Source: Campylobacteraceae bacterium (GTDB taxonomy: Bacteria > Campylobacterota > Campylobacteria > Campylobacterales > Arcobacteraceae). From it: 64,000 nucleotides of DNA. Location: contig JABXII010000007.1 of assembly GCA_013373175.1 (NCBI GenBank), positions 62,001 through 126,000 of the forward strand, read 5' to 3'. The position numbers were made by a program, and so were the translations under genes. Below the pieces are notes generated by a model. That model had not been told where the DNA came from. It worked only from the letters and a program-made list of their open reading frames with translations, and made no database searches. Positions 1-64,000 of the stretch are shown piece after piece; the stretch's first letter is position 1, and the number at the start of each line of letters is the position of its first letter.

Positions 1-97
1 TATTACATTTGAGAAGTTTTTTGAAAATAATAAAATTTATCGTATACCTATATTAAAATATTTATTTAATGATGTATTATCAGTAGGACAGTTCTAA
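1..97 (+). CDS. C-terminal tail of a McrB-like GTPase subunit (partial, left edge)
   Basis: An open frame enters from the left edge and ends at the TAA at 95-97, giving about 31 residues that finish in LSVGQF. The TAA shares its last base with the ATG of the next gene (TAATG), so the two are translationally coupled. LlaJI-type restriction systems encode a McrB-like GTPase immediately before the nuclease subunit, so I infer this is the end of that GTPase. The fragment alone carries no diagnostic motif. Confidence 0.45.
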   Translation, partial: ITFEKFFENNKIYRIPILKYLFNDVLSVGQF

Positions 98-1830
98 TGA
101 GAATTTTCATTGAAAGAGAATCTTACAATAAAAAATTGTTAGAGTCTCTTTTAGGTGATAAATTTTATACAAGTTACAATAAAGATATAGCCACTATTGA
201 CCAAGTAGGATACTTCCATTGTAAAAACAATGAATTAATCTATTTATTACCAAAAGTATTTATAAATAAAGATGGCCTAATTTTAAATAAATATACAAAA
301 GAAGAACTTAGTACAAATCCAATTTCTGAAGTTATAGATGATACAACTGAATTGAATTGGCTAAGAAGATTCCTAATTATTTTTTATAAAAGTTTAATTG
401 AATATAAAACCCGTTATAACAGTACAATATTAAGAAAAGAAGATATTCATCAATTAAATACTACTATAGGTGAATCTGAATTCTCATATCTTGATATTTC
501 ACTATCTATTATTAACTTTTATAAAAAAAACAAAAATACGATTTTATATATAACTAGGGAGCATGAATCTCAAAGACATAAATCTGTAAAATGGAATAAA
601 ACTATTAGAAAAAGTGATCCCTATTTTACAAATTCTAATGAACCAATTTACTTGAAAACAAAAAATAAGAAAAAAGAAATTGATAATGAAGAAGAATTAT
701 TAACTATTTATTATTCAGTTTTATACCATTTAAAGAAAGAGTTTTATTTTAATATAACATTTGATACTTCATATGCAAAATATAAAGGTACTTCGTTTGA
801 AAAGATATCTAAAAAAGCCCCTAAAATACTAAAGAGAATACGATATAAATACTATTCAGATATTCTAATAAAGATATATAATCTTTTACAAATATATTTT
901 TCAAAGTCTAATGCAGCCTCAATAAAGAATAAGCAAGAAGATTATATTATGGTTAAAGACTATCATTGGGTTTTTGAAGATATGATTGATAAATTATTTT
1001 CTGATAATTTAAGAGAAATAAAAACAAATAAAGGTATATCTCTTAAAAAACTAAAATCACAAAAAGATGGTAAAGAAGTTGATCATATTTTTGAGTATAA
1101 TTCTTTAATAGATTGTGATGAAAATATTTATTATATTGGAGATTCAAAATATTATAAAAGCAATAATAATTTACAAGAGAACTCTATTTATAAGCAGTTT
1201 ACATATGCTAAAAATGTTATTCAGTTTAATATTGACTTATTAAATGAAAAAAAAGTCATAAATCAAAATTTAAGATATCGTGATGAGATTACAGAAGGAT
1301 ATAATATTACTCCCAATTTTTTTATTCAAGGTGTAATAGAAGATTTTAATAATTTTGACAATCACAACTTATCACACAATACTGAAAAAAGAATCGAGCA
1401 TTCATTTCATTATAAAGATAGACTATTTGATAGAGATTCATTATATGTTTATTACTATGATATTAATTTTCTTTTTGTATTAAGCACATATACAAAAAAA
1501 GACTTTACTACTTTATATAAATTTAGAGACAATATGAAAAAAGAATTTAGAAAGAATTTTATTCAATACTTTAAAAAACAAAGAAATTTTATGTTTTATT
1601 ACAGTGACTTTGAAAATATAAATTCACTTGAAAATTTTGTTAATAAAAATTTTAAAATATTAAATGGGAAAATATATCGTTCTAAACCATTACCTAATAG
1701 ACTTATTTTTGCTATATATAAAGATGATTTAGAAATAACATCAAAAATATCTCATTCAAGAACTACAGGATTATCTATTTGTTCTTTTTCAACTGACTCA
1801 ACAATTGAACTAACAAAATTTAATTTCTAA
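97..1830 (+). CDS. LlaJI-family restriction endonuclease subunit (McrC-like)
   Basis: This 577-residue protein resembles the nuclease partner of LlaJI/McrBC-type restriction systems, in which a McrB-like GTPase translocates on DNA and the partner cleaves. A PD-(D/E)XK-type core is visible: D329 in a VDHIFEY segment followed by D349-S-K351 in IGDSKYYK, the expected D...DxK spacing. The N-terminal 300 residues are lysine- and tyrosine-rich and probably bind DNA. The start overlaps the stop of the upstream frame by one base. The cognate 5-methylcytosine methyltransferases would lie left of the window. Family assignment is from overall resemblance and is fairly secure; the recognition site cannot be told. 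Confidence 0.7.
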   Translation: MRIFIERESYNKKLLESLLGDKFYTSYNKDIATIDQVGYFHCKNNELIYLLPKVFINKDGLILNKYTKEELSTNPISEVIDDTTELNWLRRFLIIFYKSLIEYKTRYNSTILRKEDIHQLNTTIGESEFSYLDISLSIINFYKKNKNTILYITREHESQRHKSVKWNKTIRKSDPYFTNSNEPIYLKTKNKKKEIDNEEELLTIYYSVLYHLKKEFYFNITFDTSYAKYKGTSFEKISKKAPKILKRIRYKYYSDILIKIYNLLQIYFSKSNAASIKNKQEDYIMVKDYHWVFEDMIDKLFSDNLREIKTNKGISLKKLKSQKDGKEVDHIFEYNSLIDCDENIYYIGDSKYYKSNNNLQENSIYKQFTYAKNVIQFNIDLLNEKKVINQNLRYRDEITEGYNITPNFFIQGVIEDFNNFDNHNLSHNTEKRIEHSFHYKDRLFDRDSLYVYYYDINFLFVLSTYTKKDFTTLYKFRDNMKKEFRKNFIQYFKKQRNFMFYYSDFENINSLENFVNKNFKILNGKIYRSKPLPNRLIFAIYKDDLEITSKISHSRTTGLSICSFSTDSTIELTKFNF

Positions 1831-2280
1831 TTTTTCTTGATGTTTCGCATATTATTCTGTAATATATAGAGTTATAAAAAGGGTTTAATTCTTATTTTCA
1901 TTATAAAGAGATAAAAAGCTTTAATAATAAACTCCTATAGTATTTAGTACTTTCACCTTTTGTTATCTCAGTAGTCATCATCATTTTTTATTTAAACTTT
2001 ATATTTATTTTACTATGTCAAAAGGAAAAATACACTAGTCAGATAAAGTAAAGTGCACTAATTTATTAATAAAATAAATACAATAAACTCTAAATAAAAA
2101 ATTTGGTTTGACTATTATTGGTGAAGAGGAGTTTATTATGATATATAATTATAAAAAAGATATATTTACAAATAAAGATGGGAGTAAAAAAAATATTATA
2201 GAAGAATTCACTTGATAATATTCATAAAAAACTTTATAATAGTATTTAATCGATACAATTATATTAAAAAGTACTTTTAT
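1831..2280. other. Gene-poor 450-bp gap after the restriction gene
   Basis: No convincing gene is seen. The gap contains a 13-bp perfect inverted repeat, ATAATAAACTCCT at 1924-1936 and its complement at 2127-2139, bracketing about 215 bp. Just inside the right arm sits a good ribosome site (AGGAG) followed by a 25-codon frame (2138-2215, beginning MIYNYKKDIF) that ends early, which looks like the start of a truncated gene. It may be the scar of a lost mobile element or gene. Confidence 0.4.
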
Positions 2281-2508
2281 TTATTTCTCCACAATTAAAC
2301 TTTTTATATTTTCGATTTGTGAAAATTGACATTTAATATTAATGTTATAATTTGTATTTTTGATTGTGAACACTTCGAGATTTTGATCAATCATAATTTG
2401 ATCTATAGTTAATAATAGATTGTTATACGAAATAGTTTGACCTTTAAGTACCTCAATTTCATTAATTTTTTTATATATTAGGAAGTCATCAAAATTTTCA
2501 ATTGTCAT
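2281..2508 (-). CDS. Small hypothetical protein
   Basis: A 75-residue protein I do not recognise. It has alternating hydrophobic and polar residues consistent with a small beta-rich fold and no cysteines other than one near residue 60. It is the last of a leftward-reading group of small genes (2281-3327) that includes two helix-turn-helix proteins, so it may belong to the same mobile-element module. Codon and base composition match the AT-rich surroundings. No function is proposed. Confidence 0.45.
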   Translation of the reverse strand: MTIENFDDFLIYKKINEIEVLKGQTISYNNLLLTIDQIMIDQNLEVFTIKNTNYNINIKCQFSQIENIKSLIVEK

Positions 2509-2526
2509 TTTATCATTATTTAATAG

Positions 2527-2646
2527 TTAAGCATATGTTTTTTTTCTATGCAATCTTTCAGAAGTTTTGGGCTTAATTCCATCTGCTTTTAACCAAACGT
2601 AAAACTCGTTGAATAATTCTATTTTTATTTTTTCATCATAATACAT
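2527..2646 (-). CDS. Very small basic hypothetical protein (39 aa)
   Basis: A 39-residue frame starts at the ATG at 2646 behind a good AGGAAG ribosome site and ends at TAA 2527. It reads MYYDEKIKIELFNEFYVWLKAD and then a basic tail containing KPKTSERLHRKK. It lies in the same orientation as, and between, the neighbouring small genes of the helix-turn-helix group. The predicted helix followed by a basic segment is compatible with a nucleic-acid-binding peptide. It could also be the remaining N-terminus of a longer gene. I do not recognise a family. Confidence 0.4.
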   Translation of the reverse strand: MYYDEKIKIELFNEFYVWLKADGIKPKTSERLHRKKTYA

Positions 2647-2743
2647 TTTCTTCTTCCTATTCTTCTTTATGGATATTGTTGTATATATATTTATATGTGT
2701 CTAAAATTTAGACGACTTTATTTTATTTTTATACGGTTTAATT

Positions 2744-3064
2744 CTAAAATTTAGATTCTTGTCCAATTTCAAAATTAACAAAGTCATCCCACCATAATTT
2801 AGTAGTTTTTAAAAATCCACTCTCTTTATTTTTTTCAATTAATTTATTTACACTGTTATATCCAGAAGCTCTACTCAAATTAAACATTTCTGATAAAGTT
2901 TCGACTTTTCCATAGTACCAACCTGGGAATTTTGATAATGGATTATTACATAAATGATAAATTGCATTAGCAATACAATAATCATTAGTTGATAATTTAT
3001 GTTTAACTCTCGGGTGATGTTTAATTGTAGTATAGTCAGCAAGTTTATTTTCTTTTTTATTCAT
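2744..3064 (-). CDS. Winged-helix/HTH protein, phage or plasmid replication type
   Basis: The 106-residue protein has the layout of phage and plasmid helix-turn-helix proteins: an N-terminal segment (ADYTTIKHHPRVKHKLSTND) resembling the entry to such domains, then helices ending in LSEMFNLSRASGYNSVNKLI around residues 57-77, which fits a recognition helix. An aromatic stretch, FPGWYYGK, precedes it, and a WWDDF segment follows. It reads leftward 14 bp after another DNA-binding gene (3079-3327), so the pair is probably one transcript from the structured region at 3402-3477. A role in replication initiation or regulation of a mobile element is inference. Confidence 0.55.
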   Translation of the reverse strand: MNKKENKLADYTTIKHHPRVKHKLSTNDYCIANAIYHLCNNPLSKFPGWYYGKVETLSEMFNLSRASGYNSVNKLIEKNKESGFLKTTKLWWDDFVNFEIGQESKF

Positions 3065-3078
3065 TTACTTTCTTTATT

Positions 3079-3327
3079 TTAATGGGTTTTAATACATTGT
3101 TTAGTTTTTTCGATTTGATATTTCACTACATTTTGAACAGGGAAGATAATTCCTTTTTTTGCTTCAATAAATTCATGACAGTCAATTGCTGCTTTTCTTC
3201 TTTCATCAAGAGTTCTAGTGCTTATTCCTAATGCTTCAGCGCAATCTTTTGATGTAAGCATTACTCCATACTTGGAGATTAAAGCTTGAAGCATTGATGT
3301 AAAAATGATTTCAGATGAAATATTCAA
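3079..3327 (-). CDS. Small HTH DNA-binding protein
   Basis: The 82-residue protein carries a clear helix-turn-helix at about residues 24-48: MLTSKDCAEALGISTRTLDE, followed by a basic RRKAA stretch. This pattern is common in small phage and plasmid regulators (for example PrtN-like activators and excisionase-like proteins). It is the first gene of the leftward pair and its start faces the inverted-repeat structure at 3402-3477, about 75 bp away. Regulation of, or action at, that structure is plausible but unproven. The exact family is uncertain. Confidence 0.55.
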   Translation of the reverse strand: MNISSEIIFTSMLQALISKYGVMLTSKDCAEALGISTRTLDERRKAAIDCHEFIEAKKGIIFPVQNVVKYQIEKTKQCIKTH

Positions 3328-3401
3328 AACATTACCTTGTACATAAAAATGAAATTAAGTTTTGAAATTGAAAGTAAGTCGGCAAACTCATAATTCAATT
3401 G

Positions 3402-3477
3402 TAAATACTTAGAGCTCAACAATATCAGGCGATATTGTTATAAGAGCCTTATTCGCTTGCCGAGCTCTAAATATTTA
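3402..3477. repeat. Three-way-junction inverted-repeat structure
   Basis: An outer 16-bp stem with one mismatch pairs TAAATACTTAGAGCTC (3402-3417) with GAGCTCTAAATATTTA (3462-3477). Inside it is a perfect 9-bp hairpin, AACAATATC/GATATTGTT (3418-3426 with 3431-3439), and then a weak TAAG/CTTA hairpin at about 3440-3450. The result is a cruciform or cloverleaf-like fold about 76 bp long. A TCGGCAA at 3379-3385 can also pair with TTGCCGA at 3457-3463, offering an alternative fold. It lies between a DNA-binding gene and a hypothetical gene. It could be an origin or nicking site of a mobile element, or a structured RNA. Confidence 0.6.
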
Positions 3478-3526
3478 TGGATGAGAGAAGTTTAATAAAT
3501 TCTAAGATTTAAAAATAGGGGATTTT

Positions 3527-4276
3527 TTATAAATTTTTGTCTAATTCAATTTGGGGCTTTTCTGTAAGCTGTCTAAAAAAGGTTTTCTTGTCTTTTTCTT
3601 GGAGGGTTCTTTTTATATCAGAGTTGTATTTAAATACAGTAGATACAATATTCTTATTAATAGTTTTTGTGATTTGAGTGTTTGAATATTTTCCAATAAA
3701 GTGGTAATAAGCTATGTAAATATAATATTCTACTTTTTCAATTAGTTCATCATAAGATTTAACTGTATTCAAAAGTTTTGGATAAAAAACTACTTCTTTT
3801 TGTATTTTCTCATCTATATTTTTGCTGTTACCATTAATGAGTTGTGTACAAAAGAATTTAGTCATAAATGTAGGAACCCTAGGATACTGTTCTATTTCAT
3901 TTTTTAATTCATCATCAAAACCTTCTTTTCTTGTTGAAAGAAGTACTTCTTCTATATTTGTACCTGTTAGACTATTATCTAAAATTAGTTGTATAATAAT
4001 TCTGAATTCTTCAAAGGTTAGTAAAATCTTTTTTAATTCAGAGTGCTTGATTGATATAGGTTTATTAAAATATGAAATATAATCGCTCTGATAATAAAAG
4101 TTAGATTTTAAAAAGTTTGTTAAAAAATTAACTTTTATTTGATGTTCTAAGCTATCCCAATATAAATCAATAGCAACTAAATCTTTTTCATTTTGAAATA
4201 CTTCATGCTCATCTAATTCACATAATAAAAAGTCTTGTAAAATTGGCTCTATATCTTCAAACATATTACTCTCCAA
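3527..4276 (-). CDS. Hypothetical protein, 249 aa
   Basis: A 249-residue, acidic and strongly helical protein with no signal peptide or membrane segment. I recognise no family. The C-terminal part (about 170-249) is more basic and contains ITKTINKNIVSTVFKYNSD followed by RTLQEKDKKTFFRQLTEKP. It ends 200 bp after (downstream strand-wise) the structured repeat and its promoter region, shared with the divergent small gene at 4416, contains a palindromic TTGCAATATGCAA. Neighbouring phage/plasmid-like HTH genes suggest a mobile-element accessory role. Confidence 0.55.
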   Translation of the reverse strand: MESNMFEDIEPILQDFLLCELDEHEVFQNEKDLVAIDLYWDSLEHQIKVNFLTNFLKSNFYYQSDYISYFNKPISIKHSELKKILLTFEEFRIIIQLILDNSLTGTNIEEVLLSTRKEGFDDELKNEIEQYPRVPTFMTKFFCTQLINGNSKNIDEKIQKEVVFYPKLLNTVKSYDELIEKVEYYIYIAYYHFIGKYSNTQITKTINKNIVSTVFKYNSDIKRTLQEKDKKTFFRQLTEKPQIELDKNL

Positions 4277-4312
4277 ACTTTTTGTAAAAAATCATAACTT
4301 ATAATGTTTTTT

Positions 4313-4354
4313 ATTGCAATCGTCATATAGCGATATTTATGTTGCAATATGCAA
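4313..4354. promoter_or_regulatory. Candidate operator between divergent genes
   Basis: The 139-bp divergent region between 4276 and 4416 holds ATTGCAAT at 4313-4320 (itself a palindrome) and TTGCA-ATA-TGCAA at 4342-4354, a perfect 5-3-5 inverted repeat. Repetition of the TTGCAAT word about 29 bp apart in a shared promoter region fits a repressor site. The regulator is not identified; the nearby HTH proteins are candidates. Confidence 0.35.
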
Positions 4355-4415
4355 TAATTTTAAAATGACTTAGAAAAATAGTGTAAAATTGATTTAATAA
4401 ATCAAAGGGGTCAAA

Positions 4416-4679
4416 ATGCAAGAAGAAATATCACTAAAAGAAGCATCAAGTTTTATGTCAAGTTGGGTTTCAGATTATAAAAAAGAACAGAAACAAGACA
4501 AATATCAATCTATGCTAGATAAATTTAGTAAAGAAGACTTAGTGAAAAACTATGAAGAGCTATTATATGAAAAATTTATACTAGAAGATAAAATAAATTC
4601 TTTAGAAGATGAAAACAAGATCTTAAAAGAAGAGAATGATCGACTAAAAGTAAGTTTGTTAGTTTCAAATAAAGAATAA
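4416..4679 (+). CDS. Small coiled-coil protein
   Basis: An 87-residue protein preceded by an AAGGGG ribosome site. The first 30 residues include an amphipathic segment (LKEASSFMSSWVSDYKKEQ); residues about 45-82 are a heptad-patterned coiled coil containing LEDKINSLEDENKILKEEND, which would dimerise. There is no DNA-binding or membrane segment. It is followed 11 bp later by another tiny gene on the same strand, and a terminator closes the pair. Function unknown; mobile-element accessory protein is possible. Confidence 0.5.
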   Translation: MQEEISLKEASSFMSSWVSDYKKEQKQDKYQSMLDKFSKEDLVKNYEELLYEKFILEDKINSLEDENKILKEENDRLKVSLLVSNKE

Positions 4680-4690
4680 AAGGATAAAAA

Positions 4691-4828
4691 ATGATTTTAA
4701 ACATAGATATATTAAAAGAGATATCTTCTGATAAGAAAAAAGATATTGAAGAAGCAAATAGAATGCTTATTGAAGTTCAAAGTTCTGATTTGCCACAACA
4801 AGATAAAGAACAAAAACTAAAGTTTTAA
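4691..4828 (+). CDS. Very small hypothetical protein (45 aa)
   Basis: A 45-residue frame starts at the ATG at 4691 behind AAAGGAT and ends at TAA 4828. It is charged and helical (ILKEISSDKKKDIEEANRML). It lies 11 bp after the coiled-coil gene and just before a clear intrinsic terminator, so it is probably the second gene of a two-gene transcript. No family recognised. Confidence 0.4.
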   Translation: MILNIDILKEISSDKKKDIEEANRMLIEVQSSDLPQQDKEQKLKF

Positions 4829-4847
4829 AAGACATTATTAGAAATAT

Positions 4848-4873
4848 AAAAGAGATTTTTTAATATCTCTTTT
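4848..4873 (+). terminator. Rho-independent terminator
   Basis: AAAAGAGAT (4848-4856) pairs with ATCTCTTTT (4865-4873) across an 8-nt loop, and the right arm runs into TTTATTTT. It lies 19 bp after the stop of the small gene ending at 4828 and should end that transcript. Confidence 0.75.
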
Positions 4874-5323
4874 ATTTTAACCGAGATTGTTCAGAGTTTT
4901 GTATCAATAACTGATAGTTTTAAGAATTCTAAAATAGTTAATCTTACTTAGAAAAGTACAGTTTTAGTAACAATTTACTTGAATCTATAAGAGATATTCC
5001 TTATTAAACCAAGTATACACAGCTACTGCACCTACAGATATAATTCCTATTCCTGCTTTTCCCCAACCTGTCATTTTATCCCAGCTACTTTTTTTGACTT
5101 TCTTATTATATTTTATAGCTCCTATTGTAATCCATCTATTTTATTTATTATTTGGTATCTCAAAAACTATCTATAATTATTATTAAACTATTATTTTGAT
5201 AGAATAGTTATAAATTATTTAAATAAGTGATATAGTTATGCTTGAATTAATAGTTTTGTACGAAATTGTCGAGGGTTTTTTTTGTTACTATTTATACAAT
5301 ATCAAATGAGAAAATGAAACTAT
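4874..5323. other. 450-bp gap with at most one tiny membrane ORF
   Basis: The only candidate gene is a 29-codon minus-strand frame at 4985-5074 reading MTGWGKAGIGIISVGAVAVYTWF and then a short polar tail, which would be one transmembrane helix. It lacks a good ribosome site, and the frame stays open upstream of the ATG for about 20 codons without a start, so it may be a remnant. The rest is AT-rich sequence leading to the leucine-rich-repeat gene; I see no clear regulatory element. Confidence 0.35.
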
Positions 5324-6475
5324 ATGGTTTATTATTCAAGCAACAATAGTGATACTTTAAATTTAATAAACACTTTTTGTAAACAAGTAGTCTCCATGAA
5401 AGCACACATATTAAATAAAATAGATAATTCATTTAGGGAAGATGATATTTTTTTTATACCTATATATGGAGAAGAAGAATTAAGTAGTGAATGGGAATCT
5501 TTTTTAAAGAGATATGCAAAAAAATCATACAATATTGGTAAAAATACTTTCTTTTATCTGTATGGTATTTATGACCTAGAACTTGATAAAAATACTACTA
5601 TAATAAAGCAGATAGATACTATTTTAGAGTTTTTGTCTGTTCAAGTTAATGTATTCCCTCTAAAAGTGATGCCGAAGTATACGCCATTAGATAGTTTAAT
5701 TTATTATTATAAGCATACAAATATTAATCAAATTAATGATAGTTTAGTAAATAGAATCGTGTTTCTTTCTAAGCAAAAACTTATACAGAACAATGAAAAA
5801 ACAATTAATTTTACGGCTAAATTGAATGGATATAGTTCTGTAATAGATAAAATTAAATTAAGAAAAAAAAGAAAATTTTTAACTAAAGTAATAGCATCTA
5901 TAACATGTGAAAATATTATATTGAATAGAGTTAAAAATATAAATATGGACAAGGTTTTAAATAAAAGTAGAAATAATAAAACACTAAAACTACAACTTAA
6001 ATCTAATAGACTTAAAAATACTAAGTCTCTTTCAGGTTTTTCATCATTAGAAGTTCTAAATTTAACGGCAAATTCTTTTAGTGTTATAGATATGGAAAAC
6101 TTACCAACTAAAATTAAGTCACTAAATATTTCAAAAAATTATATAGAAAAAATTAAAATTGAAAAATCAAGAGTTGAAATTAAGAAATTAATTTTGTTCA
6201 ATAATAAAATTACTAATATGGACTTTTTGGATTATTTTCCTAATTTGGAATATTTGAATATTGGATTGAACCCTATTAAAAGGTTTCCAGATTCAATTAT
6301 TAAACTTAATAAATTAGAACATTTAAACATATCTTTTATTGATATTGAAATAATTCCAAGTGAAATACTAGAATTAAAACAGTTAAGAACTGTTGATATA
6401 ACAGGTTGTTTGATTTCAAATAACTGCGATGTATTAATAAAGCTTAATAAAAAAGGTGTAAAAATCATATTTTAG
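5324..6475 (+). CDS. Leucine-rich-repeat protein at the head of the candidate peptide cluster
   Basis: This 383-residue protein has an unrecognised N-terminal domain (about 1-210) and a C-terminal run of leucine-rich repeats (about 215-375), with units such as LEVLNLTANSFSVID, IKSLNISKNYIEKI, LEYLNIGLNPIKRF and LEHLNISFIDIEII. The repeats have the 21-23-residue spacing typical of cytosolic bacterial LRR proteins. No signal peptide or membrane helix is seen, so it is probably cytoplasmic. LRRs usually bind other proteins or peptides. Its stop is 18 bp before the 12-codon gene and lies only 2 bp before that gene's ribosome site, so the two are very likely co-transcribed. A role in binding the tiny peptide or its enzymes is inference. 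The start has a weak ribosome site. Confidence 0.75.
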   Translation: MVYYSSNNSDTLNLINTFCKQVVSMKAHILNKIDNSFREDDIFFIPIYGEEELSSEWESFLKRYAKKSYNIGKNTFFYLYGIYDLELDKNTTIIKQIDTILEFLSVQVNVFPLKVMPKYTPLDSLIYYYKHTNINQINDSLVNRIVFLSKQKLIQNNEKTINFTAKLNGYSSVIDKIKLRKKRKFLTKVIASITCENIILNRVKNINMDKVLNKSRNNKTLKLQLKSNRLKNTKSLSGFSSLEVLNLTANSFSVIDMENLPTKIKSLNISKNYIEKIKIEKSRVEIKKLILFNNKITNMDFLDYFPNLEYLNIGLNPIKRFPDSIIKLNKLEHLNISFIDIEIIPSEILELKQLRTVDITGCLISNNCDVLIKLNKKGVKIIF

Positions 6476-6493
6476 GAAAGGAGGGAAATTACA

Positions 6494-6532
6494 ATGTGTT
6501 TTGCAGGTTGGTATGAAACTGACGATTTTTAA
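6494..6532 (+). CDS. Candidate 12-residue precursor peptide MCFAGWYETDDF
   Basis: A 12-codon frame (ATG 6494, TAA 6530-6532) encodes MCFAGWYETDDF. It is preceded by AAGGAGGG at 6478-6485, nearly a perfect anti-16S match at 9-nt spacing and one of the strongest ribosome sites I see in the window. It sits between an LRR gene and two radical SAM/SPASM genes, the usual position of a RiPP precursor. Cys2, Trp6, Tyr7 and the acidic Asp10-Asp11-Phe12 end are plausible modification sites. There is no room for a leader peptide, and neither radical SAM protein shows an N-terminal peptide-recognition domain, which is consistent. Known precedents for such tiny precursors exist (the 7-residue MccA of microcin C). 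It could instead be a leader peptide for attenuation, or a chance frame behind a strong GA-rich stretch. Confidence 0.6.
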   Translation: MCFAGWYETDDF

Positions 6533-6541
6533 TAGTCTGCT

Positions 6542-6555
6542 TATAATAGTATAAT
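6542..6555 (+). promoter_or_regulatory. Two closely spaced TATAAT -10 elements
   Basis: TATAAT occurs at 6542-6547 and again at 6550-6555, between the peptide gene and the first radical SAM gene. In Campylobacterota the -10 hexamer is the main conserved promoter element, so a second, internal promoter for the radical SAM genes is plausible. Its transcript would begin within or just before the stem-loop at 6552-6585. Confidence 0.4.
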
Positions 6556-6585
6556 GTGTTTGCCTTATTTATGACAAACACATTA
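6552..6585 (+). promoter_or_regulatory. Stem-loop between peptide gene and radical SAM genes
   Basis: TAATGTGTTTG (6552-6562) pairs perfectly over 11 bp with CAAACACATTA (6575-6585) across a 12-nt loop. No U-tract follows (CTTAAAAAATAAACG), so it is not a standard terminator. It may stabilise the upstream message or partly attenuate. The left arm repeats the sequence at the start of the peptide gene (AATGTGTTT at 6493-6502 region), so the right arm could alternatively pair with and mask the peptide start codon. Confidence 0.6.
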
Positions 6586-6610
6586 CTTAAAAAATAAACG
6601 AAAGAGAAAA

Positions 6611-7738
6611 ATGTTTAATAAAAAGTTTTACCTTACATTAGTTCCTACTAATGAATGTGGATTTGCTTGTGAGTATTGTTATACTTCTCACAACCTAGAT
6701 GATAAGACTAGAATTAGTTTAAATGATATTTCTAAAATAATGGAGATAATTTCACAACAAAATAATAGTATTGAAATTTTATTTATAGGTGGTGAGCCTA
6801 CGATGGTAGGATATGAGTATTTTAACAAAATAATGGATACTCTTATTGATATTCAATCAAAAAACAATTTAAATCTTCAATTTACAATTCAAACAAATGG
6901 TATTCATCTTAATGAAAAATGGATTAAATTATTCCAAAAATATAAATTTAGAGTTGGTGTTTCATTTGATGGATTTAGTAGTGATATTAAAGAACATAGA
7001 CCACACTCCGATAAAATTGAAAAAAATATAAAAATATTGCAAAAATATAAAATGAGCTTTTCTATACTTTCAGTATTTAATAATGAAACTATTGACAATC
7101 TTATTGATAACTATTTACTAATGAATAAACTACAATATGCTTATAAAATATTACCTATGAATGATAATGGACATTTAGAAGAGAAATATATAATAAAATT
7201 CAATGAAGAAAATCAACAAAAAATATTAGAATTTGCAAAAAAATGGCTCTATGATACATCTTGTAATATACAAATGAAAACATTTCATTCTATGTTTTAT
7301 ACACTATTTTTAGATGAAATGCCATTATGTAATAGCTGTATTGAAAATAGAGTAAGCATAAGACCTAATGGTTCATTATTTCCATGTGGAAGACCATATG
7401 ATGATAAATATAAAATCAGTCATATAGATAATATAAAAGAATTTAACCAATTAAAAGATAATGATGGTTATAAGAATCTAATAAATCTAAAAAATGAAAA
7501 AATTAATAATTGTATAGATTGTAAGTATTTAAAAGTATGTGAAGGTGGTTGTGTTTCAAATAATATTTTAGATAACTCATATGCTGATATAAATGGTTTT
7601 TATTGTAAATATACAATAATGATGTTAGATATATTTACACCTCTAGTTGATATTGCAAAAAAGGATATAAAAAATGGCAATATAGAAAAATATAATCCTA
7701 TACTCATCAATGACTTAAAATTTAAAGGTTTAATTTAA
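6611..7738 (+). CDS. Radical SAM/SPASM domain protein 1
   Basis: A 375-residue radical SAM enzyme. The SAM-binding [4Fe-4S] motif CX3CX2C is C16-GFA-C20-EY-C23, followed by GGEP in IEILFIGGEPTMV. The C-terminus is a SPASM domain with the expected cysteines: CNSC...FPCGRP, then CIDCKYLKVCEGGC and a last Cys in FYCKY. Such proteins mature ribosomal peptides or act as sulfatase-maturase-like dehydrogenases by hydrogen abstraction. The motif begins within the first 25 residues, leaving no space for a RiPP recognition element. It follows the 12-codon gene and overlaps the second radical SAM gene by one base (TAATG). Substrate is not known; the adjacent peptide is the natural candidate. Confidence 0.85.
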   Translation: MFNKKFYLTLVPTNECGFACEYCYTSHNLDDKTRISLNDISKIMEIISQQNNSIEILFIGGEPTMVGYEYFNKIMDTLIDIQSKNNLNLQFTIQTNGIHLNEKWIKLFQKYKFRVGVSFDGFSSDIKEHRPHSDKIEKNIKILQKYKMSFSILSVFNNETIDNLIDNYLLMNKLQYAYKILPMNDNGHLEEKYIIKFNEENQQKILEFAKKWLYDTSCNIQMKTFHSMFYTLFLDEMPLCNSCIENRVSIRPNGSLFPCGRPYDDKYKISHIDNIKEFNQLKDNDGYKNLINLKNEKINNCIDCKYLKVCEGGCVSNNILDNSYADINGFYCKYTIMMLDIFTPLVDIAKKDIKNGNIEKYNPILINDLKFKGLI

Positions 7739-8712
7739 TGCAAATATATATTCTTTTAACGAATAACTGTAATCTATCATGTTCACATTGTATTAGAGAT
7801 GATAAAAGTGATAAAACATTATCAAGTACAGAATTAGACATTTTATTTAATAATGTTAATTTTGAAAACAATCATATAGTATTAACAGGTGGTGAGCCAT
7901 CATTGCATCCAGACTTCATTAATATATTAGAAAAAGCGATAAAAAAAGCCAAAAAAATAACAATTTGTACTAATGGTATAAATAATTATTATTTTGAGAA
8001 AATCAAAAATTCAAATATACACATACAGTTTTCAATAGATGGCAATAGAGAGTATCATAATAAAATCAGAGGGCTGGATAGCTTCGACAAGATTGTTGAT
8101 AACATAAAGTTAGCTGCACAGTATAATATTAGTCATAGTGTTTCAACAGTAGTTAATAAGTTAAATATTAATTCTATTGATAAAATGCTTGAAGAATTAA
8201 GTAAAAGTGTTAAAAGTGGATATATTAGATTTAATACTCAAATGAATTTTGGAAGTTCATCTAATAAAGATATTTTAAGTATAGAATCGTGGAATAATTT
8301 TGTAAGTAGTGTTCAAAATATTGAGTTTCCAATTACAATAAGAGCTAATAAATTATTTGATTTTGAAGCTGTAGAAAGTTTGAGTTGTGAAGAATTAGAT
8401 AATTTATCTAAAAATGCAGTTAAAAATTGTGGAAATTGTACAGGTAAAGTTTATATTTATCCAGATTTAAATGTTTATTCATGTACATGTTTGGATTCCT
8501 TTCCTATTGGAAACTTAATGAAAGATACTTTAGATAATATTTTAGTATCTGAAGATTCAAAAAAGTTTATTAACTATTTACCTAAATTAGAACAAACTTG
8601 TATAGATTGTAAATATTTAAAACTATGTAATGGAGGATGTATTGGAACAGCATTCAAAAAATATAAAGAATTTGGACACGGAGACCCAAGATGTCCAAAA
8701 ATTAATAAATAG
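7738..8712 (+). CDS. Radical SAM/SPASM domain protein 2
   Basis: A 324-residue radical SAM protein translationally coupled to the first one. The cluster motif is C11-NLS-C15-SH-C18, followed by LTGGEPSLHP. The C-terminal SPASM region has CGNC...YSCTC, then CIDCKYLKLCNGGC and a final Cys in DPRCPK. It shares the CIDCKYLK-CxGGC block with its neighbour, so the two probably diverged from one ancestor, but overall similarity is modest. It resembles the shorter PqqE/MftC-like peptide-modifying subgroup. Two successive modifications of one small substrate, or a modification and a redox step, is the likely division of labour. The 3' end overlaps the start of the decarboxylase-family gene. Confidence 0.85.
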   Translation: MQIYILLTNNCNLSCSHCIRDDKSDKTLSSTELDILFNNVNFENNHIVLTGGEPSLHPDFINILEKAIKKAKKITICTNGINNYYFEKIKNSNIHIQFSIDGNREYHNKIRGLDSFDKIVDNIKLAAQYNISHSVSTVVNKLNINSIDKMLEELSKSVKSGYIRFNTQMNFGSSSNKDILSIESWNNFVSSVQNIEFPITIRANKLFDFEAVESLSCEELDNLSKNAVKNCGNCTGKVYIYPDLNVYSCTCLDSFPIGNLMKDTLDNILVSEDSKKFINYLPKLEQTCIDCKYLKLCNGGCIGTAFKKYKEFGHGDPRCPKINK

Positions 8713-9793
8713 TAAGACATATAAAACACCTTGTTATTTATTTAAAAAGAATGTATTAATTAATACTCTTAATGATATTGAGCATACTATTAAAACCAAA
8801 TATAATAATATTCGTTTATCTTATTCTTATAAAACAAATAGTGATAAAGAAGTATTAAAAACTTTAAGAAAACAAAAGATATGTATAGAAGTAGTATCAA
8901 AAAAAGAGTATACAGTATCAAAAAAAATGGGCTTTAAAGATATAATATACAATGGTCCTGCAAAAAGTAAAAAAACATTTATAGATGCTTTAGAAAATAA
9001 CTATATTGTAAATATTGAAAATAAAAGAGAACTATCTTGGTTAAAATCTATTAAGTCTAAAAAGCATATTAAAATAGGTATTAGAGTAAATTTTCCATTA
9101 TCATGTTTTATTGCTAATGCAAAGAGTATAAATAGTAGATTTGGATTTAATCTGTATGAAGATTTAAAAAAAGTTCTAAAAGATTTAAAAAAATATAAAA
9201 ATATAAAAGTTGTTGGTTTACACTATCACTCAACATATATAGATAGAACACCTGAAAAGTTTAAAATAGTGACACAAGAGTTACTTAAGTTTTCAAAGAA
9301 AAATAATCTTGATTTAGACTATATAGATATTGGTGGTGGTTTTGACTGTCTTAATCATTCAAAATTTAGTTTTAATGATTATATGGATGCTATATATAGT
9401 TGTAAAGAATTTGATAAAAAACTTAATATCATTATAGAACCAGGTTATGGGTTGATAAATTCTTGTTATGATTATTTAACTAAAATAGTAGATATAAAAA
9501 AGACTCAAAAAGCTAATTTTTTTTTATGTGATGGTAGTAAATTGCATCTAAATATAAAATCAAAAGTAAACTCTTTTAATGTAGATTTTCTAAAAGAAGT
9601 AAATTCAAAAAAAATAATAGATAATTATATTGTTGGTATGTCTTGTATGGAAAGTGACAGATTACATTTAACAAATAAGAAATTAGCTCTAAAAATTAAT
9701 GATAAAGTATTATTTAAAAATTGTGGAGCATATACAAGTTCTTGGAATAGTGGTTTTATTTTAGAAAAACCTCGTTTTTACACATTAAAATGA
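8642..9793 (+). CDS. PLP-dependent decarboxylase, alanine-racemase fold (LysA/ornithine decarboxylase family)
   Basis: A fold-type III PLP enzyme of the diaminopimelate/ornithine/arginine decarboxylase-2 family, about 380 residues. Seen: the PLP-lysine motif YSYKTN (Lys codon at 8831), SRFGFN, GLHYHSTY, the phosphate-binding DIGGGF, EPGYG, and the C-terminal CMESD and NCGAYTSS in place of the usual C-E-S-x-D and G-AY motifs. It therefore looks catalytically complete. The start is ambiguous: TTG 8642 has GGAGG 5 nt upstream, while ATG 8630 gives four more residues; both lie inside the preceding gene. In context it may decarboxylate an amino acid, or the C-terminus of a small peptide-derived product. 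It is distinct from a housekeeping lysA because it is embedded in the radical SAM operon. Confidence 0.8.
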   Translation: MEQHSKNIKNLDTETQDVQKLINSKTYKTPCYLFKKNVLINTLNDIEHTIKTKYNNIRLSYSYKTNSDKEVLKTLRKQKICIEVVSKKEYTVSKKMGFKDIIYNGPAKSKKTFIDALENNYIVNIENKRELSWLKSIKSKKHIKIGIRVNFPLSCFIANAKSINSRFGFNLYEDLKKVLKDLKKYKNIKVVGLHYHSTYIDRTPEKFKIVTQELLKFSKKNNLDLDYIDIGGGFDCLNHSKFSFNDYMDAIYSCKEFDKKLNIIIEPGYGLINSCYDYLTKIVDIKKTQKANFFLCDGSKLHLNIKSKVNSFNVDFLKEVNSKKIIDNYIVGMSCMESDRLHLTNKKLALKINDKVLFKNCGAYTSSWNSGFILEKPRFYTLK

Positions 9794-10056
9794 TTACTTT
9801 TCCTATAGTTTATAAGATAGTAGTCCATAATTTTCAGCTTCAAGCTTTTACTCAAATCTCTTATATTTGGAACAAAATTAGAAAATTTTACTTACAGGCT
9901 TTATACCCTTTATATAGAGATATAATTTGTTCCAAAAAGTGTTCAATAAGTAGAATTTATAAATTCTCTCAAGCCCTTAAGATTTTTGAACAACAAGAAT
10001 CACTTTATGTAGCTTCTGTAAGTTATTTAATAAGAGAACCTGAAACTCCATATTAG
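9790..10056 (+). CDS. Uncertain small ORF at the end of the cluster
   Basis: An 88-codon frame whose ATG overlaps the decarboxylase stop (ATGA at 9790-9793), the classic arrangement for translational coupling. The product is basic and aromatic, rich in Ile, Tyr and Gln, with two cysteines in CSKKCS, but it contains no glycine at all and is unlike the surrounding proteins in composition. It could be a real small protein of the cluster or a fortuitous frame over a degraded gene. I do not recognise it. Confidence 0.3.
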   Translation: MITFPIVYKIVVHNFQLQAFTQISYIWNKIRKFYLQALYPLYRDIICSKKCSISRIYKFSQALKIFEQQESLYVASVSYLIREPETPY

Positions 10057-10475
10057 CATCTGTTTTGTACCTAATTTTATTTGTGCAATTAAATCTGTTA
10101 AATCATTTAGAATAAATTTTATAAGACTGACGCAAAATTTCCAACACTTCCTTTTTACCTCATTAAATAATATACTAAAATAAAATCTTAAATTAACTTT
10201 CCTTATTAATAAAAATTATTGAAAACATATATATAGATTTACAAAATTTTATAAAATATTACGATACAAATTACGGTGATAATTTGGGGCAAAAAGAGGT
10301 GTAAAATTGGGTATAAATTGCGGTAGAAATTTGTGACCACATTTGACAAACTCGCTTATTCTTTTTTATATTACTTTTGGAAGCTATATTATTTCTTAAA
10401 AAATACCCTTTATTTATCTTCTAAAAATGCATAATATTTTGTTACTTAATTTTGATATTTTTAAGGAAGATAATT
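10057..10475. other. 420-bp gap at the end of the accessory region
   Basis: No gene is seen. Two imperfect copies of a short element occur at about 10265-10285 (AAATTACGGTGATAATTTG) and 10315-10335 (AAATTGCGGTAGAAATTTG), each itself partly self-complementary. The sequence between has a run of G-rich bits (TTGGGGC, AAGAGGTG) unlike the AT-rich background and may be relict coding DNA. Confidence 0.35.
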
Positions 10476-10889
10476 ATGCAACAAAAAAGAAATAAGAGAA
10501 AGCCTAAAGAAGAACTTTTAGTTAGTATTAGTGATTCTATAATATTACTTTTAAACCATTTATATCCACTCTCAGAACAACTTATCCTTTTAAATAAGAC
10601 TTTACATAAGAACTGTAGTGTTTCTGAAAAAACATATTTAAAGTATTTAAAGACTAATCTTAAAGCTCACTATATAAAATATAAAAAGAATATATTCTTT
10701 GCAAATAATATGCAAGAGATGATAAGAGTTATTCTTGCTTTTAAAACATATGAAGAACAATTTGAGAATTTTAGGTTTAAAAAATTTAGAAGTGGTAATA
10801 ATGAATTCAATCTATTATTAGAAGATTACATATACTTTTTTGAAGAATATTTTGAAAAAGAAAAAGATATATGGGTAGCTATAGGGTAG
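10476..10889 (+). CDS. Hypothetical protein, 137 aa
   Basis: I place the start at ATG 10476, which has AAGGAAG 6 nt upstream; a TTG 24 bp earlier in the same frame lacks a ribosome site. The protein opens with a strongly basic tail (MQQKRNKRKPKEE), then is helical and aromatic, with a C-terminal run of Phe/Tyr/Glu (YIYFFEEYFEKEKD). No membrane helix or known motif is apparent. It is single, convergent with aroE, and marks the junction between the accessory region and core genes. Confidence 0.5.
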   Translation: MQQKRNKRKPKEELLVSISDSIILLLNHLYPLSEQLILLNKTLHKNCSVSEKTYLKYLKTNLKAHYIKYKKNIFFANNMQEMIRVILAFKTYEEQFENFRFKKFRSGNNEFNLLLEDYIYFFEEYFEKEKDIWVAIG

Positions 10890-10891
10890 CT

Positions 10892-10916
10892 AAGAAGAGA
10901 ATATTATTCTCCTCTT
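10892..10916. terminator. Bidirectional terminator between hypothetical gene and aroE
   Basis: AAGAAGAGAATA (10892-10903) can pair with TATTCTCCTCTT (10905-10916) with one mismatch; the loop opens at the centre. It sits 2 bp after the rightward gene's stop and overlaps the aroE stop codon, so it can serve both convergent genes. Confidence 0.5.
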
Positions 10917-11707
10917 AATCCCTTTCTCATCGCTTCAATTACCGAATTATAGGCTTTTGTGTTAGTGAAAAGTTCAAATGCAAGTAAGCCTTGAAATAAA
11001 AGCATATCTTCCCCATCTTTGATTTCACAATTGTTTTCACGTGCTAAAGCTAAAAATGGTGTAATTTTTCCATATACACAATCAAATGCAAAAGAAGCAT
11101 TCTTTAGTATTGGCTCTAGAATCTCTTTATCACAAGGAAGGTATTCATCTTTTAATCCTGCACTTGTAGAATTAACAACCAAGTCATAAGTTTTAGGCTC
11201 AAAATTGTCCCAAGAGTATGAAGTGATATTTTCATTTTTAAAAAAATCTAATTTTCCTTCGCTTCTATTTAAAACGGTTACATCAATACCTTTTTCTTGT
11301 AAGGCTAGAGCAATTGCTTTTGCTGTTCCACCAGCGCCTAAAAGCAATACACTTTTTATTTGACCAAAAGACTCAATTGCTTTTAAGAAACCTGGTGCAT
11401 CAGTATTATATGCTACAACTTTTCCATTTTCATTTATGTATGTATTCACAGCATGAATTTTTTTTGCGATACCTCTAACTTCATCAGCATTTTTAAAAGC
11501 AAACTCTTTATGGGGAACTGTAATATTTGCCCCTAAATAGTTCTTATCTAAAAATACTTGTTTTATAGTATCTCCATCTTCAAGATGATGTTTCTTATAA
11601 ATACCATTAAAGTTTAATTCTTTTAATCCTGCATTTTGCATTTGTGGTGATTTTGAATGTTCTACTGGGTTTCCAAAAATAACAAATGTTTTTTGTTTTT
11701 CACTCAT
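10904..11707 (-). CDS. aroE: Shikimate dehydrogenase
   Basis: A 267-residue shikimate dehydrogenase, which reduces 3-dehydroshikimate with NADPH in aromatic amino-acid synthesis. The substrate-binding start FGNPVEHSKSPQMQN, the catalytic-lysine segment NITVPHKEFAF, the NADP-binding LLGAGGTAKAI (about residue 120) and the late GEDMLLFQG are all present. An AAAGGAT ribosome site precedes the start. Length is normal. It stands alone, divergent from pgeF. Confidence 0.95.
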   Translation of the reverse strand: MSEKQKTFVIFGNPVEHSKSPQMQNAGLKELNFNGIYKKHHLEDGDTIKQVFLDKNYLGANITVPHKEFAFKNADEVRGIAKKIHAVNTYINENGKVVAYNTDAPGFLKAIESFGQIKSVLLLGAGGTAKAIALALQEKGIDVTVLNRSEGKLDFFKNENITSYSWDNFEPKTYDLVVNSTSAGLKDEYLPCDKEILEPILKNASFAFDCVYGKITPFLALARENNCEIKDGEDMLLFQGLLAFELFTNTKAYNSVIEAMRKGLRGE

Positions 11708-11811
11708 AAATATCCTTTGTTGTGGGGATTTTAGCTAAACTCATATTAGAATAGATTAAAGTTTAATCTTCAAATAGTAAAATAAGTTAAGAATAAATAG
11801 TAGGAAAAATT

Positions 11812-12483
11812 ATGAAAAAGATTGATTATTTCTTCACAGATAAAAGCGATGGCAATTTAGCATATCATGTTGAAGATGAAAAAGAGAATGTTGATAAAAA
11901 TAGAAAAAAACTAGCAAAGAAATATAATTTTAACATAGAAAATCTTTTTTATATGAACCAAGTCCATGGTAATAATGTTCAGGTTGTAGATGAGAATTCT
12001 CCTCGACTAATAGAAAATTGTGATGGAATAATTACTAATGTTAAAAATCTAACACTAATGGTAATGGTAGCAGATTGTATTCCTATTATTTTTATGGATA
12101 AAAATAAAGCAGTTGTAGCAGCAGTTCATGCTGGAAGAAATTCTACTTTTCAAAAAATTGCTTCTATTACTGCAAAAAAGATGATAGATACATTTTCATG
12201 TAACCCATCTGATATAGAAGTTATTATGGGTCCTTCCATTGGTAAATGTTGTTATGAAGTAAATGATGAATTAAAAAAGATAGTTAAAACTACTTTTGGT
12301 GAAAAGTTTATAAAAGGTAACAATATTGATTTACAAGGAATAAATACTATGTTACTAAATGATATAGGAATAGTAAATATAAGTTCATCTAATATCTGTA
12401 CTAAGTGTTCAAATCAGCCATATTTTTCATATAGAGTGTATAAAAAGTGTGGTCGCTTTGCAGGACTAGTTACCATTAAATAG
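11812..12483 (+). CDS. pgeF: Peptidoglycan editing factor / multicopper-type purine nucleoside phosphorylase-like protein (YfiH/PgeF family)
   Basis: A 223-residue member of the DUF152/PgeF family. Visible family signatures are MNQVHGNNVQVVD, MVADCIPI, VAAVHAGRNST (metal-binding His) and IGPSIGKCCYEV-like MGPSIGKCCYE. Family members were described both as zinc-dependent purine nucleoside phosphorylases/adenosine deaminases and as editing factors that remove wrongly incorporated amino acids from peptidoglycan precursors. The start has AGGAAAA upstream. It is monocistronic; the malic enzyme promoter follows. Slightly shorter than the E. coli protein, normal for this phylum. Confidence 0.85.
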   Translation: MKKIDYFFTDKSDGNLAYHVEDEKENVDKNRKKLAKKYNFNIENLFYMNQVHGNNVQVVDENSPRLIENCDGIITNVKNLTLMVMVADCIPIIFMDKNKAVVAAVHAGRNSTFQKIASITAKKMIDTFSCNPSDIEVIMGPSIGKCCYEVNDELKKIVKTTFGEKFIKGNNIDLQGINTMLLNDIGIVNISSSNICTKCSNQPYFSYRVYKKCGRFAGLVTIK

Positions 12484-12489
12484 GCTATT

Positions 12490-12533
12490 ATGTAAGAATT
12501 ATGTAAATATCATGTAAAAATCATGTATCTTAA
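12490..12533 (+). promoter_or_regulatory. Four tandem 11-bp repeats upstream of malic enzyme
   Basis: The word ATGTA begins at 12490, 12501, 12512 and 12523, exactly 11 bp apart, within units of the form ATGTAARAATT/ATGTAAATATC/ATGTAAAAATC/ATGTATCTTAA. Direct repeats at helical-turn spacing are the binding-site geometry of OmpR/PhoB-family response regulators. They end about 100 bp before the malic enzyme ATG at 12634. The cognate regulator is unknown. Confidence 0.6.
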
Positions 12534-12633
12534 AAATAAATTAAAGTTAATAAGCAAAAATTATAATAATTCCAAAAAAATTAAGTTTCGATTGGTTACA
12601 ATTGCTCTGTAAATTATATATAAAGGTTATTAA

Positions 12634-13890
12634 ATGAGTGTAAAAGTAACTAAGACAGAAGCATTAGATTATCACAGAGTACCCAACCCAGGGAAGGTTG
12701 CAATCTCTACAACAACAGAATTATCTACACAAAGAGATTTATCTTTAGCATATTCTCCTGGTGTAGCATATCCTTGCGAAGAAATTAAGAAAGATCCAGA
12801 GTTAGCATATGAATATACTGCAAAAAGAAATTTAGTAGCAGTAGTTTCTAATGGTACAGCTGTACTAGGACTTGGTGACATTGGGGCACTAGCTTCTAAG
12901 CCAGTAATGGAAGGTAAAGCTGTACTATTTAAAAAGTTTGCAGCAGTTGATTCTTTTGATATTGAATTAGATGCAACAGATGTAGACAAATTTTGTGAAG
13001 CAGTAAAAGCTATTTCACCTACATTTGGAGGAATTAATTTAGAAGATATTAAAGCACCAGAGTGTTTTGAGATTGAAGATAGATTAATTGAAGAATTAAA
13101 TATTCCTGTAATGCATGATGACCAACATGGAACAGCAATTATTACAAGTGCTGCATTACTTAATGCAAGTGAAATGATGAATAAAAAAGTAGAAGAAATG
13201 AAGCTTGTTGTAGTTGGGGCTGGGGCATCTGCAATTGCTTGTTCTACTATGTATAAAGAACTAGGGGTAAAAAACTTAATTATGTGTGACTCTAAAGGTG
13301 TTATTCATAAAGGTAGAAAAGATTTAAATAAATATAAAAAAGCATTTATGCAAGAAGAACCTATGTCAGTAGAAGAAGCTTTCACTGATGCAGATATGGT
13401 TTTAGGATTATCAAGACCTGGAACATTTACAAAGGAGCATATTGCTTTAATGAGTGAAGAACCAATTGTATTTACATTAGCAAATCCTACTCCAGAACTT
13501 TTCCCAGAGGAAGTAAAAGAAGTTAGACCAAAAGCAATAGTTGGAACAGGTAGAAGTGATTTTCCTAACCAAGTAAATAATGTACTAGGGTTCCCATTTA
13601 TTTTTAGAGGTGCACTTGATGTACAAACTAGAAAAATAAATATGACTATGAAAATGGCAGCAGCTAAAGCAATTGCTGATTTAGCAAAAGAGCCATTAAC
13701 AGATGAGCTTAAAAAAGATTTTGGAGATTTAACTTATGGTAGAGAGTATATTATTCCTGTACCATTTGATAAAAGACTTTTTGTTGAAGTTTCAAGTGCT
13801 GTTGCAAATGCTGCTGTAGAAACTGGTGTTGCAAGAGTTAAAGAATTTGATTTAGAAACATATAAAACAAACTTATCTAAAATGATTTAA
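12634..13890 (+). CDS. Malic enzyme (malate dehydrogenase, oxaloacetate-decarboxylating)
   Basis: A 418-residue short-form malic enzyme, which oxidatively decarboxylates malate to pyruvate and CO2. The opening YHRVPNPGKVAI, RDLSLAYSPGVA, the NGTAVLGLGDIGALASKPVMEGK block, the metal-binding EDIKAPECFEIE with MHDDQHGTAI, and the nucleotide-binding VVVGAGASAIACS near residue 194 are all intact. The C-terminal phosphotransacetylase-like domain found in long MaeB proteins is absent. Cofactor preference cannot be read reliably. A repeated 11-bp operator-like array lies upstream, so transcription is probably controlled by a two-component system. Confidence 0.92.
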   Translation: MSVKVTKTEALDYHRVPNPGKVAISTTTELSTQRDLSLAYSPGVAYPCEEIKKDPELAYEYTAKRNLVAVVSNGTAVLGLGDIGALASKPVMEGKAVLFKKFAAVDSFDIELDATDVDKFCEAVKAISPTFGGINLEDIKAPECFEIEDRLIEELNIPVMHDDQHGTAIITSAALLNASEMMNKKVEEMKLVVVGAGASAIACSTMYKELGVKNLIMCDSKGVIHKGRKDLNKYKKAFMQEEPMSVEEAFTDADMVLGLSRPGTFTKEHIALMSEEPIVFTLANPTPELFPEEVKEVRPKAIVGTGRSDFPNQVNNVLGFPFIFRGALDVQTRKINMTMKMAAAKAIADLAKEPLTDELKKDFGDLTYGREYIIPVPFDKRLFVEVSSAVANAAVETGVARVKEFDLETYKTNLSKMI

Positions 13891-13935
13891 AACTTTATTT
13901 TGGTATTATTCCTGACTTAAAATAAATTGGAATTA

Positions 13936-13972
13936 AGGTTTTCTTTAGAGGGTAAAACTTCTAAGAAAACCT
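13936..13972 (+). promoter_or_regulatory. Stem-loop in the purU leader
   Basis: AGGTTTTCTTTAGA (13936-13949) pairs with TCTAAGAAAACCT (13960-13972) with a single bulged T and a 10-nt loop. No U-tract follows; the purU ATG is 15 bp beyond. It could be the end structure of the malic enzyme message or a leader element controlling purU. Confidence 0.5.
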
Positions 13973-13987
13973 AATAATAGGAACAAA

Positions 13988-14821
13988 ATGAAAGATTACA
14001 TACTTTTAATTAATACTCATGACTCTAAGGGACTTGTATACAATGTCTCTAAAATCCTTTTTGCAAATAACTTAAACATAGAAACAAATGCAGAATACGT
14101 TGATAAAGATACTAACAAGTTTTTTATGAGAACAGTTATTTCAGGAGAGGTAAATAGAGATTTACTTTTAAAAGAGTTAAATGAGGCTTTACCAGAAAAC
14201 TCAACAATTAAATTAAATAAAAAATCTAAAAAAGATATTGTAATTTTAGCTACTAAAGAGTCTCATGTTTTAGGAGATTTACTTATTAGATATATTGATG
14301 GAGAACTTGATGCAAATATTAAAGCAGTAATTGCAAACCATGAGTATTTAAAAGACCTAGTAGAAAAGTTTGATATTCCATTTCACTGTATTAGTGCAGA
14401 AGATATGGATAGAGAAGACCATGAAGATTTAGTAATTGAAAAAATTAAAGAGTACAAACCAGAATTAATTGTACTTGCAAAGTACATGAGAATATTAACA
14501 CCAAAGTTTGTTAATACTTTCCCTCAACAAGTATTAAATATTCACCACTCTTTTTTACCAGCATTTATAGGAGCCAATCCATATAAACAAGCTCACCATA
14601 GAGGTGTAAAAATTATTGGTGCAACTGCTCATTATGTTACAGATGATTTAGATGAAGGTCCAATTATTTTTCAAGATGTTGTAAATGTTGACCACACTTA
14701 TTCTTGGCAAGATATGAGAAGAGCAGGGCGAAATGTTGAAAAAATAGTATTATCAAATGCATTACAATATCTTTTAGAAGATAGAGTATTTGTACATGAA
14801 AATAAAACGGTTGTTTTATAA
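13988..14821 (+). CDS. purU: Formyltetrahydrofolate deformylase
   Basis: A 277-residue PurU: an N-terminal ACT domain (YILLINTHDSKGLVYNVSKI) followed by a formyltransferase-like hydrolase domain. The catalytic set is visible in LNIHHSFLPAF (Asn and His) and the Asp in HYVTDDLDEGPII. It releases formate from 10-formyl-THF to balance one-carbon pools. An AATAGGAAC stretch gives a modest ribosome site. The stop overlaps the trmL start (TAATG), so the two are coupled. Confidence 0.93.
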   Translation: MKDYILLINTHDSKGLVYNVSKILFANNLNIETNAEYVDKDTNKFFMRTVISGEVNRDLLLKELNEALPENSTIKLNKKSKKDIVILATKESHVLGDLLIRYIDGELDANIKAVIANHEYLKDLVEKFDIPFHCISAEDMDREDHEDLVIEKIKEYKPELIVLAKYMRILTPKFVNTFPQQVLNIHHSFLPAFIGANPYKQAHHRGVKIIGATAHYVTDDLDEGPIIFQDVVNVDHTYSWQDMRRAGRNVEKIVLSNALQYLLEDRVFVHENKTVVL

Positions 14822-15297
14822 TGTTTAATATAGTACTTCATGAGCCACGAATTCCAGGAAATGTAGGAACAATAGGAAGACTTGCTTTTGCACTTAATTG
14901 TAAACTTCACCTTATAAAACCTTATGGTTTTGGAGAAATTACAGAAAAAGAAGTTAGACGTGCAGGACTTGATTATTGGTTTGAATTAGAAGTTTATGAG
15001 TATGAAAATATAGAAGCTTTTTGGGCAAAACATCCATTAAATGAAAGACACTTTTTTGCTACAACTAAAACTGATACTGTATATTTTGATGCAGATTATG
15101 AGGAAAATGACTATTTCTATTTTGGAAGAGAAGACGCAGGACTTCCTGAAGAGATTTTAGAGAAAAACAAAGAAGGTTGTATCACTATTCCTATGACAAA
15201 TGAGGCAAGAAGTTTAAATATAGCAAACTCTGTGTCTATAGTCGCTTACGAAGCATTAAGACAAAACTTTAAAGAGCTTAAAAAGAGTTTTTCTTAA
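14821..15297 (+). CDS. trmL: tRNA (cytidine/uridine(34)-2'-O)-methyltransferase
   Basis: A 158-residue minimal SPOUT methyltransferase. Signature blocks: the N-terminal EPRIPGNVGTIGR, RAGLDYW, FGREDAGLPEE and the knot-forming IPMTNEARSLNIANSVSIVAYEALRQ. TrmL 2'-O-methylates the wobble base of leucine tRNAs. It overlaps the purU stop by one base and its 3' end overlaps a convergent small gene by 20 bp. Length is normal. Confidence 0.93.
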   Translation: MFNIVLHEPRIPGNVGTIGRLAFALNCKLHLIKPYGFGEITEKEVRRAGLDYWFELEVYEYENIEAFWAKHPLNERHFFATTKTDTVYFDADYEENDYFYFGREDAGLPEEILEKNKEGCITIPMTNEARSLNIANSVSIVAYEALRQNFKELKKSFS

Positions 15298-15511
15298 GCT
15301 TCTTTATAAGTTTTTTTACTGCTTTATATTTTTTATCTAACTCTTTTTTTTCTTCACAATCATCACATTTTTTGATTTTTTTCTTTAGATTTTTTCTTTT
15401 GGCAAAGAGTTTTTCTTTTAACTCATCAATCTCTTTTTTGTTCTCTTTTATCTCTTTATTATCCCACTGTAAAATAGTTTCAAATGAATCTATTATTTTA
15501 CTTAACTTCAT
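15278..15511 (-). CDS. Lysine-rich small coiled-coil protein
   Basis: A 77-residue protein about one-third lysine, with a heptad pattern over most of its length and a CDDCEEK pair of cysteines in the middle. Its start overlaps the stop of the Na/phosphate cotransporter gene by 14 bp, so it is the second gene of that operon. No function recognised; a partner of the transporter's cytosolic PhoU-like domain is only a guess. Confidence 0.55.
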   Translation of the reverse strand: MKLSKIIDSFETILQWDNKEIKENKKEIDELKEKLFAKRKNLKKKIKKCDDCEEKKELDKKYKAVKKLIKKLKKNSF

Positions 15512-17276
15512 CTTCTTCTCCTAGTTGTCTTAACTTATTATCTCTAATAAAAAGAGTATTTGCAATTGTTAAAAGGTTTGAGCAAATAGTATATGCATTT
15601 GAAGTATCATTTATAACTGAAGTTGCCATTTTTGAAGTAATTTTCTCTTCTTTTATTAAAGAGTCAATTCTTCCATTATGAATAACATCAAGATTTTGTA
15701 AACCCTCTTTGTCAACTTGAATCTGTGTAGAAACTTCTAGTTCATCAGTTACACTATCACTCTCAAAATCTTTTTTTAGTTTATTTACTTCAAATATAAA
15801 AGTAACTATCTCTTTTTTGATAAATCTATATTCTTCTTTTATATGCTCATTTTTACTATTTAGATAGAAGTTGATATTTTTTTGAATATCTCTTGTATCT
15901 TTTAATGTTTGTATAATTATACTTGAGATTTGTTTCAAGTCTGTTACATATTTACTTTGTTCTTGACTCATATTTTGTTGAGAAATTAAAGCATACTCAA
16001 TAATATCACCATATAAAGATTTCAACTCTTTTTGATAAATATTATCTAAGTTAGTATCTATTTTTGTATATTGATTAACAACTTTTTCAATATCCTCTTT
16101 TGTATTTAATTGACTTGTATGAACTGAAAGTGCATGTAAAATAGCTTTTTGTGCATGATCATATAATCTAATGGTCTCTTTTTGAATAGAAACCATAGCA
16201 TTATATGGTATTTTTGTATTAGCCTCTGCAAGATACAATGGTTTAGAGCTTTTTTGATATTTATCAGAAATAAGTTTCTCTGCAATTTTGACAATATAGT
16301 CAATAAGTGGAAATAGTGCAATAATTCCAAGTAAGTTGAATATAGTATGAAATAGTGCTAATTTCATTGTATAGTTATCTTGTGCTATTCCTAGTAAAGG
16401 TGCTATTACTTCAACTAAATCTTGCAATACATATATAAGTATTACAGCAATTAGTCCAGTTGATATATTAAAAACAAAGTGTGCAAATGCGAGTCTTTTC
16501 CCATTTTCATTTGAAGTTAAAGAACCTAGCACAGCAGTTACTGTTGTACCAACATTCGCTCCAATAGCAAGTGCTAGAGCATCTATATATAAAATATTGG
16601 CTCCTGCTAAAGCTGTAATAATAATAGCCATAGTAGCACTACTTGATTGAATAACAATAGTTGAAACTGCTCCAATTAGGATATAAATAAAGATACCTAA
16701 ATATCCTCCAACTGAATATGCAGCTAAATCAATAGAGTCTTTTAAGGTATCAAATCCTTCTTTCATATATGAAATACCTAAGAAAATAAAACCTAAACCT
16801 AAAAGAATATTACCAAGTCCTACATAAGTATTATTTTTAGAAAATCTAAAGATAACACCAAAGATAATCATAGGCATGGCATAAACAGATATTTTAAGTT
16901 TTAAACCAAAGGAAGATACAATCCAAGCTGTAGTTGTACTACCAAGGTTCGCACCAAAGATTATTGCAATACCTTTTGCTAAACTAATAAGTTCAACAGA
17001 TAAAAAAGAGATTACAATTACAGATATTAATGAAGAACTTTGTACTATAGAAGTTGTAATAAATCCTGTTGTTAGCGCTCTTACTTTTGTGCTTGTAAAC
17101 TTTTCAAGAATCTTTTCTAAAGTTCCTCCTGAAAATAGTTTAAAGCCATCTTCCATAAAGTGCATACCAATTAGGAAAATAGCAATACCCGAAAGTATGA
17201 TTTTTATGTTTTCATCAGAGATAACATAAAATGCCGTAATAAGAAGAATTATTATAATTAACGTTTTTTTAACCAT
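15498..17276 (-). CDS. Na/Pi cotransporter family protein with C-terminal PhoU-like domain
   Basis: A 592-residue membrane protein with eight or nine hydrophobic segments in residues 1-320 and a helical cytosolic tail. Both family repeats show the Q-S-S-S motif: TTSIVQSSSLISVI near residue 75 and VIQSSSATMAI near residue 210, with the matching GANLGSTTTAW and GANVGTTVTAV loops. The tail (about 350-560) resembles PhoU helices and may sense phosphate or regulate the channel. It is divergent from a two-component system 50 bp away, which may control it. Transport of sodium-coupled phosphate is family knowledge. Confidence 0.88.
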   Translation of the reverse strand: MVKKTLIIIILLITAFYVISDENIKIILSGIAIFLIGMHFMEDGFKLFSGGTLEKILEKFTSTKVRALTTGFITTSIVQSSSLISVIVISFLSVELISLAKGIAIIFGANLGSTTTAWIVSSFGLKLKISVYAMPMIIFGVIFRFSKNNTYVGLGNILLGLGFIFLGISYMKEGFDTLKDSIDLAAYSVGGYLGIFIYILIGAVSTIVIQSSSATMAIIITALAGANILYIDALALAIGANVGTTVTAVLGSLTSNENGKRLAFAHFVFNISTGLIAVILIYVLQDLVEVIAPLLGIAQDNYTMKLALFHTIFNLLGIIALFPLIDYIVKIAEKLISDKYQKSSKPLYLAEANTKIPYNAMVSIQKETIRLYDHAQKAILHALSVHTSQLNTKEDIEKVVNQYTKIDTNLDNIYQKELKSLYGDIIEYALISQQNMSQEQSKYVTDLKQISSIIIQTLKDTRDIQKNINFYLNSKNEHIKEEYRFIKKEIVTFIFEVNKLKKDFESDSVTDELEVSTQIQVDKEGLQNLDVIHNGRIDSLIKEEKITSKMATSVINDTSNAYTICSNLLTIANTLFIRDNKLRQLGEEDEVK

Positions 17277-17325
17277 TAGTCATTATAATATATTTTTTTA
17301 TAAAAATAAAGATTTAGGATTATTT

Positions 17326-17985
17326 TTGATAAAGATTTTGATTTTAGAAGATGATGAACTTTTTTTAGAGACCTTAGAAGACTTCCTTTGTGATGAGGGT
17401 TTTAAAGTAAAATGTGCAAAAGATGGTGAAGAGGTTTTAGATTACTGTTTTGAAGAAAAGTATGATTTATATTTATTAGATATTAACGTTCCAAAGATAA
17501 GTGGAATTGAGCTTTTAAAAAGGCTTAGGGAAGCAGATGATACTACTCCAACTATTTATTTAACATCCCACAAAGATAAAGAAATGCTAACAAAAGGTTT
17601 TCTAAGTGGATGTGATGATTACTTAAAAAAACCTGTTGATTTAGATGAGTTACTGCTTAGAATAAACTCTTTATTAAAAAGAAGTGGTAAATTAAAAAAA
17701 CAAATTAAATTACCAAATAATATGATTTTTGATGTAAAAAATAGAAGACTTATAAAAGATAATCAAGATTTAAATCTTACAAGTAAGGTAATTGATTTAT
17801 TAGAATTATTCTTAGAGCAAAAAGAATCAATAGTTACTAAAGATATGATTATAAATAGACTTTGGTCTTATAATGAAGAATATAGTGAAGGTTCAATAAG
17901 AGTTTATATAAATAACTTAAAAAAGATATTTGGGAAAGACTCTATAACAAACCTAAAAGGAATAGGATACAAGTTTGAACTTTAA
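17326..17985 (+). CDS. OmpR-family response regulator
   Basis: A 219-residue regulator beginning at a TTG (IKILILEDD) with AGGAT upstream. The receiver has the acidic pair D9-D10, phosphoacceptor D52 in YLLDINVPKISG and K102 in KKP. A winged-helix output domain follows (about 125-219), ending with IRVYINNLKKIFG and GIGYKFEL. It overlaps the kinase gene by 11 bp. An 11-bp direct-repeat array 0.9 kb downstream, before the TonB receptor gene, is a reasonable target. Confidence 0.9.
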   Translation: MIKILILEDDELFLETLEDFLCDEGFKVKCAKDGEEVLDYCFEEKYDLYLLDINVPKISGIELLKRLREADDTTPTIYLTSHKDKEMLTKGFLSGCDDYLKKPVDLDELLLRINSLLKRSGKLKKQIKLPNNMIFDVKNRRLIKDNQDLNLTSKVIDLLELFLEQKESIVTKDMIINRLWSYNEEYSEGSIRVYINNLKKIFGKDSITNLKGIGYKFEL

Positions 17986-18835
17986 AAAAAGAAACTTTTT
18001 GATAACAAACTCTATAGTTATAGTTTTTGTACTTTTATTGTCTTTGATTTTAAATTATTATTTAACTACTCTTTTTGGTTTTAATAAAAATACTTTTTTA
18101 TTTATAACTATAACCGTACTTATTTTTGGACTTATTTTGTATTTACTTTTAAGTAAATCAATTTTTGAGCCACTTTTCAAAAGTGATGAGAATTTACAAA
18201 AAACTGTAAAGGAGACTTTGCATGAACTTAATATTCCTATTTCAACAATAAACTTAAATACTCAAATGCTTGAAAAGAAAATTGAAGATGAAAAAGCTTT
18301 AAAAAGATTAGATAGAATCAAAAAGGCTTCAAATGAACTATTAAAACTATATGAGAATATGGAATATCAGATAAAAAAAGAGATTGATAAGATTGATATT
18401 ACAGAGTTTAGTTTAAAGGAACTAATTAATAGCAGTTTGGAGAAGTTTACTGATTTAAAAAAAGATATTGAAATTAAAGTTCATTTAGAAAATGATGCTT
18501 TATTAAAAAGCGATATAAATGGCTTTAAGAAGACTATAGACAATCTTTTATCAAATGCTTTGAAATATAATATAGAAAAAGATGGGATTGTTAAAATCTC
18601 TTTTGAAAATACTAAATTAAGTATTTTTAACACTGGCAAAGAAATTGATACGAAAAATTTATTTATCATTTTTGAAAAGTATTTTCAAGAAAATAGAGAA
18701 AAAGAAGGCTTTGGATTAGGTCTTTCAATGGTAAAAGAATTTTGTGACAAAAATTTTATTCCTATTAAAATAGAACCTATTAAAAATGGCAATAAATTCA
18801 TACTTGACTTAAAGAATATAGTATCAAAAAAGTAA
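17975..18835 (+). CDS. Membrane histidine kinase
   Basis: A 286-residue kinase starting at TTG 17975 inside the regulator gene. Two transmembrane helices (about 10-32 and 41-60) are separated by only a few residues, so there is almost no periplasmic sensor. The H-box is LHELNIPISTINLN with H83; the ATPase domain has NLLSNALKYN, a short G1 region (FNTGKEID) and GFGLGLSMVKEF. Such minimal sensors usually detect membrane-level signals or a partner protein. It forms a pair with the preceding regulator and precedes the TonB-dependent receptor operon. Confidence 0.88.
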   Translation: MNFKKRNFLITNSIVIVFVLLLSLILNYYLTTLFGFNKNTFLFITITVLIFGLILYLLLSKSIFEPLFKSDENLQKTVKETLHELNIPISTINLNTQMLEKKIEDEKALKRLDRIKKASNELLKLYENMEYQIKKEIDKIDITEFSLKELINSSLEKFTDLKKDIEIKVHLENDALLKSDINGFKKTIDNLLSNALKYNIEKDGIVKISFENTKLSIFNTGKEIDTKNLFIIFEKYFQENREKEGFGLGLSMVKEFCDKNFIPIKIEPIKNGNKFILDLKNIVSKK

Positions 18836-18838
18836 AAT

Positions 18839-18882
18839 TTAACAATTATTTAACAATTATTTAATAATTAATTAACAAATCT
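18839..18882 (+). promoter_or_regulatory. Four tandem 11-bp repeats upstream of TonB-dependent receptor
   Basis: Contiguous 11-mers run TTAACAATTAT (18839), TTAACAATTAT (18850), TTAATAATTAA (18861) and TTAACAAATCT (18872). Exact 11-bp direct repeats are typical of OmpR/PhoB-family binding. They start 4 bp after the kinase gene and end 35 bp before the receptor ATG, so they overlap its likely promoter. The adjacent OmpR-type regulator is the obvious candidate ligand. Confidence 0.65.
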
Positions 18883-18916
18883 AATTTATTATTCTAATAA
18901 AATTTTAAGGATAATA

Positions 18917-21037
18917 ATGAAAATTAGATTGTCTGTGCTTACTTCTATTTTAATAAGCACTTCACTTTTAGCAAATGAAACAGTTGAGTTAGAGAAAGTT
19001 TCTGTTACAGCAACAAAAGTTGCAACTGAATCAAAAAATGTATCACAATCAATAGCTATTGTTGATGAAAAAGAAATACAAGATAAAAACATATTAAATA
19101 TTCAAGAGGCTATTGGTCATATTCCAGGTGTACAAGCTGAGTCTTCAAGTAATTCACAAAACCCAAGGTTAATCATAAGAGGAGCAGGTCTAAAAGCTAG
19201 ATATGGTGTAAGAGAAATCATGGTTATGAAAGATGGGGTTCCTATGACAGATCCTGATTCTTTTACTAGATTTGATTATATTGATATGCAAAATGTAGAA
19301 GCAATTGAAGTTCAAAAAGGACCTGGTTCTATTAATGCCTCAAATACTACAGGTGGTGTAATTCAGTTAATTACAAAATCAGTTTTCAAAGAAGATAAGA
19401 ATAGTATAAAAATAGGTGCAGGAAATGATAATTTAAGAAATGTAAATTTTAAATATAGAGATGCTATAGATGATTCTAACTTTATGTCTTTCTCTTTTTC
19501 TTCAAGAAAAAATGATAATACTTGGAGAGAACATAATGAGTTTGATTCTACACAAGGAAGTTTAAAGTATGGACATATTTTTGATGATGAATCTACATTT
19601 GAGACAGAGTTAGCATATACTGAATCAAATGTGAATTTACCCGCTTCTATGACTTTAGAAGAGTTTAAAGAGTTTAAAGCAAGTGGAACACAAGAAGATA
19701 CAAGTAGTCAATGGCAAAATAGTGCAAGGGATTCAAAGATTTTATCTTTAAATGCTAAATATGAAAAAGAAGTAGGAAATTTTACTTATAAACCAAGATT
19801 TTATTATAATAAGTGGGAACATTTTCACCCTGTAACGGGAATGATAAATGATAGTGATGATAATCAAGTTTATGGTACGGATTTAGAACTTAACTTTAAT
19901 CATTCTCTTTTTTCAAATGATGCAATCTTAGTTGCTGGTGTTACTGCAAAAAGAGATATTACAAAAGACTCAAAAAAATATACTTATGAAGACTATAGCA
20001 CTATAACAAAAATGAGTTGGCCTGGTCCAGTATTAACTACAAAAATTGATCAAACTTTATCAAAAGATAAAGGTGACTTAGCAAATATAGAAGATAGTGA
20101 TACAAAGCTTTATGGTATCTATTTAATGGAAACTTTTAAACCTATTGAGGATTTATCAATTGATATTAGTGCAAGAGTTGATAAATTAAAGTTTGATATT
20201 TCTGGAAACGAATTAACAAAATATGATTATAGTAAAGGAAATTATGCTACTGGAAAAGGTAAATACTCTTTACAAAAAGATTTTACTTTATCTTCTGCAA
20301 AACTAGGGTTAAATTATAAATTAACAGATTTTACTAACATTTATACATCAATTGCAAAGGCTAATCAAGCTCCAACAGGAAGTGAATTAGAGAGTGCAAG
20401 TGATGATGGAATTGATTTAGATAAAACAAATAGTGTTAACTATGAAATAGGATTAAAATCAAGAACAAATACATATGCTTATGATATGGCTTTATATCAA
20501 AATAATGTAGAAGATGAAATCATTCAAGTAAAAAATGCAAATGGTCAAACTGTATATAGTAATGCAGGTGAAACAAAAAAGATTGGTTTTGAAGTAAGTG
20601 GTATTTATAATATAAATAAATACTTATCATTTGGTGCAAACTATGCTTATAGTAAATTCAAATTTGAAACTTTTGAAGAGCAAGTTAGAGGTACATCAGA
20701 ATCAAGAGATGGAAATATTTTACCTTATATTCCAAAGCATCAATATTCACTGTTTACAACACTTAATTTAAATAATGGACTGAAAGCAAGATTAAGTACT
20801 AAAACTTGGGGAAGTTATTATATGGATAATGCAAATACTCAAAAGTATGAAGGTTATAAATTTGTAACAGACTTAATGCTAGGTTATGAAAAGAAAAATC
20901 ATTCAATTCAGTTAAATATCAAAAACTTAACAAACAAATATTATGCAATGGAAGCAAGTAAAGATGCTTATGGGAATGAAACATATAAAGCATCTGCTCC
21001 AAGAAGTTTTATGCTTACTTATGCATATAAATTTTAG
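18917..21037 (+). CDS. TonB-dependent outer-membrane receptor
   Basis: A 706-residue receptor with a signal peptide (MKIRLSVLTSILISTSLLA, cleavage near residue 20). The TonB box region is VELEKVSVTATKV, followed by a plug domain (NILNIQEAIGHIPGVQ, RGAGLKARYGVREIMVMKDG, VEVQKGPGS-type motif) and a 22-strand barrel ending in the aromatic LTYAYKF. Substrate is not evident; a ferric siderophore, haem or metal complex is usual. It heads an operon with a membrane ferredoxin-like protein and its own ExbB-ExbD-TonB. AAGGATAATA precedes the ATG. Confidence 0.93.
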   Translation: MKIRLSVLTSILISTSLLANETVELEKVSVTATKVATESKNVSQSIAIVDEKEIQDKNILNIQEAIGHIPGVQAESSSNSQNPRLIIRGAGLKARYGVREIMVMKDGVPMTDPDSFTRFDYIDMQNVEAIEVQKGPGSINASNTTGGVIQLITKSVFKEDKNSIKIGAGNDNLRNVNFKYRDAIDDSNFMSFSFSSRKNDNTWREHNEFDSTQGSLKYGHIFDDESTFETELAYTESNVNLPASMTLEEFKEFKASGTQEDTSSQWQNSARDSKILSLNAKYEKEVGNFTYKPRFYYNKWEHFHPVTGMINDSDDNQVYGTDLELNFNHSLFSNDAILVAGVTAKRDITKDSKKYTYEDYSTITKMSWPGPVLTTKIDQTLSKDKGDLANIEDSDTKLYGIYLMETFKPIEDLSIDISARVDKLKFDISGNELTKYDYSKGNYATGKGKYSLQKDFTLSSAKLGLNYKLTDFTNIYTSIAKANQAPTGSELESASDDGIDLDKTNSVNYEIGLKSRTNTYAYDMALYQNNVEDEIIQVKNANGQTVYSNAGETKKIGFEVSGIYNINKYLSFGANYAYSKFKFETFEEQVRGTSESRDGNILPYIPKHQYSLFTTLNLNNGLKARLSTKTWGSYYMDNANTQKYEGYKFVTDLMLGYEKKNHSIQLNIKNLTNKYYAMEASKDAYGNETYKASAPRSFMLTYAYKF

Positions 21038-21046
21038 GAATTAAAA

Positions 21047-22522
21047 ATGGTAGATAAAATTATTAGAGATAAGAATGATATTTTTGGTATGCCAATTTTA
21101 GGATTTTTATTTAAAAATCCTAAATTTTTAATAGCTTTAAAATTAATAGTTTTAGGATTGTTTTTTTATGCATTAACGTATGGTTTAATAAATACAACAA
21201 ATGAAAATATCTTTACTACTGGACTATTTTGGGGATTATTCTGGCCATTTTTTATGGTAGTTACTTTAGGAACATTTGGAAGAGTTTTTTGTGGAATTTG
21301 TCCCCATGGGTTTGTTGGAAAATATATTACAAGGTTTGGATTAAATAAGAAGTTACCGAAGTCTTTAGCTAATCCTTTTATTGGACTTTTTATTCTTTTT
21401 CTTGGTTGGTGGCTTGTTTATTATATGTATCCAAACCTTTATAAAACTCCGTTTGGAGCTTCTATGGTTTTTTTAGTATTAACTATTTTTGCATTTATTA
21501 GTTTTTTTGTTTTCGAAAAAATGTCATATTGTAAATCTTTTTGTCCTATAGGAGCTGTTACTAATGCTTTTTCTAAAGTTAGCTTTACAAAATTAGAAAC
21601 ATATAAAAGTGCCTGTAGCTCATGTAGAACTTTTGATTGTGCAAAAGCCTGTTCATATGATTTAAAACCATTTACCTTTGAAAAGAAAAACTCTATGGCT
21701 GATTGTACATTATGTATGGATTGTAGTAGTTCTTGCGAGGCAGTAGCTTTTAAAGTAAAAAAACCTTCATCTACACTATTTAAAAAGTTTAAACCAAAAA
21801 AATCTGATATTTGGGCATTAATTCTTTTAACAGGAGCAATTTCTATTACAATGGGCTTTCATCATGCTCTTGGAAGAAGTGCAATTGTTGAAGAGTTTAT
21901 TTGGACAAAAACAGCAAGATATTTTGAAAGTTTTATAAATTTTGGTTCTATTGATGCAGTAGGATTATTTGCTTTTTCTTATGCAATATTCTTTGTAATA
22001 ATTGCAAGTATGGGTGGAATGTTTCTTGCTTCAAAGATTTTAAAAGTTGATTACGAAAAAACGTTTTATACTTTAGGTTATGCTTTTGCTCCATTATTTA
22101 TAATTGGTGGGTTATCTCATCTTGGAGAATTTTTCTTTTTACACTATGCCTCAAATATAGTAAATGGTTTTATTCAAGCATTTTCTTTAAATATAAACTA
22201 CATAGAACCTCTTGCTACAAGAAGAGATTCATGGCTTCATATTTTTAAAATGTTTAATCATATTGCATATATTTGGGCATTTATTATAATGATTGCAAGA
22301 CTAAAACTACTTGATTCTTCTAAACTTAGAAAAGCAGTAGCATTTCCTTTTGCATCAGCACTTATACTTTTTTATATGGGATTAAATTTTTATACAGGTT
22401 ATGTATTTAAAACATATGGAGCTAAAAAAAGAGGAGGGCATAATCATATGCAACATCAAAAACAAACAAACAGTCACTCTTCTTTAAATATAGTGATAGT
22501 AAAAAAACAGAATAAGGGATAA
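21047..22522 (+). CDS. Polytopic membrane 4Fe-4S protein (NapH/CcoG-like)
   Basis: A 491-residue protein with about nine membrane helices and several cysteine clusters: CGICPHG, CKSFCPIGA, then a double cluster CSSC..CAKAC and CTLCMDCSSSCE near residues 195-235. A histidine-rich tail (KKRGGHNHMQHQKQ) follows the last helix. The architecture matches NapH/CcoG/RnfC-associated electron-transfer proteins that carry electrons across the membrane. Between a TonB-dependent receptor and ExbBD-TonB, a role in reducing the imported metal or cofactor is a sensible inference. It starts 9 bp after the receptor stop. Confidence 0.8.
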   Translation: MVDKIIRDKNDIFGMPILGFLFKNPKFLIALKLIVLGLFFYALTYGLINTTNENIFTTGLFWGLFWPFFMVVTLGTFGRVFCGICPHGFVGKYITRFGLNKKLPKSLANPFIGLFILFLGWWLVYYMYPNLYKTPFGASMVFLVLTIFAFISFFVFEKMSYCKSFCPIGAVTNAFSKVSFTKLETYKSACSSCRTFDCAKACSYDLKPFTFEKKNSMADCTLCMDCSSSCEAVAFKVKKPSSTLFKKFKPKKSDIWALILLTGAISITMGFHHALGRSAIVEEFIWTKTARYFESFINFGSIDAVGLFAFSYAIFFVIIASMGGMFLASKILKVDYEKTFYTLGYAFAPLFIIGGLSHLGEFFFLHYASNIVNGFIQAFSLNINYIEPLATRRDSWLHIFKMFNHIAYIWAFIIMIARLKLLDSSKLRKAVAFPFASALILFYMGLNFYTGYVFKTYGAKKRGGHNHMQHQKQTNSHSSLNIVIVKKQNKG

Positions 22523-22526
22523 GCTT

Positions 22527-22943
22527 ATGAATATTGAGTTACTAAAAAATCTAGTTGATTATGGAGTAATTGTTTTACTTATTGTTATGAGTTTTATAGC
22601 AGTTATGTTTTTTATAGAAAGAATACTTTTTTATAGAAAACTTGATGTAAAAAAATATGAGTCTAAAAAGAAATTAGAAGTAGCCTTAACTAAAAATTTA
22701 ACCTTCATAGGAACTATTGCATCAAACTCTCCATATATTGGTTTATTAGGAACAGTTTTAGCAATAATGCTTACTTTTATAACAATGAGTGAAGGAGATA
22801 TTGAAGCAACAAAGATTATGGCTTCTTTAGCTCTTGCTCTTAAAGCTACTGCAGTAGGACTAGTTGTAGCAATTATATCAATGATTTTTTATAATATTCT
22901 ATCAAGATATGCAGAGGTTTTAGAAAGTAGTTATGAAGATTAA
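22527..22943 (+). CDS. exbB: ExbB/TolQ-type proton channel
   Basis: A 138-residue ExbB, short as is usual in this phylum. It has three transmembrane helices; the conserved core IASNSPYIGLLGTVLAIMLTF and the late ALKATAVGLVVAIISMIFYN are clear. With ExbD it forms the proton-driven motor that powers TonB. It starts 4 bp after the previous gene behind AAGGGAT and overlaps exbD by 11 bp. Confidence 0.9.
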   Translation: MNIELLKNLVDYGVIVLLIVMSFIAVMFFIERILFYRKLDVKKYESKKKLEVALTKNLTFIGTIASNSPYIGLLGTVLAIMLTFITMSEGDIEATKIMASLALALKATAVGLVVAIISMIFYNILSRYAEVLESSYED

Positions 22944-23313
22944 AAAATTTGATTCAATCAATGTAATTCCTTTTATTGATGTATTATTAGTTCTTTTAGC
23001 AATAGTTTTAATGACTTCAACTTTTATTGCTAAAGGGGTTATTCCTGTATCTTTGCCAGAGACCCAAAGTGCTCAAAAATTAAAAGAGAATAAGGAGTTT
23101 ACTATCTATATTGATAAAGAAAACTTCTATTATGTTAATAAAAAGAAAATTACTATCGAGAGCTTAGAAGAAGAACTCTTAAAATTAAACCATGACTCTT
23201 TAATCTTAATACGAAGTGATAAAGAGGCTGATTTTAATAGTTTTGTAAAAGTGTTGGACTTTTTAAAGTCAAAAGATTTTTTAAATATTTCAATAGTGAC
23301 TCAAAATGAGTAG
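22933..23313 (+). CDS. exbD: ExbD/TolR-type biopolymer transport protein
   Basis: A 126-residue ExbD with one N-terminal membrane helix carrying the essential aspartate in INVIPFIDVLLVLLAIV, and a periplasmic domain ending near residue 126. Partner of ExbB in the TonB motor. It overlaps exbB by 11 bp and tonB by 8 bp, indicating tightly coupled synthesis. Confidence 0.92.
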   Translation: MKIKKFDSINVIPFIDVLLVLLAIVLMTSTFIAKGVIPVSLPETQSAQKLKENKEFTIYIDKENFYYVNKKKITIESLEEELLKLNHDSLILIRSDKEADFNSFVKVLDFLKSKDFLNISIVTQNE

Positions 23314-23971
23314 ATACTTTTCCTCTTTTTTTATAACTACATTACTTTATACAGCATTTTTTAGTGCTATTTTATTTAGTTTCAATGAGTTTAAAATCAT
23401 TGATAAAAAAGTAGATGAGAAAAAAATCTCTTTAAACTTTGTAAATATTGAAAAGCAAAAAAAGCAAGTAAAACAAATAAAAGAAGAGAAAAAGCCTAAA
23501 AAAGAAGTTGTAAAAAAACAGAAGAAAAAGAAGCTTGTAAAAAAACAAAAAAAGAAAGTTATACCAAAGCCTAAAAAAGTAGTAAAACAGGAAATAAAAA
23601 AAGAAGTAATCAAAGAAGAAACTACTACATTAAAGAAAGTTCAAGCAAAAAAAGAGAAAAAAGAAATAGTTGAAAAAAGAGTATATAACTATGAACAAGA
23701 GTTTTTACATAAAAACTTATTACTTATTCAAAAAGAGATACAAAAGCATGTAAAATACTCATCAAGAGCAAAAAGGCTAAATATTCAAGGAGAAGTTTTA
23801 GTAAAGTTCAAATTGTCTAAAAATGGAATTTTAGGTGAAATTGAAACAATCAAAGGTCATAGACTTCTTAGAAAAAGTACTATAAAAGCTATTTATAAAG
23901 CTTCAGTATATTTCCCAAAAGTAAGTAAAGAGATAACTATAAAGTTACCAATTATGTATAAGCTTATATAA
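23306..23971 (+). CDS. tonB: TonB energy-transducing protein
   Basis: A 221-residue TonB: an N-terminal anchor helix (about 8-27), a long Lys/Pro/Val-rich spacer (about 45-115) and a C-terminal domain with IQGEVLVKFKLSKNG and a final KLPIMYKLI. The spacer is unusually lysine-rich with few prolines. It couples ExbBD to the receptor at 18917. The end overlaps the convergent HAD-hydrolase gene by 8 bp. Confidence 0.9.
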   Translation: MSRYFSSFFITTLLYTAFFSAILFSFNEFKIIDKKVDEKKISLNFVNIEKQKKQVKQIKEEKKPKKEVVKKQKKKKLVKKQKKKVIPKPKKVVKQEIKKEVIKEETTTLKKVQAKKEKKEIVEKRVYNYEQEFLHKNLLLIQKEIQKHVKYSSRAKRLNIQGEVLVKFKLSKNGILGEIETIKGHRLLRKSTIKAIYKASVYFPKVSKEITIKLPIMYKLI

Positions 23972-24590
23972 GAAATTTATTTTTTATTTTTAGTTCTAAT
24001 TCTTCTATTGTCTCAATAGCATCTTTCTCATGATTTGAAAATCCCCAATTAACTAGTACTGAATCAACACCAGCTTTTGTAGCAGCCATAATATCTTTAT
24101 GCGAATCTCCAATAACTTGAGCTTTTGTATTTTGAATACTGTGTGTATCTAAAATTTTATTAATCATCTCTGGATGTGGTTTTGGGTTTTTAACACTATC
24201 AAAACCTAAAATTGTATTAAAATAATGCCCCACCTCTAAATGGTCAAGCATCTTTTTTGCAAAAAAAGAGTTTGCATTTGTAGCAACAGTTAGTGTAAAC
24301 TCAGAACTTAAATCATCAATTAATTTTTTGATTCCATCATAAAGTTCTAAACCGTTTAAACAATTTGCATCATAATACTCTTCAAATAATTTTTGTTGTT
24401 CTAAGGTAAAATTAGAAGTTCCATAAAAAAATTGTGCAGCATTTATTTTAGGGTCGTTAACATTTTCTAAAATAATCTCTTTTTCAAGGGTTTCAAACCC
24501 TAAGTTTTCTCTTACATAATTGATTGTATTTACTAATGGAGCACTGCTATTAATTAGTGTACCATCCATATCAAACATTATTAATGCCAT
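23964..24590 (-). CDS. HAD-family hydrolase (phosphoglycolate phosphatase-like)
   Basis: A 208-residue HAD hydrolase with motif I in MFDMDGTLINS, a helical cap, motif II (TVATNAN), the lysine in GFDSVKNPKPHP and motif IV GDSHKDIMAATKAG. This is the Gph/PhnX-like subgroup that dephosphorylates small sugar or glycolate phosphates. The specific substrate is not deducible. It lies 15 bp downstream of the response-regulator gene on the same strand and may share its transcript. Confidence 0.85.
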   Translation of the reverse strand: MALIMFDMDGTLINSSAPLVNTINYVRENLGFETLEKEIILENVNDPKINAAQFFYGTSNFTLEQQKLFEEYYDANCLNGLELYDGIKKLIDDLSSEFTLTVATNANSFFAKKMLDHLEVGHYFNTILGFDSVKNPKPHPEMINKILDTHSIQNTKAQVIGDSHKDIMAATKAGVDSVLVNWGFSNHEKDAIETIEELELKIKNKFLI

Positions 24591-24605
24591 GAAGTTCCTA
24601 TATAT

Positions 24606-25343
24606 TTAGATAAATTTTTTATATTTAAGTTTATAACCATGACCATAAATAGATTCAAAGAGTTCACAATTAAGTTTATTTTTTAATCTTGATACTAGGT
24701 TTCTAACTCTTTTGTTTGTATCACTAAAATCATTAAAAATATAGTTATCTATTTCATCATAAGTCTTTAAAGTACCATTTGATTTTATAAATAGTTTGAA
24801 TAATTTTGTCTCGTTTTTAGTGAGTTTTATTGCTTCTTCATCTTTGTATAAAGCTTGTTCTTGATTATTCCAAATAAAATCATTATGAAGATGTACAATA
24901 TGTTCATTTGTAGGCATAAGTTTATTTTTTTCTATTATATTCATTAATGAGTTGGATATTTGTCCAATATTGTATGGTTTTAAAATATAACCGTCAATAC
25001 CTGCATTTATTGACTTTAAGAAGTAGTCTGTGTTACTGTGAGCTGAGAAGATTAAGATAGGAATATCACTATCAAACTCTCTAATAGCAGTAATCATTGA
25101 GATACCATCTCTTTGTGGCATTTCTATATCAGTAATAATTAAGTCATATGAGGTAGATTCAAATTTATTGTTTTTTTGAAACTCTTCTAAGCCTTGTTGT
25201 CCATCATTTGCTACAACAATATCATCAAAAAAAATTCGAAGCATTTTTAGAGTTTGTTCTCTAACATCTTCATTGTCTTCTATATAAAGTAAACGTAGAT
25301 TTTTTGTCGATTTTATAATATCTTGAAGATTATCTTGATTCAT
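24606..25343 (-). CDS. Orphan OmpR-type response regulator
   Basis: A 245-residue protein: receiver with YIEDNED, phosphoacceptor D72 in LIITDIEMPQRDG and KP in GYILKPYNI; then a winged-helix output domain containing LTKNETKLFKLFIKSNG and VRNLVSRLKNKL, ending GYKLKYKKFI. No kinase is adjacent. It resembles the regulator at 43462 in layout. It sits after the ccsBA terminator. Confidence 0.87.
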   Translation of the reverse strand: MNQDNLQDIIKSTKNLRLLYIEDNEDVREQTLKMLRIFFDDIVVANDGQQGLEEFQKNNKFESTSYDLIITDIEMPQRDGISMITAIREFDSDIPILIFSAHSNTDYFLKSINAGIDGYILKPYNIGQISNSLMNIIEKNKLMPTNEHIVHLHNDFIWNNQEQALYKDEEAIKLTKNETKLFKLFIKSNGTLKTYDEIDNYIFNDFSDTNKRVRNLVSRLKNKLNCELFESIYGHGYKLKYKKFI

Positions 25344-25418
25344 TTTATAATTATCCTTCTAAAGGATGATTATAGTCTGTTTTATATTTTAAAATAATTA
25401 AGTAATTATTTGAAGCAA

Positions 25419-25442
25419 AGATTAAGTCCGAAGACTTAATCT
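25419..25442 (-). terminator. Terminator of ccsBA with UUCG tetraloop
   Basis: On the minus strand AGATTAAGTC-TTCG-GACTTAATCT forms a 10-bp stem closed by the extra-stable C(UUCG)G loop. It overlaps the ccsBA stop codon at 25441-25443. The following U-tract is poor, so termination may be partial, with some read-through into the regulator gene. Confidence 0.65.
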
Positions 25443-28191
25443 ATTTTTTTGTATGACAAATGTCATCTTTTAGGTTTCTGTTTTTAAATGCTAATACAAT
25501 AGTTATAAATACTGTTGCAGTTAAATAGTAAACCCACATTGGAATTGGTACTGGATCACCTGTTGCATATGAGTGAAGTCCAGATAAGTAAAAGTTAACT
25601 CCAAAGTATGTCATTAAAATTGAAGAGAACGACAATAATGATGCAACTGAGAAGGCATATGGAGTATTAAGTTTTTTAACAAATCTCATATGAACTACAA
25701 ATACATATATTACGATTGATACATAAGCCCAAGTCTCTTTTGGATCCCATCCCCAATATCTACCCCAAGATTCATTTGCCCAAACACCACCTAAGAAGTT
25801 ACCAATAGTTATTGCACTAAGTCCAATAATTAATGAAATCTCATTAATAGCAGTTACTTGTTTGATTGTTTCATCAAGGTGTGGTCTATTTTTTCTAAAA
25901 ATGAATAATATTAAAGTCATAAATCCTAAAATAGCACTAAGTCCAAAGAAACCATATGAAGCTGTTAATATAGATACATGGATAGTTAACCAATAAGATT
26001 TAAGTACTGGAACTAAGTTTGTTATTTGTGGGTCTATACTTGTTAAGTGAGCTGTAAACATAAAGATAGCTGCAACTATAATAGAAGCACTTAAAGCAAG
26101 TAAAGATTTTCTAAAGAACACAACCCCTGCAAATACCGCTGACCATGAAATATAAAGTAATGATTCATAAGTATCTGACCATGGAGCATGGCCTGAGATA
26201 ATCCATCTAAATCCCATTCCAAATGAATGTGCTGCAAATAATAAACTTAACATAATAAAGAAAAATAGTGTAGTTTTTCTTGGTTTGATTTTTGGATTAA
26301 ATACTACAATAAACGCAACAACTAGCATAATAAATCCTACAAATAGATATGCTACTGTTAGTTTTTCAAAAATTTGTAATTTGTTAAATGCAATCTCTCT
26401 TTCAATTTGAGATTTTGAAGGCATTACTTCTTTCCCAACTTGAGTTTGATACTCTTGAATCATTCCTATAAATCTATTAGATAATTCCCATTTTTCACTA
26501 ATAACAGAGTTTAAAAATCCTCTTACAAGTGTTTCAATTGCTTTTTGATTATCACCTTCAAAACCTTCAATAGCATCTAAAGGAGAATACCATTTATTGT
26601 TTTCAATTTTTTGTGCATCAGTTTTAGGGAAAATATTAAATAAACTTCCATTATAAACCATATATGAAATACTTAATCTTTCATCAAGTCTTACAATATC
26701 TTTTTCATAAGTTCCTCTTTGATTAGGACTAATCATTGAGATTCTTTGTGTTTCTTCTTGAAGAATATATTTGTTGTCTTTAAATACTTCTGTAAATGCT
26801 ATATATTTTCTATCTTTCTCAACACCTAAAAACTCTTTTAACTTAGGTGTTTTAATTCTAATCATTCTCATGTTTCGCCAGATTTCTGGTCTTGTAAGCA
26901 TTCCTAATACAATTTGGTCTGCATTCATATCAAACATCGTTGATTTACCTGAAAGTTTACTAAGAATCTCATGGTTAAGAGTATCAAGTGGTTTCATTCT
27001 TCCACCATTACTTTGAACAACTATTTCAGAGAAGTTTTTTGCAGTTTCAACTGAATCTTTTTTAAATCTCTCTAAGTATTTTTCTACCTCTTGCTTATTA
27101 GGAGAAAAATTAGCTAATTTATCTTCTGCATGTAAGTTTGTACTTGCAAAAGTAATAAAACAGGCAGCTACAATTGAAGCTAAATTTTTACCACTTACAT
27201 ATTTAGTAAGTTTCCAGAATCTTGATTTTTTATCAAAAAGATTCCAAATAAGTCCTAATGCTAGCAAGAAATACCCTAAATAAGTTGGCCATTTCCCTGG
27301 GTCATTATTTACAGATAATACTGTTCCTTTTTCATCTGGGTCATATGAACTTTGGAAGAATAAGAAGTTTCCTTCATGTAATGTTCTATTCATAAAAATC
27401 CTATAGTCATATTTTTTACCATCAGGTTTAATAACTGTTACTTCTGAAGCATAAGATGATGGAGCCATACTTCCTGGGTATCTATCTAGTTGAAAGTCTT
27501 TTAATTGAATTGCAAAAGGAAGTTCAAGTGTTTTTGAACCATATTCTAATGTTACAACACTATCACCAAAGTCTTCTACTTTTGTAATACCTTTCATTCC
27601 TCTTTTACCAGGAAGCTTAACAGTTTTTGTTTCACCATTTAATGAAACATCTACTGTTAAAATACCCATGTCATTTTTGCCTTTTTTTGCATACATATAG
27701 TTGTTAAAGTCTACTGTTAATTCTTTATTATCAAAAGAAATAGAGTGAGAAAAATCATTACTACCTAAAGCAGTAAATTCCATTGGGTACTCTTTGTAGT
27801 ATGTTGCATCTTTTTGTTTGATTTTTACCTGTAAGTATGGCTCTAAAGATATCATTCTGTTTTGAATTTGACCTTCTCTAATTTGCATGATACCTTCATA
27901 ACCTACATATCTAGTCACTGCTGCACCAATTAATATCACAACAAAAGATAAATGAAAAATAAACCTTGGTTTATGTCTCCACATTTTATATTTATAAATT
28001 ATACCTGTTAAGTTAATAGTTGTTAAAACTAATACTGTTTCATACCAGAAGTGGTTATAAACAAGAACTCTAGCAGATGATGTACCGAAATCATTTTCGA
28101 TGAAAGTTGCTACCCCAGCCCCGGTGGCCAGAAGAGCTAAAAGAATAAGTGTTGTCTTGAAGGAGAACAAGACCTCAGTTAGCTGTTTCAA
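25441..28191 (-). CDS. ccsBA: Fused cytochrome c synthase CcsBA (System II)
   Basis: A 916-residue membrane protein fusing ResB/CcsB and CcsA, the haem export and ligation machine of System II cytochrome c maturation. The N-terminal ResB part (about 1-330) includes four helices and a large periplasmic domain; the C-terminal CcsA part has the WWD signature around GVWANESWGRYWGWDPKETWAY-type sequence near residues 800-820, and conserved His residues in flanking helices (for example TIHVS and VVHMRF). Fusion is the norm in Campylobacterota. Its ATG has AAAAGGATTT upstream. Confidence 0.93.
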   Translation of the reverse strand: MKQLTEVLFSFKTTLILLALLATGAGVATFIENDFGTSSARVLVYNHFWYETVLVLTTINLTGIIYKYKMWRHKPRFIFHLSFVVILIGAAVTRYVGYEGIMQIREGQIQNRMISLEPYLQVKIKQKDATYYKEYPMEFTALGSNDFSHSISFDNKELTVDFNNYMYAKKGKNDMGILTVDVSLNGETKTVKLPGKRGMKGITKVEDFGDSVVTLEYGSKTLELPFAIQLKDFQLDRYPGSMAPSSYASEVTVIKPDGKKYDYRIFMNRTLHEGNFLFFQSSYDPDEKGTVLSVNNDPGKWPTYLGYFLLALGLIWNLFDKKSRFWKLTKYVSGKNLASIVAACFITFASTNLHAEDKLANFSPNKQEVEKYLERFKKDSVETAKNFSEIVVQSNGGRMKPLDTLNHEILSKLSGKSTMFDMNADQIVLGMLTRPEIWRNMRMIRIKTPKLKEFLGVEKDRKYIAFTEVFKDNKYILQEETQRISMISPNQRGTYEKDIVRLDERLSISYMVYNGSLFNIFPKTDAQKIENNKWYSPLDAIEGFEGDNQKAIETLVRGFLNSVISEKWELSNRFIGMIQEYQTQVGKEVMPSKSQIEREIAFNKLQIFEKLTVAYLFVGFIMLVVAFIVVFNPKIKPRKTTLFFFIMLSLLFAAHSFGMGFRWIISGHAPWSDTYESLLYISWSAVFAGVVFFRKSLLALSASIIVAAIFMFTAHLTSIDPQITNLVPVLKSYWLTIHVSILTASYGFFGLSAILGFMTLILFIFRKNRPHLDETIKQVTAINEISLIIGLSAITIGNFLGGVWANESWGRYWGWDPKETWAYVSIVIYVFVVHMRFVKKLNTPYAFSVASLLSFSSILMTYFGVNFYLSGLHSYATGDPVPIPMWVYYLTATVFITIVLAFKNRNLKDDICHTKK

Positions 28192-28339
28192 TATAAATCC
28201 TTTTTTTAAAGTTAGCGCTAATTATACGTAATATCTATCTAATTAACGTGTAGAAAGTGTTTTTTCCAAATTTTCGTTATTATAACCAAAAAACTTTACT
28301 TATTCTTGATTTAAAACAAGTTTTTAACTAAATTAAGAT

Positions 28340-28345
28340 TATAAT
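28340..28345 (+). promoter_or_regulatory. -10 element 6 nt before cmoB start (leaderless candidate)
   Basis: TATAAT ends 6 nt before the ATG at 28352 and no Shine-Dalgarno lies between. Transcription would start at or next to the A of the ATG, giving a leaderless mRNA. Confidence 0.45.
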
Positions 28346-28351
28346 TGCCTA

Positions 28352-29266
28352 ATGAATTTAGAAGAACTTAAAAAGAAAAAAGACGACTGTCGAAAATGGA
28401 AAAATGTTGAACCTTGGTATAATCAATTATTAAAGGTTTTTGACTTACATAAAGAGAAACTACATGTAGATTATGGTGATTGGTTTACAATTGGAAAGAG
28501 AGAAGATTTAACAGATAGTGAATTTGCTCTAATAGAAGAAACAGCAAAAAAACTTATTCCTTGGAGAAAAGGACCTTTTAATTTATTTGGTTTAGAAATA
28601 GATAGTGAATGGCAAAGTAATATAAAATATAATCTAATTAGACCTCATTTTAATCTAAAAGATAAAATTGTTGCAGATATTGGTTGTAACAATGGATATT
28701 ATATGTTTAGAATGCTTGAAGATAAACCAAAAAGATTAATTGGATTTGATCCTGCTCCTTTAACTTTACATCAGTTTGAGTTTATTAATCATTTTGTTAA
28801 ATCAGATATTGTATATGAAATGCTTGGAGTAGAGCATTTAGAGTATTATAATCACAAGTTTGATTTTATCTTTATGCTTGGTGTTTTATATCATAGACCA
28901 GATCCTGTAGGAACTTTAAAATCACTGGCACGTGGTTTAAACTCAAAGGGTGAGATTTTAATTGATACTTTTATGATTGATGGAGAAGAAGAAATTTGCT
29001 TAACTCCAAATAAAAGATACTCTAAAATTCCAAATATTTACTTTATACCAACTATTCCTGCTTTAAGAAATTGGTTAAGTAGGGCAGGTTTTGAAGATAT
29101 TGAAGTAATTGCGACTACAACTACAACTAGTGAAGAGCAAAGAAAAACAAAATGGTCATTTGATCAAAGTTTAGAAGATTTTTTAGATCCACAAGATCCA
29201 AGTAGAACAGTTGAAGGTTATCCTGCTCCAAAAAGAGTTTATATGAAAGCAAGAAAGATACAATAG
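28352..29266 (+). CDS. cmoB: tRNA U34 carboxymethyltransferase
   Basis: A 304-residue CmoB, which transfers the carboxymethyl group of carboxy-SAM to 5-hydroxyuridine at tRNA position 34. The methyltransferase core shows VADIGCNNGYYMFRML (motif I), IGFDPAPLTLHQFE and FIFMLGVLYHRPDPVGTLK. The N-terminal KRKGPFNL-like WRKGPFNLFG region is also typical. No Shine-Dalgarno is visible; a -10 box ends 6 nt upstream. No cmoA is seen nearby. Confidence 0.92.
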   Translation: MNLEELKKKKDDCRKWKNVEPWYNQLLKVFDLHKEKLHVDYGDWFTIGKREDLTDSEFALIEETAKKLIPWRKGPFNLFGLEIDSEWQSNIKYNLIRPHFNLKDKIVADIGCNNGYYMFRMLEDKPKRLIGFDPAPLTLHQFEFINHFVKSDIVYEMLGVEHLEYYNHKFDFIFMLGVLYHRPDPVGTLKSLARGLNSKGEILIDTFMIDGEEEICLTPNKRYSKIPNIYFIPTIPALRNWLSRAGFEDIEVIATTTTTSEEQRKTKWSFDQSLEDFLDPQDPSRTVEGYPAPKRVYMKARKIQ

Positions 29267-29267
29267 A

Positions 29268-30242
29268 TTAGAATAAATCTATTGTGTCATCTGGCGTTAA
29301 ATCTTTATAGTTGAAGAATTGGCTTCTTCCTCTATTTTTTGCTTCATATAGAGCTATGTCTGCATTTTTAATAGTTTTATCAATATTGTCATCACTATCT
29401 AAAGTATTAAATACATCATATCCTATACAAATTGTTTTTTGTAAAGTATGTCCTGCTTCATTTACAGTTACTTTTATTTGGGCAAAATCATTTATTATAT
29501 TTTGTGCAATTTTAGCAATTTCACTTTCACTTGTTGTGCTAAGCATAGAAATTAAAAATTCATCTCCACTTAGTCTTGCAACCATATCAAATTCAGAAAT
29601 ATTTGAGTGAATAACTCTTGCTAATTCTACTAATACTTGGTCTGCAATCTCATGGTCAAATTCATCAATAACAGCTTTAAAGTGGTCAACACCAACCATT
29701 AAGAAGTAAATACTTTTATACTCTTTTTTAGATAAAGTGATTTGTTTATTTAGATTTTCAATTAAGTAATGTCTATTATAAACTTTTGTAACAGAATCTA
29801 AAGATAAAGATTCTATGAAGTTTTTCTTAATAATACCATTTTGAATAATTGGTGAAATTTGAAATAGTGCAGATTCTATTACATTGTATTGTGAAGATAA
29901 AATATCATGATGCTCTTTTGAAGAAGCACAGAATGATACAATAGCATTTAGATTTGTATGGGTATTAATAATAAAGAAGAAAGATAATGAATCATCTAAA
30001 TAAAATTCATCTCCTTCAATAAATACATTTTCTCTATTATTTCTTTCAATATCAAATAGGGCAAAAGTCACATTATCAACATCAAAGTTTGTATGTAGCC
30101 AAAGATATATGTCTTCAGCCATTTGTTTTAGGTTTGAAGAGTATTGTAATTGGTCATATAGTTTATAGATATTTTCTAATGCTTTAAAGTCTTTTTCATT
30201 CGTTTTTGCTGATTTTACTAATTCTAAAATATTATTTTTCAT
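29268..30242 (-). CDS. GGDEF-domain protein with SGDEF active-site variant
   Basis: A 324-residue protein: an unassigned N-terminal sensor-like domain (about 1-150, possibly GAF-like) and a GGDEF domain (about 160-310). The domain start SVTKVYNRHYL is normal; the A-site reads LSGDEFLISM, which some active cyclases tolerate. The inhibitory I-site Arg is missing (SEFD in place of RxxD). It lies 8 bp after a paralogue and shares the rare HFKAVIDEFD block with it, so the pair arose by duplication. Confidence 0.8.
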   Translation of the reverse strand: MKNNILELVKSAKTNEKDFKALENIYKLYDQLQYSSNLKQMAEDIYLWLHTNFDVDNVTFALFDIERNNRENVFIEGDEFYLDDSLSFFFIINTHTNLNAIVSFCASSKEHHDILSSQYNVIESALFQISPIIQNGIIKKNFIESLSLDSVTKVYNRHYLIENLNKQITLSKKEYKSIYFLMVGVDHFKAVIDEFDHEIADQVLVELARVIHSNISEFDMVARLSGDEFLISMLSTTSESEIAKIAQNIINDFAQIKVTVNEAGHTLQKTICIGYDVFNTLDSDDNIDKTIKNADIALYEAKNRGRSQFFNYKDLTPDDTIDLF

Positions 30243-30250
30243 TCTATCCC

Positions 30251-31162
30251 TTAAAAAAGATCTATTGTATTTGTCTCTTCTTTTTTAAATTTGAAAAGCT
30301 GGCTTCTACCTTTATTTCTTGCTTCATAAAGGGCAATATCAGAAGATCTGAAAATCTCTTCTGTTTTACTTGCATCATCAGGAAACATAGAAATACCAGC
30401 ACAAATTGTTTTCATCAGTGTTTGATTTGTACTCATGTTAACAATAACTTTTTTCTTCTTAAAGTTTTCTATTATTTTTTCTGCAACTTTTATTGCATTT
30501 TCTTCATTTGAAACATTATGTAAAATAATTAGAAACTCATCTGAGTCAATTCTTGCAACTATATCAGATGTTCTAACAGAGTCTTTTAAGCTAACTGCTA
30601 ATTCTTTTAAAACTTTATCTCCAATTTTATAATCGAATTCATCAATAACAGCTTTAAAGTGGTCAATCCCAATTTTTAAAAAAGCTATTTTCTTTTTTTC
30701 CCTTGATGAAAGTGGAAGAATAGTTTTTAAATACTCATCTACATACTGTCTATTATAAAGACCTGTTAATGTATCTTTTAATGATATCTCTTTAAGTTGA
30801 GATGTTAAGTATTTATTATATATAGTTTGAGAAATTAAGTTAAATGTTGTTCTTATTATATCTGTAGTAGATTCAATTTTATCTTGTTCTTTTTCTGATT
30901 CAAAGTAGAAAGTTATCTCTAACTCATCATTTTCATCAAGTTTTACAAATAAGTTTTTTCTTATAAACTCTTTTTCTTCATCAATATTAGAGTAAATACT
31001 TCTATTATTAATACATGCTTTAATTCTAGATATTCCAAAATCTTTATTTAAATAAGATGATAGATATGCAAAGATATCATCTAATTTATTCAAAGTCTTT
31101 AAATGGTCGTTTAATGCAATAATCATTTGAAAACTATAAGAATTTAACTTATTATACTTCAT
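30251..31162 (-). CDS. Degenerate GGDEF-domain protein (DSDEF)
   Basis: A 303-residue paralogue of the next gene with the same layout. The A-site is IDSDEFLIIL, losing both glycines, so diguanylate cyclase activity is doubtful. The I-site is retained as RTSD five residues ahead, so it may still bind cyclic di-GMP as a receptor. N-terminal domain (about 1-140) is unassigned. It lies 15 bp after the start side of the metallo-hydrolase gene's stop, on the same strand, so a three-gene transcript is possible. Confidence 0.8.
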   Translation of the reverse strand: MKYNKLNSYSFQMIIALNDHLKTLNKLDDIFAYLSSYLNKDFGISRIKACINNRSIYSNIDEEKEFIRKNLFVKLDENDELEITFYFESEKEQDKIESTTDIIRTTFNLISQTIYNKYLTSQLKEISLKDTLTGLYNRQYVDEYLKTILPLSSREKKKIAFLKIGIDHFKAVIDEFDYKIGDKVLKELAVSLKDSVRTSDIVARIDSDEFLIILHNVSNEENAIKVAEKIIENFKKKKVIVNMSTNQTLMKTICAGISMFPDDASKTEEIFRSSDIALYEARNKGRSQLFKFKKEETNTIDLF

Positions 31163-31177
31163 ATTTTTACCTAACTG

Positions 31178-31771
31178 TTATAAATAATTTTTCCAATTTA
31201 TTAAAGAGTCTCTTTCACTATTTAAAGATGTAGCTGGACCATGACCAGGGTAAATCCTAATGTCTTTTTCCCATGCTAATATCTTATCAATACTTTTTTT
31301 CATCTTTTCTGGACTAGAAAAAGGAAAGTCTGTTCTTCCAATTGAATTACTAAAAATAAAGTCACCTGAGAATAGGTGGTTATCTATTTCAATTGCAGAA
31401 CATCCTGGTGTATGGCCAGGAAAGTAATGAAACTTAACTTTTATTCCATCAAAATCAAACTCTTCATCAGGCTCAACTAATACGTCAGCACATGAAGGAT
31501 TCATTCCAAACCCATAAGGGTCTTTTTCTAGCATAAAATTGTCTTCTTTAGGAGTGTAAATCTTTAAACCTAATTTCTCACTCACTTCTTTGTTTGACCA
31601 AACATGGTCAAAATGCCCATGTGTATTTAAAACTGCAACCGGGTTTTGAACATTCTGTAAAACCCATTTTGTAGCACCTACACCTGGATCAATAATAAAA
31701 TCTTTCCCATCTACAGTAATAATGTAACAGTTTGTTTGATAATCACCCATTGGTTGGACTTTTAATGACAT
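31178..31771 (-). CDS. Metallo-beta-lactamase-fold hydrolase (glyoxalase II-like)
   Basis: A 197-residue MBL-fold protein with the metal motif THGHFDHVW, then GHTPGCSAIE, SGDFIF and a terminal GHGPATSL. This matches the short YcbL/glyoxalase-II-like thioesterase group that binds two metals. Substrate unknown; hydrolysis of a glutathione-type or other thioester is family knowledge. It heads the leftward group with the two GGDEF genes. Confidence 0.85.
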   Translation of the reverse strand: MSLKVQPMGDYQTNCYIITVDGKDFIIDPGVGATKWVLQNVQNPVAVLNTHGHFDHVWSNKEVSEKLGLKIYTPKEDNFMLEKDPYGFGMNPSCADVLVEPDEEFDFDGIKVKFHYFPGHTPGCSAIEIDNHLFSGDFIFSNSIGRTDFPFSSPEKMKKSIDKILAWEKDIRIYPGHGPATSLNSERDSLINWKNYL

Positions 31772-31837
31772 AGTTCTTTAATCCTTAGTTAGCTAAAATT
31801 TAATCTAGTATATTAAATTAAAACTGTAAGGAAGATT

Positions 31838-32656
31838 ATGCATTATCATTTAAGGCTAGAAAAAATCGTACTTGAAGCTAACCCTCAAAAAAAGATTAGC
31901 GACTTCAAAGCCTTTTATAACGATTATTTAAACAAAAAATCACAATTTGATTACAATTATACACCATATGAGCTAAAAAATCCATCTTATTATGATTTTT
32001 TGAAAATTGTATTACCAAAAGAGGTAAAAACTCCAAAATATTTCAATACTGATGAAGGCAAAATAATACTTCTTCATACTATTGCACATATTGAATATAG
32101 TGCTATAGATTTGGCTTTAGATGCTGCTTTGAGATTCAAAAACTTACCAAAAGAGTATTATGACGATTGGTTAGAAGTTGCAAATGATGAAGTAAGGCAT
32201 TTTGAGATGCTTGAAGGTTTACTTAAAGAGTTAGGTTCATATTATGGAGAGCTTGAGGTTCATACAAACCTTTTTGAAGCAATGAAAAGTACACCTGATT
32301 TATTATCTAGAATGGCTGTGGTACCAAGATTTTTAGAAGCTAATGGCTTAGAACAAAATCCAAAGATAATGGAAAAACTAAACTCAAATATAGATGATTT
32401 TAATCAAAAGATACTAGATGCTTTAGAAATTATTTTAGAAGAAGAGGTTGACCATGTAACAAAAGGTGATAGATGGTTTAAGTTTGAGTGTAAAAGACAA
32501 GGTTTAGACCCTGAGAAAACTTATATAGAGATTTTAGAAAAAGTATTCCCAGGTAGTACAACAAAAAAATATCAATTAAATATAGAGGCTAGAAAAAAAG
32601 CAGGTTTTTCTTGTGATGAGTTAAAGTTTTTATCTAAGAAACAAGATTGTAATTAA
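31838..32656 (+). CDS. DUF455 ferritin-like protein
   Basis: A 272-residue DUF455 protein, a ferritin-like four-helix diiron family often linked to tRNA hydroxylase-like enzymes. Metal ligands appear in HIEYSAIDLALD, the EVRHFEML (ExxH) and EEEVDHVTKGDRWF segments. An AGGAAG site precedes the ATG. It is convergent with the formate dehydrogenase cytochrome gene, separated by a perfect hairpin. Function in vivo is unclear. Confidence 0.85.
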   Translation: MHYHLRLEKIVLEANPQKKISDFKAFYNDYLNKKSQFDYNYTPYELKNPSYYDFLKIVLPKEVKTPKYFNTDEGKIILLHTIAHIEYSAIDLALDAALRFKNLPKEYYDDWLEVANDEVRHFEMLEGLLKELGSYYGELEVHTNLFEAMKSTPDLLSRMAVVPRFLEANGLEQNPKIMEKLNSNIDDFNQKILDALEIILEEEVDHVTKGDRWFKFECKRQGLDPEKTYIEILEKVFPGSTTKKYQLNIEARKKAGFSCDELKFLSKKQDCN

Positions 32657-32684
32657 TACAAAGGAGTTTTATCCTTTGTATTAA
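32653..32684. terminator. Bidirectional hairpin between convergent genes
   Basis: A perfect 13-bp stem, TTAATACAAAGGA (32653-32665) with TCCTTTGTATTAA (32672-32684), and a 6-nt loop. It overlaps the stop of the DUF455 gene and ends 12 bp before the stop of the convergent gene, so it can end both transcripts, although U-tracts are weak. Confidence 0.6.
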
Positions 32685-32695
32685 TAAAGTTACTA

Positions 32696-33577
32696 CTAAT
32701 TTTTTTCAAGCTCTTTATGGTAAGAACTATGAAGAATTTTCATTTCCTCTTCTTCTTTATATCCATTAATCATACTAACAATTGCACCTTTAATTGCAAA
32801 AACAGACATATATAAATGAGTAAAGAATAATGCAACCATTGCAAGACCTACTGCACTATGTACTATAATACATATTCTTAGCATTTCTATTTTTGTTAAA
32901 CCAAACATAGTTAAAACCGCTAAATTTAAATCTTGAACATATAGTGTTGCACCTGTAAAAATCATTGCAACTCCACCAATAGTACAAACCCAAAACCACA
33001 TTTTTTGTCCAGCATTAAATTTTCCTGCAGGAACTGGTTTCTTTTCTTTTGATAAATATCCACCTAAAATCATAAACCATTTTATATCTTCTGCAGTAAA
33101 AAGCATACTTTTAAGCCACATTAAAAACATTGGTACTACACTTATCATAAAAAGAATAGTTGAAACAGCATGAAGTTCTTTACAAGCTTTTACAAACTCT
33201 CCTCCACCAAATGCTGAACCAAACATCATAATTAATCCTGTAGGAATAATTATTAAAAATGAAATAGCTGCCATACCGTGTATTATTCTATTAAATAAAC
33301 TAAACACATAATACTTTTTACCATCATGACTGAATTTTTTTGGTCCTATAATTAAGAAATGAATTAAAAATACTAATGGCACAATTAGAATAATTGATAA
33401 ATAAGCATTTTCAAATATTTTTGTTTGAAGATATACAAACATTTCCCCTAATTGAGTATTACCAGTTTTTTGATATGCAAGCATATTTGTAATAATCTCT
33501 TGGTTAGCATCACTTACAGTTGTGTGTGCAAACAGTGCACTTGATAGAAATAACATCACTAATAGATATTTTTTCAT
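32696..33577 (-). CDS. Formate dehydrogenase cytochrome b556 (gamma) subunit, orphan
   Basis: A 293-residue di-haem membrane cytochrome of the FdnI/FdhC type. There is a signal-like first segment, about five membrane helices, and haem-ligand histidines in FNRIIHGMAAISF, CKELHAVSTILF and VHSAVGLAMVALFFTHLYM. It normally passes electrons from the Fe-S subunit of formate dehydrogenase to quinone. No catalytic or Fe-S subunit genes are adjacent, so it either serves a complex encoded elsewhere or has another partner. A strong AAGGAGA site precedes the ATG; a Crp/Fnr-like palindrome lies 160 bp upstream. Confidence 0.85.
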   Translation of the reverse strand: MKKYLLVMLFLSSALFAHTTVSDANQEIITNMLAYQKTGNTQLGEMFVYLQTKIFENAYLSIILIVPLVFLIHFLIIGPKKFSHDGKKYYVFSLFNRIIHGMAAISFLIIIPTGLIMMFGSAFGGGEFVKACKELHAVSTILFMISVVPMFLMWLKSMLFTAEDIKWFMILGGYLSKEKKPVPAGKFNAGQKMWFWVCTIGGVAMIFTGATLYVQDLNLAVLTMFGLTKIEMLRICIIVHSAVGLAMVALFFTHLYMSVFAIKGAIVSMINGYKEEEEMKILHSSYHKELEKN

Positions 33578-34020
33578 AACGTCTCCTTCATAGAAAAAGC
33601 ATTTTTTTCAATAAAAAATAGCTTTATTTTAAAAGTAAATTAAATATTACTACTAAAATTAAATTCTATACAAATTCTAATAAAAAAGTCAAGTTTTATT
33701 TACCTTTTTCTAAAAAAGTAAATAAATTTTAACTTTTTTTGACCTAAGTCAAGTAAAATTGACCATATATAACCAATAGTAACATTAATCTTAAAAAAAA
33801 TTATTAGTTTTAAAAGAGTTAAGAATATACTATTTTGGCATATTTTTTTCTTTATATTTGTAATCATTGTGTAATTGTCCTTCTTTATAATAATTAAAAA
33901 TATAAGGAAAATAATATGGTTACAATATATAGAAGTATTTTACATCTTAATGCAAAGTACAATAAGGATACTTTTAAACTATGTATATAAATATTAGTAG
34001 AGAATTTTTATGTTATAGTT
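33578..34020. other. 440-bp divergent regulatory region upstream of the cytochrome gene
   Basis: Contains a near-perfect 15-bp hairpin (33695-33709 with 33712-33726, one mismatch) and, just beyond, the perfect palindrome TTGAC-CTAA-GTCAA at 33739-33752, which has the 5-4-5 form of Crp/Fnr-family operators. Farther right is a 24-codon frame with AAGGAAA upstream (33916-33990, starting MVTIYRSILH), which may be a leader or a gene remnant. No longer gene is present. Confidence 0.5.
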
Positions 34021-34124
34021 TGAAAAAATTAAATTAGTAGATTAACATGGATGAAAAAATTAAATTAGTAGATTAACATGGATGAAAAAATTAAATTAGT
34101 AGATTAACATGGATGAAAAAATTA
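34021..34124 (+). repeat. 31-bp tandem triplication covering the phnN start codon
   Basis: Three exact 31-bp copies run 34021-34051, 34052-34082 and 34083-34113, followed by a partial fourth. Each contains an ATG (34047, 34078, 34109). The first two open identical 9-codon frames, MDEKIKLVD then TAA; the third ATG begins the real gene, MDEKIILIVG. The duplication therefore multiplied the gene's own initiation region. Confidence 0.9.
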
Positions 34125-34636
34125 TATTAATTGTTGGTAATAGTGGTTCAGGTAAAGACACTTTATTAAAAGCATTGAAAAATGATTTTAATAATATAAA
34201 TTTTGTAAGAAGATATATAACAAGAAAACCTGATAAAAATGAAAATAACTATTTTTTAGAAACAAGTGCTTTTACTATTTTACAAACCCAAGGTTTTTTT
34301 ATTTCATCATGGTATGCTCATGGCAATAGTTATGGGATTTCAAAAGCATCAATAAAAACAGGGGTAAATATAATATCTATTTCAAGGTCAAAAATTGAAG
34401 ATTTTGAAAGTAACTATAAAAATGTAATTACAATTAATATAACTGTTAAAAAAGAGGTCTTAAGAAAAAGGCTTGAAAATAGGGCTCGTGAATCAAAAGA
34501 AGAGATTGAAAATAGATTAAATAGGACTTATCCTAAATTAAACTGTAAAAATCTTATAAATTTTGATAACTCTTTATCTTTAGAATTATCAATAGAAAAG
34601 TTTAAAGAGTTAATTAAATCTCTTAGTGAAATTTAA
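34109..34636 (+). CDS. phnN: Ribose 1,5-bisphosphate phosphokinase-like P-loop kinase
   Basis: A 175-residue nucleotide-kinase fold protein resembling PhnN: P-loop VGNSGSGKDTLL (residues about 8-19), RRYITRKPD, and FISSWYAHGNSYGIS, which matches PhnN's WxAHGxxYGI motif. PhnN makes PRPP from ribose 1,5-bisphosphate during phosphonate use, but no other phn gene is adjacent. It could act on a different sugar phosphate. Its start is the third copy of a triplicated 31-bp element, so the two upstream mini-frames may lower or tune its translation. Confidence 0.75.
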   Translation: MDEKIILIVGNSGSGKDTLLKALKNDFNNINFVRRYITRKPDKNENNYFLETSAFTILQTQGFFISSWYAHGNSYGISKASIKTGVNIISISRSKIEDFESNYKNVITINITVKKEVLRKRLENRARESKEEIENRLNRTYPKLNCKNLINFDNSLSLELSIEKFKELIKSLSEI

Positions 34637-34653
34637 TTACTCTTAGAAGTTTA

Positions 34654-35868
34654 TTAGAATTTTGCATTTGGAATAGGGTAGTTTTCAACAACAAAATCAA
34701 TATCTTTGTCTCCTCTACCGCTTAAGCTAATTAAGATTGTTTCATCTTTTTCAAGCTTACTTGCAAGTTTCATTGCAAAACCTACTGCATGAGCTGACTC
34801 TAGTGCGGGGATGATTCCTTCTAATTGTGAAAGCTTATAAAAAGCATCTACAGCCTCTTCATCATTACAAAGACCAACTTTTGTTCTTCCTATATCTTTT
34901 AAGTGAGCGTGTTCTGGACCAACTGATGGATAATCAATACCTGAACCAATTGAATGAACAGCCGCAGGATCTCCTTTTTCATCTTTTAACATGATAGAGT
35001 TGAATCCATGCATAATTCCTTCTTCACCATATGTTAGTGTTGCAGAGTGTTCTCCTATTTTTTCACCTTTACCCATAGGTTCTACACCATAAAGATTTAC
35101 TTCTTTATCATCAATAAAGCCTGAAAAAATTCCCATTGCATTTGAACCACCACCTACACAAGCTACAACATTATTTGGTAACTTATCTTCATGTTCAAAG
35201 AATTGCTCCCGTGACTCTATTCCAATAATACTTTGGAAGTCTCTTACCATCATAGGAAATGGATGTGGTCCAACAACAGAACCAATACAGTAAATTGCAG
35301 TATCTGCTTGATTAATATATGATTCAAAAGCTGAGTCAACTGCTTCTTTTAAAGTTTTTAAGCCATGAGTTGCAGGAATAACATTTGCACCAAGGATTCT
35401 CATTCTTATTACATTTGGATGCTCTTTTTCAATATCAACTTCACCCATATGAATTTCACATTCTAATCCAAAATATGCAGCTGCAGTTGCAAGGGCAACT
35501 CCATGTTGTCCTGCTCCCGTTTCAGCAATAACTTTTTTATATCCCATATGTTTTGCTAGAATTACTTCAGCCATACAATGATTTAGTTTATGTGCACCAG
35601 TATGATTTAAATCTTCTCTTTTTAAATAAATTTTGGCCCCTCCACAATAATCACTTAAGTTTTTTGCAAAACTAATTGGAGTTGGTCTTCCTTGATAGTG
35701 TTTTCTTACATACTTTAAGTCTTCAATAAATTGTGGGTCTTTTTTTATTTTTTCATATGCATTTTTAATATCTTCAAATGGTTTTTCTAAAACAGGAGGA
35801 ATAAAAGAACCTCCAAATTTTCCAAAATACCCATTTTCATCAGGTGTATTCTCTAAATAACTAGACAT
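34654..35868 (-). CDS. trpB: Tryptophan synthase beta subunit
   Basis: A 404-residue TrpB1-type enzyme that condenses indole and serine with PLP. The PLP lysine is in [13 protein letters not shown], the phosphate loop is [10 protein letters not shown], and the C-terminus [12 protein letters not shown] is complete. I start at ATG 35868 (MSSYLENTP) because AAGGAAA sits just upstream; an ATG five codons earlier lacks a site. No trpA is adjacent; trpD lies 13 kb away, so trp genes are dispersed. Confidence 0.93.
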
Positions 35869-35964
35869 TATTTTCCTTCGCATGTGTAATTAACTAATTT
35901 TTTGTTTTGATTATTATATTTATATTTTTTTAAATAGCCCTTTATATATGGCTATTTAAGAGTT

Positions 35965-38900
35965 TTACTTTATTGGAAGAGAAATTGTAACCTTTGTACA
36001 ATTATCAAAGTCTTTATATTTGCAGTTTTCTATTTGAATTTTACCCATCATGCTTTCAGTAATAATTTTGTGTGTCATATATAAGCCTAAGCCTGTTCCT
36101 TGTGATTTATGTTTTGTAGTAAAATATGGTTCAAATACTTTTTCTATAATCTCTTTTTTTATTCCACCACCATTGTCAATTATTTCTAAACAAGCATTAT
36201 CATCTTTTTTGTAAGTTCTAATAAAAATATATTTATCAATATCTTTTTGTTCTTTTAATGCATCTTTTGAATTTGCAAAGATATTTAATAATACTTGATT
36301 TAATTCATTTGGGTAACTATAAATTTCTAACTCTTTTATCTCTTTTTCTACTTCAATATTATGGTTTATAAAAGAAGTATTTAAAATAGATAATACTTTT
36401 TCTATACTCTCATTTATAGAAAATAAAACTTTTTTCTTATCATCTTTAATATAATTTTGGAAATCATTGATTGTTTGAGATAAAAACTGTGTTGTTTGGG
36501 TTATTGTATCTAAACTAGTTATTAGCATTTCATCTGATAAACTACCAAACTCTTTTTGTATTTTTAATCCTGAAGCTGCTGTTGAAATTGTAGATAAAGG
36601 CTGTCTCCATTGGTGTGCAATATTTCCAATCATCTCACCTAAACTTGCCATTTTAGATTGTTGTAAAAGCAACTCTTCTTTATTTTTTATATCAGTTAAA
36701 TCAATGATTGAAATAATGTATGATTTTTTATTATCATATATAATATCTTTTACTTTTACAAGTACTGGCATTGTTATTTTATTGTCGTATGTTAGTTCTA
36801 ATTCAAAGGATTCATTGTCTTTAGTTTTTAATAATAAATCTTCTATTTCATAGTTTTGGAATAGTGTTTGTAAATCATTTCCTAATAAATTGTTCTTTGA
36901 GTCTATTTTTAATATATTAGTCAATTCATCATTTATATATTTTATTTTGTTTTCATTTATTATCACAATTCCTGCAATATTTACATCAAGTAATAATTTA
37001 AAGTTTTTTATAGAGTTTTCTAAATTTGTTTTAGTTTCATTTAACTCTTTTTGGTATTGTAAAAGTTGCCTGTTTTTATAGATTACAAATATTAATATAA
37101 TAGTAAAACCTAAAACAATTTTCCAAATTAGTGAGTAATTAAAATTTTCTTCATATTCTAAATTTATCCATTTGTTTTTAATAACTTTTTTGTCTTCTTC
37201 TGTGATATTAAAAAGTACTTTATTAATGATAGATTTTAAAATAGTATAATCATCTCTAATCATCATTTTCATATTGAAAACAACTTTAGTACTTCCAGAT
37301 ATCTTAATATTAGTAAAGGCAAACTCTTTTATTTGATCAGATAATGCTGGCATACTATCAACTACTGCATAAACTTTATTCTCTGATAATAATTCAAGGG
37401 CTTCTTTTAAGTTTTTAGTCTCTACAAAATCTATTTTAGGATATTTTTCTTTTAATAGTTTTTGTGCTGTGTAGTTCTTACCTACACCAACTTTTTTCCC
37501 TTCTAAATATGAGGCATCTGCAATATAGTTTTCATCTTTTAACGTTGCAATACCAATTGGGGTTTTAAATATTGTATCTGTGAAAATTGAGTATTCTTCT
37601 CTTTCTTTTGTATTTGAAGTTAATAAAAGAATATCTCTTTTTTTCTCTTTAATTAAATCTAATGATTTTGTAAATTTATCTTCAAAAATGTAGTTTGTTT
37701 TTAAATTAACTTTATTACTTATAAGATTCCAATAATCATAAGCTAATCCTTGGGGTTGATTATCTTTTACGTAACTAAAAGGTCTCCAATTTGAAGTAAA
37801 TGAGATATTTATAATATTGTTTTGTATAAACTTTTTTTCTTCATCTGAAAGAATTAAGCCTTTAGAGCTATTATGCCATTTGTTTTTTAGAATCAGTTTT
37901 TCTGTTTTTGTTATGCTTTTTAGTGCTTTTGTATAAAGAGTTTGAAGAATTTTCAAATCTTTTCTAACACCTATAAAAAGATCTTTTTTTAAACCATTTA
38001 CTTCTATTACTCCAAGAGTTTTTAAATCAGATTCATATTTTTTCTGATTTATATAATATTTAGCAAGTAATTCATTTTGAATTGTTGCATCAATAAAGTT
38101 GTGTTTTATTGCATCTAAAATATCATCGATAGAATCGAACTCAATAACTTTTATTAAAGGATAGTTCTTTTTTATTAGTTCAGTCAAGTTCCATTTTTTT
38201 ATCATACCGATTTTTTTATTTGCCAAGTCATCTAAGTTTATTATTTCATTCCTTGATACTTTTGTAACTATAGTTAATTCTTGAGTTAAAATTTTTGTAG
38301 TAAAGTTTAAATATTCCTCTCTTTTTTTGTTTTTACCAACAACAGGAAGGATATCAATCTCTTTGTTTTTTACTTTTTTTTCTAAATTTGACCACTTATC
38401 AGTAATAAATACAGGCTCAAGACCTAATTTACTTGATAGAAGTTTCATATAATCAATTATATAGCCTTTTGCAATGCCATTTTCATTATAATCATATGGA
38501 ATCCAATCAAGTTCATTTGCTATTTTTACTTTTTTCTTATTTAAGATAAACTCTTTTTCTTCTTCTGTTAAAGTAAGAGCAGAATTTATATTCATTTCTT
38601 TATTTGTAGAAAATACCCATTTGTAATATATATTTTGTCTCTCTTCTTTTGAAATATCATTAAGTACTTTATTTATGATACTGTTTAAAATAGTATTTTC
38701 TTTAGTTGTAGCCATATATAAAATATTTTGATTGTAGTCAAAATTGAAGTTACCAGTAATATCTTTTATATTATGTTTTTTTGTTAAGTAGTTTACTACA
38801 GCAGGATTTGAGATAAGAGCATCAGCTTTTTTTTCTAAAACAGCATTTAATGCTTCTAAAACATTTTTTACTTCATAGGTTTTGATTTTTGGATAATTGT

Positions 38901-39366
38901 TTTTAATATATGTGCCATATGCATAATCTTTGGGTATAGCAATAGTTTTATTTTCTAAATCATCTAAGCTATTAAAACTTATTGAGTTTGAGAATAAATA
39001 GTCTCTAATCTCTAAATATCTATTTGTGAAAAGTAAAAAATCTTTTCTTTCTTCAGTTTTTGCTATTACTGGAAGTAAATCAAGCTCTTTTTGTTTTGCT
39101 TTTTGTAGTAAGTTAGACCAAGTATCTGTTACATACTCAATATTTAAGTTTGTTTTTTTGTTAATGATTTTCAAGTAATCATTAACTAAGCCTTTGTGGA
39201 TATTGTCATTAACGAAATCAAAAGGAGGCCAATCTCTTTCAATACCTACTTTGATTGTGGGGTTGTTTTTAATAAACTCTTTTTCTTCTTGCGTAAAAAA
39301 ATCACTACAATATAAATAAGAAGTAGAAAAAACAAATATAAGAAAAAGACTTATTATTTTTTTCAT
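35965..39366 (-). CDS. Hybrid-input histidine kinase with three periplasmic solute-binding domains
   Basis: A 1,133-residue kinase. After a signal segment come three tandem SBP_bac_3 (family 3 solute-binding) domains, each opening with a similar phrase (VGIERDWPPFDFVND, KIANELDWIPYDYNE, ISFTSNWRPFSYVKD) at about residues 36, 275 and 520. A transmembrane helix follows near 745-765, then a PAS domain (about 790-900), a HisKA domain with H918 in IAHQWRQPL, and an ATPase domain with NQVLLNIFANSKDAL, IDNGGGI and GTGLGLYM. It probably senses amino-acid-like ligands in the periplasm as in BvgS/EvgS, but no regulator is adjacent. A triple-domain input is unusual. Confidence 0.9.
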   Translation of the reverse strand: MKKIISLFLIFVFSTSYLYCSDFFTQEEKEFIKNNPTIKVGIERDWPPFDFVNDNIHKGLVNDYLKIINKKTNLNIEYVTDTWSNLLQKAKQKELDLLPVIAKTEERKDFLLFTNRYLEIRDYLFSNSISFNSLDDLENKTIAIPKDYAYGTYIKNNYPKIKTYEVKNVLEALNAVLEKKADALISNPAVVNYLTKKHNIKDITGNFNFDYNQNILYMATTKENTILNSIINKVLNDISKEERQNIYYKWVFSTNKEMNINSALTLTEEEKEFILNKKKVKIANELDWIPYDYNENGIAKGYIIDYMKLLSSKLGLEPVFITDKWSNLEKKVKNKEIDILPVVGKNKKREEYLNFTTKILTQELTIVTKVSRNEIINLDDLANKKIGMIKKWNLTELIKKNYPLIKVIEFDSIDDILDAIKHNFIDATIQNELLAKYYINQKKYESDLKTLGVIEVNGLKKDLFIGVRKDLKILQTLYTKALKSITKTEKLILKNKWHNSSKGLILSDEEKKFIQNNIINISFTSNWRPFSYVKDNQPQGLAYDYWNLISNKVNLKTNYIFEDKFTKSLDLIKEKKRDILLLTSNTKEREEYSIFTDTIFKTPIGIATLKDENYIADASYLEGKKVGVGKNYTAQKLLKEKYPKIDFVETKNLKEALELLSENKVYAVVDSMPALSDQIKEFAFTNIKISGSTKVVFNMKMMIRDDYTILKSIINKVLFNITEEDKKVIKNKWINLEYEENFNYSLIWKIVLGFTIILIFVIYKNRQLLQYQKELNETKTNLENSIKNFKLLLDVNIAGIVIINENKIKYINDELTNILKIDSKNNLLGNDLQTLFQNYEIEDLLLKTKDNESFELELTYDNKITMPVLVKVKDIIYDNKKSYIISIIDLTDIKNKEELLLQQSKMASLGEMIGNIAHQWRQPLSTISTAASGLKIQKEFGSLSDEMLITSLDTITQTTQFLSQTINDFQNYIKDDKKKVLFSINESIEKVLSILNTSFINHNIEVEKEIKELEIYSYPNELNQVLLNIFANSKDALKEQKDIDKYIFIRTYKKDDNACLEIIDNGGGIKKEIIEKVFEPYFTTKHKSQGTGLGLYMTHKIITESMMGKIQIENCKYKDFDNCTKVTISLPIK

Positions 39367-39403
39367 TTTACAACCTTATTTGGTAATTATACCAAATAAG
39401 ATT

Positions 39404-40531
39404 TTAAGAAAACCATTTTTTAACTTTTTCAAACATCCCTTCAAAATTTGACTCATGAGGTTTACTTTCAACCCCAAAACTATCTTGTAGTTTTTCTAAA
39501 AGATCTTCTTGTTCACTAGTTAAAGAAGTAGGGTAGTTGATTTTAACTTGAACAATTAAATCTCCTTGTCCATAACCTTGAACTGATTTAACACCTTCAT
39601 TTTTGAATTTAAATTGTTCTTTATCTCTAGTTCCTGCAGGTATTTTTAATTCTAATTCACCTCTAAGACCTGGAATTTTAATTGTTGCTCCAAGTGCTAC
39701 TTGTGTAAAGAAAATAGGAACTTCTAAATAGATATCATCATCATGTCTTACATAATGAGAATCTTCATTTACTTTAATTTGTAAATATAAATCACCTCTT
39801 GTTCCATCTGGTGCAACGTTTCCTCTATTTGAAACTCTGATTCTATTTCCATCATTTACACCTTCAGGAATATTTACTTCAAAGGTTTCTTTCTTCTCGT
39901 CATATCCAGTTCCATTACAAGTATTACATTTACTTGTTACTGCTTGACCTGTTCCATTACAGTGTGGGCATGTTTGTGCAAAAGTCATAAAACCTTGTCT
40001 CATATGAATTTGTCCTTGACCGTCACAATGAGGACAAGTATTTAGTTTTCCATCTTTTGCACCAGTTCCCTTACAGTCACCACAAGCATTTTTATATTTG
40101 TACTCTATATCTTTTTTGCATCCAAATATTGCTTCATTAAATTCAACTGCTACTTCAATAGCAATATCTAAATTATAGTTGTAAGTTTTTCTTTGTCTTC
40201 TTGAGCCTCCACCGAAGCCTCCAAATCCTGAACCACCAAACATCTCTTCAAAGATTGAACTTAAATCATCAAATCCACCAGAGAAACCTCCACCTTGACC
40301 ATGTCCTTCAAGTCCAGCTTTCCCATATCTGTCATAGATAGATCTTTTTTCATCATCACTTAATACTTGATAAGCCTCATTTACAGCTTTGAATCTATCT
40401 TCTGCATCACTATCATCAGGGTTTTTATCTGGATGATATTTCATAGCCATTTTTCTATAAGCTTTTTTTATTGTTCCTTTATCACTATCTCTAGCAACTT
40501 CTAATAATTCATAGTAATCCACTTCAGTCAA
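39404..40531 (-). CDS. dnaJ: Chaperone DnaJ
   Basis: A 375-residue type I DnaJ: J-domain with HPDKNPD (HPD at about residue 33), a Gly/Phe-rich linker containing GGFGGGSRR, four CxxCxGxG zinc motifs starting CGDCKGTG and ending CNTCNGTG, and a C-terminal substrate domain. It stimulates DnaK ATPase. Divergent from recR with a short shared promoter region; no CIRCE element is seen. Confidence 0.95.
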
Positions 40532-40588
40532 TTGCTAACTCCTAAATATATTTTTCGCGATTTTATCTAAAATACTATTAATCTTTGA

Positions 40589-40594
40589 TATAAT
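40589..40594 (+). promoter_or_regulatory. -10 element 6 nt before recR start (leaderless candidate)
   Basis: TATAAT ends 6 nt before the recR ATG at 40601, with no ribosome site in between, so transcription should begin at or beside the start codon. Confidence 0.5.
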
Positions 40595-40600
40595 AATTAC

Positions 40601-41173
40601 ATGAAAAAAGGTTTAGAAAAATTTTATAATTTAGTTGAAGCCTTTGAGTCTTTGCCAACAATTGGTAAAAAATCTGCTTTAAGACTAGCTTATCATGTTA
40701 CAATGAATGACCACTATAGTGGTATAAAAATAGCTCACAGTATTGAAAGTGCATTAAAAAGTATAAAAAGATGCGTTAAGTGTGGTTCTATGAGTGAACA
40801 TGAGATTTGCGAAATCTGTTTAGATGAAACTAGAGACTCATCGAAGGTATGTATTGTTCAAAGTGCAAAAGATATATTTTTAATTGAAGATTCAAAACAG
40901 TTTGATGGATTATATTTTGTTATTGAAGAATTAGAAGTAGAAAGTATTGAAAGATTATTGTTTTTTGTGGAAGAAAATGTAGTAAGAGAAGCACTTTTTG
41001 CTATTACTCCTTCTTTATCAAATGATGCATTTATGTTATATATTGAAGATAAATTAAAAGATTTTAATATTACATTCTCTAAAATTGCTCAAGGTGTTCC
41101 AACGGGTGTAAGCTTAGAAAATGTTGATATGTTGTCTTTAGCCAAAGCAATACAAAGTAGAGTGGATATATAA
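40601..41173 (+). CDS. recR: Recombination mediator RecR
   Basis: A 190-residue RecR with an N-terminal HhH region (FESLPTIGKKSALRLAYH), a zinc finger CVKCGSMSEHEICEICLD, and a Toprim domain (CIVQSAKDIFLIED, with GVPTGVSLENVDM near the end). It works with RecF/RecO to load RecA at gaps. Length is typical of Campylobacterota. It appears to be leaderless and is followed 1 bp later by a small zinc-finger-type gene. Confidence 0.93.
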   Translation: MKKGLEKFYNLVEAFESLPTIGKKSALRLAYHVTMNDHYSGIKIAHSIESALKSIKRCVKCGSMSEHEICEICLDETRDSSKVCIVQSAKDIFLIEDSKQFDGLYFVIEELEVESIERLLFFVEENVVREALFAITPSLSNDAFMLYIEDKLKDFNITFSKIAQGVPTGVSLENVDMLSLAKAIQSRVDI

Positions 41174-41174
41174 A

Positions 41175-41351
41175 ATGACAAAGAGAATAGTATGTCAAAA
41201 GTGTATTCACTATTTTGTTACTTGGCAACAAAATAAACCCCATGGATGTAAAGCATACGGTTTTAAATCAAAAACTATTCCCTCAGTAGTAGTAAAAAAT
41301 AGTAGTGGTTTACCTTGCTCATTTTTTCAATTAAAAAATCCTCAAGAATAA
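41175..41351 (+). CDS. Small cysteine-containing protein downstream of recR (58 aa)
   Basis: A 58-residue frame (ATG 41175, TAA 41351) with the pattern CQKCIHYFVTW, HGCKAYGFKS, SVVVKNSSGLPCSFF. Four cysteines in C-x2-C...C...C arrangement suggest one zinc site. The pattern looks like a conserved small protein of this phylum that databases sometimes label as uracil-DNA glycosylase; nothing in 58 residues supports that enzymatic activity. One base after recR, so co-transcribed; a DNA-repair accessory role is inference. Confidence 0.7.
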   Translation: MTKRIVCQKCIHYFVTWQQNKPHGCKAYGFKSKTIPSVVVKNSSGLPCSFFQLKNPQE

Positions 41352-41416
41352 TACAAGATTTTTTGTAAAGTTATTTTTGAGTATAATAATCGTTTTATTT
41401 AGTTTAGGAGTTATAA

Positions 41417-42337
41417 TTGTTATACAAAGATTTGAAAGATAGTATTAAGTCTCTTGGTTTCCTTTCTATTGAAGACTTTGTTCAATATATCGGAGTTACA
41501 TCTTCTGATATTTTAGAATGGGAAGAGAAAGATGAAGTTCCTTATATTGTGTCATTAATTATTCATTTATTAAAAGGAGATAAGGACTTACCAAATAATA
41601 AATCATTAGATACGTTAATTGAAGAGTGCTTACCTTTAGCAGAACTTTTAGAAGAAGCTTCTTCTTTCCCTCATAAATTAGAAGAGATGTTTTTATTACA
41701 AAAAGAGTTAAATGATTCTACAAATGGTAAAAACTGGGAATTAGGTAGAAATAAGTTTGGGAAAGAGATTAACTGGCTTAGATGTATTCATATGGAAGTT
41801 GCTGAACTAATTGATTCTACACCTTGGAAACACTGGAAGAATATTAATTCAGAACCTGATATGAATAATATTCATGTAGAGTTAGTTGATATTTGGCATT
41901 TTTTAATGTCGTATATTTTACAAGAAACAAATGTTCCTAGAGCAGTTTCTTTAGTAAACACTCATTGTATTTATGAAGCATCAGAAGATGTAGATGTAAA
42001 AGCAATGGTAAAAGAAGCAGAAAAATTATCTTATATTTCACTTGCAATTGAAACAGGAAATATGCCAACATTTAGTGGAATTGAAAGATTTATTGATCAA
42101 TTCTTTAGATGTTGTAAAATTTCTGGACTTTCATTTACATGGCTTCAAAAACTTTATATTGGTAAAAATTGTTTAAATAAATTTAGACAAGACCATGGTT
42201 ATAAAGAAGGAACTTATATTAAAACATGGAATGGTAGCGAAGATAATGTTATTATGGTTTCTTTGCTAGAAGATATGGAAAATGTAAGTTTCGATGAACT
42301 ATATTCTAAACTAGAAGAAAACTATCCTTCAAACTAA
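41417..42337 (+). CDS. dUTPase (dimeric, all-alpha) with N-terminal HTH-like extension
   Basis: A 306-residue protein starting at TTG 41417 behind TAGGAG. The first 60 residues resemble a small HTH domain (FVQYIGVTSSDILEWEEKDEVP). The remainder is the dimeric dUTPase_2 fold with metal ligands in CIHMEVAELIDSTPWKHWK and HVELVDIWHFLMSY. It hydrolyses dUTP to dUMP, keeping uracil out of DNA. Campylobacterota use this family in place of trimeric Dut. Its end forms a palindromic terminator with the convergent kinase gene. Confidence 0.88.
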   Translation: MLYKDLKDSIKSLGFLSIEDFVQYIGVTSSDILEWEEKDEVPYIVSLIIHLLKGDKDLPNNKSLDTLIEECLPLAELLEEASSFPHKLEEMFLLQKELNDSTNGKNWELGRNKFGKEINWLRCIHMEVAELIDSTPWKHWKNINSEPDMNNIHVELVDIWHFLMSYILQETNVPRAVSLVNTHCIYEASEDVDVKAMVKEAEKLSYISLAIETGNMPTFSGIERFIDQFFRCCKISGLSFTWLQKLYIGKNCLNKFRQDHGYKEGTYIKTWNGSEDNVIMVSLLEDMENVSFDELYSKLEENYPSN

Positions 42338-42363
42338 AAAGTAAAGAGAATTCTCTTTACTTT
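42338..42363. terminator. Perfect 26-bp palindromic bidirectional terminator
   Basis: AAAGTAAAGAGAA followed immediately by its complement TTCTCTTTACTTT forms a 13-bp palindrome arm pair (inner AATT becomes the loop). It lies at the junction of the convergent dUTPase and histidine kinase genes and overlaps the kinase stop. Confidence 0.7.
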
Positions 42364-43397
42364 AAAATAGTTATTTCAAAACTAGCACCATCTTTTTTAT
42401 TTGATACTGTTATTCTACCTTCAAAATGTTTCTCAATAATAGTTTTACACATATATAAACCAATTCCTGTCCCATTTTTATTATCTTTAGTAGAAAAATA
42501 TGGATCAAAAACTTTATCTATAATATTTTCTGCTATTCCACCTGCATTATCACTTATTATAATCTTCTGAACTTTTTTCAGTTCTTTGTATTCTATTGTT
42601 ATTTTATTGTCATCTTTTTCTTTTTTATCATAAAAAGCATCCTTTGCATTTGTTAATATGTTTATAATAACTTGCAAAAGTTCATTTTTATATAAAAAAA
42701 TATTTTCTAATTTTATATGATTTTTGTTTTCTATTTTTATACTATTTTTTTCAAAAGCTTCATATAACATGTCTATTGCTATTTCTGTTATATAAGTAAT
42801 ACTTGTAAGCTCTTTTTCTCTATCTTTTTTAAAGAAGTTCCTAAAGTCATCTATTGTTGTAGACATATAATTTAAATAGTTTTCAACATCATCTAATTTT
42901 TTATTGAAGATATTTTCATCATAACTTTTCATATTAATACGTAGCTTTAAATTTGATACAGCAGTTCCAATTGAAGACAAAGGTTGTCTCCACTGATGGG
43001 CAATCATAGAAATCATTTCACCCATTGCAGCCATTCTTGATTGTTCTATAAGTAAGCTTTCTTTCTCTTTTAAATCAGTTAAGTCTTGAATAAAAACCAT
43101 TTTGTACTTTTTATTATTATCTTTGATATCTTTAATTCTTATTATTGCAGGGGTGATTTCCCCTTCTTTTGTTATTAAAGAGATTTCTTCAAAGGTTGCA
43201 TTGTTGTATTCTAGATATTTATGATTAATTGTTGGAATAAGTATCCCTGTTGCAAGGTTTCCAATAATTTCATCTTTATTGTTATATTTTAAGATATCAA
43301 GCATAGCTTTATTTATATTTATAATAAATCCATTTTCAATAATTAAAATACCTTCTATTGTATTATCGAAAAAACATTCAAAGTAATTATCATTCAT
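42357..43397 (-). CDS. Soluble PAS histidine kinase
   Basis: A 346-residue cytosolic kinase: PAS domain (about 5-108), HisKA with H134 in MIAHQWRQPLSSIG, ATPase domain with LQVIINILTNAKDAF, ISDNAGGI and GTGIGLYMCK. It is divergent from a response regulator at 43462, which is its likely partner. Similar in its catalytic half to the large kinase at 35965. Confidence 0.88.
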   Translation of the reverse strand: MNDNYFECFFDNTIEGILIIENGFIININKAMLDILKYNNKDEIIGNLATGILIPTINHKYLEYNNATFEEISLITKEGEITPAIIRIKDIKDNNKKYKMVFIQDLTDLKEKESLLIEQSRMAAMGEMISMIAHQWRQPLSSIGTAVSNLKLRINMKSYDENIFNKKLDDVENYLNYMSTTIDDFRNFFKKDREKELTSITYITEIAIDMLYEAFEKNSIKIENKNHIKLENIFLYKNELLQVIINILTNAKDAFYDKKEKDDNKITIEYKELKKVQKIIISDNAGGIAENIIDKVFDPYFSTKDNKNGTGIGLYMCKTIIEKHFEGRITVSNKKDGASFEITILK

Positions 43398-43461
43398 TAT
43401 TTTCCTAATTAGAATAAAATATCTTTATAGTATAATTTAATAACACTTTTTAGGAGCTAAA

Positions 43462-44208
43462 ATGGTTGATTATATTCTTTTAGAAAAATATGCAAAAGAC
43501 AAAAGTGTTCTTTTTGTAGAAGATGATAAAGATATTATAAAAGAGACAAGTGAATTATTAGAACTAATTTTTCCAAAAGTAGATGTTGCTTTTGATGGAG
43601 AAGAAGCCATTGAAAAATATAAAAACTACTACAAAGAAAATAACTCATATTATGATGTTGTGATTAGTGATATAAAAATGCCAAATAAAGATGGGATAGA
43701 ACTCACAAGAGAAGTTTATGATATAAATAAAGAACAACTTTTAATAATATTGTCTGCACATAGTGAATCAAGCTATTTACTAGAACTTGTAAACATTGGC
43801 ATCTCTCATTTTATAACTAAACCATTAAATTATGACTCTTTCGTTCATGTTCTTTATACAAAGCTAGAGGAACTGTATCAAAAGAGTAACAAAGACAATA
43901 GTATTAATAGTACTATTTTAACAATAAATGGTACTCTTACTTGGAATAAAGAAACAAAACAACTACTTAAAAATGAAGAGAGTATCAAACTTACAAAAAA
44001 AGAGATACTATTGTTAGAAGTACTTTTTAAGTATAGTGAAAAAACTCATACAATAGAAGAGCTAATCACCATTCTTTGGGCTAATGATGATGAAAAAACA
44101 CCTAGTGTTTCAAACTTAAAAAATATAATTTCAAGGCTTAGAAAAAAGGTTCCAGAACTAGATTTAGAAAATGTTTATGGGTTTGGATATCGAATTAATC
44201 TAAAATAA
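43462..44208 (+). CDS. OmpR-type response regulator
   Basis: A 248-residue regulator: receiver with VEDDKD, phosphoacceptor D70 in VISDIKMPNKDG and ITKPLN, then a winged-helix domain (LTKKEILLLEVLFKYSE, SNLKNIISRLRKK, YGFGYRINLK). TAGGAGC precedes the ATG. Probable partner of the divergent PAS kinase. Confidence 0.9.
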   Translation: MVDYILLEKYAKDKSVLFVEDDKDIIKETSELLELIFPKVDVAFDGEEAIEKYKNYYKENNSYYDVVISDIKMPNKDGIELTREVYDINKEQLLIILSAHSESSYLLELVNIGISHFITKPLNYDSFVHVLYTKLEELYQKSNKDNSINSTILTINGTLTWNKETKQLLKNEESIKLTKKEILLLEVLFKYSEKTHTIEELITILWANDDEKTPSVSNLKNIISRLRKKVPELDLENVYGFGYRINLK

Positions 44209-44262
44209 TGATACCTTTATAGTACTATTTATCACTATAATTTTTATAGTGGGAGGTGTATC

Positions 44263-44646
44263 ATGCTAAGTACATCACAAAACTATAAAAATTTTACTAT
44301 TCTGTACGTAGAAGATGAGAGTATTGTTAGATCTAATGTAGAGATTTGTTTAAACTACATTTTTAATGTAATAATTGCAGAAAATGGCAAAGTAGGTCTT
44401 GAAAAATTCAACAATGAAAAAATAGACTTAATTATTACAGATATCAATATGCCTCAAAAAGATGGAATAGCAATGCTAAAAGAGATAAGAGATGTTAACC
44501 CTCATATTCCATGCATCATAACTTCTGCTGTAGATATAGAAATAATCGAAAGAATTAAGAGCTTAGGTGTTAGTAAATGCATACCAAAACCTTTTGATAT
44601 GAAAGATTTACTTAATTGTAGTATGAAGGTATTAGATTCAATATAA
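44263..44646 (+). CDS. Single-domain (CheY-like) response regulator
   Basis: A 127-residue receiver with YVEDES, phosphoacceptor D60 in LIITDINMPQKDG, the Thr/Ser in IITSAVD and the lysine in CIPKPFD. There is no output domain, so it acts through protein contacts or as a phosphate relay. It lies 54 bp after the previous regulator and probably in the same transcript. Confidence 0.88.
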   Translation: MLSTSQNYKNFTILYVEDESIVRSNVEICLNYIFNVIIAENGKVGLEKFNNEKIDLIITDINMPQKDGIAMLKEIRDVNPHIPCIITSAVDIEIIERIKSLGVSKCIPKPFDMKDLLNCSMKVLDSI

Positions 44647-44657
44647 AAGGAGTCTAA

Positions 44658-44843
44658 ATGAAAAATCTTTTTTTAACAATTGTATCTTTTGTTTTTTGTT
44701 CTTTAATTTTTGTCTCTTGTGCAAGCAGTGAAGAAATCACAAGAGAAGAGTGTAAAGCTTTAGGACTAGAATTTAAAAAAGAAAAAGTCTTAAACTATAG
44801 AACTGGAAAATATGAAATTAGAAGTTTTTGTAAAGAAAACTAG
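44658..44843 (+). CDS. Small lipoprotein
   Basis: A 61-residue protein with a type II signal peptide and lipobox FVSC (Cys near residue 21), leaving a charged mature peptide of about 40 residues with three cysteines in all. It follows the CheY-like gene by 11 bp behind AAAGGAG and is closed by a terminator. Function unknown. Confidence 0.65.
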   Translation: MKNLFLTIVSFVFCSLIFVSCASSEEITREECKALGLEFKKEKVLNYRTGKYEIRSFCKEN

Positions 44844-44866
44844 AGTAGAAATACTCTAATTTTTTA
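44841..44866 (+). terminator. Rho-independent terminator after small lipoprotein gene
   Basis: TAGAGTA-GAAA-TACTCTA (44841-44858) is a 7-bp stem with a GAAA loop, then ATTTTTT. It begins at the lipoprotein stop codon. Confidence 0.75.
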
Positions 44867-45364
44867 GATAAAGTCATTTTTATAGTCTACATAACGTCCT
44901 GCATGTTTTATTAATTTTTCAACATCTTCATCAGTCAATTCTTTAACTACTTTTGCTGGACTTCCCATAATTAAACTTTTTGGAGGAAATTTTTTACCTG
45001 AAGTAACAAGAGAGTTTGCACCAACAATACTTCCTTCACCAATAACTGCATGGTCTAAGATAGTAGCACTCATCCCTATTAAACAGTTATCTTCGATTGT
45101 ACATCCATGAAGCATAACTTTATGTCCTATAGTTACATTGTCTCCTAGGATTGTTTCTGAATCTGTATCCATATGAATCATTGATAAATCTTGAACATTT
45201 GTATTATTACCAATTTTAATATTATTTATATCTCCTCTTAAAACACAACCAAACCAAACTGAAGAGTTTTCTCCTATTTCAACTTTTCCAATAACATCTG
45301 CACTTGGTGCAACCCATGCAGTAGGTGCAATTTTTGGATAATGTCCTTTAAACTTCAATAGCAT
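44864..45364 (-). CDS. Gamma-class carbonic anhydrase-like protein
   Basis: A 166-residue left-handed beta-helix protein with hexapeptide repeats; the three metal histidines are in SMIHMDT, IGHKVMLHGC. Other landmarks: SSVWFGCVLRGD and NVQDLS. I start at MLLKFKGHYP (45364), which has GGGAGAAT upstream, rather than six codons earlier. Catalysis of CO2 hydration or a non-catalytic family role (YrdA/CaiE) cannot be separated. Confidence 0.87.
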   Translation of the reverse strand: MLLKFKGHYPKIAPTAWVAPSADVIGKVEIGENSSVWFGCVLRGDINNIKIGNNTNVQDLSMIHMDTDSETILGDNVTIGHKVMLHGCTIEDNCLIGMSATILDHAVIGEGSIVGANSLVTSGKKFPPKSLIMGSPAKVVKELTDEDVEKLIKHAGRYVDYKNDFI

Positions 45365-45466
45365 ATAATTCTCCCTAATCATATATTGTAATGATAAATT
45401 ATAACTAGTGATATAAAAAAATTCAAGATATGTAGTTTAAAAAGTTTTGTATTTAAAAGAGTGGGT

Positions 45467-45497
45467 AAAAAAGTCAAGATTAGACCTTGACTTTTTT
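45467..45497. terminator. Terminator downstream of argG
   Basis: AAAAAAGTCAAG (45467-45478) and CTTGACTTTTTT (45486-45497) form a perfect 12-bp stem with a 7-nt loop; U-tracts exist in both directions. It ends 5 bp after the argG stop on the minus strand. Confidence 0.8.
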
Positions 45498-45502
45498 ATT
45501 TT

Positions 45503-46750
45503 TTATAAGTGGTAATATTTTTTGTTTTGACCTGAAATAATAAATCTTAATGCATTAAGTCTAATAAATCCTTCTGCATCTTTTTGATTATATACTTCAT
45601 CTTCTTCAAAAGTAGAGTGTGCTTCAGAGAATAGAGATTTTTCAGATTCTCTTCCAACAACAATAACATTTCCTTTGTAAAGTTTTAACTTAACAGTTCC
45701 CTCTACATTTTCTTGTGTTTTGTCAATTGCTGCTTGCATCATTTCTCTCTCAGGAGAGAACCAGTAACCTTGGTAGATTAACTTAGCATATTTAGGCATT
45801 AACTCATCTTTTAAGTGAGAAGCTTCTCTATCTAAAGTTATTGATTCAATTGCTCTATGAGCTTTTAGCATGATAGTTCCACCTGGAGTTTCATAACAAC
45901 CTCTTGCTTTCATACCAACATATCTATTTTCAACAATATCAATTCTTCCAATACCATGTTTATTTCCATAGTTATTTAAAGTCTCTAAGATAGTTGCTGG
46001 TGACATTTCTTTACCATTGATTGCAATAGGGTCACCATTTTTATATGAGATTGTGATATATTCTGCTTCATCAGGAGCTTCTTCTGGTGAATTTGTCCAT
46101 AACCACATATCTTCACTTGGTTCTGCATTTGGGTCTTCTAAAGATAAACCTTCATAAGAAATATGTAAAAGGTTTGCATCCATAGAGTATGGTGAAATTA
46201 TAGGATTTCCTTCTGCATCAATATGTTTTTTATCAATTTCAATTCCATTTTGTTTTGCATAAGCTAATAATTTTTCTCTTGAATTTAAATCCCATTCTCT
46301 CCAAGGAGCAATAACAGTAATATCTGGGTTTAATCCTAAGTAACCAAGTTCAAATCTTACTTGGTCATTTCCTTTACCTGTTGCACCATGAGATACTGCA
46401 TCTGCACCCATTTTTTCTGCAATTTCAATTTGCTTTTTAGCAATAAGAGGTCTAGCAATAGAAGTACCTAATAAATATTCACCTTCATAAATTGCATTTG
46501 CTCTAAACATTGGGAATACATAATCTTTAACAAACTCTTCTTTAATATCTAAAATAAAAATATTCTCTGGTTTAATTCCACAAGCAAGTGCTTTTTCTCT
46601 TGCTGGCTCAACTTCTTCACCTTGACCTAAATCAGCTGTAAAAGTTATAACTTCTGCGTTATACTCATCTTGTAGCCATTTTAATATAGTAGAAGTATCT
46701 AACCCACCACTGTAAGCTAATACTACTTTTTTAACATCTTTTTTGTTCAT
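45503..46750 (-). CDS. argG: Argininosuccinate synthase
   Basis: A 415-residue ArgG joining citrulline and aspartate with ATP. The PP-loop [29 protein letters not shown], the [14 protein letters not shown] block and [14 protein letters not shown] are all present. It stands alone with terminators on both sides; argF lies 17 kb away. Confidence 0.95.
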
Positions 46751-46794
46751 AATATATCCTATGAAATGGTTATTTTAAAGAATATATTTTAACA

Positions 46795-46830
46795 AAAGAA
46801 AGCTATAAAATAGTTTATATAACTTTCTTT
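46795..46830 (-). terminator. Terminator downstream of the chemoreceptor gene
   Basis: On the minus strand AAAGAAAGTTATA pairs with TATAGCTTTCTTT (one G-U pair) across a 10-nt loop, then TTTTGTT. It lies between the chemoreceptor stop (46853) and argG. Confidence 0.65.
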
Positions 46831-46852
46831 TTTTTGTTATGTTATTTATTGT

Positions 46853-48289
46853 CTAAGCAGTATCTTTTCCAATAAATTCTTTTTCATTTGCTTCTGAAAC
46901 AATAAATTTAGCGATTTTATCTGTTTGTTGTGCTACAGTTTTAGTTTCATTAGCAATTGAAGCGTTTTGTTGTGTTTGTTGGTCAAGACTATTGATTGCA
47001 TCATTAATCTGAACAATTCCAGCTTCTTGTTCCTTTGAAGCAGATTCCACATTTGAAATAAGTTCAATTGTTTTAGTAATATTTTCATTAAGATAGTTAT
47101 ATCCTAAAATCATTTTATCTGAAATCACTTTTCCATTATTTGCTTTGTCTGTAGCTTTTTCAACTAAGTTTTTAATCTCTTTAGCTGCTTCAGCAGATCT
47201 AGATGCAAGATTTCTAACTTCTTGTGCAACAACTGCAAATCCTCTTCCTGCTTCACCAGCAGTAGCTGCTTCAACTGCTGCATTTAGTGAAAGAATATTT
47301 GTTTGGAATGCTATTTGGTCAATTACAGTAATTGCTTCATTTATAGCATTAACTTCATCATCAATTTCATTCATCGCAGTTGTCGTTTGTTGCGCTAAAT
47401 CTTTTCCTTCATTTGCCGAGACAGTAACTTGATTTGCAAATTCAGTCATTTTTATAACATTTTGCGTGTTTAATGAAATATTTGAGGTAATCTCTTCTAA
47501 AGCAGCAGCTGTTTCTTCTAATGATGCAGCAGCTTCATTTGAATTAGTATTTAAGCTATCAACATTTGCTAAAAGAACAGTTGAACTCTTTTCTAGTGTA
47601 AGTCCATTTTTTTTGTTATCTAATAACATTTTATTAATAACATCTGCTAAATTATTAAGTCCAATTGCTGTTTCACCTAAATTATCATCCTCTGTTATTT
47701 TGTATGTAAAGTCAAGGTTTTGATAAGAGATTAAAGCTTTTGTAATATTGTTTAAATCATTATCTACTTTAGAAGATACAATTTTAAACAGTTCATTGAT
47801 TCCATTTTTAAGTTCTTCAATAGCTGTATTTTTTGTACTTTCTTTTATAGTTTGATTCATATTACCTTCTTTTGCTACATCTATAGCATCTTTTACAGAA
47901 GTAATTACTCTTTTTGAATCAGTAATATCTTGAGCAAATTTAACTACTCTTATTACTACCCCTTTACTATTCTTTACAGGAGTATAAGAAGCTTGAATCC
48001 AGATTGAACTACCATCTTTTTTGAATCTTTCAAATTCATTAATATTTGATTTACCACTAGCTAAATCTTTCCAAAATTGTGAGTATTCAGCAGAATTTGC
48101 ATAATTTTTATCACAAAACATTCTGTGGTGTTTCCCTTCAATTTCATTTAAAGAGTACCCTAGAGCATTTAAAAAATTATTATTTGCATGAATAATTGTA
48201 CCATCAGGTTTAAAAGATATAATTGCATAGTTTTCTTCCATTGCAAGTAATCTCCCTGATTCTTCCTGTGTTTTTCCTAAATTAAACAT
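46853..48289 (-). CDS. Cytosolic PAS-containing chemoreceptor
   Basis: A 478-residue methyl-accepting protein with no membrane helix. An Aer-like PAS domain (about 15-130; [20 protein letters not shown]) precedes a coiled-coil signalling domain with the hairpin tip [20 protein letters not shown] and [15 protein letters not shown]. It likely reports redox or energy state to CheA. The ribosome site AGGGAGG is strong but sits in the loop of an AAGTAC/GTACTT inverted repeat. Confidence 0.9.
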
Positions 48290-48292
48290 AAT

Positions 48293-48314
48293 AAGTACCT
48301 CCCTTTAAGTACTT
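48293..48314 (-). promoter_or_regulatory. Inverted repeat enclosing the chemoreceptor ribosome site
   Basis: AAGTAC (48293-48298) and GTACTT (48309-48314) form a 6-bp stem; the Shine-Dalgarno AGGGAGG (minus strand, 48304-48298) lies in the loop and stem edge. Translation could be tuned by this structure, or the site may bind a protein. Confidence 0.4.
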
Positions 48315-48469
48315 GAAATATGTGATATTCAAATTTTATTTACTTATATTTCAATTGTTAAAAAAATTATAATAGAAGATAGTGTCTAGAAAGTATCATT
48401 TTTTTTTACTTTTATATTTTTTTAAAATTTATTTTCATTTGTAAAAAAGTGTTTTTAAATAGTTTTAGA

Positions 48470-48475
48470 TATAAT
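48470..48475 (+). promoter_or_regulatory. -10 element 7 nt before the S4-protein start (leaderless candidate)
   Basis: TATAAT ends 7 nt upstream of the ATG at 48483 and no Shine-Dalgarno is present, indicating a leaderless transcript for the operon's first gene. Confidence 0.45.
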
Positions 48476-48482
48476 TTATACT

Positions 48483-48734
48483 ATGAGAATAGATAAATAT
48501 TTAAATGCAGTTAATATAACAAAAAGAAGAGCAGTTGCTGAAGATATGCTTGAGCACAAAGTTGTCTTTATAAATGGACAGGTTGTTAAGAAAGCAAAAG
48601 AGGTAAAAGTTGGAGATACAATTGAAATAAAATATCTTGAAAGAACTGATAAATTTGAAGTTCTTCAAATACCAACTACAAAATCCACTCCAAAATCAAA
48701 AATGGATGAATATGTAAAAAGAGTGCAAGGATAA
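48483..48734 (+). CDS. S4-domain RNA-binding protein (HslR/RqcP-like)
   Basis: An 83-residue protein that is almost entirely an S4 domain: MRIDKYLNAVNITKRRAVAED, then HKVVFINGQVVKKAKEVKVGD. Relatives bind the 50S ribosome or stalled peptidyl-tRNA. It is first in an operon with trpD, tsaE and lptB and appears leaderless. Confidence 0.85.
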   Translation: MRIDKYLNAVNITKRRAVAEDMLEHKVVFINGQVVKKAKEVKVGDTIEIKYLERTDKFEVLQIPTTKSTPKSKMDEYVKRVQG

Positions 48735-48738
48735 GAGT

Positions 48739-49722
48739 ATGTTTAATATGGCAAAATTAAAATTTGATGATATTTTTGAAAATAAATTACCCGAAGAAGA
48801 AGTTAGAGAATATTTAATTGAATTATATAAAAGAGGGGAAACTGCTGCTGAAATTGCAGGCGCTGCAAGTGCTATGAGGGACCATTTAATTCCATTACCT
48901 GTACATTATAGTTTAAAAGAAAAAATAATTGATAATTGCGGGACAGGTGGGGATAAATCAAATTCATTCAATATCTCAACTACTGTTTCAATTCTTTTGT
49001 CTGCATGCGGGTGTTATGTTGCAAAACATGGAAATAGAAGTATTACAAGTAAAAGTGGTAGTGCAGATATGTTAGAAGCGCTTGGATTAAATTTAAATCA
49101 TTCTTTAGAAAATACAGCAAAGATGTTAGAAGACACTGGTTTTTGCTTTATGTTTGCACAAAATCATCATCCTGCAATGAAATATGTTATGCCAATTAGA
49201 AGATCAATTCCACACAGAACAATATTTAATATTTTAGGACCTTTAGCTAATCCTGCTACTGTATCAAAACAATTGATAGGGGTATTTAGTGATTCTTATA
49301 TTAATAAAATGATTACGGCACTTACTTTATTAGATACAAATAGAGCGATGGTTGTAAGTTCAAAAGATGGGATGGATGAAATATCTATAAGTGATATAAC
49401 TTATGCAACTAGTTTAATCAATCAAAGAACTAGTGACTTTATTATAGACCCACAAGAATATGGAATAAAGTTATCTCCTAAAGAAGCAATCTTAGGTGGA
49501 GATGCAGTTGATAATGCAAAGATTACAAAAGCAATATTATCTAATGAAGAAGAGGGTGCAAAACTTGATATCGTCTTATTAAATGCAGCAGCAGCACTAG
49601 AAGTAGATGGAAAAGCAAGAGATATAAAAGAAGGTATAGAGATTGCAAAAGAGACTATTCAAAGTGGTAAAGCAAAAACTAAATTAGACCAAATCATTGA
49701 TGCCTCTTTAAAATTAAACTAG
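48739..49722 (+). CDS. trpD: Anthranilate phosphoribosyltransferase
   Basis: A 327-residue TrpD. Key motifs: the PRPP loop DNCGTGGDKSNSFN, KHGNRSITSKSGSADMLEALG, and FNILGPLANP. It adds the phosphoribosyl group to anthranilate in tryptophan synthesis. It lies 4 bp after the S4 gene and far from trpB. Confidence 0.93.
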   Translation: MFNMAKLKFDDIFENKLPEEEVREYLIELYKRGETAAEIAGAASAMRDHLIPLPVHYSLKEKIIDNCGTGGDKSNSFNISTTVSILLSACGCYVAKHGNRSITSKSGSADMLEALGLNLNHSLENTAKMLEDTGFCFMFAQNHHPAMKYVMPIRRSIPHRTIFNILGPLANPATVSKQLIGVFSDSYINKMITALTLLDTNRAMVVSSKDGMDEISISDITYATSLINQRTSDFIIDPQEYGIKLSPKEAILGGDAVDNAKITKAILSNEEEGAKLDIVLLNAAAALEVDGKARDIKEGIEIAKETIQSGKAKTKLDQIIDASLKLN

Positions 49723-49731
49723 GTAAGAGTA

Positions 49732-50142
49732 TTGATTTTAGCTTTAAATGAAATTGATAAAATAGTAAAAAAAGTCTCTTTATCAACAAAGTCTAAACAA
49801 GACAATTGTGTTGTTATTTTAAGAGGTGATTTAGCAAGTGGTAAAACTACTTTTGTAAAACATTTTGTAAAGAGTTTAGGTTTGGATGATGTTGTTAACT
49901 CTCCAACATTTTCTTTACAATCAATATATTCAGAAAAAGTTTTTCATTATGATGTTTATAATAAAAGTTTAGAAGAGTTTATCTCTTTAGGTTTATTAGA
50001 AGAGTTTGAAAAAGAGGGCATTCACTTTGTTGAGTGGGGGGATGAACGTTTAGAAGAACTATTAAAATCATATGGCTTTGAAGTACTAGTGTTAAATATA
50101 AAAAAAGAAGATGATAAAAGGCAATATATTATAAATGAGTAA
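49732..50142 (+). CDS. tsaE: tRNA threonylcarbamoyladenosine biosynthesis ATPase TsaE
   Basis: A 136-residue TsaE starting at TTG 49732 with GGTAAGAG upstream. The P-loop is LRGDLASGKTTFVKHF, followed by SPTFSLQSIY, HYDVYN and FVEWGD. It powers the TsaB-TsaD complex that makes t6A37 in tRNA. It overlaps lptB by 8 bp. Confidence 0.92.
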   Translation: MILALNEIDKIVKKVSLSTKSKQDNCVVILRGDLASGKTTFVKHFVKSLGLDDVVNSPTFSLQSIYSEKVFHYDVYNKSLEEFISLGLLEEFEKEGIHFVEWGDERLEELLKSYGFEVLVLNIKKEDDKRQYIINE

Positions 50143-50857
50143 ATTAAGAATTGAAGATATTAAAAAAAGTATCAAAAAAACACAAATATTACATGGAATC
50201 TCACTGGAAGTAAATGCAGGAGAAATCGTAGGTTTATTAGGGCCAAATGGTGCAGGTAAAACAACTACTTTTTATACTGTTTGTGGATTAGTTGCTCCAA
50301 CTAGTGGAAAAGTATTTTTTGATGAAGAAGAGATTACAAAACTTCCTTTACATAAAAGAGCATTAAAAGGAATAGGGTATTTACCTCAAGAGTCATCTAT
50401 TTTTAAAGATTTGAGTGTTGAAGAAAATCTTTTACTAGCTGCAGAAATTATCACTAAAGATAAAGAAGAACAAAGAAAAAGAGTAGAAGATTTACTAGAA
50501 GTATTTAATATTGAGCCAATTAGACAAAGAAAAGGAATCTCTTTATCTGGTGGAGAAAGAAGAAGAACTGAAATTGCAAGAGCTTTAGTATCAAAACCAA
50601 AGTTTTTACTTCTTGATGAACCTTTTGCGGGTGTTGATCCAATTGCTGTTAAAGATATCCAAGAGATTATAAACGAACTTACTAGATTTGGTATTGGTAT
50701 TTTAATTACAGACCACAATGTAAGAGAAACTTTACAGATTTGTCATAGAGCTTATGTTATGAAAAATGGTTCATTATTAGCTTCAGGAAAAGCAGATGAT
50801 ATAAAAAGTGATGGTAGTGTAAGAGAACACTATTTAGGAGAGAGTTTTAGTTTTTAA
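50135..50857 (+). CDS. lptB: LPS export ABC transporter ATPase
   Basis: A 240-residue ATPase: Walker A GLLGPNGAGKTTTF, Q-loop LPQESSIF, signature LSGGERRRTEIARAL, Walker B FLLLDEPFAGVDP, H-loop ITDHNVRE. These match LptB of the LptBFGC machine that extracts LPS from the inner membrane. Last gene of its operon; its stop overlaps the convergent GGDEF gene by 4 bp. Confidence 0.93.
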   Translation: MSKLRIEDIKKSIKKTQILHGISLEVNAGEIVGLLGPNGAGKTTTFYTVCGLVAPTSGKVFFDEEEITKLPLHKRALKGIGYLPQESSIFKDLSVEENLLLAAEIITKDKEEQRKRVEDLLEVFNIEPIRQRKGISLSGGERRRTEIARALVSKPKFLLLDEPFAGVDPIAVKDIQEIINELTRFGIGILITDHNVRETLQICHRAYVMKNGSLLASGKADDIKSDGSVREHYLGESFSF

Positions 50858-52170
50858 AAAACTACAACTCTATTTTTACCTTCTTTTTTAGCTTTGTATA
50901 AAGCATCATCTGCTTTTTTTAAAGTAGATACTTCATCATCATCTTCTTTGAATCTTGTAACACCAAAGCTTGCTGTTATTTGTCTTGGTACATCATCTTT
51001 TTTATAGTTTTCTATTGCTTTTCTAATCTTCTCAGCAACTTTCTTTGCACCATTTTCATCTGTTTGAGGTAGTAATACTAAAAACTCTTCTCCTCCCCAT
51101 CTTGCAACGCAATCATGTTCTCTGATACTTTCAAGTAAAACTTTTGCAATTACTCTTAGTATTTCATCCCCTACATTATGACCAAAATCATCATTAATAT
51201 TTTTAAAGTCATCAATGTCAAAAATAATCAAAGACAAGTTGTTTTTATATCTTTTTTCTCTTTTTATCTCTTTTTTGAAAATTTCATTAAATTTTTGTCT
51301 ATTGAAAAGACCTGTTAATTGGTCATGATTTGCTTGATATTCTAAAAGGTTAGATTTCTCTTTTAATTCTGTAATATCAGTAAAAGAGATAACATAGTGT
51401 TCTCCTTTTTGCTCATAATCATCTATATTAATAGTAAATACTCTATCTTCACCATTTTTATTTTCTATTTTTACAGTTCTATCTATTTCGCTTAGTTTAG
51501 AAAGTTTACTTATCCAATTTTTACTATCTTCAAAGATGTTTTTATTTAAAAGAGTGCTATCTTGTTTTAGTACATCAAGTATAGAGTTATATTTTTCTAA
51601 AAACTCTTCTAAACTTTTAACTTCAAAGTATTCAAAGAATCTTTTATTAGCATCAATTGGATTTTCTAAGTCAGTTAAAATTACCATATTATCTTGCGCA
51701 TCAAGAATAGATTTAGTTTGATTTACTGCTTCTTCAACCTTATTTGCTAGTGTTAAATTAACATGTTCAAGTTTTTTTCTTAAGAAGATTGGTTCTACTG
51801 CTTTTATCATACTTTCAATTAGATGATACAAATCAATTGGCTTCATAGCATAAGCACTAACTTTTACATCAATGGCTTTTTTAAGAAAGTCTGGGTCACT
51901 GTGGGCACTAGTTATTACAATTGGAATCTCATCATCAGTTTTTCTAATTTCAGAGCACATTTCAAGACCACCCATTTTAGGCATGTTAATATCTGTTAAA
52001 ATTAAATTAATCTCTTTATTCTCTTGAAATTTTTCTAAACCCTCTTTACCATTTTTTGCTGTTACTACACTATTTACTATTGTACTAATTGTCTTACTTG
52101 TAAACTCTCTTACATCATCTTCATCTTCAACGTATAAAACATTAATATCTTTTAATATGTCTTTATTCAT
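50854..52170 (-). CDS. Response-regulator diguanylate cyclase
   Basis: A 438-residue protein: receiver with YVEDEDD and phosphoacceptor D60 in LILTDINMPKMGG; a PAS-like domain (about 150-265); and a GGDEF domain with intact RWGGEEFLVLLP. The inhibitory I-site REHD lies five residues before the A-site. It should be an active, feedback-inhibited c-di-GMP synthase, unlike the two degenerate proteins at 29-31 kb. It starts in a group with kdsB and a kinase. Confidence 0.92.
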   Translation of the reverse strand: MNKDILKDINVLYVEDEDDVREFTSKTISTIVNSVVTAKNGKEGLEKFQENKEINLILTDINMPKMGGLEMCSEIRKTDDEIPIVITSAHSDPDFLKKAIDVKVSAYAMKPIDLYHLIESMIKAVEPIFLRKKLEHVNLTLANKVEEAVNQTKSILDAQDNMVILTDLENPIDANKRFFEYFEVKSLEEFLEKYNSILDVLKQDSTLLNKNIFEDSKNWISKLSKLSEIDRTVKIENKNGEDRVFTINIDDYEQKGEHYVISFTDITELKEKSNLLEYQANHDQLTGLFNRQKFNEIFKKEIKREKRYKNNLSLIIFDIDDFKNINDDFGHNVGDEILRVIAKVLLESIREHDCVARWGGEEFLVLLPQTDENGAKKVAEKIRKAIENYKKDDVPRQITASFGVTRFKEDDDEVSTLKKADDALYKAKKEGKNRVVVF

Positions 52171-52227
52171 AAATAGTGCCTTTAACTTTAATAAACTTTA
52201 TATTATCATGTTACATTATATCAGAAT

Positions 52228-52953
52228 TTACTTATCAAAAATTTTAAGGGCATTCTTTAAATCTTCTTGGGTATCTATACCAAATGATTTTGATTGAACT
52301 TCTACCATTGCTATTTTATGACCATTGTCTATTGCTCTTAATTGTTCTAATTTTTCTATATTTTCTAAAGTAGAAGAGTTTAGACTACAAAATGAATTTA
52401 ATGATTTTTTGGTAAATCCATAAATACCTAAGTGTCCATAATATTGAGAATTTTCATAATGATCTCTATGATATGGTACTTTTGCTCTTGAAAAATAAAT
52501 GGCATTTTTATGCTCATCTAAAACAACTTTTACATGATTTGGGTCATCTGCTAATTCAGAAGATATTTTCTTATAGCATGATGTTATCATTACATCTTCA
52601 TTTTCTTCTTTTACTTTTTCTACTCTATTTATAACAGCTTTTATAACATCCTCTTCAATAAATGGTTCATCAGCTTGTACATTAACAATAACTTCATCTT
52701 CTTTTAAATTCAGTTTGTTAACTGCTTCATTTATTCTGTCTGTTCCACTTTGATGTTCACTTGATGTCATAACTGCATCAAAACCGTGTTCTTTTGCTAA
52801 ATCAATAACTTCTTGTGAATCTGTTGCTATTACTACTTTATCTAAAGAACTAACTTGTTTTGCTGTTCTTATAACCATTGGTAAACCTAATATATCAACT
52901 AATATTTTATTTTCAAATCTACTTGAATTAAGTCTTGCTGGTATTATAATCAT
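52228..52953 (-). CDS. kdsB: CMP-KDO synthetase
   Basis: A 241-residue 3-deoxy-manno-octulosonate cytidylyltransferase: IIPARLNSSRFENKIL, GLPMVIRTA, VNVQADEPFIEEDVI and YFSRAKVPYHRD. It activates KDO for LPS core synthesis. It overlaps the upstream kinase gene by 4 bp on the same strand. Confidence 0.94.
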   Translation of the reverse strand: MIIIPARLNSSRFENKILVDILGLPMVIRTAKQVSSLDKVVIATDSQEVIDLAKEHGFDAVMTSSEHQSGTDRINEAVNKLNLKEDEVIVNVQADEPFIEEDVIKAVINRVEKVKEENEDVMITSCYKKISSELADDPNHVKVVLDEHKNAIYFSRAKVPYHRDHYENSQYYGHLGIYGFTKKSLNSFCSLNSSTLENIEKLEQLRAIDNGHKIAMVEVQSKSFGIDTQEDLKNALKIFDK

Positions 52954-54452
52954 TTAATTAAATCCTCTTCTATAGGTATTGAAATTTTTATTATTGTGTT
53001 TTTGTTTTCACTTGTAGCTGTAATTATACCATCTAAATGTAGGTTTATTATCATTTTACAAATGTATAATCCTAAGCCAACTCCATTCTTTTCTTCTTTG
53101 GTTGAAAAATATGGTTCAAAAATCTTATTTAGTATTGAATCGTCTATTCCACCTGCATTATCACAAATATTAAAATATAACTTTCCATTTTCAAAACTTT
53201 GAATTATATCAATTTTTCTATTACTAATATTGTTTTTATCAAAGTTTTCTATGGAGTTTTTTATTATATTTAAAAATACTGTTTTTAAATCCTCTTCATA
53301 TGATAAAAAAGATAAATTCTTTTCTATTTGAATACTTAACTCTAAAGAAGAGTTATCTAATTCTTTCGTGTATGAGTCTTTTATATTATCAAAAAAGTTT
53401 TGAAGATTAATCTCTTTTTTCTTAACACTTGGTTTTAAAAACTCTGAAAAACGTTCGATTGTATTTGATAGATTGTTTGCTTCTTCTTTTATATTATCCA
53501 ATACATCTAAAGTATCATCTATAGAAGGTTCATTTCCTATAGAGTATTCAAGTTCAAGTTTTTGGGCTTGTATAGAAATAAAGTTTAAAGGTTGTCTCCA
53601 TTCATGGGATAATCTTTGTAAAGTTTCATTCATAATTGAAAGTTTTGATTGCTCTTGAAGAAGTTTATTTTTTATATCAATTTCTTTTTTTGAAGTTTCA
53701 ACTTGCTTACTTAATATGCTAAGTTCATCTTTAGATGTAACATCACTTGTAATATCAAATAAAAGATATGTATAGCCAGTAATATCTCCATATTTATTGA
53801 AAATAGCCTTTGCTTTCATATTTAACCAAATAGCTTCATTTAAACTATTTTTACCTTTTATCTTTCCACTATACTCTTGAAAAGTAAGTAAAGATTTATT
53901 GATATTTTTAAAAACTATAGGGTCAATATCTTCATGTATTATTTTGCTATAGTGTTCTCCAATTAAAGATTTTTTGTCAAAAGAAAAAAACTCTAAAAAA
54001 GCTTTACTAATCTTTGTTATATGTCCATGAAGATCTGTATGCATAGAAAGTACAAAATCATCAATAATTTGTTCATCTGAGATATTACTAGTAATATCTT
54101 TTGTATTTATAACAAAAAGATTTCTATTTAGCATTGAAGAGATAGTTACTTTTAAAAATATCTTTTGATTATCTTTTCTTAAACAAGCAATATCTATTTC
54201 AGCTTTATATTTATTCTCTTCAAAATCTTTTTTTAAAAGCTTTAAAAAAGGCTTTTTATACTCTTCTTCCATTAGGTCAATGAAAGGTTTATTTTTAAGT
54301 TCATTCTTATCAAATCCTAGCATAGGAACAAAAGCATTATTTAAATATACAAGATTTGTATCATAATCTATGATTCCAATACCGTCCCAAGAGTTGTTTA
54401 TTATTTCTTGCAGCTCTTGATTATTTCTTTGTAATTTTTCTATTTCATTCAT
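52950..54452 (-). CDS. Soluble histidine kinase with two PAS domains
   Basis: A 500-residue cytosolic kinase: PAS 1 (about 8-120), PAS 2 (about 130-245), HisKA with H283 in RLSHEWRQPLNF, and ATPase motifs KTVFLNIIKNSIENF, ICDNAGGI and GVGLGLYICK. It is translationally coupled to kdsB (ATGA overlap) and upstream of the RR-GGDEF gene, which may be its target. Confidence 0.88.
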   Translation of the reverse strand: MNEIEKLQRNNQELQEIINNSWDGIGIIDYDTNLVYLNNAFVPMLGFDKNELKNKPFIDLMEEEYKKPFLKLLKKDFEENKYKAEIDIACLRKDNQKIFLKVTISSMLNRNLFVINTKDITSNISDEQIIDDFVLSMHTDLHGHITKISKAFLEFFSFDKKSLIGEHYSKIIHEDIDPIVFKNINKSLLTFQEYSGKIKGKNSLNEAIWLNMKAKAIFNKYGDITGYTYLLFDITSDVTSKDELSILSKQVETSKKEIDIKNKLLQEQSKLSIMNETLQRLSHEWRQPLNFISIQAQKLELEYSIGNEPSIDDTLDVLDNIKEEANNLSNTIERFSEFLKPSVKKKEINLQNFFDNIKDSYTKELDNSSLELSIQIEKNLSFLSYEEDLKTVFLNIIKNSIENFDKNNISNRKIDIIQSFENGKLYFNICDNAGGIDDSILNKIFEPYFSTKEEKNGVGLGLYICKMIINLHLDGIITATSENKNTIIKISIPIEEDLIK

Positions 54453-54553
54453 TGTTAGTAAATAAACCTTATTTTCAGTTCTTTTTATTATAATATAATA
54501 TCTTTAAACAAGAGTACTTTATTTAAAAAATATAATTTTGAGAGAAACATTTT

Positions 54554-57256
54554 ATGAAAAAAACAATTACAGTTATTGATACATTTGGATTTTTATTTAG
54601 AGCTTATTATGCACTACCACCTTTAAAATCTAAAAATGGTTTTCCTACAGGACTTTTAACAGGATTTATGAATTTTATTTCAAACATAGGAAGAGATTTT
54701 CAAACTGATTATCTAGTATTTGCACTTGATTCAAAGGGTGATACTTTTAGAAAAGAAATTTATAATGAATATAAATCACATAGACCTGATGTACCAGAGG
54801 ATTTATTAAAACAATTACCAGTTGCAATTGATTGGATTGAGAAAATGGGATTCCAAATTGCTATGGAAGATGGATATGAAGCCGATGATGTAATAGCTTC
54901 AATTGCAAAAGATGCAAAAGAGAAGAATCTTGAAGTTAGAGTTGTTTCTCATGATAAGGATTTATACCAATTAATAGGTGATAGTGTTTATTTATTTGAC
55001 CCTATCAAAAAATCAGTAGTAGATGAGCAAAAGTGTTTTGATAAATATGGGGTAACACCAGCGCAATTTACAGATTATCAATCTCTTTTAGGGGATAGTG
55101 CTGATAATGTTCCTGGAGTAAAGGGAGTAGGTGCTAAAACAGCAGAAGCCTTAATTAAACAGTTTGATAATCTAGATAATATCTATGCAAATCTTGATAA
55201 TATTGAAAAAACAAGATGGAAAAACTTACTTACAGAAGGTAAAGACTTAGCATATGTTTCTAAGAAGCTTGTAACACTTTATACAGAGTGTCATTCAATT
55301 GAAGATATTGAAAAATATGTTTTACCTCAAGAAAACCCTGTTTTAAAAATTGCAGATACTTTAATGGAATATGATTTAAATAGAATTATCTCAAAAGTTG
55401 AAAAAGATGGATTAAGTTATAAAACATCGATTCCTAAAGGGTATGAAGAAAAGCCTGTTGAAGTAAAAAAAGAATTAAAAACAGAGTATATTTTATTAGA
55501 TGATGAAAAAAAGCTTTTAGAAGTTGTTTCCTCAATCCCTGAAATAGCTATTGTTGCTTTTGATACAGAAACAACAGATTTAGATGTTAGAAATGCTTCT
55601 TTAGTAGGTTTCTCTTTCTCCTATGAAGAAGGGATAGGTTATTATGTCCCAATTGGGCACTACTATTTAGGTGTACCAAATCAAATATCAAAAGAAGTTG
55701 CAAAACAAGCAATAGAAATTTTAAATAAAAGAAAACTTGTACTACAAAACTTTAAATATGATTTTGCAATTGTAAAAAATCAATTAGGAATAGAGTTAAA
55801 TCTTTTTGCTGATACAATGATTTTAGCTTGGCTATTAGATACAAGTTCAAAAATTGGGCTTGATGCACTAGCTTTAAAATATTATGACCATGAAATGATT
55901 AGTTTTAAAGATGTAGTAAAAAAAGGTGAAAATTTTTCAAATGTAGATATAAATGAAGCTTGTAAATATGCTGCTGAAGATGCTGTGTTTACTAGAAATA
56001 TTTACTTTAAACTTACTGATGAATTAAAAGAAAAAGGTTCAGAAAATCTTATTACTTTAGCCCATGAAGTTGAGTTTGAGTTTATATACATACTTGCAAA
56101 TATGGAAAATAATGGAATAAAACTAGATATTAAAAAGTTAGAAGAATTAAAAGAAAAAAATAATAAACATATACAAGAACTAAAAATAAATATTTATGAG
56201 AAAGCAGGTGTTGAGTTTAATATCAATTCTCCAAAACAGCTTGGAGAAGTATTATTTGATACTTTAAAACTTCCTCCTTCTAAAAAAACAAAAAGTGGAT
56301 ACAGTACAAATGAGTTTGTATTACAAAAATTATATGATGAACACGAGGTAGTACCTTTAATTTTAGAGTATAGAGAGAGTTTTAAATTACAATCAACTTA
56401 TATTGAACCTTTATTAGAATTGGCTCTTAAAAATGACAAAAATAGAATACATACATCATTTTTACAAACAGGAACAGCAACAGGAAGACTTAGTTCAAAA
56501 AGTCCAAACCTACAAAATATACCAGTTAGAACACCTGCAGGTTCTTTAATTAGAGGTGTTTTTATTCCTGAAGATGGTTATAAATTAGTTGGTATTGACT
56601 ATTCTCAAATTGAGTTAAGGCTACTTGCACATTTTAGTGAAGATAAAGCTTTAGTGGATGCTTTTAACAATAATTTAGATATCCATCATCAAACAGCGGT
56701 AAAAATCTTTGGAGAAGAAGAAGCAAAAGAGAAAAGGTCAATTGCAAAATCAATTAACTTTGGATTACTTTATGGAATGGGAAGTAGAAAACTTGCTGAT
56801 ACTTTAGGTATATCAACAAAAGAAGCTAAGCAATATATTGAATCATATTTTAAAGCCTTTGTTAGTGTAAAAGATTACTTTAAATCTGTTGAAGATGGGG
56901 CTTTAGAAAATGGCTATGTTGAAACATTATTAAAAAGAAGAAGACTTTTTGACTTTGATTCTGCAAATGCAATGATGAAAGCTGCATACTTAAGAGAATC
57001 GGTTAACACGCTTTTTCAAGGAAGTGCTGCTGATTTAATTAAACTTGCAATGATTAAAATTTTTAATGAATTTAAAGATAATGAAGATATAAGAATGCTA
57101 CTTCAAATCCATGATGAACTTATCTTTGAAATCAAAGAAGAAGAAGTAGATAAAATAACTAATAAATTAGTAGAAATAATGGAGAATATTTATTCTTTAA
57201 AAATACCTCTAAAAGTCTCAAAATCAATTGGTAATACATGGCAAGAATTGAAATAG
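54554..57256 (+). CDS. polA: DNA polymerase I
   Basis: A 900-residue Pol I with three domains: 5'-3' exonuclease (about 1-290; DTFGFLFRAYYALPP, VKGVGAKTA), 3'-5' exonuclease with the metal motif intact (FDTETTDLD near 345), and polymerase (about 500-900) with GRLSSKSPNLQNIP, DYSQIELRLLAH and QIHDELIFE. Proofreading appears functional. Monocistronic. Confidence 0.95.
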   Translation: MKKTITVIDTFGFLFRAYYALPPLKSKNGFPTGLLTGFMNFISNIGRDFQTDYLVFALDSKGDTFRKEIYNEYKSHRPDVPEDLLKQLPVAIDWIEKMGFQIAMEDGYEADDVIASIAKDAKEKNLEVRVVSHDKDLYQLIGDSVYLFDPIKKSVVDEQKCFDKYGVTPAQFTDYQSLLGDSADNVPGVKGVGAKTAEALIKQFDNLDNIYANLDNIEKTRWKNLLTEGKDLAYVSKKLVTLYTECHSIEDIEKYVLPQENPVLKIADTLMEYDLNRIISKVEKDGLSYKTSIPKGYEEKPVEVKKELKTEYILLDDEKKLLEVVSSIPEIAIVAFDTETTDLDVRNASLVGFSFSYEEGIGYYVPIGHYYLGVPNQISKEVAKQAIEILNKRKLVLQNFKYDFAIVKNQLGIELNLFADTMILAWLLDTSSKIGLDALALKYYDHEMISFKDVVKKGENFSNVDINEACKYAAEDAVFTRNIYFKLTDELKEKGSENLITLAHEVEFEFIYILANMENNGIKLDIKKLEELKEKNNKHIQELKINIYEKAGVEFNINSPKQLGEVLFDTLKLPPSKKTKSGYSTNEFVLQKLYDEHEVVPLILEYRESFKLQSTYIEPLLELALKNDKNRIHTSFLQTGTATGRLSSKSPNLQNIPVRTPAGSLIRGVFIPEDGYKLVGIDYSQIELRLLAHFSEDKALVDAFNNNLDIHHQTAVKIFGEEEAKEKRSIAKSINFGLLYGMGSRKLADTLGISTKEAKQYIESYFKAFVSVKDYFKSVEDGALENGYVETLLKRRRLFDFDSANAMMKAAYLRESVNTLFQGSAADLIKLAMIKIFNEFKDNEDIRMLLQIHDELIFEIKEEEVDKITNKLVEIMENIYSLKIPLKVSKSIGNTWQELK

Positions 57257-57359
57257 TATTTAAATAGTGTATTATAAATTTATTTTTAAATAATTTTTCT
57301 TTGACAATTTGAATTATTTTAGATAAAATGCTAAAAATTATTAAGTAAAGAGTGATGTT

Positions 57360-58058
57360 ATGCTTAAAACTTTAAAGAATATAAGAAAATTATACAATGC
57401 AAAATTACTTGTTATAAGTAATGACAATGAAGTGAAAAATAGTATTGAAGTTGAGTTCGATGAATATTTTAGAGAATTAGTATTAGTTAAAAGTTCTCAT
57501 GAAGCAATAGAGTTATTAAAAAATCAGAACTTTGATATGGCAATTATTGATACAAATGTTGAATCAAAAGATTTTGATGAAGCATGCTCAGGTATTACTA
57601 AAGTAGCGCCAACTCTTCCTAAAATAGTTATTTCAGATAGAGGAAGTAATGAAGATATTGTAGTAGCAATTAATAATAGTGCTTATACTTTTTTAACAAA
57701 ACCTTTAAGACCTGAAGATATTAAGTTATCTGTTATCATGTGTTTGAACCAAACAAAAAGAGGTGATAAAGTAGAGTTTAACAATGGAATTTACTTTGAT
57801 GAATATAGAGACCAATTCTTTAAATCTGGTGGAAGTTTAGTTGACTTTACAAGATTAGAAAAAGGATTTATGAAACTTCTTATTTCTAAAAGAGGTGAAG
57901 TTGTTGATTACGATACAATTAAAGATGTTGTTTGGAAAGGCAAAAATATGTCTATTTATACAATGAGAAATATTGTTAATAAAATTAGACAAAAAACTTA
58001 TTATGAGATTGTTAGAAATCATTCTAATAAGGGTTATACACTAGAATTTAAAGAATAA
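57360..58058 (+). CDS. Atypical OmpR-type response regulator
   Basis: A 232-residue protein with a receiver-like domain and a winged-helix output (about 135-232, ending SNKGYTLEFKE). The presumed phosphoacceptor is D64 in AIIDTNVES, but the acidic pair is weak (SNDNE) and the usual MPxxDG after the Asp is missing; the lysine (TKPLRPED) is kept. It may act without phosphorylation, like the orphan regulators HP1043/CosR of this phylum. It leads a run of four same-strand genes. Confidence 0.8.
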   Translation: MLKTLKNIRKLYNAKLLVISNDNEVKNSIEVEFDEYFRELVLVKSSHEAIELLKNQNFDMAIIDTNVESKDFDEACSGITKVAPTLPKIVISDRGSNEDIVVAINNSAYTFLTKPLRPEDIKLSVIMCLNQTKRGDKVEFNNGIYFDEYRDQFFKSGGSLVDFTRLEKGFMKLLISKRGEVVDYDTIKDVVWKGKNMSIYTMRNIVNKIRQKTYYEIVRNHSNKGYTLEFKE

Positions 58059-58077
58059 TATTTTGCTGAAGTAACAT

Positions 58078-58281
58078 ATGGAAGAAAAAATATTATCTAA
58101 AAGTGAATTAGTTCAATTATTTGAAGACGAAGTTATTATTGATACAAATAAGGCTTGGTTGATGGATGGTAAAGAGGTTGAAATAATTGCTTTACATGAT
58201 GTTGAACCAAAATATTTACAAGATGTAACTAATGCTAAATTTTATAAAATAATACCGAAAGAAGAGGGGAGAAGATACTAA
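58078..58281 (+). CDS. Small hypothetical protein between regulator and zinc-ribbon genes
   Basis: A 67-residue acidic protein (pattern VIIDTNKAWLMDGKEVEIIALHDVEP) that looks like a small single-domain fold. It begins 20 bp after the atypical regulator and overlaps the zinc-ribbon gene by one base (TAATG). Its tight placement suggests a function with those proteins. No family recognised. Confidence 0.65.
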   Translation: MEEKILSKSELVQLFEDEVIIDTNKAWLMDGKEVEIIALHDVEPKYLQDVTNAKFYKIIPKEEGRRY

Positions 58282-58541
58282 TGTCACATTGTCCATACTG
58301 TGGTAAAAAGATTGCTATGAGTAAAGCTTTTTGTTCAAGAAGCTGTAAAGAGAACTATTTTCAATTAATTGCAATACAGGTACCAAAACCATTTTTAAAA
58401 AGAATTTTTGTTTTTTGTACTCCAGAACAAAGAGAAGTGGAAATTGAAAACTTTGGAAATAGACATGGCTGGAGAATTGATCTATTGCAAAAGAAAATTG
58501 AAGAACTGGCAATAGAATATGGATACATCGAGTCAAATTAG
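58281..58541 (+). CDS. Zinc-ribbon protein
   Basis: An 86-residue protein with CPYCGKKIAMSKAFCSRSCKENY at the N-terminus: a C-x2-C...C-x3-C zinc knuckle of the type found in small DNA- or RNA-associated proteins. The C-terminal half contains FCTPEQREVEIENFGNRHGW. It is coupled to the preceding gene and overlaps the PAS regulator start by 23 bp, so all four genes are probably one operon. Confidence 0.75.
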   Translation: MSHCPYCGKKIAMSKAFCSRSCKENYFQLIAIQVPKPFLKRIFVFCTPEQREVEIENFGNRHGWRIDLLQKKIEELAIEYGYIESN

Positions 58542-59805
58542 TCAGTTCACTGACACAATTTTAAATCAATCTACACTATTATATTTAGAACCAAATGAAG
58601 AAATAAGAAAAGATACTTTATCAACCCTTGAAAAAGTTTTTAAAAAAGTTTTAGTTGGCTGTGATGGTAAAGAGGGACTAGAACTTTTTCATAATAATAA
58701 ATCAGATATTGATCTGATTTTAACTGATATTGAAATGCCTAATCTTGATGGAATTGAATTTATTTCACAAGTTAGAGAAGAAGACAATGACATACCAGTT
58801 CTTGTTGTTACTATTTTTAATGATATTAATCAACTAATAAATACAATTAAACTAAAGATAACAGACTACATAGTAAAGCCTATTCAACTTAATACAACAC
58901 TAAAAATCATGCATAAAATCTTAGAGGATTTAGCAAATAAAAAAGTTGTAGAAAAACAAAGAAATGAACTGGTTATCTATAAAGATATTTTAGATAGAGA
59001 AAACTTAGTAAGTGAAACAGACTTAGATGGGGTTATAACTTATGCAAATGATATTTTCTGTGAAGTTTCTGGTTATACAAAAGAAGAACTTATTGGAAAG
59101 CCACACAATATAGTTAGACACCCTGATGTCTCAAGAGGTGTTTATAAAAATCTTTGGGAAACTATTCAAAATAAACAAACTTGGAAAGGGAAGTTAAAAA
59201 ACTTAGCAAAAGATGGAAGTGTTTATTATGTACAAGCAACTATTTTTCCTGTTTTAGACAATGAAGGAAATATTGAAAAATACGTTGGAAGTAGATTTTT
59301 AATAACTGAACAAGAAGAAGAGAAGCATAAATTAAAAAAATATATTATGCATCAAAAGTCTCAAAAAGTAAAACATGAAAAACAACTTCAAGAAGAGTTT
59401 AATGATGCAGTTCTTGCAGCAAAAATGGAAACTGATGAAAAAATGGCCAAATTTATTCAAGGTCTTAATGATCAGATAAAGTCTCTTAGGGAAAAACATA
59501 GCGATGATAAGGGAAGAATTCTTTCATTAGAGCGAAAATATAAAGAGTCTAATGACAAGCTAGATAAGATGCAAAAGGCATATCAAGAAAAAGTAGAAAA
59601 ACTTCATAAAACTGCTGTTGTATCACTAGAAAAATATAATAGTTTTAAAAAGAAAAATGCTTTAATAACAGAAAAAATAGAAAAGTCTCAAGAAGCAATT
59701 AAAACTTTACAAGGTTATATTGATGAGTATAGAAAGAAAATTGCTGACTTAGAAGATTTACTTGAAGCTTACGAGAAACAGTTTGGAAAGATTACCGTTA
59801 GGTAG
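58519..59805 (+). CDS. Receiver-PAS-coiled-coil protein
   Basis: A 428-residue protein: receiver (about 18-140) with D70 in LILTDIEMPNLDG and VKPI; a PAS domain (about 160-275, DGVITYANDIFCEVSGYTKEE and VGSRFLIT); then a long coiled coil (about 285-425). No catalytic output domain exists, so it likely scaffolds or signals to another protein, perhaps the atypical regulator. Its end overlaps lgt by 8 bp. Confidence 0.85.
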   Translation: MDTSSQISQFTDTILNQSTLLYLEPNEEIRKDTLSTLEKVFKKVLVGCDGKEGLELFHNNKSDIDLILTDIEMPNLDGIEFISQVREEDNDIPVLVVTIFNDINQLINTIKLKITDYIVKPIQLNTTLKIMHKILEDLANKKVVEKQRNELVIYKDILDRENLVSETDLDGVITYANDIFCEVSGYTKEELIGKPHNIVRHPDVSRGVYKNLWETIQNKQTWKGKLKNLAKDGSVYYVQATIFPVLDNEGNIEKYVGSRFLITEQEEEKHKLKKYIMHQKSQKVKHEKQLQEEFNDAVLAAKMETDEKMAKFIQGLNDQIKSLREKHSDDKGRILSLERKYKESNDKLDKMQKAYQEKVEKLHKTAVVSLEKYNSFKKKNALITEKIEKSQEAIKTLQGYIDEYRKKIADLEDLLEAYEKQFGKITVR

Positions 59806-60616
59806 TCTTTCTCTTTTTGTCTATAACAAGAAGAACACTTAAACTTAGAACTGCAAAAATACTAGATATTAACATTCCCATTGTTAACCAATCACTATAG
59901 ATAAATCCTAACTGAACATCAGGTTGTCTAAATAGTTCTGCAATAATTCTTGCAATAGAGTATAAAACTCCATACATAATTGCTAATTGTCCATCAAAGC
60001 TCTTTTTGTTTCTAAAGTAATAAAGAATAGCAAATATTAATAGTCCTTCTAAAACTGCTTCATAAAGCTGCGAGGGATGTCTTAAAACACCATTTACACT
60101 AATAGCCCAGGGAACATCCGTAATTCTTCCTACTAGCTCTTGATTAAAGAAGTTACCAATTCTACCAAATACATATCCTGCACTAATACCAAGCACTGCA
60201 ATATCTGCTAAGAACCAAAAAGATACTTTCTTCTTTTTACAAAATAGTATTGAAGCAATTAAGAAGCCAATAAATGCTCCATGATAACTCATTCCTGAAA
60301 TTCCTGTGAATTCACCATTTATAAAAGGATTAAATATTTGCCACGGATGAGTTAAATAATACGTAGTATTAGGGTCATAAAAAATTATATAACCAAGTCT
60401 TGCACCTAAAATAACACCTAATTCTACCCACCAGATATAAGAATCAAAAAGGTCTGAAGAAATAGGTAAATTATCTTTTCTTATTAGCCATTTTGCTACA
60501 AATATTGCAGAAAGTAAGGCTAGGGCGTACATAATCCCATACCAATGAACGTTAATAGAGCCTATACTTATTGCAATAGGATCAAAATGAGAATATATAT
60601 TTTGCCAAAATTCCAT
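59798..60616 (-). CDS. lgt: Prolipoprotein diacylglyceryl transferase
   Basis: A 272-residue Lgt with about seven membrane helices. Signature sequences: INVHWYGIMYALA, GARLGYIIFYD, ISGMSYHGAFIGF (the catalytic HG region), GRIGNFFNQELVGR and RHPSQLYEAVLEG. It attaches diacylglycerol to the lipobox cysteine. It overlaps the Fe-S gene by one base. Confidence 0.95.
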   Translation of the reverse strand: MEFWQNIYSHFDPIAISIGSINVHWYGIMYALALLSAIFVAKWLIRKDNLPISSDLFDSYIWWVELGVILGARLGYIIFYDPNTTYYLTHPWQIFNPFINGEFTGISGMSYHGAFIGFLIASILFCKKKKVSFWFLADIAVLGISAGYVFGRIGNFFNQELVGRITDVPWAISVNGVLRHPSQLYEAVLEGLLIFAILYYFRNKKSFDGQLAIMYGVLYSIARIIAELFRQPDVQLGFIYSDWLTMGMLISSIFAVLSLSVLLVIDKKRKTT

Positions 60617-61911
60617 TAGTCTATAGCTTCTGCAATTAATTCAATTGGGTTTTTAAACTCTACATCAACATCAGCTAAATGCAATGAGTTTGTAATTTGC
60701 ATTCTACAGGCAGAACATTCAGCACTAACAATTTGAGCTTTTGTATCTTTAATCATTGCAGCTTTTGGTAGTCCTGCAGCTTTTGCAAAGTCATATTTCT
60801 CTGTTTGCATAGTAACGCCACCAAATCCACAACATCTATTTGAATCACTCATCTCTTGTAGGTTGTAGTTTTGTTTTAAAAGATTTCTTGGTTCTTGCCA
60901 TACACCTTGCATTTTTTTAGCATGACATGGGTCGTGGTAAGTTACAAGTTCATTCATCTTTTTATCAGACTTAGCTAAAATCTCTTTTAATTGAGTATTG
61001 TTTTCAAGCCATTTCGTAGCCATATATACTTTTTTAGAGATTTTAGCTGCTCTTTCTTTCCATTGGGGTTGATCATGCAAATAATGTTCCCAATCTTGGT
61101 TTATCATAGCAGAACATGTTGCTTCTGGAATAATAATTGCATCTACATCATCAATCCAAGTTTCAAAGTACTCAATATTATGTTTTATTAAAAAATCAAC
61201 AGTATCAAAGGCCCCTGTAAAATATGCAGGTGCACCACAACATAGTTGTTTTTTAGGTATAAAAATATCAAGTTCAAGTTTTTTAAGAATTTTTACTAAA
61301 GAATCACCAGTTTTAGTATATGTATAATTACTCATACAACCAATAAAAATAGCAACCTTATTTTTCTTTTCATTTACTACTTCTTTCTTTTTAGCAACAA
61401 TATTTTCAGGGTATTTGTTTAAAAAAGATTTTGAGTCAGCATAAGGTAAAGCTCTATCTTTTTTTACAATTGGTAAAGAAAATCTAGGAAGTGCTGATTC
61501 TTTTTTGTCATTTATCTTTAAAGCACATGTTTGGAACATCCAACCAAGTTTTGATAAAAAGTCCATAGTTTTTCTATGTCTTAAAAGGAAGAAGAATAGT
61601 CTTTTATACCAAGCTATTCCATATTTTTGAGCAATATCGCTTCTTACTTGCTCAATAATCATATCAGTTGGTAAGTCATTTGGACAAACTTCAACACAGT
61701 TAGTACATAGAAAACATGACTCAAAAATATCTTTTGCATTTTTATCAAGTTCTAATTCATCTCTTTTATATGCACCTAATAAATCAATAAAACCTCTTGG
61801 TGATGTTGCTTCATCTTGGTTAATATTAAAAATAGTACATACAGGTTTACATTTACCACATTTCACACAATCGTCTGAAATAGCAGTATAATCAAATTTT
61901 TCCATAGCCAC
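60616..61911 (-). CDS. GlpC/HdrB-like Fe-S protein (two CCG domains)
   Basis: A 431-residue protein with two 4Fe-4S ferredoxin motifs (CVKCGKCKPVCTIF; CFLCTNCVEVCPND) and two CCG domains (CCGAPAYFTG; CCGFGGVTM) that bind the special Fe-S clusters of heterodisulfide reductase-type and glycerol-3-phosphate/glycolate oxidase Fe-S subunits. No catalytic flavoprotein is adjacent. It probably passes electrons from a cytosolic dehydrogenase to quinone. Co-transcribed with lgt. Confidence 0.85.
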   Translation of the reverse strand: MAMEKFDYTAISDDCVKCGKCKPVCTIFNINQDEATSPRGFIDLLGAYKRDELELDKNAKDIFESCFLCTNCVEVCPNDLPTDMIIEQVRSDIAQKYGIAWYKRLFFFLLRHRKTMDFLSKLGWMFQTCALKINDKKESALPRFSLPIVKKDRALPYADSKSFLNKYPENIVAKKKEVVNEKKNKVAIFIGCMSNYTYTKTGDSLVKILKKLELDIFIPKKQLCCGAPAYFTGAFDTVDFLIKHNIEYFETWIDDVDAIIIPEATCSAMINQDWEHYLHDQPQWKERAAKISKKVYMATKWLENNTQLKEILAKSDKKMNELVTYHDPCHAKKMQGVWQEPRNLLKQNYNLQEMSDSNRCCGFGGVTMQTEKYDFAKAAGLPKAAMIKDTKAQIVSAECSACRMQITNSLHLADVDVEFKNPIELIAEAID

Positions 61912-62004
61912 TTTTATAACCTTAGTTATTAGTTTAAAATTTATTATATTTATTAATTTGTGGGGATTATACTATAAAAAGTGTTAAGAGTTAGTGAATA
62001 ATTT

Positions 62005-62042
62005 GAAGAATTTCTAAGACTAAATTGTCTTAGAAAATCTTC
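62005..62042 (-). terminator. Terminator overlapping the hemN stop
   Basis: GAAGAATTTCTAAGAC (62005-62020) pairs with GTCTTAGAAAATCTTC (62027-62042) with one mismatch and a 6-nt loop. It overlaps the last codons of hemN. The U-tract is weak. Confidence 0.6.
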
Positions 62043-63387
62043 TTTTATTTTCAGGAATTTTATTTAAATATGCATCAAATGGCATACAAATGTTTCTAAT
62101 AAGCATTGTTCCTGTTTGAGATACTTGAATTTTATCTTCTGTGATTTCTACAAGTTCAGCTTCAACAAATTCATTTAAAGCTTCAATTGCATCTTCAAAA
62201 TATTCATTAAAGTCTATATTGAAGTTTTCCTCTACTCTTTTAATATTTAAAGAGAAGTTACTCATAAGTTCCATAATTACATATTGTCTTAAAATATCAT
62301 CATCACTTAATTTGTAACCTTTGAAAATCGGTAAATCACCATTATCAATTGCTGCTTCATACTGTTTTAAGTCTTTGAAATTTTGTGCATAATAATCAAC
62401 ACCGTTTCCAATAGAAGTAACACCAATTCCTATTAAATCAGCACCACCTTTAGTTGTATAACCTTGGAAGTTTCTATGAAGCTCACCTTTTTCAATAGCT
62501 TTAAATAGTTCATCTTCAGGTTTTGCAAAGTGATCCATTCCAACCATTTTATAACCATTAGTAGTAAAAAACTCAATAGTATCTTTTAAAATCTCTAATT
62601 TTTCAGATGGTGGAGCAAAAGTTGATTCATCAAACTTTCTCATAGTTTTCATTAACCATGGAACATGAGCATAGTTAAATACAGCTAATCTATCAGGATT
62701 TAGTTGTATAACTTTTTCTATAGTTTCATGGAATGTTTTCTTGTTTTGATGAGGAAGTCCATAAATTAAATCGATATTTATAGATTTAATTCCTGCTTCT
62801 CTTGCAATATTCATCACATTTTGAGTAGTTTCATATGGTTGAATTCTATGAATAGTTTTTTGAACCTTTTCATTTAAATCTTGTACCCCAAATGAAAGTC
62901 TATTAAAACCACCAGCTTTAAGTACATCCATATGCTCTTTTGTAAAATATCTAGGATCAACTTCACAAGAAATCTCAGCATCAGCTCTAAAATTAGGGAA
63001 AACCTCTTTAATCATAGAGATTACTTCTTCTAATTGTTCAGGAGAGAAGTATGTTGGAGTTCCACCACCAAAGTGCATTTGCGTTACTTCTCTTGATGTA
63101 TTTAAATGTTGTTTTAAAATATTTAGCTCTTTTTGTAAGTACTCTAAATATCTTACTTTTTTATCTTCTTTAGAAGTAAAAATTACATTACATCCACAAA
63201 AATAACAGGCAGACCTACAAAAAGGTAAATGTAAATATAAAGATAAACTTCTACTTGCATCTTGATTTTTGAAGTACTCTTTTAAATCATTTTGTGTGAA
63301 ACTTTCTGAAAACTCTGGAGCCGTTGGATATGAAGTATATCTAGGTCCAGGTCTTGAATATTTTTCAAATTTTTTAAAATCAATCAT
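62020..63387 (-). CDS. hemN: Oxygen-independent coproporphyrinogen III oxidase
   Basis: A 455-residue radical SAM enzyme of haem synthesis: SRPGPRYTSYPTAPEF start, CX3CX2C with a fourth Cys in CRSACYFCGC, HFGGGTPTYF, RLSFGVQD and GVTSIGNG. It converts coproporphyrinogen III to protoporphyrinogen IX under low oxygen. I start at ATG 63387 because it shares a base with the argF stop (TAATG); an ATG 11 codons earlier lies inside argF. Confidence 0.93.
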   Translation of the reverse strand: MIDFKKFEKYSRPGPRYTSYPTAPEFSESFTQNDLKEYFKNQDASRSLSLYLHLPFCRSACYFCGCNVIFTSKEDKKVRYLEYLQKELNILKQHLNTSREVTQMHFGGGTPTYFSPEQLEEVISMIKEVFPNFRADAEISCEVDPRYFTKEHMDVLKAGGFNRLSFGVQDLNEKVQKTIHRIQPYETTQNVMNIAREAGIKSINIDLIYGLPHQNKKTFHETIEKVIQLNPDRLAVFNYAHVPWLMKTMRKFDESTFAPPSEKLEILKDTIEFFTTNGYKMVGMDHFAKPEDELFKAIEKGELHRNFQGYTTKGGADLIGIGVTSIGNGVDYYAQNFKDLKQYEAAIDNGDLPIFKGYKLSDDDILRQYVIMELMSNFSLNIKRVEENFNIDFNEYFEDAIEALNEFVEAELVEITEDKIQVSQTGTMLIRNICMPFDAYLNKIPENKRRFSKTI

Positions 63388-64000
63388 TATTGTTCTTTTT
63401 TTCTTAAGTTGTGAAGCCAAACCATTACACCTTTTTGTGCGTGTAATCTATTTTCTGCTTCTTCAAAAACTAAACTATCTTGACCTTCAATAACATCTTC
63501 ACTTACTTCATAACCTCTATATGCAGGTAAACAGTGTAAGAATTTTGCATTTGAAGCTCCAATATTCATCATAGCATCATCTACAATATATCCATCAAAA
63601 TCTTTTAGTCTTTGTTCTTTTTCTTCTTCTTGTCCCATAGAAACCCAAGTGTCTGTAGTAATTACAGTTGCATCTTTACAAGCCTCTTTTGGGTCATTTC
63701 CTATAGAAATTTTTGCTCCTGATTCTTTTGCAAACTCTAAAGCATCATTTAAAATATTTTCATCTACTTCATAACCTTTTGGAGTAGCAATTCTAAGTTC
63801 AAATCCAAGTTTAGAAGCTAACATTAGCCAAGAATGAGCAAGATTATTTCCATCTCCAATATATGCAACAACTAGATTTTCATCAAGTCCTGCTTCTTGA
63901 ATAGTCATATAATCAGCCATAAGTTGTACAGGGTGATACTCCGTTGTAAGTCCATTTATAACAGGTACTTTTGAGTATTTAGCAAACTCTTCAATTTTTG
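63387..64000 (-). CDS. argF: Ornithine carbamoyltransferase (partial, right edge)
   Basis: The C-terminal 204 residues of ArgF; the frame runs past 64000 without a stop. Visible: [41 protein letters not shown] and [14 protein letters not shown], with the HCLP catalytic motif. It carbamoylates ornithine to citrulline. It is coupled to hemN through a one-base stop/start overlap. The N-terminus, including the carbamoyl-phosphate-binding STRTR, is outside the window. Confidence 0.93.

Follow-up and report, generated by a model that had tools for sequence, protein, structure and literature searches.

The locus described here lies in a 64,000-nucleotide stretch of a contig from a Campylobacteraceae bacterium (JABXII010000007.1, positions 62,001 to 126,000; hereafter the window). 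Five genes follow one another in a single order: a leucine-rich repeat (LRR) gene, a tiny frame encoding the peptide MCFAGWYETDDF, two radical SAM genes and a gene of the PLP-dependent decarboxylase family (Table 1). An earlier note had proposed these parts; rereading of the sequence found all of them in place, and Pfam and NCBIfam agreed on the families. The short or overlapping junctions proposed for the cassette hold for its downstream part, where the radical SAM genes share one base at 7738 and the start of the PLP gene overlaps the 3' part of the second radical SAM gene, but between the tiny frame and the first radical SAM gene there is a 78-base gap containing a hairpin. Nor does the cassette reach 10056, as had been claimed: the ORF at 9790-10056 has no match in Pfam or NCBIfam and no listed counterpart 3' of the PLP gene in the related locus (see below), and the right end was therefore set at 9793.

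Table 1. Features of the cassette and its surroundings (positions in the window).
Feature	Position	Strand	Basis or remark
LlaJI-type restriction endonuclease, other cargo	97..1830	+	Pfam RE_LlaJI 2e-9, above its cut-off
Conserved backbone	3088..4672	.	Most of an 82-aa frame and a 249-aa frame on -, 87-aa frame on +; 96% DNA identity to L042
Variable point filled by the cassette	4881..10156	.	Between blocks common to L042 and L098
LRR protein gene	5324..6475	+	383 aa; C-terminal leucine-rich repeats; Pfam LRR_4 1e-12
Shine-Dalgarno AGGAGG of the tiny frame	6479..6484	+	Sequence; also present in L001
12-codon gene, MCFAGWYETDDF, putative substrate peptide	6494..6532	+	ATG...TAA; counterpart L001:1868-1903
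Hairpin between peptide gene and radical SAM 1 gene	6552..6585	+	Shuffle-tested folding
Radical SAM enzyme 1 gene	6611..7738	+	375 aa; Pfam Radical_SAM 2e-19; CX3CX2C and SPASM-type spacing of the cysteines
Radical SAM/SPASM enzyme 2 gene	7738..8712	+	324 aa; Pfam Radical_SAM 4e-21, SPASM 2e-5
PLP-dependent decarboxylase-family gene (LysA/FslC-like)	8630..9793, exact start uncertain	+	Pfam Orn_Arg_deC_N 1e-25
Backbone gene adjoining aroE	10452..10889	+	145 aa; common to L042 and L098
aroE, integration site at its 3' end	10904..11707	-	Duplicated 3' end near the integrase

One relative of the whole cassette was found, so that two loci are compared throughout. The relative (L001) lies on a 7.9-kb MAG contig labelled Sulfurimonas, possibly misbinned. 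Gene order is the same and the four large genes are 77-82% identical in DNA; the LRR protein is 66% identical to its counterpart (L001:699-1853), radical SAM enzymes 1 and 2 are 75% and 78% identical, and the PLP enzyme 74%. Similarity stops at the start of the LRR gene and at the stop of the PLP gene. Identity is 47% over the 100 bases 5' of the former and 48% over the 200 bases 3' of the latter, about the level of shuffled linker DNA (49%) as against the 77-82% within the genes. This fall to background suggests that no gene for a transporter, a protease or a recognition element (RRE) belongs to the cassette. The earlier note's remark that none is visible is thus strengthened, the more so as the slot that the cassette occupies (see below) holds no further recognised gene; neither cassette, nor the slot, showed a leader-plus-core arrangement or a recognisable RRE, protease or exporter gene. 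Downstream of the L001 cassette, PADLOC identified genes for JukA (E 7e-70) and PDC-M40B (E 5e-67). Juk, whose gene adjoins that cassette, is an anti-phage system.

The stretch of L001 that corresponds to window 6461-6625 contains only one frame of the tiny, Shine-Dalgarno-led kind, and it lies at the same place. It encodes MFAGWIEADDY. The sole gap in the alignment with the window peptide is one whole codon, and start, stop and Shine-Dalgarno sequence are kept. Eight of the 11 aligned residues are identical (the start Met included), with one further F/Y exchange, giving a conserved F-A-G-W-x-E-x-D-D-aromatic-stop. Of the residues singled out earlier, Trp6 and the Asp-Asp pair are retained and the terminal Phe is Tyr in L001, but Cys2 and Tyr7, on which stress had been laid, are not conserved. 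Thioether chemistry at Cys2 was rejected because that residue is absent from L001. Read-through of the LRR stop into the peptide was likewise rejected, the two frames being in phase in the window and out of phase in L001. Conservation over almost the entire peptide is consistent with the proposal that it is leaderless. In the single homologous locus, moreover, the radical SAM pair is again accompanied by the tiny frame, whose absence the earlier note had held would count against a peptide substrate; a conserved, encoded putative precursor beside the candidate modifying enzymes, as in RiPPs, is found at both loci.

At the DNA level, 30 of the 36 aligned bases of the frame are identical and one of the six changes is synonymous. 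The linker 3' of the frame is more diverged, at 60% identity (0.60 against a shuffle level of 0.49, sd 0.04). The probability of 30 matches in 36 is 2e-5 at the identity of the shuffled linker (0.49), 0.0024 at that of the real linker (0.60) and 0.40 at that of the genes (0.80), all rough values, as Shine-Dalgarno plus frame reach 42/59 (0.71) under the gapped alignment that was applied to the genes, against 0.77-0.82 for the genes. The frame exceeds chance expectation: in 5000 single-letter shuffles of window 6461-6625, a Shine-Dalgarno-led frame of 8-30 codons arose 152 times. The frame is too short for ordinary gene finders.

A stable hairpin follows the frame in both loci, with changed stem letters. 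It has 11 uninterrupted outer pairs in the window and 14 in L001 (1925-1956), with z-scores of -3.4 and -5.7, and none of 200 shuffles folded as well in either case. This structure, lying between a frame directly 5' of the enzyme genes and those genes in both loci, brings up a regulatory role: the frame might be a leader peptide whose translation, together with the hairpin, sets radical SAM gene expression, the enzymes then having another substrate, such as the LRR protein, a small molecule or some component of a phage. The TTTATT that follows the L001 hairpin, resembling a weak terminator, would fit such a role, and with only two loci selection on the peptide is inseparable from selection on the RNA. 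However, the window hairpin has no T-run after it, Rfam gave no match at window 6400-6700 up to E 1, and the stretch comprising Shine-Dalgarno and frame folds no better than ordinary sequence (z -1.5 and -0.7 in the two loci). Attenuator peptides carry a run of one amino acid, which is lacking here, and conservation extends to the acidic-aromatic C-terminus. We regard a leader peptide as unlikely.

The CX3CX2C motif and all other listed cysteines are kept in both radical SAM proteins at both loci. The Pfam SPASM model matches enzyme 2 alone, with no match on enzyme 1, where the spacing of the cysteines is of the SPASM type. Both proteins score against many NCBIfam peptide-maturase models, including DynA, PapB and AmcB, always below cut-off. 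The best PDB and NCBIfam match of enzyme 1 is the anaerobic sulfatase maturase, but it reaches 142.3 bits against a cut-off of 349.45 and no sulfatase is found among the cassette proteins; the catalytic Asp that follows a SPASM cysteine in those maturases corresponds to Gly260. PADLOC returned pVip-type matches for the two proteins (E 1e-16 and 4e-18), a generic viperin-like similarity. pVips are likewise radical SAM proteins of phage defence, but the match covers the radical SAM part only, and the cassette differs in its SPASM-type cysteines and its peptide gene. As a set, the cassette matched no known anti-phage system in PADLOC, and its LRR and PLP proteins had no match there.

The PLP enzyme shares the fold type III decarboxylase family with FslC and LysA, its nearest solved structure being N-citrylornithine decarboxylase (7kh2). 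It aligns with FslC at the AYSxKT lysine and over the CMxxD region, but it stays below both curated cut-offs (133.5 against 297.9 bits for LysA, 111.9 against 500 for FslC), and the EPG-Arg of those enzymes is EPG-Tyr here. A second relative, 28% identical and probably LysA, is encoded elsewhere in the genome. The N-terminal part of the LRR protein, about 200 residues, matched no Pfam family at E <= 0.001; AlphaFold modelled it with low confidence (two models), and a fold search returned nothing at E <= 0.001. A by-eye resemblance of this part to flavodoxin was left as a guess. Pfam gave no flavodoxin match; the score on a flavodoxin profile made from 15 relatives was reached by 10 of 3000 shuffled versions of the window domain and 68 of 3000 for its L001 counterpart; in a set of 102 natural frames that included the LRR protein, seven outscored the full protein, and hhalign gave a probability of 7.6%.

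At the limits applied, the only genome besides L001 with a relative of radical SAM enzyme 1 was that of the window itself, both among 397 and among 398 genomes; a further set of 44 genomes, which included no positive control, gave none. A plasmid search yielded none for radical SAM enzyme 1 (limit 1e-20), the LRR protein (1e-6) or the PLP enzyme (1e-20), and one for radical SAM enzyme 2, 26% identical and annotated with no related neighbours. Phages gave eight remote matches at identities of 18-23%, and three of these carry a sulfatase maturase annotation. In viral contigs there was one remote locus for radical SAM enzyme 1, none for the PLP enzyme and five for radical SAM enzyme 2, two of which (L020 and L021) were inspected and contain no such cassette. 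Across 398 genomes of the order, the peptide pattern recovered its own locus and one chance match antisense in a primase-like gene; because the pattern required a single codon to separate ATG from Phe, the L001 form would escape it. No paper in the library searched joins the terms radical SAM, SPASM, leucine-rich repeat and precursor peptide, and no such cassette appeared in the titles and abstract openings listed.

The earlier note missed the mobile element, the slot and the defence-type surroundings. The cassette is cargo in an integrase element of about 16.6 kb inserted in the 3' end of aroE; a 120-bp copy of that end (window 10892-11011, 90% identity) lies near the integrase, at about G000:C37:56233-56352. 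Two methylases just left of the window (L025:15784-18374) accompany the LlaJI-type endonuclease, for which PADLOC had no match. The 249-aa backbone protein is found in four of 104 genomes of the family, its own included. In related elements, the point filled by the cassette holds a 242-aa frame and a 138-aa frame, neither with a Pfam or PADLOC family at E <= 0.001. At a neighbouring point (window 4672/4692), related elements carry kinase/phosphoesterase genes. The second variable point is occupied by restriction-modification or other defence-type genes in the window element and in three related ones (including the cargo of G241 and G452). The cassette thus sits at a variable point of an integrase element with restriction-modification genes, and it behaves like cargo of a mobile defence element.

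PQQ, mycofactocin, the cyclophane triceptides and dynobactin are made by systems in which SPASM-type radical SAM enzymes stand beside a small peptide gene, and in their products, as in the cassette peptide, aromatic and acidic residues are possible cross-link sites. The cassette differs from these systems in its peptide of 11-12 residues, in having no recognised leader, RRE, protease or exporter, in its additional LRR and PLP decarboxylase proteins, and in its location on an element with restriction-modification genes. Since leaderless cases are known, the missing parts lower the case for RiPP membership without ending it. In the STM4011-4015 cluster, too, an LRR gene accompanies two radical SAM genes. 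Biarylitides offer another likeness, a tiny precursor gene (five residues, 18 bp) that evades automatic detection (PMC13417212); on that account the cassette peptide can be ranked among the shortest known precursors only with qualification. Biarylitides are cross-linked by a cytochrome P450, which is absent from the cassette proteins.

Clusters for exported peptides are usually arranged in this way, with a small peptide gene next to those for radical SAM/SPASM enzymes, and the DynA, PapB and AmcB models are among the sub-threshold matches. The product might thus be an exported peptide antibiotic or signal, from a minimal cluster that relies on the transporter and protease of the host and resides in the island merely because accessory genes gather there. 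The lack of any recognised transporter, protease or leader in either cassette, and the defence-type genes adjoining both loci, make this rather improbable. Very improbable is a conserved untranslated RNA that is open by chance: the 30 identical bases are no more than the surrounding genes would give (P 0.40 at 0.80 identity) and the linker, too, exceeds its shuffle level, but Shine-Dalgarno, start, stop and frame are all kept, the gap is a whole codon and the terminal change exchanges F for Y.

We consider it probable that the radical SAM enzymes modify a ribosomal peptide without a leader, in a small, sharply bordered and self-contained five-gene unit that is defence-type cargo of the integrase element. 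The unit would travel with the restriction-modification genes. The peptide would be synthesised leaderless, and the hairpin 3' of its gene may allow it to outnumber the enzymes; both radical SAM enzymes would modify it, cross-links being most likely at Trp6, Glu8 and the terminal Asp-Asp-Phe/Tyr. Its W-x-E fits a three-residue cyclophane, and in its E-x-x-x-[FY] the two residues are as far apart as the Glu and Tyr that become linked in PQQ. The LRR protein may be a sensor, a scaffold or a redox partner. The PLP enzyme would act on a free or released amino acid and not on the peptide C-terminus, because in decarboxylases of this kind the carbon that gives up the carboxylate must bear a free alpha-amino group. 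With no exporter, the product would act inside the cell, most probably in defence. If so, paired radical SAM enzymes receive their substrate from a peptide gene of 11-12 codons that gene callers miss, with no leader, RRE, protease or exporter involved, and peptide modification is tied to mobile phage-defence cargo.

It seems conceivable, though doubtful, that the cassette acts against phage in a more specific way, the two radical SAM enzymes turning the leaderless 11-12-residue peptide into an intracellular effector or decoy with the LRR protein as sensor. Phage terminase large subunits contain a segment that is similar to the peptide, which, judged by this likeness, might mimic it, a lead only, as about 20 chance matches are expected by our own estimate for the looser peptide pattern, the same order as the 16 loci (11 distinct sequences) that it matched in viral contigs. 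PHROG identified two of these as terminases (L006 and L081), the comparison beyond L006 covering seven of the 15 other loci; L089 is terminase-like by eye, with no PHROG match. PAPS reductase and DNA polymerase are among the other families matched. The strict pattern had one match in viral contigs, in a terminase.

All five parts of the cassette were re-found in the window where the earlier note had placed them. Pfam and NCBIfam recognised LRR repeats in one of its proteins, assigned two to radical SAM and a fourth to the PLP decarboxylase family, the listed NCBIfam matches all lying under the curated cut-off. The cluster had been drawn to 10056; the 88-codon frame at its end was dropped because it has no Pfam or NCBIfam match and no counterpart among the genes listed in L001, a MAG contig carrying the sole related cassette. 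This 7,887-bp contig, from a MAG titled Sulfurimonas, held the single relative of the first radical SAM protein in a scan of one genome per species (84,980 species) for exact short peptide patterns, a search that distant relatives would therefore escape. All four large genes are present there in unchanged order, with protein identities of 66% (LRR), 75% and 78% (radical SAM) and 74% (PLP). Only the window's own copy was recovered among 397 genomes of the class (E <= 1e-20) and 398 of the order (E <= 1e-30), so the cassette is rare; 44 genomes of another family, a set lacking a positive control, gave none (E <= 1e-30). The cassette, known from two loci, is almost certainly a real unit. The loci may represent different genera, judging from the MAG title, a label that may be wrong on so short a contig, and the family name given for the window.

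Features of the cassette, its relative L001 and associated loci
Feature	Location	Remarks
LRR gene	5324-6475	flavodoxin-like by eye over N-terminal ~200 residues (5324-5940)
Shine-Dalgarno AGGAGG	6479-6484	nine bases ahead of tiny-frame ATG
Tiny frame	6494-6532	MCFAGWYETDDF
Hairpin	6552-6585	z -3.4; 0/200 shuffles as good
Radical SAM genes	6611-7738, 7738-8712
PLP gene	8630-9793
88-codon frame	9790-10056	left out of cassette
Tiny frame, L001	L001:1868-1903	MFAGWIEADDY; behind AGGAGG, between LRR and first radical SAM genes
Hairpin, L001	L001:1925-1956	z -5.7; 0/200 shuffles as good
JukA gene, then PDC-M40B gene	L001:5447-7557	directly 3' of cassette
Integrase element in aroE 3' end	G000:C37, about 56.2-72.9 kb	right part is window 1-10903
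Zeta-toxin-like kinase gene, then metallophosphoesterase genes	L042:12024-14412; L098:10144-12299	stretches of related elements
Terminase segment	L006:1712-1741	FAGWWEFDDY

The earlier note's refuting case, homologous loci that keep the enzymes and lack a conserved tiny frame, was not borne out in L001, the one such locus found. Relative to the window, the L001 frame lacks one whole codon (Cys2) and differs at 6 of the remaining 36 bases. Both peptides keep F A G W - E - D D, ending in an aromatic residue. Among the residues singled out beforehand, the Trp, the DD pair and the final aromatic held, Cys2 is absent from L001 and Tyr7 falls outside the conserved set. A Shine-Dalgarno-led frame of 8-30 codons arose in 152 of 5000 single-letter shuffles of window 6461-6625. 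Identity at 30 of 36 aligned bases has P = 2e-5 at the level of the shuffled linker (0.49), 0.0024 at that of the real linker (0.60) and 0.40 at that of the genes (0.80). The contrast is real but moderate, since the linker itself exceeds its shuffle level (0.60 vs 0.49, sd 0.04) and the gapped aligner used for genes gives 0.71 (42/59) for Shine-Dalgarno plus frame. One of the six changes is synonymous, and two sequences fit selection on the peptide or on the RNA alike. The frame is very probably translated and functional. The linker hairpin is retained in both loci despite differing stem letters; TTTATT follows it in L001, and no T-run follows it in the window. The hairpin might let the peptide transcript outnumber that of the enzymes.

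Both radical SAM proteins contain CX3CX2C, with cysteine positions identical between the two loci and of SPASM-type spacing; the Pfam SPASM model matches the second protein only. In PDB the nearest structures are anSME for the first, as also in NCBIfam, and SkfB together with anSME for the second. The tiny peptide is probably their substrate. Its W-x-E would suit a three-residue cyclophane, and its E-x-x-x-[FY] would reproduce the spacing between the Glu and Tyr that become linked when PQQ is made. The cassette would resemble a core-only radical SAM RiPP cluster, with putative modification; no leader, RRE, protease or exporter was recognised in it, as had been remarked from the sequence. The peptide, proposed as one of the shortest precursors, is not the shortest, biarylitide precursors having five residues (PMC13417212). 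The literature searched never combined leucine-rich repeat, radical SAM, precursor peptide and SPASM in one paper.

The PLP protein is closest to N-citrylornithine decarboxylase, whose substrate is an amino acid bearing a large side chain. Such decarboxylases require a free alpha-amino acid, so the peptide C-terminus cannot be its substrate. Matches to the PLP protein at E <= 1e-20 occur in 25 of 104 own-family genomes (own included), all but the own match at 29% identity or less. The LRR protein may have a sensing or holding role. Tests did not establish a flavodoxin-like domain, with electron supply as its expected task, for the N-terminal region, which matches no Pfam family at E <= 0.001.

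The 3' end of aroE recurs as a 120-bp copy, 90% identical to window 10892-11011, ~16.6 kb away on the same contig and close to a tyrosine integrase (Pfam Phage_integrase, 7e-23). Between the copies are two DNA methylases, an LlaJI-type endonuclease, a backbone block and the cassette. No integrase or backbone match was found in the 2.3-2.7 kb examined beyond aroE in genomes G428 and G429. In G391 this aroE site is occupied by a related element (DNA identity 92% in the integrase region, 96% in the middle backbone). Four of 104 family genomes encode the 249-aa middle-backbone protein: the own genome, G391, G241, whose copy also adjoins aroE with the integrase outside the stretch examined, and G452, whose contig stops behind the backbone block. 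Comparison of these elements or parts revealed at least three points at which content varies. The one separating the integrase from the middle backbone holds LlaJI R-M (window), type I methylase, specificity and AAA ATPase genes (G391), Eco57I-type methylases and an SMC/AAA protein (G241), or an HSDR_N/specificity protein with DUF4062 and TPR-S proteins (G452). The 4672/4692 point is empty in the window; in G391 and G241 it is filled by genes for a zeta-toxin-like kinase and metallophosphoesterases. This set may be an undescribed cargo system, since its sole PADLOC match is to PDC-S10, by one protein each in L042 and L098. The 4880/10157 point holds the cassette in the window and frames of 242 aa (G391) and 138 aa (G241) with no Pfam or PADLOC match at E <= 0.001. 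Given these differing contents, the element, which bears R-M or other defence-type genes in 4 of 4 cases seen, carries the cassette as exchangeable cargo.

In PADLOC, the genes that follow the cassette in L001 match JukA (7e-70) and PDC-M40B (5e-67); according to PMC13282480, JukA senses early proteins of jumbo phages. Because both loci adjoin defence-type genes, phage defence is the leading guess for cassette function, albeit a tentative one: islands gather other genes too, and PADLOC finds only generic radical SAM similarity in the cassette proteins. The peptide may also mimic terminase, a lead only, as match counts are near the estimated chance level. Its core, FAGW.E.DD[FY], is similar to a stretch of the large terminase subunits of phages, seen as FAGWWEFDDY in the viral-contig locus L006 and as FAAWWEFSDY in a relative; further loci are L081 and, judged by eye, L089.
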